IMG/VR virus record: IMGVR_UViG_3300025736_000203
Location: 1 to 24,068 of that record
Length of the DNA stretch: 24,068 nt
Source of the DNA: a virus
Strand: one strand, 5' to 3'
Shown piece by piece: positions 1 to 24,068 of the stretch (positions within the stretch are counted from its first letter, which is position 1; each line of letters starts with the position of its first letter). The translations under genes were made by a program, and so were the position numbers. The notes below the pieces were generated by a model. That model had not been told where the DNA came from and did not search any database. It saw nothing but the letters and a program-made list of their open reading frames with translations.

Positions 1-18
1 TCAATAACTTATCTAACG

Positions 19-50
19 AATAGCAAGACTTATTTTTGCTATTTTTTTTA
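19..50 (+). terminator. Intrinsic terminator upstream of the packaging operon
   Basis: An 8-bp perfect inverted repeat, AATAGCAA (19-26) with TTGCTATT (36-43), encloses a 9-nt loop and runs into a T tract at 42-49. This is the standard stem-plus-U-tract layout of a rho-independent terminator. It would end transcription coming from beyond the left edge and so separates the terminase genes from the preceding unit. The stem is AT-rich, so its strength is uncertain. No convincing promoter was found between it and the first gene at 135. Confidence 0.7.
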
Positions 51-134
51 TTGAGGTATAAAGTATCAACTAATTTATTCAAATGGCTTAAAACGCATTG
101 TGTGGCTTTGTATTATAACATAAATAGCAATAAA

Positions 135-482
135 ATGGCAATAAAATGGCAAAAGTATGGTAAAAATGGCTTTAGTAAGCATCCGGAACATATCAATCGT
201 GAAGGGCCGCCTAAGAAAGAGTGGACTTGGGGCGGGCTTTTTAAGGATTTAATGGAAGAGAACGGTAATAACACAAAAAAGGTTAAAATAGCAATGGCGA
301 AAGCAATGATGAAAAAAGCACAAAAAGGAGATGTCCAAGCTTTTAAAGAGATAGCAAATAGAATGGACGGAATGCCGACGCAAAATGTTAATAGCACTGT
401 TAAGCTGTCAATGGAGGATTTATTCCTTGAAAACATAAAGCGTAAAAATGGAGACATTAAACAAATTAAAGATAACAATTAG
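135..482 (+). CDS. Terminase small subunit-like protein
   Basis: This 115-residue protein probably recognises phage DNA and recruits the large terminase. The N-terminal 40 residues are basic and rich in Gly, Pro and Trp (GKNGFSKHPEHINREGPPKK), like the N-terminal segment of DUF5681-type small terminase proteins. A helical, Lys/Ala-rich part follows, with KAQKGDVQAFKEIANRMDG, a pattern common in these proteins. The frame stays open upstream to a TTG at 36, but that lies inside the terminator stem, so the ATG at 135 is preferred; another ATG follows at 146. The position immediately before the large terminase supports the role. It overlaps the next gene by 35 bases. The DUF5681 assignment is from pattern memory. 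Confidence 0.7.
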   Translation: MAIKWQKYGKNGFSKHPEHINREGPPKKEWTWGGLFKDLMEENGNNTKKVKIAMAKAMMKKAQKGDVQAFKEIANRMDGMPTQNVNSTVKLSMEDLFLENIKRKNGDIKQIKDNN

Positions 483-2094
483 AGTATTAGCCGAACAGAT
501 TGAAGATTTCTTAAGTGTGGAAACTAAAGACGCCGAAGTCGTGCCGTTCATACTCAATAACAAGCAAAAACAACTTGTTGAAGAGGTTGAGAAAGCAAAA
601 GAGCCTATCAGGATTATTATATTAAAAGGCAGGCAATTTGGCTACAGCACCTTTATAATAGCTTACTTTTTCGTTAAATGTTTAGTAGTCCCGAACACAA
701 GAGCGGTTGTTATCTCCCATACGGAAGACGCAACAAAGAAACTATTTAGGAAAGTTAAGTTTTTTTCTTCCCGGTTGATATGTGAGCCGATGCTTGACAA
801 GGAAAGCGAAAAAGAGTTTAGTTTTAAGAAGACTAACAGTTATTTTTATATAGGAACAGCCGGAACGAAAACCTTCGGTCGTGGTGATAACATAACAGAT
901 TTGCATTGTTCAGAGGTGGCGATGTGGGAAAATGCAGGCACTATAATGAATGGACTATTGCAAGCAGTGGGCAAGACGGGGAGCATATTCATTGAAAGCA
1001 CTGCTAACGGTTTTGGTAATTACTTTAACAGGATATGGCACAAGAGTTATAAGAAGACAACAGCCTCCTGGACAGCGTTATTTTTTAGCTGGGTTGATTT
1101 TAAGGAATATGAGCTTGATGTCCAGGATAACTTCGTTTTAACAGATTATGAGCAAGAGATAAAAGCAAGATACAAGTTAAACGATAAGCAGTTATCTTGG
1201 AGGAGGTGGAAGATAGGTGAGACTGAGACAGACGCAGGCTTAACGCCAGAGGACATATTTAAACAAGAATACCCTTTCACAGCAGAAGAGGCATTTATAG
1301 CAAGTGGTAATACTTTTTTTAATAAAGAGCGTATCATTGAGTTATTAGATACAGTCAAGGAGCCTATACAGCAAGGCGATATTACATTGAATGATGATCT
1401 AGACTTTGAATTTAACGATAATAGTAACGGATATACTAAGATATTCGAATTACCCGACAGATACAGCAGTTATATTATAGGCGGTGATGTGGCAGAGGGT
1501 AAAGAAGGTGGCGATTATTCAGTATTGAATATCATACATAGCAGGACAATGCGAACAGTAGCAACATACAAGGCAAGGATAAGACCCGATGAGCTGGCAA
1601 ATGTAGCTTATGCTTTAGGCAAATGGTATAACTTCGCATATTTGGGTATAGAGGCTAATACTGGTTTATGGGTATTGACGGAACTATATAATAAAGGGTA
1701 TCCAAACTTATACTATAGAGAAGAGATAGACAGCATTTCGCACAAGATAAGCCCTAAGTTAGGATTTCTAACAAGTGAGAAGACAAGGAAACCTTTACTT
1801 GATAATCTATTAAGTATAGTCAACAAGTTTAACGATATATGGACTAACGAGGAGTTTTTGAGGGAGTGTTTAGTCTTTATCAGGAATGAAAGAGGCAGAC
1901 CAGAGGCATCACAAGGTGAGAATGATGATGTAGTGATAGCAACAGCTATAAGCTATATGATACGCGACACAGCACCAGTAGCCCCAGAGATAGATGAGGA
2001 TATACCGCAAACTGGAAGGGAATTAGTTAAAATGAGATTAAGTCACTTATATAAAGATAAACAAACAAAAATAACGCAAGATGATTACATATAA
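448..2094 (+). CDS. terL: Terminase large subunit (ATPase and nuclease)
   Basis: This is the motor of DNA packaging. It hydrolyses ATP to drive DNA through the portal and cuts concatemers. At 548 residues it has the usual length. A deviant Walker A, KGRQFGYST (60-68), has its lysine at the start of the loop, as in many phage terminases. A Walker B-type strand ends in DLHCSEVAMW (151-160), with E156 the likely catalytic glutamate. The RNase H-like nuclease domain shows its acidic residues in IIGGDVAEG (D347), GIEANTG (E402) and ENDDVV (D493/D494). The family is Terminase_6-like. The start at 448 lies inside the end of the small subunit gene, and no later in-frame ATG comes before the first conserved segment. 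The portal gene starts 2 bases after its stop. Confidence 0.95.
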   Translation: METLNKLKITIRVLAEQIEDFLSVETKDAEVVPFILNNKQKQLVEEVEKAKEPIRIIILKGRQFGYSTFIIAYFFVKCLVVPNTRAVVISHTEDATKKLFRKVKFFSSRLICEPMLDKESEKEFSFKKTNSYFYIGTAGTKTFGRGDNITDLHCSEVAMWENAGTIMNGLLQAVGKTGSIFIESTANGFGNYFNRIWHKSYKKTTASWTALFFSWVDFKEYELDVQDNFVLTDYEQEIKARYKLNDKQLSWRRWKIGETETDAGLTPEDIFKQEYPFTAEEAFIASGNTFFNKERIIELLDTVKEPIQQGDITLNDDLDFEFNDNSNGYTKIFELPDRYSSYIIGGDVAEGKEGGDYSVLNIIHSRTMRTVATYKARIRPDELANVAYALGKWYNFAYLGIEANTGLWVLTELYNKGYPNLYYREEIDSISHKISPKLGFLTSEKTRKPLLDNLLSIVNKFNDIWTNEEFLRECLVFIRNERGRPEASQGENDDVVIATAISYMIRDTAPVAPEIDEDIPQTGRELVKMRLSHLYKDKQTKITQDDYI

Positions 2095-2096
2095 GT

Positions 2097-4232
2097 ATGC
2101 CACAAAACATTAAACCAAAAGAAGAAGCGCAAAAACCTTATAATCCTAGAGGGGAAGATGAGGAGATTTTACAATACTTAATCAAGCGATTGCCAGTATT
2201 GAAGGACGGTAAGAAAAACATACTCAACAATTTAAACTTTGAAGAGATAATGAGAGAGGCGGACAGAGAGTATCAACCTAGATTTTTAAGTGAAAAGAAG
2301 TCAACAGGGCGTAATATACTAGTTCAAGATGAGACTACAGGTTTAAGAGGCTCGCGTATAGTGCCTATTACTGGCAAGGAGGGCAATGAGTGGCGTTCGG
2401 ACTTATCAGAGCCTACCTTGATGGTTAAGATACAAACAGCTTTATCTATATTAGTTGACCAAAACCCCGAGGCAATGTTTAAAGCCACTTGCGAAAAGTA
2501 TAAAAAGACTAAGGATTTAGGGTATGCATTATGGAAACGGAGCTGGGGAATAGGTAAAAGTAAGAAACAACTGAAACTGTTTATATTTAATTTAGCTAAA
2601 TATGGCTTTTCAATAGGGCATACATTTCCGCGTAAAGTCGCAAGAGACGGCGAGATACTGAAAGAATTAGATTTAGATAATCCTGAAAAGAATAAATACA
2701 CTAAGAAGAAAATAATAGAGTTTAACGACGTATATAGGGAAACTTTAGACCCGTTTAGGACTTGGATTGATGATATGGCGAATTTATCCGACCCTTGGAG
2801 TGTTGATGACTGGTATTATGAGAAAGACTATTCAAAAGATACTTTCAACAGGGAATTTGGCAAATATGCTAATGCTGATAAAATTAAATTCATTAATAAG
2901 ACAGTAGATACTGAAAATGAAGCAGAAGATATAGAAGTCAATAAGAGGCAAGATATAACTACTATAGGTTTTTATGAGAGTAAGAATAAGGATTTATACG
3001 CGATATACGCACCTAACGATAAAGTAGTAATATACTCCTCGCCTTTGCCGAATGATGATAAGAAGTTAAGTTGTTGGTGGACATATTGGAATATAAGAGA
3101 TTTAAGAACTCCTTACGGTATAGGCTTATATGAGTTATTGAAGCATAGTAAGGTAATGTATGATAGGTTGAAGAATATGACAGTTGACCAGCTTGTAATG
3201 GCTATATATCCGATGTTATTCTATAGCGGTAGCAATAAGTTAGCAGGCACAGGAGATTTAGTTATAAGTCCTGGATTAGTTAAACAGAAATTACCAGGGA
3301 CAACTATTGAACAGACAAATATCAAATACGACCCGCGAGGATTTGAAGGTGTGGAGAAAATAAGTGAAGATATAGATGAGGCGACAGGTATATCTAAAAC
3401 ATTACAAGGCGAGGTGACGGGAAAGACTTTAGGCGAGGTATTACACGCAAAAGACGCAGCACTTAAAAGATTAAATATACCTTTGGCTAATATAGCAGAA
3501 GCACTGGAAGAGGAGGCATATATATCACTTTCTTGGATGAATCAGATATATTCCATACCAGAGGTTATGACTTTTGCTTGTGCTGATGAATTAACAGCGT
3601 ATGCAGAAGAGGTGGATAATGAGCCATTACAACAAATGGTATTAGCAAATGGCAAGATACAGGCAGATTTTTACCAGCAATTAGATTTAGGGATGGACGA
3701 GGATAGAGAAGGTAATATCATAGAAAGTCCAGATAATAGATTTTTTAAAATAGGTAAAGGTAAAGATATAGAAATAAAGGATTTAAAATGGGAGGGTAAG
3801 ATAACAATTAATCCACAATCTATATTAGTCCCGTCAAAAGAGCTGGAAAGACAGCGTAAATTGGAGTTGTTTAATTTAATAACGCCAGTAGTTCAGACAA
3901 TGTCGCAAATGGTAGCTGATGGTATGGTAGATGTGGGAATGTCCCTATATAAGCCTTTAGAACAGATACTTAAAATACAAGATGAGAAACCTAAGGATTG
4001 GTTGCCAGACAATATAATACAAATAGCAGAAAATCCAGAGATGGCACAACAGATGAAAAAGCAAGCAAAGGCAAACGACCCTACTAACAAATTATTTGTT
4101 AATCCTGAAGAACACGAGGCTAATAAAGAGGCAAAACAAAAAGGCGGAAGCGTAGTGCCACGAGGCGATGTCAGTAACCCATTGCGTAAAGTAGCAGGCG
4201 ATATGGCTAAAGTCGCTAATAAACCTATATGA
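2097..4232 (+). CDS. Portal protein, P22-like
   Basis: A 711-residue protein directly after terL, where the portal sits in most tailed phages. The size is close to P22-type portals. Supporting sequence includes an N-terminal region rich in charged helices, the segment TLMVKIQTALSILVDQNPEA (about residues 107-126), which resembles the clip/wing entry of podovirus portals, and a long helical stretch with GIGLYELLKHSKVMYDRLKN. The C-terminus (about 620-711) is Lys/Gln-rich and helical, as in barrel-bearing portals. Twelve copies would form the ring through which DNA enters and leaves the head. There is no single diagnostic motif, so the call rests on length, position and overall character. The last codons overlap the next gene in an ATGA arrangement. 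Confidence 0.8.
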   Translation: MPQNIKPKEEAQKPYNPRGEDEEILQYLIKRLPVLKDGKKNILNNLNFEEIMREADREYQPRFLSEKKSTGRNILVQDETTGLRGSRIVPITGKEGNEWRSDLSEPTLMVKIQTALSILVDQNPEAMFKATCEKYKKTKDLGYALWKRSWGIGKSKKQLKLFIFNLAKYGFSIGHTFPRKVARDGEILKELDLDNPEKNKYTKKKIIEFNDVYRETLDPFRTWIDDMANLSDPWSVDDWYYEKDYSKDTFNREFGKYANADKIKFINKTVDTENEAEDIEVNKRQDITTIGFYESKNKDLYAIYAPNDKVVIYSSPLPNDDKKLSCWWTYWNIRDLRTPYGIGLYELLKHSKVMYDRLKNMTVDQLVMAIYPMLFYSGSNKLAGTGDLVISPGLVKQKLPGTTIEQTNIKYDPRGFEGVEKISEDIDEATGISKTLQGEVTGKTLGEVLHAKDAALKRLNIPLANIAEALEEEAYISLSWMNQIYSIPEVMTFACADELTAYAEEVDNEPLQQMVLANGKIQADFYQQLDLGMDEDREGNIIESPDNRFFKIGKGKDIEIKDLKWEGKITINPQSILVPSKELERQRKLELFNLITPVVQTMSQMVADGMVDVGMSLYKPLEQILKIQDEKPKDWLPDNIIQIAENPEMAQQMKKQAKANDPTNKLFVNPEEHEANKEAKQKGGSVVPRGDVSNPLRKVAGDMAKVANKPI

Positions 4233-4456
4233 CATTAGATAATACAACAATAAAACAATTACAGAGTTTATTGAGTAGTAATGCTTGGGACGGAGTAGAG
4301 CGATATAGAGATGAATATTTAAAAGAGAATTTTGTAGAAAACTCTATTAAGAAAGACAGTGAATTTGAAACTGTGTGGAATGCAGCGTTTTGCGAGGGGG
4401 GTAAATATTATATACAAGCGTTTTTAAATGGTTTAGACGAAGCCGCTAAAGAATAA
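4229..4456 (+). CDS. Small protein of unknown function
   Basis: A 75-residue acidic protein (motifs NAWDGVERYRDEYLKENF and EGGKYYIQAFLNGLDEA) that appears all helical. It has no membrane segment and no motif I can tie to a family. Its ATG overlaps the portal stop (ATGA) and its own stop overlaps the next start by one base (TAATG), so it is translationally linked to its neighbours. The position between portal and scaffold suggests a minor head or packaging accessory protein, but this is inference only. Confidence 0.7.
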   Translation: MTLDNTTIKQLQSLLSSNAWDGVERYRDEYLKENFVENSIKKDSEFETVWNAAFCEGGKYYIQAFLNGLDEAAKE

Positions 4457-4833
4457 TGGATTTATCAACAAAACAATTAAACGAAATAGAATGTTTAGAT
4501 TATTTCGCTTTAGCAAATTGCGATTATAAAGATAATACAGTAGAAGATGGTATTTCAGCAGAAGAGGCATATTTCCAAATAACAAATAGTGGAGTTAAAA
4601 AAGTAAAGACAAATAATGGTGATAGATTAAGAAAATTATTAGACACAAAGAAATGGCGATTACGATTTATGGATATGTATGAGCAAGGCATATTAGAAGG
4701 AAGTGTGCCATTATATACATTATTAGGTTTTGAAGATAATAATATAGTTCCTAAATGTGTTATGGAATTTATGGCTAAGACTTTATTTAAAGGAAAAGAT
4801 ATGATAATAAGTTTTTATAATGATAATATATGA
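4456..4833 (+). CDS. Protein of unknown function
   Basis: A 125-residue soluble protein with a net acidic N-terminal half (NEIECLDYFALANCDYKDN) and a more basic second half (GDRLRKLLDTKKWRLRFMDM). It appears mixed alpha/beta and has no signal peptide or recognisable catalytic motif. It is joined to both neighbours by overlapping stop and start codons (1 base upstream, 4 bases downstream), which supports it as a real gene in the same transcript. Function not recognised. Confidence 0.65.
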   Translation: MDLSTKQLNEIECLDYFALANCDYKDNTVEDGISAEEAYFQITNSGVKKVKTNNGDRLRKLLDTKKWRLRFMDMYEQGILEGSVPLYTLLGFEDNNIVPKCVMEFMAKTLFKGKDMIISFYNDNI

Positions 4834-5213
4834 TGTCAGAACAAACATTATTCAAGTTTGGGAAATTAAAGATAGAGGCTAACTGGAATAAGGATGTCAA
4901 ACCTGCTAAAAAGTTTAAGATAACTATAGGAGATAAGACAGAAATACTTGATAGACAAGATTTATATTCACTGATGATGTTATTCGGTGATGAAGACCAG
5001 CAATGCGATTTGATACCAGTAGTTGAAACTAAAGTAGTAATGGTTAAAAGATTATTGAAGATACGGGCGAAAAAAGATATTAAACGGGGTGAGTTGATTA
5101 ACACTACTTATGAATACCCAATGGCAGAAACTGTGTATGATAAATTAAAGTTTAGTCAAGATTTGCAATTAAGTAATAAACAAATAGATAAACATTTTAT
5201 AGGAGTAAAATAA
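4830..5213 (+). CDS. Protein of unknown function
   Basis: A 127-residue Lys-rich protein that starts with a double Met (ATGATG), so initiation at 4830 or 4833 is equally possible. The N-terminal part (TLFKFGKLKIEANW, FKITIGDKTEILDR) reads as alternating beta strands, followed by a helical C-terminus (YDKLKFSQDLQLSNKQIDKH). No family recognised. It overlaps the preceding gene by 4 bases. Its stop is followed by the first copy of the leader hairpin element, so this gene ends the tightly overlapped run that starts at the portal. Confidence 0.65.
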   Translation: MMSEQTLFKFGKLKIEANWNKDVKPAKKFKITIGDKTEILDRQDLYSLMMLFGDEDQQCDLIPVVETKVVMVKRLLKIRAKKDIKRGELINTTYEYPMAETVYDKLKFSQDLQLSNKQIDKHFIGVK

Positions 5214-5216
5214 TAT

Positions 5217-5268
5217 AATTAATTCATAATCTCCCTGCGTTCGGGGAGTAATAAAACGAAGTAAATCT
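5217..5268 (+). promoter_or_regulatory. Leader hairpin element, copy A
   Basis: Between the stop at 5213 and the ATG at 5269 lies TTAATTCATAAT, then a 7-bp hairpin (CTCCCTG 5231-5237 with CGGGGAG 5242-5248, tetraloop CGTT), then an unpaired tail ending ACGAAGTAAATCT directly before the ATG. The same order recurs before the gene at 6719, with the flanks conserved and the stem changed in a compensatory way. There is no U tract, so it is not an ordinary terminator. A role in mRNA stability or translation start is inferred. Confidence 0.7.
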
Positions 5269-5856
5269 ATGAATGACGAAGCAAAAAAAAGAATGGCTGA
5301 AAAAATAGCCGCTACAAAAAAAGCAAATTCATCTATTTCATCATTATCTGAGCAGTCAACAACTTTTAGTAATCCATTACCAGAGGATACTAAAATTGAG
5401 TATGTAGAAGACAATGTATCTAAAGATGAGTTTAAAGAATTTAAATCATCAGTGGAAGATACACAGAATAAGATTATAGATATATTGGAGAAAATGCAGA
5501 ATAAGGAAGCAGTAGTTGAAAAGAAAGTAGAGTTAAAAGATGACCCTATGGCAGTTATAAATGATAAATTCCTACCGCCAGCGTATCAAAGTATAGTAAA
5601 TGAGCATTTTGCAGTAGAGGACGGTTTTGAATGCAAATTAGAGTTTCCTGATAAGGATAGCAACGGAGGTTTAACTTTTACAATTAAAGTGCCTGATAAA
5701 TTATCAAATATGATACAAGCTCAAAAAGATTTTTACAAATTAGATTTACGGACAATATCACTACAACCGAATAGCATAGCAAAAGGAATAGATGACTGGT
5801 GCAAAAGAGTTGCAACAAATTTAAAATATGATAGGAAATTCAAATTTAAACAATAA
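5269..5856 (+). CDS. Protein of unknown function with coiled-coil N-terminus
   Basis: A 195-residue protein. Residues 1-35 are Lys/Ala-rich and helical (DEAKKRMAEKIAATKKA). About residues 50-90 form a likely coiled coil (KDEFKEFKSSVEDTQNKIID). The C-terminal half is a mixed domain (PAYQSIVNEHFAVEDGFECK, LEFPDKDSNGGLTFTIKVPD) ending in a basic tail. No family is recognised. It lies three genes upstream of the scaffold candidate and carries the same type of leader hairpin. A head-assembly or virion accessory role is possible but not shown. Confidence 0.65.
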   Translation: MNDEAKKRMAEKIAATKKANSSISSLSEQSTTFSNPLPEDTKIEYVEDNVSKDEFKEFKSSVEDTQNKIIDILEKMQNKEAVVEKKVELKDDPMAVINDKFLPPAYQSIVNEHFAVEDGFECKLEFPDKDSNGGLTFTIKVPDKLSNMIQAQKDFYKLDLRTISLQPNSIAKGIDDWCKRVATNLKYDRKFKFKQ

Positions 5857-5861
5857 TAACA

Positions 5862-5888
5862 TTAATTGTATTAGGGGAATACAATTAA
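5862..5888 (+). promoter_or_regulatory. Perfect 11-bp hairpin ahead of the start at 5898
   Basis: TTAATTGTATT (5862-5872) pairs perfectly with AATACAATTAA (5878-5888) around the 5-nt loop AGGGG. It ends 9 bases before the ATG at 5898 and has no U tract. The only G-rich run near the start, which could act as a Shine-Dalgarno-like sequence, is held in the loop. It differs in sequence from the elements at 5217 and 6666 but has a similar position. Confidence 0.65.
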
Positions 5889-5897
5889 ATAAACATT

Positions 5898-6140
5898 ATG
5901 TTCGAAGAACAAAAAAAACAAGCTGAAAGAATTTTACAAGATGAGAAATTATTGCATATTACGAAACAAATTAAAAATCGTTTAGTAAGAAAAGAAATTA
6001 TGGAGACTGAACTTAAAAGAATAAATATAGAAATTGCTGATTTAGTTAATAACGGAGAATTAAGTAATTTAAATGATTATATAAAAATAGACCCACAAAA
6101 TAAACATATCCTTAACGGATTTGTTATATCTAATGAATAG
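5898..6140 (+). CDS. Small coiled-coil protein
   Basis: An 80-residue protein whose first 55 residues have strong heptad character (EQKKQAERILQDEKLLHITK, then NRLVRKEIMETELKRINIEI). The C-terminal 25 residues are less regular (LNDYIKIDPQNKHILNGF). It appears cytoplasmic, with no cysteines or catalytic motif. Function not recognised. The start is set by the ATG 9 bases after the hairpin. The stop at 6138-6140 overlaps the next possible start at 6133. Confidence 0.6.
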   Translation: MFEEQKKQAERILQDEKLLHITKQIKNRLVRKEIMETELKRINIEIADLVNNGELSNLNDYIKIDPQNKHILNGFVISNE

Positions 6141-6543
6141 AATAATATTAATAACATTAATTATATTTCTCATTTGGAAATACTGGGAGATACAAAACAA
6201 AAAACCTATGACAATTAAATTAAATATTTCAGAGAGATTATTTTCATTAACAATGTTGAATGCTTATAAAGGTAGTCTTGATAAATTATCTGTAATTTTA
6301 GAAGATATTAAAAAGTTTCCTATAACAGAGGAAGAGTGGAAAACTGCAGAGAAAAAGGAAGTTAAAACAAGTGATGGCGGAATGAATTGGACTTGGAACG
6401 ATGAAAAAGGTGGAATAAAAGATATAGAAGTTAATAAGATTACAGTTGATTATTTGACTGAAGAGATTAAGAAAAAAGATGATGCTGGTGAATTTACTCT
6501 AGCTGATAGAAATGTAATAACCTTAAAAGGTAAATTAAAATAA
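6133..6543 (+). CDS. Small protein, start ambiguous: membrane-anchored or soluble
   Basis: From the ATG at 6133 this is 136 residues with an N-terminal hydrophobic segment (IILITLIIFLIWKYW), which would be one membrane anchor. The frame has a second ATG at 6208, preceded by AAAAAACCT, the same context seen before 13532 and close to those at 15679 and 5269. Starting there gives a soluble 111-residue protein beginning MTIKLNISERLFSLTMLNAY. The soluble part has a beta/alpha character and a Trp-rich turn (GGMNWTWNDEKGG). Translational coupling (an 8-base overlap with the previous gene) favours 6133, and start context favours 6208. Function not recognised. Confidence 0.6.
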   Translation: MNRIILITLIIFLIWKYWEIQNKKPMTIKLNISERLFSLTMLNAYKGSLDKLSVILEDIKKFPITEEEWKTAEKKEVKTSDGGMNWTWNDEKGGIKDIEVNKITVDYLTEEIKKKDDAGEFTLADRNVITLKGKLK

Positions 6544-6556
6544 ACAAACAAACAAA

Positions 6557-6615
6557 TAACTGCGAGAGATATTGAGTTCTTTTGAACTTTATATCTAGTA
6601 TTTCCCTCGCAGTTA
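6557..6615 (+). ncRNA. Compound stem-loop, structured intergenic RNA
   Basis: A 10-bp outer stem, TAACTGCGAG (6557-6566) with CTCGCAGTTA (6606-6615), encloses a second arm: AGATAT (6567-6572) with ATATCT (6591-6596), then AGTTC (6575-6579) with GAACT (6584-6588) around a TTTT loop. A 9-nt asymmetric bulge (6597-6605) separates the two. No U tract follows, so it is not itself a terminator; the terminator at 6634 is separate. It could be a processing site, a stability element for the 3' end of the upstream mRNA, or a small RNA. No known family is recognised. Confidence 0.6.
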
Positions 6616-6633
6616 ATATTAGGTGTAAAGCTC

Positions 6634-6665
6634 AAAGGCTACTCAATATCAGAGTAGTCTTTTTT
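6634..6665 (+). terminator. Strong intrinsic terminator before the scaffold gene
   Basis: GGCTACTC (6637-6644) pairs with GAGTAGTC (6652-6659), with one G-U pair, around the loop AATATCA, followed by six T at 6660-6665. Flanking AAA at 6634-6636 extends the stem to 11 pairs. This would end the transcript that starts with the terminase genes and separate it from the capsid genes. A promoter for the capsid genes would have to lie between 6666 and 6718, but none with recognisable -35 and -10 boxes was found. Confidence 0.85.
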
Positions 6666-6718
6666 ATTAATTCATAATTCATCTTGCTTTCGAGATGTAA
6701 AATAAACGAAGTAAATTT
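6666..6718 (+). promoter_or_regulatory. Leader hairpin element, copy B
   Basis: The second copy of the element at 5217. TTAATTCATAAT is followed by a 7-bp hairpin (CATCTTG 6680-6686 with CGAGATG 6691-6697, loop CTTT) and a tail ending ACGAAGTAAATTT next to the ATG at 6719. Compared with copy A, stem pairs 2, 3 and 5 change on both sides and keep pairing; the U-G and G-C pairs closing the loop are kept. The hairpin begins right after CATAAT, so a start site set by that box would fall inside the stem. A function in the RNA is therefore more likely than a promoter. Confidence 0.7.
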
Positions 6719-7495
6719 ATGGATAGAGAAGTAAAAATAAACAATGAGGAAGAAGAAGTTGTTGAAGAGAATTTAGATGAGGTAGTTATACCTCCAGTGG
6801 ATGAAGAAACTGATACTATAGTTGACGAAAAAAAAGAAGAAGAACCTCAAGAAGAAATTTCTGAACCTTCTCCAGAATTGACAATTAAAGATGTCGAAGG
6901 TGAGACACCTAAAGAACGAGCAATGCGTTTTGAATTAACAAAAGCACGGGCTGAATTAAGGGAAGAAAAAAAGAAAACTATAGATAAAAATATAGTTTAT
7001 GAAAAGAAAAATAATCAACCTAATGAAAGATTAGAAAAACTAAAAGAAGAATATGGTGATGACGAACTTTCCAAGATGGAACAGATGTTTGAGGTATTTG
7101 CAGATAAAAAAGGATATGTAAAAAAAGAAAATACATATAAAGAAATGGTTGATAACACTTTAAATGATTTTATTGATAATAATCCAGAATATAAACCAGA
7201 GAATGACAAAGATGATATTCGCTGGGGAAGATTTAATGAGATACTAGTTAATGATTATAATTTAGCTGGTAAATCACATAAAGCATTATCAATAATATTT
7301 TCTAAAGTAAATAGAGATGTAATTGATGAATTTGGAGAAATTAAAGCCGATATTAAAAAACAAAATGCTAAAGTTCAAAAAATTGAAAGTGTTTCGCATT
7401 CAGGCGGAACTAAAACTAAATCTGTTGAGCCTAAAGACATTGACCCAGATGTTAGGAAAATGTTTAAAGGTTTTGCGGATGAAGATTTTAGTTAG
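6719..7495 (+). CDS. Probable capsid scaffold protein
   Basis: A 258-residue, highly charged protein. The first 60 residues are very acidic (runs of Glu with Val and Pro), residues about 65-150 are long charged helices (PKERAMRFELTKARAELREE), and a helical C-terminal part follows with a short conserved-looking tail (DPDVRKMFKGFADEDF). This composition, and the position before the decoration and capsid genes, is typical of phage scaffolding proteins, which line the inside of the procapsid and leave during maturation. Scaffolds diverge quickly, so no sequence motif proves it. It follows the terminator at 6634 and the leader element. Confidence 0.75.
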   Translation: MDREVKINNEEEEVVEENLDEVVIPPVDEETDTIVDEKKEEEPQEEISEPSPELTIKDVEGETPKERAMRFELTKARAELREEKKKTIDKNIVYEKKNNQPNERLEKLKEEYGDDELSKMEQMFEVFADKKGYVKKENTYKEMVDNTLNDFIDNNPEYKPENDKDDIRWGRFNEILVNDYNLAGKSHKALSIIFSKVNRDVIDEFGEIKADIKKQNAKVQKIESVSHSGGTKTKSVEPKDIDPDVRKMFKGFADEDFS

Positions 7496-7523
7496 ATTTA
7501 TTAATCATTAACATTAAAGCAAA

Positions 7524-7557
7524 TAAAAAAATACCTGCTTTTGTGTAGGTTTTTTTT
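7524..7557 (+). terminator. Terminator-like hairpin touching the next start codon
   Basis: ACCTGC (7533-7538) pairs with GTAGGT (7545-7550), including one G-U pair, around TTTTGT, and is followed by T7 at 7551-7557. An A tract at 7524-7531 mirrors the T tract. The start codon of the next gene (7558) comes directly after the last T, so no promoter fits between them. Either it attenuates transcription into the capsid genes or it acts as an mRNA-processing or stability hairpin. Confidence 0.7.
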
Positions 7558-8004
7558 ATGAGCTTAAACCTTAATTATATGGCTGGTTTTTCAAGGATTA
7601 GCGGTTCAGACCGCGGAGCTATTAATAGGACTATATCGTCTTTAGCATTAGCTGTAGGAGATTTAGTTGCTTATAGCAGAACTGCTTATAAAGTAGAAAA
7701 AGCTACTTCAAGCACTCAAATTTATGATGTAGCTGGAATAGTAAAAGAAGCAACAACTACATCAGATACTACAGTATTAATAGATAGAATAATGCCTGGC
7801 GATGTTTATACTGTAGGTTCAGCAAGCAATTCAGCTGCTACACATAATTATCAAAGAATGCTATTAACGGATCACGATACTGTGAATAACACAGGCACAG
7901 ATGATGCGTCAGATGAGGCTTGTTTTTTACAAACTGGAACAAAAGGTATTAATACAGGTAAAGAAATCGTTGGAGAATTTGATTTATTCAAGAAAACTGC
8001 TTAA
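7558..8004 (+). CDS. Probable head decoration/stabilisation protein
   Basis: A 148-residue protein rich in Ala, Thr, Ser and Gly with short beta strands (SLALAVGDLVAYSRTAYKVE, DVAGIVKEATTTSD, GDVYTVGSAS). It sits directly upstream of the major capsid gene, the usual place for small proteins that bind the outside of the expanded shell, such as lambda gpD-type cement proteins. The composition and the 'GDLVAYS...VAGIV' pattern resemble that group. It lacks the acidic/coiled-coil character of its neighbours. The start at 7558 abuts the T tract; an alternative is the ATG at 7579. Confidence 0.65.
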   Translation: MSLNLNYMAGFSRISGSDRGAINRTISSLALAVGDLVAYSRTAYKVEKATSSTQIYDVAGIVKEATTTSDTTVLIDRIMPGDVYTVGSASNSAATHNYQRMLLTDHDTVNNTGTDDASDEACFLQTGTKGINTGKEIVGEFDLFKKTA

Positions 8005-8039
8005 TAGCAATTTATTAATCTTAACTTTTTAAAAAAAAT

Positions 8040-8338
8040 ATGTCAGTATTAAATATTGGACAAATTGCAGATACTACCAATCTTGCAATACAAAAAATTT
8101 GGAAAAAAGCTTCAATGGTAGATTTGAAACTTAAACAATTTTATAATTATAGAACAACTGAAGATTTATATGAAAAAGATAGTTCTGTATCTGGTTTAAA
8201 AGAAGCAGAATTTACTGATGAAAATGCTGAAATTACAGAAGATAATCTTATTCAAGGATTTGACCAGAGCTATGAACAGGAAGCAGTTGACATTTTAGTC
8301 CCTTTCTCTTATAAAGCGTTAAATTTCGGCGCTCTTGT
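8040..8338 (+). CDS. Major capsid protein, exon 1
   Basis: The first 99 codons plus two bases of the main shell protein. The text runs from MSVLNIGQIADTTNLAIQKI to VDILVPFSYKALNFGAL and meets an in-frame TAA at 8340-8342, inside the intron. The opening is typical of HK97-fold capsid proteins: an N-terminal helix, then a charged extended segment, here DSSVSGLKEAEFTDENAEIT. Joining base 8338 to 9252 restores one 337-residue reading frame (1014 bases with the stop), with ...NFGALVKFGIKKRKLDS across the junction. Unspliced RNA would give only a 100-residue truncated product. Identity is inferred from position after the scaffold, the split gene and total length. Confidence 0.85.
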
Positions 8339-8538
8339 TTAAGTAATTTTACAAGAAAAATCCTTTAAATTGCGGGAACACCTCTAAAATAGAGACAATC
8401 CGCAGCGAAACCCACTAAGGGGACGTTCAGAGACTATAATAAGGATACCCTACTTTTATAGAGGGTAAAGGGATAGTCCGAACTCTATGGTGACATAGAG
8501 AAACTGGCAGAAATGTCCAGTTCGCTCATTACAAGTGT

Positions 8539-8567
8539 TTGACTAATTTGGAAGTTTGGTATATACT
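8539..8567 (+). promoter_or_regulatory. Sigma70-type promoter inside the intron
   Basis: TTGACT (8539-8544) and TATACT (8562-8567) are separated by exactly 17 bases, one mismatch each from the sigma70 consensus boxes. Transcription would begin near 8574, about 20 bases before the endonuclease ATG at 8593, and downstream of the ribozyme core. The same stretch can fold as GACTAA (8541-8546) with TTAGTC (8566-8571). The endonuclease could thus be expressed without capsid-gene transcription. No Shine-Dalgarno site precedes 8593. Confidence 0.6.
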
Positions 8568-8592
8568 TAGTCTATAAGTAATAAATAAATAT

Positions 8593-9231
8593 ATGCCTAA
8601 AATTCTAAATGTTAATAAAAAATATAGAACTTATGAATGGTTATTTAATGAATATATTGTTAATAAAAAACCTTCAAGGGAAATTGCTTTGATAGTTGGT
8701 TGCGATAGAAAAACTATTGACCAATGGCTTAATAAAGTAAATATTCCTAAAAGAGGATTTGGTGGTAGTAGAGGAATAAAATCAAAGGAATGGTTAATTG
8801 AACAATATATAAAGAAAGAAAAATCTTTGTCAGAGATAGGAAAATATATTGGTGAGGATTTAAAAACAGTTCATAGGTGGATGATAAAATATAATATACA
8901 TAGGAGAAGTCTGTCAAAATCTCAAAGTGGTTCTAAATCTCATTTTTGGAGAGGTGGAGGACACGAAAGTAAAAGTAGTAAATATGTATTCGTATATGAT
9001 AAAAGTCATCCTTTCGCTAGACATAATGGTTATATATATGAACACAGAATAGTAGTTGAGAAAAAAATTGGAAAATATTTAACTAAAATAGAAGTGATAC
9101 ATCATATAAACTTTAAAAGGAATGATAATCGTTCTGAAAATCTATATTTATTTGCAACACATAAAGAACATATGTGTTACCATTCTCAATATAGGAATGG
9201 TAAAGCAAAATTATTAAAATCAAATATTTAG
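8593..9231 (+). CDS. HNH homing endonuclease encoded in the intron
   Basis: A 212-residue homing endonuclease that would cut intron-less capsid alleles and so copy the intron into them. Residues 16-54 and 67-105 are two related helix-turn-helix units of the form W-L-x3-Y-I ... E-I ... K-T ... W ... N-I-x2-R, used for DNA binding. The C-terminal part holds an HNH_3-type nuclease: a YIYEHRIVVEKKIG segment (about 147-160), then VIHHINFKRNDNRSENL (168-184) with H170/H171 and the downstream Asn residues, then HKEH. It lies between the ribozyme core and the 3' splice site, entirely outside the catalytic structure. It looks intact, which suggests a still mobile intron. Confidence 0.92.
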   Translation: MPKILNVNKKYRTYEWLFNEYIVNKKPSREIALIVGCDRKTIDQWLNKVNIPKRGFGGSRGIKSKEWLIEQYIKKEKSLSEIGKYIGEDLKTVHRWMIKYNIHRRSLSKSQSGSKSHFWRGGGHESKSSKYVFVYDKSHPFARHNGYIYEHRIVVEKKIGKYLTKIEVIHHINFKRNDNRSENLYLFATHKEHMCYHSQYRNGKAKLLKSNI

Positions 9232-9251
9232 TGAGTAGTAACAAATATTGG

Positions 9252-9966
9252 GAAATTTGGGATTAAGAAAAGAAAACTGGACAGTATCGCAGCAGAAATT
9301 GCAAAAGCATTGAATAGAAAGAAAGAAAAGTTAGCTGCTGAAAGATTAACTAATGGTTTTGGCACAACTTATACACATTATGGTATAGGGCGAAATAAAA
9401 CTATTACAATTACAGGTGGAGATGCTGTAGAACCTTGGTCAACAGCACACACAAGAGAAGACGGTGGAACTAATATGAACAATGTTGTTTATGACGGAAC
9501 TACTTATTCTTTACCATTTGATTATGCTGCTTATAAAGCCGCTAATCGCACAGCTTCTTTGTTAGTGGACCCACGAGGCAACCCAGACCCTATAACTTTA
9601 GACACTTTAATCTGTAAAACTGGTTCTAGTGTTTACCATAAAGCTATGGAAATTTTGGGAGCAATTAAGAGTGGTAAAATTGCAGAAAGTAATGATAATG
9701 ATGGTTCAGCACTTCCTGCTTTTAAAATTATTACTAATGAATTTCTTACACAAGACGCGTATTGGGGAATGTTCGATAGCTCAAAAGCATTAAGTGATGA
9801 ATATGGTTTTCAACATATTGAATCAGAAGCTAACAATCTTGACCCTGTAAATGTAGTTTATAAGACAAGAGAAATGCAGTTTGGAGGACACACATTATTC
9901 CGACAAGGACATAATGATGTAGCAAGAGCTTGGGTTTTCTCAGCAGGCGACAGTACAACTTCTTAA
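9252..9966 (+). CDS. Major capsid protein, exon 2
   Basis: The second part of the capsid gene, 237 codons after the junction codon. The frame is open from 9235 and has no proper ATG start, as expected of an exon; a TTG at 9310 is not a real start. It begins KFGIKKRKLDSIAAEIAKAL, the long helix region that in HK97-fold proteins precedes the peripheral domain, then ERLTNGFGTTYTHYG, a core domain with SLLVDPRGNPDPITLDTLIC, and ends in strands TREMQFGGHTLFRQGHNDVA and RAWVFSAGDSTTS. Joined with exon 1 the product is 337 residues, a normal capsid length. The exact family within the HK97 fold is not recognised. Confidence 0.88.
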
Positions 9967-9995
9967 TAATTTAATCAATGGTGATATTGTCAAAT

Positions 9996-10004
9996 AGTGG
10001 GTGA
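9996..10004 (+). repeat. Left 9-bp direct repeat of the HNH cassette
   Basis: AGTGGGTGA at 9996-10004 is repeated exactly at 10237-10245. The two copies bracket the folded segment and the HNH relic. This fits a target-site duplication or recombination scar, though a 9-bp match can also arise by chance. Confidence 0.5.
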
Positions 10005-10017
10005 TAGCTTCCGTAAG

Positions 10018-10052
10018 TGGGAGGATGGGTAATGTCTATTCTCCCAGCCCAT
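10018..10052 (+). other. G-rich segment with competing hairpins
   Basis: TGGGAG (10018-10023) pairs with CTCCCA (10041-10046), and ATGGG (10025-10029) pairs with CCCAT (10048-10052). The pairings interlock, but the loop lengths (1, 11 and 1 nt) are too tight for a classical H-type pseudoknot, so they are more likely alternatives. A third option is CTTCC (10008-10012) with GGGAG (10019-10023). The segment lies upstream of the HNH frame and is much more GC-rich than its surroundings. Confidence 0.45.
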
Positions 10053-10057
10053 AACAA

Positions 10058-10213
10058 ATTAAACAAAAATATAATTATAAATGTGCAATTTGTGGAAAAA
10101 AGAAAAAATTAACAAAAGACCATATTATTCCAATTTCAAAAAATGGATTAACTATTGTTTTAAATATACAACCATTATGTGCATTGTGTAATTCTATAAA
10201 AGGAGCAAACTAA
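10058..10213 (+). pseudogene. HNH nuclease domain without a start codon
   Basis: The frame encodes a compact HNH domain: CAICG, then KDHIIPISKNG, then IQPLCALCNSIKGAN and a stop at 10211. The paired CxxC motifs and DH match the zinc-bound HNH_1 fold. An in-frame stop lies at 10052 and there is no ATG, GTG or TTG before the domain; the first possible codon is ATT at 10058. An ATG at 10032 is in a frame one base off, and a single-base change in the A-rich run at 10061-10069 would join it to the domain. It is therefore probably a broken endonuclease, unrelated to the intron enzyme, which lacks CxxC pairs. A functional minimal protein from a rare start cannot be excluded. Confidence 0.65.
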
Positions 10214-10236
10214 AAAATTAATTAATTAACTATTGC

Positions 10237-10245
10237 AGTGGGTGA
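10237..10245 (+). repeat. Right 9-bp direct repeat of the HNH cassette
   Basis: The exact second copy of AGTGGGTGA (first at 9996). Its last bases also form the 5' arm of the hairpin before the gene at 10294. Removing one copy plus the 232 bases between them would leave a short, plausible intergenic leader. Confidence 0.5.
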
Positions 10246-10288
10246 AATATAAATTATATTAATACTCTATACACTTGGTTAATTTCAC
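10242..10288 (+). promoter_or_regulatory. Hairpin ahead of the start at 10294
   Basis: GTGAAAT (10242-10248) pairs perfectly with ATTTCAC (10282-10288) across a 33-nt AT-rich loop. The 3' arm ends 5 bases before the ATG. It matches, in position only, the hairpins at 5217, 5862, 6666 and 10971. The long loop makes it the weakest of the group. Confidence 0.4.
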
Positions 10289-10293
10289 AAAAT

Positions 10294-10956
10294 ATGTCAA
10301 CAATATACGGAAAAACATATTCTAATCCAAAGAATATTAATTTAAAACAAGGACTATTGAGATTTGATAAAACACATTCTTCAAATCCTTATTCTACTGA
10401 TGATGAGGGATGGGGATTATCAATCAATAGTTCAGACCAGTTAGTTTACTGGGACGGTTCATCGGAAAGTATCTTAGGTTCAATTAATGGATATATAACG
10501 ACTTTAGGCACATCTGACTTAATTCTTGATACTAACGAAGGTACTAATACAGGTAGTATTACTATCGCAGATGGTGTCGCTGGAGATATTACAGTTGCTA
10601 TTAATGGTGCTGGTAACTTCAATGTTCAGAACTTAGCATATCAAACCAATGTAGGGTCACCAGTTACTACAACAGCTACACTTACTTGGGGAGATGCGGA
10701 AGGACAGGTTGTATTCTGCACATCTGCTGGAGGTGCTTATACTTTAACCTTACCTACTGTTGCTTCGGTTGGCGCAGGCGGTTGGTACACATTCATTAAG
10801 AATGACGCGGATGCTAACGCTATTACTATTGCTGGTAGCGGAGCGGAAACAATAAATGGTTCTAATACTTATGCTTCTATAGACGCTGATTACGATACAG
10901 TAACTATACAATGCGATGGAATAGAATGGTTTATTACATCAGAGAAATTAGCTTAA
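10294..10956 (+). CDS. Short fibre or appendage protein
   Basis: A 220-residue Thr/Gly/Ala-rich beta protein. The N-terminal part (NINLKQGLLRFDKTHSSNPY, WGLSINSSDQLVYWDGSSES) is of the type found in virion appendage proteins. The middle has short parallel-strand repeats (TGSITIADGVAGDITVAING), and the end is a compact beta tip (YTFIKNDADANAITIAGSGA ... CDGIEWFI). It lacks membrane or catalytic motifs. The sequence fits a trimeric fibre or head-fibre protein. The C-terminal pattern 'DADANAITIAG ... TINGS ... W' is loosely mirrored at the end of the large fibre at 11345. Confidence 0.6.
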   Translation: MSTIYGKTYSNPKNINLKQGLLRFDKTHSSNPYSTDDEGWGLSINSSDQLVYWDGSSESILGSINGYITTLGTSDLILDTNEGTNTGSITIADGVAGDITVAINGAGNFNVQNLAYQTNVGSPVTTTATLTWGDAEGQVVFCTSAGGAYTLTLPTVASVGAGGWYTFIKNDADANAITIAGSGAETINGSNTYASIDADYDTVTIQCDGIEWFITSEKLA

Positions 10957-10970
10957 TAACTTTAAATAAT

Positions 10971-10994
10971 GGGGGAGAGCATTGGTTCTCCCCC
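10971..10994 (+). promoter_or_regulatory. GC-rich 10-bp hairpin ahead of the start at 11005
   Basis: GGGGGAGAGC (10971-10980) pairs with GTTCTCCCCC (10985-10994), including one G-U pair, around the loop ATTG. It stands out in AT-rich surroundings and ends 10 bases before the ATG. No U tract follows, so it is not a usual terminator. It could stabilise the downstream mRNA or limit read-through. An upstream in-frame ATG at 10969 would put the hairpin inside the gene, which is unlikely. Confidence 0.65.
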
Positions 10995-11004
10995 CGATAA
11001 TAAT

Positions 11005-11340
11005 ATGTCAGCAGTTACATTTGAGAAACAACAATCGGCTGTTATATCTTGCAGTGCTTCAGGGCATAACGAAATTATAGCAGCACCTTCACAAGGATAT
11101 ATTGCTATAGATCATATAGATTTTATACCTACAACAGCTGTAAGCGTATATTTAGAAAATGGCACTACAGCTTTAACAGGAGTATATCCATTAGACGCAA
11201 AACAAGCATATACCATTGAAAATACTACACAAAATCAAGATGGCATTTTTACTATGTCGCCAGAAACAGCTTTTCAAATTAATCTTGATGCTACAGCGGA
11301 AATTAATGGTTATGTTAGATATAGAATAATAGGTAAATAA
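11005..11340 (+). CDS. Small beta-sandwich virion protein
   Basis: An 111-residue protein made almost entirely of predicted beta strands (EIIAAPSQGYIAIDHIDFIP, VSVYLENGTTALTGVYPLDA, ending EINGYVRYRIIG). The layout 'N..I.AAP..G.I.I......V.V.L.NG...LTG..PL...' followed by '...G.V.Y.I.G' resembles a group of small beta-sandwich proteins found next to phage fibre genes, which may serve as decoration or adaptor domains. The ATG at 11005 is chosen over 10969 because the longer form would begin inside a strong hairpin and add a low-complexity tail (GESIGSPPDNN). It is followed 4 bases later by the large fibre gene. Confidence 0.6.
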   Translation: MSAVTFEKQQSAVISCSASGHNEIIAAPSQGYIAIDHIDFIPTTAVSVYLENGTTALTGVYPLDAKQAYTIENTTQNQDGIFTMSPETAFQINLDATAEINGYVRYRIIGK

Positions 11341-11344
11341 AATT

Positions 11345-13510
11345 ATGTCCCATATAGCAGTTCAAGGCGAACAATCTACAGATGAAGAAATTGAGATGAT
11401 AACTGAATTATATGAGTTAGATAATTCTGCTACTGACGAATTTATCCGTAAGGTAAATGGTTCATTTGTTAATGCAGAGGTTAATATTTCTTTAGATGAT
11501 AATTATTTAAAACTAGATGGGACAAACATAGATGATTTAGTATTGAATGATTTTAATATAGGTTCAATTTTATTCATTGACAGTAATCACAATTTAGCAG
11601 AAGATAATGCGAATTTGAATTTTGATGATGATACGAATACTTTAACAGTTGGTAATATAACGGGAACAGATTTAGATTTAACACTAGGCACAGGAGATAT
11701 TTCAACATCAGGGACTTTAGGAGCAGGGGCGTCTACGCTAGGGACTATTGGTTCAGGGGCAATAACTTCATCAGGAGATTTAAAAGTAAATAGCGGTTTG
11801 ATACATTTAGAAAAAGACCAAGACGCTATTACAGAAATTCGTATAGACAACGACACAGAGGGCACAGGAGAGGTGACACAGGGTTTTACGATGTATGACG
11901 GAGCTACAAAGGTTGCTTCCCTAGAAAGGACGAATAACGGAGCTCAAACAGTTTTAAATAATACAGGCGGACTTTTACAATTAAAGACAACAACTTCGGG
12001 CAATATACTTTTATCACCTGCTGGAGTTGTTTATCTAAACGATAATAAGAAATTAGCCTTTGGCGGTTCGGCTGATACGGATAGTTATATCAGCTGGGAT
12101 AATGCGAATACTGAACTTGATATTTATTCATCGGGGGGATTAAATCTAACTGCAACCGCTTTAGGATTATCAGGGACTACACCATATTTCACTTTAACAA
12201 ATACAACATTTGAAGATACCGAAGGTGGTTCAGAGAGCAAATTAATATTTAATGGTTTTACACTCGCCGAAGCTCCTTATACTGGGGCGATGATACAGGC
12301 TAGTAATGACGGTGGAGACACAGACCAAAAAACAGATTTAATATTTTATACTAATGACGGAAGCGATGGGGCTACGCCGACTGAGGGGATGAGGCTTGAT
12401 AGCAGTAGAAATATAACCGCTAATGTTACATCAAATATAACAGCGTTAGGGGTAGGAGGTGCTGGTTCAGTAACAGCCTTATCTTGTAAAAATTTAGATG
12501 ATGGGAGTGGACACGAAGGAGGTTTAATATCTTTAGTCTCTAAAGGGTGGGGAGAATGGGCATTGTATGTTGGTGATATAACAAATACTGTTAATAAACT
12601 ATTCTATGGTGCCGCTGGGTTCACTACATTTAAAGCATATAATTCAGGTGTTCAGTTCGCTAATGTTGGGCAAGTCCCGTTGATGACAATATTAAATGGT
12701 GGCAACGTCGGCATAGGCGAAACAGCCCCAGATACTAAACTTGAAATCTTCCACGCAGGCACTCAATTAAAACTCTCCTACGACGCTTCAAACTACATCA
12801 CCTTCGCCACACAGTCCGACGGCGATCTAACGATAGATAGTAATAAGACAAATTATGTTTTGGATTTCGGAGATGGAATACTCCAAACAGGCAACGCTAT
12901 ACAATTTACCCAGACAGACGGCAACGAATACATTGACAGTCTTGCAGACGGGTATATGGATTATGGAGCTACCACAGGACACAGGTTTAATAACGATATA
13001 ACAACAACGGGCAGAATGATTTTAGACGGTGATTCTTCTATGGCTGATTATGCTAATTCCGCTCATGCAATAATATTCGGAGAGGGACAAGATTCAGCTA
13101 TTGGTTATGACAGTGAAGATACTTATCTTGTTAATCTTGTAGGGTCTGGGGATTTTAATGTATCAATGAATTTGAAGTCTACGGGGAGGCTATCATCAGG
13201 CACAATGACGATAACTGCAAGTTCAGATAATACTGATGTTTCTGGAATTAATACATTATTTATAAATCCAGGAGCGGCGGTTGTTATAGGTGGGTTTGCA
13301 GGAGGTGTGGATGGGCAAGTTTTACACGTTATTATTGTTGACGCAGATCAAGCTGTAACATTTGAAAATGAAGAAGCAACTGGAACTCAAAAATTAGCAA
13401 TGCACGAGTCTAGTGATGAAACTATAACAAACGAAAGAGCAGGATTTACTTTTGTATTTAATTCAACAACAGGATTTTGGCACGATGTTTCTCATGCTCG
13501 GCATGTTTGA
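11345..13510 (+). CDS. Large tail fibre protein
   Basis: A 721-residue, Gly/Thr/Asp/Asn-rich protein typical of a long trimeric fibre. Residues 1-46 (IAVQGEQSTDEEIEMITELY ... EFIRKVNGSF) match the N-terminus of the fibre at 14677 and are a likely attachment domain. Then come irregular beta repeats (GNITGTDLDLTLGTGDISTS, SITASG-type strands), the recurring fibre motif NVGIGETAPDTKLEIFHAGT (about residue 457), and a C-terminal domain (GQVLHVIIVDADQAVTFENE ... GFWHDVSHARHV). No intramolecular chaperone peptidase (S74-type) signature is seen at the end. Bases 12690-12960 use more C-ending codons than the surroundings, suggesting a transferred segment. Confidence 0.8.
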   Translation: MSHIAVQGEQSTDEEIEMITELYELDNSATDEFIRKVNGSFVNAEVNISLDDNYLKLDGTNIDDLVLNDFNIGSILFIDSNHNLAEDNANLNFDDDTNTLTVGNITGTDLDLTLGTGDISTSGTLGAGASTLGTIGSGAITSSGDLKVNSGLIHLEKDQDAITEIRIDNDTEGTGEVTQGFTMYDGATKVASLERTNNGAQTVLNNTGGLLQLKTTTSGNILLSPAGVVYLNDNKKLAFGGSADTDSYISWDNANTELDIYSSGGLNLTATALGLSGTTPYFTLTNTTFEDTEGGSESKLIFNGFTLAEAPYTGAMIQASNDGGDTDQKTDLIFYTNDGSDGATPTEGMRLDSSRNITANVTSNITALGVGGAGSVTALSCKNLDDGSGHEGGLISLVSKGWGEWALYVGDITNTVNKLFYGAAGFTTFKAYNSGVQFANVGQVPLMTILNGGNVGIGETAPDTKLEIFHAGTQLKLSYDASNYITFATQSDGDLTIDSNKTNYVLDFGDGILQTGNAIQFTQTDGNEYIDSLADGYMDYGATTGHRFNNDITTTGRMILDGDSSMADYANSAHAIIFGEGQDSAIGYDSEDTYLVNLVGSGDFNVSMNLKSTGRLSSGTMTITASSDNTDVSGINTLFINPGAAVVIGGFAGGVDGQVLHVIIVDADQAVTFENEEATGTQKLAMHESSDETITNERAGFTFVFNSTTGFWHDVSHARHV

Positions 13511-13531
13511 TAAATTAACATAAAAAAACCT

Positions 13532-13777
13532 ATGATTAAAACATTCAAATTAGTAGAAAACCAAATAGAAAAAACAGTTAAAGATAATGTAGAAGTGATC
13601 ATCACAGAGGTAGAAACTTTTACAAACGAATTTAAAAAAACAGCAGGGCAATCTAAAGCCGAAAGTGAAAGATTAGCAAATAAGATAATCGCCGTGCAGG
13701 AACAAAAGGCAAGAGTTGATGCAGAAACTATAGAAATAGAAAAAGAGGCGGATAAATTTATATTAACAGAAAAATAA
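13532..13777 (+). CDS. Short coiled-coil protein
   Basis: An 81-residue Lys/Glu-rich protein with heptad spacing through most of its length (ENQIEKTVKDNVEVIITEVE, then RLANKIIAVQEQKARVDAET). No membrane segment or motif. The start follows TAAAAAAACCT, the same A-rich context found at 6208. It stands between the large fibre and a much longer coiled-coil protein, whose gene begins one base after its stop. A structural rod or fibre partner is a reasonable guess. Function not recognised. Confidence 0.6.
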   Translation: MIKTFKLVENQIEKTVKDNVEVIITEVETFTNEFKKTAGQSKAESERLANKIIAVQEQKARVDAETIEIEKEADKFILTEK

Positions 13778-13778
13778 T

Positions 13779-14660
13779 ATGTCAAGTATAACAAAACCTA
13801 AAAAACAAGATTTAGAAAAACAATTAGAGTTTTTGAATATTGAAATAAATAAAAAGAAAACAGCTTTGGATGATTTTTGTAGTGAGTATGATAATAAAAA
13901 AAATGAAGTTGAGTTTTCTCTCAAAATTGTTGAAGAGAGATTAAATTTTTTAACAAAAGAAAAAGCAACAAAAGAGAATGAAGTAAAAAATAGAGTATCT
14001 TTAATAAATACCAAAAATGATAAGTTAAAAGAATTATCCGAAGTAGAAAAAGAAATTATTGTTAGTTCAGATATAGCAGATAAAAGATTGCAAGAAGCAA
14101 AAGATAAAACTACTAATGAAGTAAACAAATTAAGTAATTTAAAAAATGAAATAGAAAATAAAAATACTATAATTGAAGAAAGAGACAAGGCAGTATCTAA
14201 AAAAGAAGTATTATTAAATGAAGCAATGGAAAAGAATAATATAAAAGAAATAGAGTTAAATATTTTTGATAGTGAATTGCTTGAAAAAGAGAAAATGCTT
14301 AATAACGAAATAGATAAAAATAATATCGATAAAATTAATAATACTAAAATGGCAAAAGAATTAAAAGATTTAATAGGGAAACAAAACAAAGAAAGCATAT
14401 TAACTGGAAATAATATATTATTTGCAAATAAAGAAATGCAAAAGGCGAAGATTGAGAGAGAAGAGGCAAGGTATAAAATGAGAGAAGCTAACGATTTATA
14501 TAAAACAAATTATGATGAGTTAATTGAAGTAAGAAAAAGAAATGATGATTTAACTGCAAGGGAAAGTAAGTATCTAATTAAAATAGCAGAGCTTGATAAT
14601 AAAGAACAATTAATCAAAATAAAAGAAAAAAAAATAAAGTTATCTTTATTAGAAAAATAA
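13779..14660 (+). CDS. Long coiled-coil protein
   Basis: A 293-residue protein that is almost entirely coiled coil. Heptads run from DLEKQLEFLNIEINKKKTAL through ERDKAVSKKEVLLNEAMEKN to the end, NKEQLIKIKEKKIKLSLLEK, with only short breaks (around SSDIADKR and ILTGNNILFANKE). It has no signal peptide. It would form an extended rod of perhaps 30-40 nm if unbroken (inference from 0.15 nm rise per residue). Its place between two fibre genes that share an N-terminal domain points to a virion rod or assembly role. It could instead be a non-structural protein. No homologue recognised. Confidence 0.65.
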   Translation: MSSITKPKKQDLEKQLEFLNIEINKKKTALDDFCSEYDNKKNEVEFSLKIVEERLNFLTKEKATKENEVKNRVSLINTKNDKLKELSEVEKEIIVSSDIADKRLQEAKDKTTNEVNKLSNLKNEIENKNTIIEERDKAVSKKEVLLNEAMEKNNIKEIELNIFDSELLEKEKMLNNEIDKNNIDKINNTKMAKELKDLIGKQNKESILTGNNILFANKEMQKAKIEREEARYKMREANDLYKTNYDELIEVRKRNDDLTARESKYLIKIAELDNKEQLIKIKEKKIKLSLLEK

Positions 14661-14676
14661 TTAAATTAAAAACAAT

Positions 14677-15660
14677 ATGAGTTTTATAGGAAATAAAGGA
14701 GAACAATCAACGAGTGCGGAAGTAACATTGCTAACAGCATTAAATACATTAACGCCAAGTAGTAGTGGTTTTTTAAGAAAAACAGGGACTGCTACTTTTG
14801 AACAGGTGGCGGAAGCTGGCACAGGAGATGTCACAGGAGCTTCATCATCTGTGAATAATTCTTTAGTTAGATTTGATGGAACTACAGGTAAACTAATACA
14901 GAGTTCTGATATAATAATTACAGATAGTGATGTGATGACTGGTGCTACTTCAATAACTTCAACTGCTTTTATAGGTGCTTTGACTGGAAACTCTGATACT
15001 GTAACTGGGTTCACTCCTGCGAGTGGTTCTTTAACTTTAGCTGGTGCTGATGCTTTGACGATAACTACAACGGGGGCAACTAATTCTACTTTACCTTTAG
15101 GGACAAAAACATTAGTAGCAACAGATGTAGCCACACTTTCAAGTCTTACTTCCATAGGAGCAATAGCAACAGGAACTTGGGAGGCGACAGATGTTGCAAT
15201 AACACACGGTGGCACTGGGGCATCTTCTTTAGCGGCGGCGAATATTCCAACTTACGCAAGCACAATTACTTTTACAAATAAACGAATTACACCAAGAGTA
15301 ACGACAGAAGCGTCATCAGCAACTCCAACAATAAATACAGATAATACTGATTTACATTCAATCACTGCTTTAGCTACTGCGATTACTAATATGAGCACAA
15401 ACTTATCTGGAACGCCTACAAACGGACAGAAATTATGGAGCGACGTTAGAACCCCAACAGAAATATCAGATAATTATGATAGCGAATTAGTAGGAAATGA
15501 AGCAGGATTAGTTGGATATTGGAAATTTAGCAATAATGGCTTAGATGAAACAGCAAATGATAATGATTTAACGAATAATAATGTTGCTACTTTTTCAAGT
15601 GATGTTCCTTTTGATGCCACAGTCGCAACCGACACAGGAAATATGCTTTTATTCTTTTAA
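14677..15660 (+). CDS. Second tail fibre, LamG-like C-terminal end
   Basis: A 327-residue Thr/Ser/Ala-rich fibre. The N-terminus (MSFIGNKGEQSTSAEVTLLT ... GFLRKTGTATFEQV) is related to that of the fibre at 11345. The middle contains the common fibre repeats FIGALTGNSDTVTGFTPASG and IGAIATGTWEATDVAITHGG. The end (GLVGYWKFSNNGLDETANDN, then DLTNNNVATFSSDVPFD) is the opening of a LamG/concanavalin-like carbohydrate-binding domain. The gene stops soon after that opening (...NMLLFF), so the lectin-like domain looks cut short; a full LamG domain is around 150 residues. It precedes the lysis genes by 18 bases. Confidence 0.75.
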   Translation: MSFIGNKGEQSTSAEVTLLTALNTLTPSSSGFLRKTGTATFEQVAEAGTGDVTGASSSVNNSLVRFDGTTGKLIQSSDIIITDSDVMTGATSITSTAFIGALTGNSDTVTGFTPASGSLTLAGADALTITTTGATNSTLPLGTKTLVATDVATLSSLTSIGAIATGTWEATDVAITHGGTGASSLAAANIPTYASTITFTNKRITPRVTTEASSATPTINTDNTDLHSITALATAITNMSTNLSGTPTNGQKLWSDVRTPTEISDNYDSELVGNEAGLVGYWKFSNNGLDETANDNDLTNNNVATFSSDVPFDATVATDTGNMLLFF

Positions 15661-15678
15661 ATATAATACAAAAAATCT

Positions 15679-15897
15679 ATGAAACAATTATTACAAACAA
15701 TTAAAGATTTTTCACAAAGTAAACAAGCGAAAAGATTTTATTGGAATACTCTTAATGGTTTTATTGGAGTATTAGTATCTTATTTATCTTATTTAGCTGG
15801 ATTGAATATTCAATGGGCTATAATGATTATGCCACTTATAACTTCTATGGCTAATTCTATTACAAAAGAAATTAATAATAGAGCACAAGGAAAATAA
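15679..15897 (+). CDS. Putative holin, two membrane segments
   Basis: A 72-residue protein with a charged N-terminus (about 1-20), two hydrophobic segments (about 24-41, TLNGFIGVLVSYLSYLAG, and 44-60, IQWAIMIMPLITSMANS) separated by a tight turn, and a charged tail (KEINNRAQGK). This is the size and layout of small phage holins, which open the inner membrane at the end of infection so that the endolysin can reach the cell wall. It starts the cluster that leads to the amidase at 17107. The start follows AAAAAATCT, with no Shine-Dalgarno site. Holins share little sequence, so the call rests on topology and context. Confidence 0.75.
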   Translation: MKQLLQTIKDFSQSKQAKRFYWNTLNGFIGVLVSYLSYLAGLNIQWAIMIMPLITSMANSITKEINNRAQGK

Positions 15898-15899
15898 AT

Positions 15900-16214
15900 A
15901 TGTATAACAACAAAACAGGTAAGGTAGAATTAATGCCTAAAGAGTATCAAGAACTAACAAACCATACAAAACCATCTAAAACAACATTAACAATGTTTGA
16001 AAAAATGACTGAGAAAATAGACAATTTAAAAGAAGATATAAATGGAATTAAAATAGCGATCGCCGAACTACCTCAAAAATTATTAGACAAAGCAGATAAT
16101 AGATATGCTGATAAGAAAATGGAGAAAGTTATTAACCGTATACTTGTCGGGATAGTTATTTTATTTTTTAGTATAGTCGGACAATTATTATTTTTCTTAC
16201 TTAATAAAATATGA
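15900..16214 (+). CDS. XhlA-like membrane-anchored protein of the lysis cluster
   Basis: A 104-residue protein: soluble N-terminus, a coiled coil (MTEKIDNLKEDINGIKIAIA, about 37-56), a KADNRYADKKMEKVINRI stretch, and one C-terminal membrane helix (about 83-101, GIVILFFSIVGQLLFFLL). This order is that of XhlA/hemolysin-type proteins that accompany phage holins, and of some spanin-like or antiholin partners. It begins 2 bases after the holin stop and overlaps the next gene by 4 bases. The name is by architecture, not detailed similarity. Confidence 0.65.
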   Translation: MYNNKTGKVELMPKEYQELTNHTKPSKTTLTMFEKMTEKIDNLKEDINGIKIAIAELPQKLLDKADNRYADKKMEKVINRILVGIVILFFSIVGQLLFFLLNKI

Positions 16215-16507
16215 ATAAATACAATTTAAAATCGTTACCATTTATAGTTCACGATGGTGAGAAAATAAGAAAATTATCTACTACAAAATATATAGATGAT
16301 AAAAAAATAATTACATACAGAGTATCTTATGCTATAGAAGATTTTTCTGACGAAATAGAAAAATGGATTGATGAGGGTGTTTTTTTGCCAGCTGATATAA
16401 TACCTTACGGCATAGGAAATACAGAAAAACAAGCTCGTTTAGATTTATTAAACCAATTTAATAGTCGTTTTAAAAGATATTTTAAAAAAATAAAATATTA
16501 TGAATAA
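16211..16507 (+). CDS. Protein of unknown function in the lysis cluster
   Basis: A 98-residue basic protein with mixed strands and helices (LPFIVHDGEKIRKLSTTKYI, IEKWIDEGVFLPADIIPYGI, TEKQARLDLLNQFNSRFKRY). The 'GNTEKQARLDLLNQF' part resembles the helix that follows strands in small HicB-like or dsRBD-like folds, but this is too weak for a name. No membrane helix. It overlaps both neighbours (4 bases upstream, 8 downstream), so it is co-translated with the lysis genes. Confidence 0.6.
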   Translation: MNKYNLKSLPFIVHDGEKIRKLSTTKYIDDKKIITYRVSYAIEDFSDEIEKWIDEGVFLPADIIPYGIGNTEKQARLDLLNQFNSRFKRYFKKIKYYE

Positions 16508-16670
16508 ATATACATATTGGTATAAAAAAGAAGTGCAAGCTAATAACTTACAGCAAGCGAACAAACAGATTAAAAATTTAAAACCTATATTAGACGGCGT
16601 TAAGGTTGACGAAGAAGTTCAACCTGAAAAATTAACACCGTGTATAGGATTTCAAGTGTATGATAATTAA
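16500..16670 (+). CDS. Small 56-residue protein
   Basis: A short frame starting with ATG at 16500 and ending at 16670 encodes 56 residues (starting MNKYTYWYKKEVQANNLQQA, ending CIGFQVYDN). It is helical in the first half. It fills what would otherwise be a 150-base gap and overlaps the genes on both sides (8 and 11 bases), like the rest of this cluster, which supports it as real. No family recognised. Confidence 0.55.
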   Translation: MNKYTYWYKKEVQANNLQQANKQIKNLKPILDGVKVDEEVQPEKLTPCIGFQVYDN

Positions 16671-17010
16671 TCAAAAGCAATATGAATTATTTAAGACTGA
16701 ATGTTTAAATTGGATAAATAAATTTGAACTTAATAATTGGCAGACAAATTTTAAAAATGAAAACCTCGAGGATAATATTATTGGAGCAAACACTGCTACA
16801 GACATCAGCGGATATGTATGCACTATTACTTTAAATACTGAAGTGCTTTGTGATATTACAGATGAAGATATTAAAAGATTTGCTAAACACGAGATTATCC
16901 ATTTATTATTAGCGAGATTAAGTGAAGAGGGCAGAGCAAGATATATTAATGAGAATGAAATGAATGAGGCGGAAGAAGAATTAGTTATTAAATTATTAAA
17001 TATTATATGA
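16660..17010 (+). CDS. Small putative zinc metallopeptidase-like protein (HExxH)
   Basis: A 116-residue protein with the zincin motif KHEIIHLLLARL, where H77, E78 and H81 would bind zinc and activate water. A third ligand could be one of the glutamates in NEMNEAEEE (E103-E107), giving the HExxH...E arrangement of gluzincins. The domain before it (NWQTNFKNENLEDNIIGANT, YVCTITLNTEV) supplies strands as in minimal zincins. Proteins of this type occur in several phages with unknown substrates. Its position between holin and amidase suggests a lysis or cell-wall role, but a virion-processing protease is equally possible. Confidence 0.65.
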   Translation: MIINQKQYELFKTECLNWINKFELNNWQTNFKNENLEDNIIGANTATDISGYVCTITLNTEVLCDITDEDIKRFAKHEIIHLLLARLSEEGRARYINENEMNEAEEELVIKLLNII

Positions 17011-17117
17011 TTAAAAAATTATACAATCCAATAACTAACACTTATTATAAAGTCAAAATAATTATTAAAAATGGTAAAAAATTTGGCACTATAATAGGTA
17101 AATACTATGGAAGTTGA
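17007..17117 (+). CDS. Tiny 36-residue basic protein
   Basis: ATG at 17007 overlaps the previous stop (ATGA), and the frame closes at 17117, 11 bases inside the amidase gene. It encodes MIKKLYNPITNTYYKVKIII then a Lys/Gly-rich end (KNGKKFGTIIGKYYGS), strongly basic with beta character. The double overlap is the pattern of the genes around it. It may be a real small protein or a translational coupler for the amidase. Confidence 0.45.
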   Translation: MIKKLYNPITNTYYKVKIIIKNGKKFGTIIGKYYGS

Positions 17118-17709
17118 ATATTTAATAATACATCACACGGCAGTATCAAGAGAAAAGAATAAAGCTCAATATGAAGCGGTTAGAAATTATCATATATCTA
17201 AGAATTGGGGAGATATAGGATATAACTTTTTCATCGAGCCTGACGGTTTGTTGATTGCTGGTAGAGAAGAAAATGTCACTGGAGCTCATTGTAAGGAAGA
17301 AAGAATGAATTATAAAAGTTTAGGTATATGCTTAACTGGTAATTTTGATATTGAATATCCGACACAGGAACAATTAGATACTTTAAAAACTATTATAACT
17401 CATTTAAGAATTAAATATAATATTCTAAGAGAAAATGTTAAATTCCATAAAGACTACGCAAGCTACAAGAGCTGTCCTGGTTTAAATTTTTCTCTTGAAA
17501 TGTTAAATAAGTGTATGCCATTATTAGAATTAAAAAGAGATATAAAGGGCGGTTTCTGGTTTGTTAAAAAAGACGGTAGCGGTAAACAAAAGATTTCAAA
17601 TGATGAGACTGGGGTATCTGGACTTTTAACTGTTATATCAAGAGAATTTGGCGTTGATACTATGGGAGAAAAATACTTTGATAAATTAGATGATAAAAAA
17701 TATTTTTAA
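17107..17709 (+). CDS. N-acetylmuramoyl-L-alanine amidase (endolysin)
   Basis: A 200-residue cell-wall hydrolase that cuts the bond between N-acetylmuramic acid and L-alanine. Residues 1-135 are an Amidase_2/PGRP domain of the T7 lysozyme type. LIIHHTA supplies the first zinc ligand (H9), FHKDY the second (H114) and YKSCPG the third (C123). Y39 in GYNFFIEPDG and K121, two residues before the cysteine, match the catalytic Tyr and Lys of T7 lysozyme. There is no signal peptide, so release depends on the holin. Residues about 145-200 (GGFWFVKKDGSGKQKISNDE) form a short extra domain, possibly for wall binding, which I do not recognise. Confidence 0.93.
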   Translation: MEVEYLIIHHTAVSREKNKAQYEAVRNYHISKNWGDIGYNFFIEPDGLLIAGREENVTGAHCKEERMNYKSLGICLTGNFDIEYPTQEQLDTLKTIITHLRIKYNILRENVKFHKDYASYKSCPGLNFSLEMLNKCMPLLELKRDIKGGFWFVKKDGSGKQKISNDETGVSGLLTVISREFGVDTMGEKYFDKLDDKKYF

Positions 17710-17715
17710 AATTAT

Positions 17716-19125
17716 ATGCAAATACTACCTAAACTAAAATGTAAATTTGGAGAAGCAGTAGGAGTGGAGATTTTTATTACTCCTCCAGATATAAGAGATA
17801 ATCAATATACTTTTATTACGGCTGACGCTTCTTCTGCTGCTACTGATTTTGCCGTTGATAACGGATTAAAAATAGCAGTAAAGAATTATATAGTTACAGG
17901 AAATATTGGAGCAGAAAAAACTGAAATATTAAGAACACACGATAGCACTACTCCGACTGCTTTAAAAATTACATTAAATGCCACTACATCTTCACACGCT
18001 CATTCAAGAGGTGAGAGAATACAGTTTATACCTTATAATCAAGTAGTCATAGAAAAATCAACTGACGGCATAACCTATACAGCTTTTGACGCTATTGATA
18101 TAAGAGTTGACGCTGAAAGCACTTATTATAATGATACTTCTGGTTTGGTAACATATTATTATAGAGCAAGGTTTAAGAACGAAGAGGATACAGAATATTC
18201 AGAATATTCAGATGGTTTAATTGCTACTGGGTTTGCTGATAATTCTGTTGGAAAAATAATCAATGACGCTTTAATCTCTTTAGGAGAAAATGTAGATAAT
18301 GAAGTTTTGACTAAAGAATTTTTATACACTGCTTTAAATGAAGGGCGCAACGAAATAGACCGTCATCAGATGATAGAGAAATGGAGTTTTAGAACAGTGT
18401 TTGATTTTGACGCTGGTGATATAATTCCAGGGCAATATAAATTAACACTGCCTACTAATCTACGAGACCCTGCTACTTATAAAAATATATTAGCTATAAG
18501 GATAGGTAAGAGTAAATATCCTTTAAAACAAGTTGATAAAAGAACACTTAATTATAACTATGAGGGTGTATCACACACTACTTTAGACGGAGCAGTATTA
18601 ATCACAGATACTTCTATAGTTTTAACTTCTTCAGGAGATTTTAACGAGAGTGGTTCAATAGATATAGCTGGGGCAAGTATAGCAGGGACGATAGATAATG
18701 TTGATTATACTGCTAATACTGAAAGCACTGATACATTAAGCGGTGTAACCAATATAGCTACAGGAGGACATGTTGATGATGTAGATGTATGGCAAGGTGC
18801 TTCTTTTGGAATGCCACAAGAATATACAGTTGATGACGGAGTTATGTTTTTTGCTTGTCCGTTTAATGATGATTTAGCTGGTGAGAATATATGGCTGGAT
18901 TATTATAAAGAAATAACTAATATCAATTCAGACGGTGATACTTTAGACGAGCCGTTTTATGAAATATACAAACCTTATTTACGATATAGAATTAAATTAA
19001 GAAAAAACCCACAGATGAATAGGAATACTGACCCTGATTTTATGGATTGGGTAGAGAAAAGAGAAAGTCAAGTAAATAAGGAATGGCTAGCACAAGATAT
19101 AAGAATAATAATAGATATACCCTAA
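17716..19125 (+). CDS. Head-tail adaptor/tail tube protein with FN3-like insert
   Basis: A 469-residue protein. Residues about 1-100 are beta-rich (ITPPDIRDNQYTFITADASS). About 105-172 look like a fibronectin type III-like domain (QVVIEKSTDGITYTAFDAID, then VTYYYRARFKNEEDTEYSEY). From about 173 a helical segment (GKIINDALISLGENVDNEVL, then NEGRNEIDRHQMIEKWSFRT) resembles the connector part of P22 gp4/T7 gp11-type proteins, followed by a beta-rich part and a C-terminal helical tail (YKPYLRYRIKLRKNPQMNRN). That module order recalls head-completion proteins that dock under the portal, with an added Ig-like domain. The next gene, a beta-propeller tail protein, supports a place in the short tail. 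Confidence 0.65.
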   Translation: MQILPKLKCKFGEAVGVEIFITPPDIRDNQYTFITADASSAATDFAVDNGLKIAVKNYIVTGNIGAEKTEILRTHDSTTPTALKITLNATTSSHAHSRGERIQFIPYNQVVIEKSTDGITYTAFDAIDIRVDAESTYYNDTSGLVTYYYRARFKNEEDTEYSEYSDGLIATGFADNSVGKIINDALISLGENVDNEVLTKEFLYTALNEGRNEIDRHQMIEKWSFRTVFDFDAGDIIPGQYKLTLPTNLRDPATYKNILAIRIGKSKYPLKQVDKRTLNYNYEGVSHTTLDGAVLITDTSIVLTSSGDFNESGSIDIAGASIAGTIDNVDYTANTESTDTLSGVTNIATGGHVDDVDVWQGASFGMPQEYTVDDGVMFFACPFNDDLAGENIWLDYYKEITNINSDGDTLDEPFYEIYKPYLRYRIKLRKNPQMNRNTDPDFMDWVEKRESQVNKEWLAQDIRIIIDIP

Positions 19126-19126
19126 T

Positions 19127-20536
19127 ATGGCACAATTACAAAAAATACAATTACCTCCTATACAAAACGGTATCGTTCAAGAGGGGGCAGTAGATGAGAG
19201 TTTAACTCCTCCTAATACAGCACAATTTATTAAGAATTTGAATTGTGATAGGATAGGAGCTTTGACTTTGCGTAATGGATTAACATTAGTCGGTTCTCAA
19301 ATTTCTTCTGGGAATGATATTTTAGGTATGGCTAATTATATTAATAACGCAAGAACTACTTTTAGATTGCTCGCTAAAGTAGGTACTAATGTTTATGATT
19401 ATGACGGTTCATCTTGGAACTCTGTTAGGAGTGGTTTAACGGCGTCTAGTAAAGCTCGTTTTACAAATTTCATAGATAAGACTTTTATGGTTAATGGAGA
19501 TGAGGCGACGCAACAGTTTGACGGCTCTTCTTTTAGTGCTACTTCTTTACATACAGGTGATTATATAGAAAATTATAGGAATAGAGTTTGGATAGCTGAT
19601 AAGGCAACGGATAAAGTTTATTATACTAATGTAGTTACTACAAGCAATACTCTTACAGGAGGCACATCATTTCTACAGATTTCACCACAAGACGGGGAAC
19701 AGATAACAGGATTAAAAAGACATTCTCAAGCCCTATTAGTATTTAAAAATAATCATATATATAGAGTTTTTACTCCTAATTCAGTTGACCCTGACCCATA
19801 TATATCAAGAGGAACATACAGTCAAGAAAGTATAGTTGAGGGTAAAGACGGAATATATTATCATCATCCTACTGGTTTTTATCAATTAACTTTTGCTCAA
19901 AGCCAAAACGAAATATCAAGACCTATCATAGCGATTATCAAAGCCGTACCAAGAGCGTACTACGAAAAGGTATGTGGGTGGTTTGATGACGATCATTATT
20001 ACTGGAGTATTGGAGATATAACTTTAGAAGGAGTTTCTTTTACTAATATAGTTTGCCGATATACTGTATCTACTCAAATATGGACTATATACTCTTATTC
20101 AAGCGAAATTAGGAGTGCTTCCAGTTATGATAGTGGCACTACATTATATCCAGTAGTAGGAGATGATGACGGTAATGTATTAAGATTTAACTACGGTAAT
20201 ACTGATAATGGCAATCCTATACACTACGATTTAATTACACACTGGCAGTATTTCACTAATATAAAATCAACAGCGAAGAGTATCACGGAGATAGCAACCT
20301 TGCACGAAAACGCTTTAGGTGGAGTTATCAGTTATCAGATAGATACTGATTTAGCTAATAGGTGGACACCGATTAATGGCTTAACTAAGGACTTGTATCA
20401 AATAGATAAACTAAATGCTAAAGATTTTACACGCATAAGGTTTAGATTTAGCGGAAATTCACAAGGTATGCCGTTTATTTTTAGAGGTTGGGAGCTATTA
20501 AATATGCTAACAGAGGGAGAAATAAAGAAAAAATAG
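19127..20536 (+). CDS. Beta-propeller tail/DNA stabilisation protein (P22 gp10-like)
   Basis: A 469-residue protein. The N-terminal arm reads IQNGIVQEGAVDESLTPPNT, then LNCDRIGALTLRNGLTLVGS, a signature of phage tail proteins that start with a list of offset values. Repeated blades follow, with WNSVRSGL, FIDKTFMVNGDEATQQFDGS, NRVWIADKATDKVYYTNV, GLKRHSQALLVFKNNHIYRV and GIYYHHPTGFYQLTF. Length and blade pattern match P22 gp10-type plug proteins or T7 gp12-like nozzles. The protein would close the connector and hold the tailspike, encoded directly after it (1 base between genes). Confidence 0.8.
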   Translation: MAQLQKIQLPPIQNGIVQEGAVDESLTPPNTAQFIKNLNCDRIGALTLRNGLTLVGSQISSGNDILGMANYINNARTTFRLLAKVGTNVYDYDGSSWNSVRSGLTASSKARFTNFIDKTFMVNGDEATQQFDGSSFSATSLHTGDYIENYRNRVWIADKATDKVYYTNVVTTSNTLTGGTSFLQISPQDGEQITGLKRHSQALLVFKNNHIYRVFTPNSVDPDPYISRGTYSQESIVEGKDGIYYHHPTGFYQLTFAQSQNEISRPIIAIIKAVPRAYYEKVCGWFDDDHYYWSIGDITLEGVSFTNIVCRYTVSTQIWTIYSYSSEIRSASSYDSGTTLYPVVGDDDGNVLRFNYGNTDNGNPIHYDLITHWQYFTNIKSTAKSITEIATLHENALGGVISYQIDTDLANRWTPINGLTKDLYQIDKLNAKDFTRIRFRFSGNSQGMPFIFRGWELLNMLTEGEIKKK

Positions 20537-20537
20537 T

Positions 20538-22355
20538 ATGTATGATAATTTAGGATTAAACAATTTGTTATATAGGGATACCAATCTGCAAGAAGCACAG
20601 TCTATCAAAAGTGAGAGTGAGATAAAAGCAATTAATGAAGTGGCAAGTGAGGATATAATTAGTGGTTCGATTACTGGCGGTTTAGATATGGTTAATGGTT
20701 TTATCAAAGGTGGACAGACAAAATATAATACTGGCACTGGTTTTTTTCTTGGGTTAGAGGATGAGGAATATAAATTTTCTATTGGAAGTGATACCGCATA
20801 TTTTAAATGGGATGGTGAAAATATATCATTAACAGGAGATATAATTGGAGGTTCATTAGGAGGAGCGATAAAAGTAATTGATACAGATGAAGATATACAA
20901 GACGCTATTGATGGTTTAAATGCTAAAGGAGGTGGAACATTGATATTAAAAAACGGGACTTATACTTTAACAGATGATATAACTGTTCCTTCTAATATTA
21001 ATATTGAAGGGCAAAATTCTGAAAGTTGTATATTGGATTTTGATAGTAATGCTGCAGGTATTGTAATAGAAGGAACTAATACATATTCAACAGGAGTTGC
21101 AAGCGTTAATAATTGGGGGACAGCTGTTACTGGTTCAGGAACTACTTGGGTTTCTGAAATGGTCGGCAGGTCAATGTGGTTAGATGGGATATGGTATCCG
21201 ATTGCGGCAGTAACTGATACTACTCATTTAACAATAGGATTAAATTATGCTGGTAGTATTGAAAGTAATCAAAGTTATATGATAGCAACACAAAAGAAAG
21301 ATATTTTTATTGGCAATTTAATTATTAAAGGGTCAGCAACAGCTGGAATTACTTGTAAATATACTGAAGAAGTTGAAATTGATGATGTTAATATACAGAC
21401 ATCGACTAAAGGTTTATTTGGTTATTTAAATACTAATTTTGTTTTTTCAAATACAGATTGCGTAGCTTGTGTGGATTCCATAGTTTTATATTTATCTTAT
21501 TTTACTACTTTATTTTCTAATGGTTCAGTTGACGCAACTAATGTAGGAATTATAATGATTTATTGTAAATATTGTTCTGTTGATAATAGTTTTATTTTAA
21601 ATTCTTTAGATACTGGAATAGAATTTACTGCTTGTTCACAAATTAAATTATCTGGTATTGTAAGTAAAGAAAATGGAGGGAAAGGTTTTGATTTATTATC
21701 ATTTAATACAAATATTACGCTTACCGGATGTTCTGCTGATAATAATACTTCAGACGGAATAAAATTAACAGCAACTTCAGATAAATGCACAATTATAGGC
21801 TGTCCTGTTAATGGTAATGGTGGATATGGAATAAATATAGCAAATGCTAATTGTGATGAAAATATTGTAAGGTCTAATCAATATGATAATAATACTTCTG
21901 GAGCTTTTAATGATGAGGGAACTGATACAAATAAAGGTACTACTGAGGAAGAAAGTTCTATTATTGGTATAAGTGCTTCAGATACTTTACAATCAAGTGC
22001 TGATACTGAAAGAACAATGGATGATGAGGATGAAATTTATGAATTATATAAAGAAATACAAATAAATAGAAAAGGTATTTTACGAGTTAAATTTGATATT
22101 AAAACAAATAATGTGACTTATTCTTCTTTTGGTAGGATATATATAAATGGAGTAGCAGAAGGAACTGAAAGGAAAAATGCTACAACAAGTTATGTAAATT
22201 ATTCAGAAGATATTGATGTTGAAATTGGTGATTTAGTGCAATTATATTGTCATATAGCAGTTGGAACACCTGGTGGTGTTTCTGGCAATAATCGCAATTT
22301 CCGAATATACTATACTCGTGAATTATTAGACGAAATAACAGTTAATACCGATTAA
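20538..22355 (+). CDS. Tailspike, right-handed beta-helix
   Basis: A 605-residue tailspike. Residues about 1-65 are an attachment region, then EEYKFSIGSDTAYFKWDGEN (about 72-91) and DIIGGSLGG, a motif of phage tail fibres. The pectate-lyase-type beta helix starts at about 115 (DTDEDIQDAIDGLNAKGGGT, then LILKNGTYTLTDDITVPSNI), with rungs such as GIVIEGTN, IFIGNLIIKGSATAGITC, VEIDDVNIQTSTKGLF and KLTATSDKCTIIGCPVNGNG. From about 485 a separate beta-sandwich tip follows (ILRVKFDIKTNNVTYSSFGR ... VQLYCHIAVGTPGG). Such spikes bind or cleave surface polysaccharide. The catalytic acids cannot be placed from sequence alone. Confidence 0.85.
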   Translation: MYDNLGLNNLLYRDTNLQEAQSIKSESEIKAINEVASEDIISGSITGGLDMVNGFIKGGQTKYNTGTGFFLGLEDEEYKFSIGSDTAYFKWDGENISLTGDIIGGSLGGAIKVIDTDEDIQDAIDGLNAKGGGTLILKNGTYTLTDDITVPSNINIEGQNSESCILDFDSNAAGIVIEGTNTYSTGVASVNNWGTAVTGSGTTWVSEMVGRSMWLDGIWYPIAAVTDTTHLTIGLNYAGSIESNQSYMIATQKKDIFIGNLIIKGSATAGITCKYTEEVEIDDVNIQTSTKGLFGYLNTNFVFSNTDCVACVDSIVLYLSYFTTLFSNGSVDATNVGIIMIYCKYCSVDNSFILNSLDTGIEFTACSQIKLSGIVSKENGGKGFDLLSFNTNITLTGCSADNNTSDGIKLTATSDKCTIIGCPVNGNGGYGINIANANCDENIVRSNQYDNNTSGAFNDEGTDTNKGTTEEESSIIGISASDTLQSSADTERTMDDEDEIYELYKEIQINRKGILRVKFDIKTNNVTYSSFGRIYINGVAEGTERKNATTSYVNYSEDIDVEIGDLVQLYCHIAVGTPGGVSGNNRNFRIYYTRELLDEITVNTD

Positions 22356-22379
22356 ATAATTTAATTATATATAAACAAT

Positions 22380-23936
22380 ATGGCACAAATCTACATTAAA
22401 AAAGGAGACAAATATAACAGAATACACTCTGGCGATTTAGGTATGTTTGAAAGAAAGGGTTGGGCTAAAAGCAAACCGCCTGGCAAGGATTTTGATTATA
22501 AAGGTTTTAAGGTTTATCAAGGGGCAAAAACTCCCAGCATTGTTGTTGATGGAACATCTTATACTTATACTGGCGATTTAGGCGGATTAAAAAATGAAGA
22601 TTTAAAAAAATGGACTGGGAATAAAGGCGGAAGTGGTGATTGGAAACAAAAAGTAGATAATGCTATTAAAGATATAGAAAGTAGAAAAAAATATGAAGCT
22701 GGTCAAACGGAAATGAGATTACGAAATAAAATAGCTCCTAATGCTAATAGTATATCTCAAGAATTATATGGAATGAATGCTGATGATGCAAGTATTACTA
22801 AAATGGTTAATACTAATACTACAACTGCCGAAGCAATTAAAAAGATTTTACTTGAAAATCCAAGAGAACAAACTGCTTTTGGCAAAGAATTTAAAAAAAG
22901 AAAAGAGGCAGGAGAAACAACTGATAGTATATTAAAAGCAATACAAACAGACGATACAGGCAAAGTATCTTTAAGACCACAAGAAGTTCAAGCACAAGCC
23001 ACAAAGACAGATATGGCACAGCAATATACAAATGAGGCAGGGCAAACTATTGATATATCTAATTATCCTAATGCGACTGACGCTGATTTACGCAATCAAG
23101 GGTGGACACCAGTAGCACAGGATACCACACAAGATGATTTAGTTGATGTAATAAACACTCAAACGGGAATGCCTCTTAGAATACCGCGTGACCAAGTGTC
23201 TCAAATGAGTGAGCAGTGGCAGGTGGCAGGAGGAGATACTGAAGATAACCTTTTTTTAGATGACCCAAGTATGAAAAAGTATTTTGATACTCTTTCTCCT
23301 GAAAATCAAGCTATGTTTAAAGAGCTTCTTAATCCTTTATTAGATGAAGTTAAAAAAGGTAATATAGTTAATCCTGATATTGAAATAACTCCTGAATATA
23401 CAAAACAATATATAGATAGTAAAACAGGCGAATTAAACGAATACTATAAAGGACAAATGGATTTGATAAAAGGAGATTTAGAAACTTCTTTTACAAGACT
23501 GCAAGAGGATTTTGATAAAGGAGTAAGAAGAGCGGAAGACCCATTCAAATTAAATTTAGAAGCACAAGCACAGGCAGAGGCACAGGCTGGAACAGCTTAT
23601 TCAAGTGGTAGAGTAGAGAGAGAAGGAAGAGCAGTGCAAGGACAGCAGGATATTTTAGATGACGCTTTTACTTCTGCTCAAAGGAGTATCCAAGATTTAG
23701 GTAAAAATGTTGAAAGGCAAGTGGGAAGTGAAAATTTAAGTAATATACCTTCTATTAGTGGGTATCAAGCAAGCACATCAGGATTTGCTCCTACTAATCA
23801 GAGGACTTTATTTACGCCACAGGGTGGTTTATTGGGTGATATACCGAAACAAAGAAATTTAGATATAGAAAATTTAAAAATAAACGCAGAAGATTTAGCA
23901 AGGAAAAAGCGAACTTTAGATGTAAGTAAAATATAA
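22380..23936 (+). CDS. Probable internal virion / ejection protein
   Basis: A 518-residue protein with an unusual N-terminal domain (MAQIYIKKGDKYNRIHSGDL, GMFERKGWAKS) and a related short segment later (about residues 217-240, ISNYPNATDADLRNQGWTPV), suggesting a repeated small fold. The C-terminal 170 residues are helical and rich in Gln, Glu and Ala (NLEAQAQAEAQAGTAYSSGR, RRAEDPFKL), as in pore-forming internal proteins of podoviruses that leave the head with DNA (P22 gp7/16/20 type). No enzymatic motif was seen. The position after the tail genes and before another gene of similar style fits. The function is inferred only. Confidence 0.5.
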   Translation: MAQIYIKKGDKYNRIHSGDLGMFERKGWAKSKPPGKDFDYKGFKVYQGAKTPSIVVDGTSYTYTGDLGGLKNEDLKKWTGNKGGSGDWKQKVDNAIKDIESRKKYEAGQTEMRLRNKIAPNANSISQELYGMNADDASITKMVNTNTTTAEAIKKILLENPREQTAFGKEFKKRKEAGETTDSILKAIQTDDTGKVSLRPQEVQAQATKTDMAQQYTNEAGQTIDISNYPNATDADLRNQGWTPVAQDTTQDDLVDVINTQTGMPLRIPRDQVSQMSEQWQVAGGDTEDNLFLDDPSMKKYFDTLSPENQAMFKELLNPLLDEVKKGNIVNPDIEITPEYTKQYIDSKTGELNEYYKGQMDLIKGDLETSFTRLQEDFDKGVRRAEDPFKLNLEAQAQAEAQAGTAYSSGRVEREGRAVQGQQDILDDAFTSAQRSIQDLGKNVERQVGSENLSNIPSISGYQASTSGFAPTNQRTLFTPQGGLLGDIPKQRNLDIENLKINAEDLARKKRTLDVSKI

Positions 23937-23943
23937 TAAATAT

Positions 23944-24068
23944 ATGCCAGACAATAAATTTACAAAACAAAATGGACAATTAGAAAGGAAAATAGATTTA
24001 ACAGGACAAAAGGAATTTTATCGCGAAGGAGCAAATATTTTTGATGCTTCTAACGAGCGTAGAATTAC
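23944..24068 (+). CDS. Start of another virion gene (cut by the window end)
   Basis: ATG at 23944 opens a frame running to the edge: MPDNKFTKQNGQLERKIDLT, then GQKEFYREGANIFDASNERR. Only 41 residues are visible, with a charged, helical character. It starts 7 bases after the previous stop, so it belongs to the same operon. The product is probably another internal or tail protein. Too little is present to identify it. Confidence 0.6.
   Translation, partial: MPDNKFTKQNGQLERKIDLTGQKEFYREGANIFDASNERRI

Follow-up and report, generated by a model that had tools for sequence, protein, structure and literature searches.

A predicted pseudoknot in the leaders of head-region genes from uncultivated phages, with a likely role in translational control

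The window, by which we mean the whole stretch of 24,068 bases that was analysed, is an AT-rich IMG/VR virus record with the gene order terminase, portal, capsid. Two of its genes, referred to here as A and B, are each preceded by a similar leader that runs into the start codon. The features of both leaders are listed below; P1 is the hairpin stem, P2 the pairing of the hairpin loop with the tail, L3 the A-rich loop between them, and P0 a possible outer helix.

5219-5271, + strand: leader A, TTAATTCATAAT-CTCCC-TGCGTTCG-GGGAG-TAATAAAACGAAGTAAATCT-ATG
5222-5228, + strand: leader A, 5' strand of P0 (AUUCAUA), which can pair with the start-codon region 5268-5274 (UAUGAAU); suggestive, from the fold and the enrichment of P0
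5231-5235, + strand: leader A, 5' strand of P1 (CUCCC)
5236-5243, + strand: leader A, loop UGCGUUCG, of which UUCG (5240-5243) is the 5' strand of P2
5244-5248, + strand: leader A, 3' strand of P1 (GGGAG)
5249-5256, + strand: leader A, A-rich loop L3
5257-5261, + strand: leader A, 3' strand of P2 (CGAA) plus G, followed by UAAAU
5269-5856, + strand: gene A, head-region protein of 195 aa with a helical N part and an alpha/beta C domain
6634-6662, + strand: intrinsic-terminator-like hairpin with a U run directly before leader B, similar in about a dozen relatives
6667-6721, + strand: leader B, TTAATTCATAAT-T-CATCT-TGCTTTCG-AGATG-TAAAATAAACGAAGTAAATTT-ATG
6670-6677, + strand: leader B, 5' strand of P0 (AUUCAUAA), which can pair with the start-codon region 6717-6724 (UUAUGGAU); suggestive
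6680-6684, + strand: leader B, 5' strand of P1 (CAUCU)
6685-6692, + strand: leader B, loop UGCUUUCG, of which UUCG (6689-6692) is the 5' strand of P2
6693-6697, + strand: leader B, 3' strand of P1 (AGAUG)
6698-6706, + strand: leader B, A-rich loop L3
6707-6711, + strand: leader B, 3' strand of P2 (CGAA) plus G, followed by UAAAU
6719-7495, + strand: gene B, 258 aa, Glu-rich and acidic at the N terminus; the major capsid gene lies two genes downstream

Gene A had no family match and no significant fold match. Its structure was predicted in two runs (mean pLDDT 79 and 77), with a confident C-terminal alpha/beta domain; the best PDB matches, which included protein Y and dsRBD folds, were weak (E 0.1 and above), and for this reason we make no RNA-binding claim for it. 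Gene B, which matched no family or PDB profile, is a putative scaffolding protein by its position, length and acidic N terminus. Family, profile and fold searches assigned an RNA-binding function to neither A nor B. All genes of the window have A/U-rich start regions without Shine-Dalgarno sequences, while relatives of the window have sigma70-like promoters. A group I intron (RF00028, 8310-8500, 94.8 bits) interrupts the major capsid gene (8040-9966) and contains an ORF for an HNH endonuclease (8593-9231); exon 1 ends at about 8327 and exon 2 starts at about 9253, and the capsid gene is uninterrupted in L007, L008 and L009.

Both leaders lie where a preliminary description of this DNA had placed them and read exactly as it had written them. 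It had also reported that three of the five core stem pairs differ on both sides between the copies, and this is indeed the case (U-A/A-U, C-G/U-A, C-G/U-A). The two copies by themselves make a weak case, since whole-leader folding was only modestly above that of shuffled sequences (z -2.4 for A and -1.6 for B), and it is the relatives that decide. Likewise, 12-mers common to both window leaders are frequent once mismatches are allowed.

Relatives were gathered through portal and capsid alignments, which yielded about 60 with portal identity down to 39%. The near-identical contigs L003 and L004 have both leaders, and the leader RNA family extends to more than 30 uncultivated phage contigs, in which it lies upstream of homologous genes. 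In most relatives the A and B homologs are preceded by a hairpin with a quite different stem sequence, followed by an A-rich tail with repeated GUAAAA and then the start codon. Stems were misaligned by MAFFT, and all counts are therefore based on a curated parse and a covariance-model alignment. No portal or capsid relatives were found in 84,980 prokaryote genomes; in INPHARED, portal, capsid and B had no match and terminase had distant matches only.

Comparison across these relatives established P1. It is a stem of 5-6 bp, and in 57 distinct copies 98.2% of cells were paired, with every pair changing on both sides. Double-change cells numbered 85, compared with 24.5 in shuffled data and at most 13 when the register was slid. 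Compensatory change throughout the relatives thus bears out the earlier proposal that two head-region genes are preceded by an RNA structure under selection. The 7-bp hairpin that had been drawn for it survives in part: the stem is real, and its full form gives way to the shorter P1 plus a pseudoknot. The additional closing U-G and G-C pairs found no support, as relatives have these bases in a loop of 6-10 nt that is partly paired with the tail. The tail ACGAAGTAAAT is more than conserved sequence, because its CGAA(G) makes up the 3' side of a second helix.

This second helix, P2, joins the P1 loop to the segment just before 'UAAAA..AUG'. For its test the tail segment was fixed beforehand as the four bases up to and including the G of GUAAA and was not chosen by fit. 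Pairing was found in 37 of 51 leaders (31 perfect and 6 with one bulge), compared with a mean of 8.4 after tails were swapped among leaders and a maximum of 19 in 20,000 permutations. A perfect loop complement occurred in 31/51 leaders at this register, in 1/51 one base downstream and in 14/51 one base upstream. Outside the GAAG/AAAG classes, 12/27 leaders paired, compared with 1% after swapping, and under a stricter fixed loop register 116/153 inner pairs formed, compared with 87.1 ± 4.0. Relatedness is not corrected for in the swap tests and matters less for the slid-register control and the rare-class test. The loop/tail complements include CACCC/GGGUG, CGCC/GGCG, CCUCG/CGAGG, CACCG/CGGUG, CUGC/GCAG, CGCUU/AAGCG and CUUC/GAAG. 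In L048 the A copy uses the first of these and the B copy the second, which shows that structure is kept and not sequence. Both window copies are of a bulged P2 type, C(G)UUCG in A and C(U)UUCG in B with CGAAG: C5238 can pair with G5261 with G5239 bulged, and C6687 with G6711 with U6688 bulged. A 4-bp P2 was absent at the expected register in 14/51 leaders, and some lineages may accordingly do without P2 or have it at another position.

The geometry matches a classical H-type pseudoknot, with about 2 nt in the first loop, a P2 of 4-5 bp and, in all copies, an L3 of 7-13 nt; the element spans about 45 nt. From these comparisons we regard it as near certain that the leader is not a simple hairpin but an H-type pseudoknot, which would fold immediately 5' of the start codon with the A-rich L3 lying along P1. 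In most copies the alignments also show UAAAA after P1 and again after P2.

Placement, strand and gene specificity were likewise established across the relatives. A full descriptor combining P1, P2 and the distance to ATG was matched by 33 of 404 ORFs in 32 contigs, compared with 0.35 expected, and all 33 were homologs of A, B or C, the gene between A and B. Model searches found one to four copies per record, with no convincing copy elsewhere in records of up to 44 kb; 57 of 58 model hits ended at ATG, so that the further copies ahead of start codons that the preliminary description had named as support do exist. Two blind pattern scans of all IMG/VR contigs, each made with a different P2 class, yielded 39 and 21 stretches, and those with a complete leader and ORF all belonged to this clade and had the leader ahead of A, B or C. 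Judged from the descriptor test, the model searches and the scans, the element is clade-specific and gene-specific. The leader nearly always precedes B, and no clear one precedes A in L009, L010, L052, L054 and L075. Gene C has one in L034, L042, L065 and L066, and in L046 a copy lies ahead of the homolog of ORF 4229. In L037, where an HNH endonuclease gene interrupts the order C-B, a copy (3470-3510) precedes that gene, and in L055 tandem pseudoknots (8176-8293) lie ahead of B, the upstream one without a start codon.

These last two arrangements, together with the flanking 12-mer common to the window copies, could be taken to indicate an element that acts as DNA (promoter, operator or recombination junction), the pairing being a by-product of dyad symmetry. 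We consider this very improbable, given the position on the coding strand at a short distance from AUG and the tight space that the terminator and leader B would leave for a promoter between them; loop-to-tail complementarity in many different sequences is also unlike a binding-site motif. The earlier suggestion of a junction for module exchange keeps a marginal basis in the L037 copy and the L055 tandem; apart from these, the element stays with one set of genes. A general promoter role for TTAATTCATAAT was rejected, since few lineages have it and the start site would fall inside P1.

Pseudoknot control of translation is likely from the position of the element. In most copies the end of P2 is 1-10 nt from AUG and falls inside the ribosome footprint, from which we infer that the leader controls translation initiation of A and B and, in some lineages, of a third gene. 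Shine-Dalgarno sequences were also absent from the other genes of these phages, and since they do not use them, control would act on whether the 30S subunit can reach the A/U-rich start region. For the same reason sequestration of a Shine-Dalgarno sequence was rejected, and the 3' strand of P2 (GAAG, AAAG, GGUG, GGCG, GCAG, CGAA and others) is not one. Intrinsic termination was also rejected for the leader hairpin, as UAAAA and a start codon, and not a U run, come after it.

Most probably a factor acting in trans, perhaps one of the head proteins of the phage, would read the fold and the UAAAA repeats and repress translation; such repression would keep the assembly proteins in proportion, much as gp32 acts on its own mRNA in T4. 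Overall, the explanation that we find best, and consider probable, is a cis-acting pseudoknot that controls translation initiation of A and B, probably through repression by a bound factor. A more specific form, in which a head-assembly protein (B, which is scaffold-like, or A, for instance) would bind the pseudoknot both on the mRNA that encodes it and on those of its partners, and set capsid stoichiometry by feedback, is put forward tentatively, as a possibility more doubtful than the control itself.

By analogy with known systems, repression by a bound factor is our first choice and ribosome recruitment its main rival. According to the latter, the pseudoknot would be a translation enhancer or ribosome standby site recognised by the 30S subunit (through S1 or platform proteins), giving strong translation of A and B without a Shine-Dalgarno sequence. 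The lack of such sequences in these phages and the position of P2 next to the start region would fit this, and the tisB and timP toxin mRNAs need pseudoknots for translation, with S1 or the 30S subunit thought to be the reader (PMC11228461). However, the major capsid gene, which would be expected to have the highest translation demand, has no such leader, and among 404 ORFs the full descriptor occurred in none outside A, B and C. An enhancer thus appears unlikely to us, and the pairing of P0 with the start codon in a subset of leaders further argues for restraint.

P0 was found in 17/50 leaders, compared with 8.3 after swapping (P 0.0002), and at 7 bp or more its excess was marginal (P 0.045). 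Both window copies are included, and in both the upstream 12-mer is also able to pair with the start codon. The presence of this outer helix in about a third of the leaders is suggestive of an OFF state, which in that subset would be formed by pairing of the start codon.

The local context of the leaders bears on another reading, namely that the element acts at the mRNA 5' end or in processing, where it would cap the transcript against decay or mark a cleavage site, with secondary effects on translation. In L007, L042, L050 and L060 the distance from the end of a sigma70-like -10 box to the P1 of A is 16-20 nt, which places the leader just downstream of a promoter and thus near the mRNA 5' end in those lineages. 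Ahead of B, the leader directly follows the terminator-like hairpin, which often ends 7-25 nt before P1 and leaves scant promoter room. But a plain stem would suffice for such a role, which leaves the conservation of P2 and the short distance to AUG unexplained, and instead of marking all transcription units the element occurs only at A, B and a few neighbours; we therefore hold this reading to be improbable. In the window, the region between gene C and leader B (6556-6662), which holds the terminator-like hairpin, is long and strongly folding (z -6.5).

If a head-assembly protein is indeed the bound factor, capsid assembly stoichiometry would be set through translational feedback, by a small RNA regulon, in phages that manage without Shine-Dalgarno sequences. 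The leader offers a large comparative set, with tens of lineages and two to four copies in each, for a compact pseudoknot that Rfam lacks and that goes with head-assembly genes. Its size allows direct probing and mutation, and the leader provides an entry both to translational control without Shine-Dalgarno sequences and to the setting of capsid protein ratios.

The preliminary description had recognised no known riboswitch or leader here, and in agreement with this Rfam 15 had no family match over the leader coordinates. A search of mainly open-access literature found no description of this leader. The nearest topology is that of the preQ1-I riboswitch (RF00522), which also has a short P1, a loop-tail P2 and an A-rich L3 contacting P1 at the ribosome-binding site (PMC11625349). 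A metabolite riboswitch of this small H-type sort is nevertheless highly unlikely. Membership in RF00522 was rejected, with no match in the window and 0/15 records above the Rfam gathering cut-off, and the type-specific UC or AC before the 3' strand of P1 (PMC11625349) is absent, those bases varying freely. The leader differs further in its short first loop and in having no conserved ligand pocket: P2 is free to covary, so that the would-be pocket bases of the loop vary together with the tail. Head genes would also be an unlikely metabolite regulon.

In tisB and timP, as proposed here, a pseudoknot in the 5' leader decides translation initiation (PMC11228461). These are toxin mRNAs with antitoxin sRNAs and a longer-range architecture, and the genes are different. 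Among head assembly genes, that of the P22 scaffolding protein is autoregulated post-transcriptionally, and gene B has a comparable genome position; we know of no pseudoknot in the P22 case.

The closest counterpart is the operator of gene 32 in T4, T2 and RB69, a 5' leader pseudoknot bound by gp32, with UAAA-type repeats that extend to the start region (PMC535899). The leader described here likewise has a pseudoknot (P1 and P2), UUAAA/UAAA repeats between it and the start codon, a position close to the 5' end of the mRNA in some lineages, and a relaxed sequence with a retained structure. Unlike T4, which has one site, before the gene for its ssDNA-binding protein, these phages have 2-4 per genome, before head genes; the T4 pseudoknot lies well upstream of a Shine-Dalgarno sequence, whereas here it is mostly within about 10 nt of AUG and there is none; and the phages are not detectably related to T4 in portal or capsid. 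Neither A nor B resembles a gene for a leader-binding single-strand binding protein, both being syntenic head-region genes without a family match. As the controlled gene is not such a gene and binding is putative, the leader is not a member of the gene 32 operators, yet by analogy it would work most like them.
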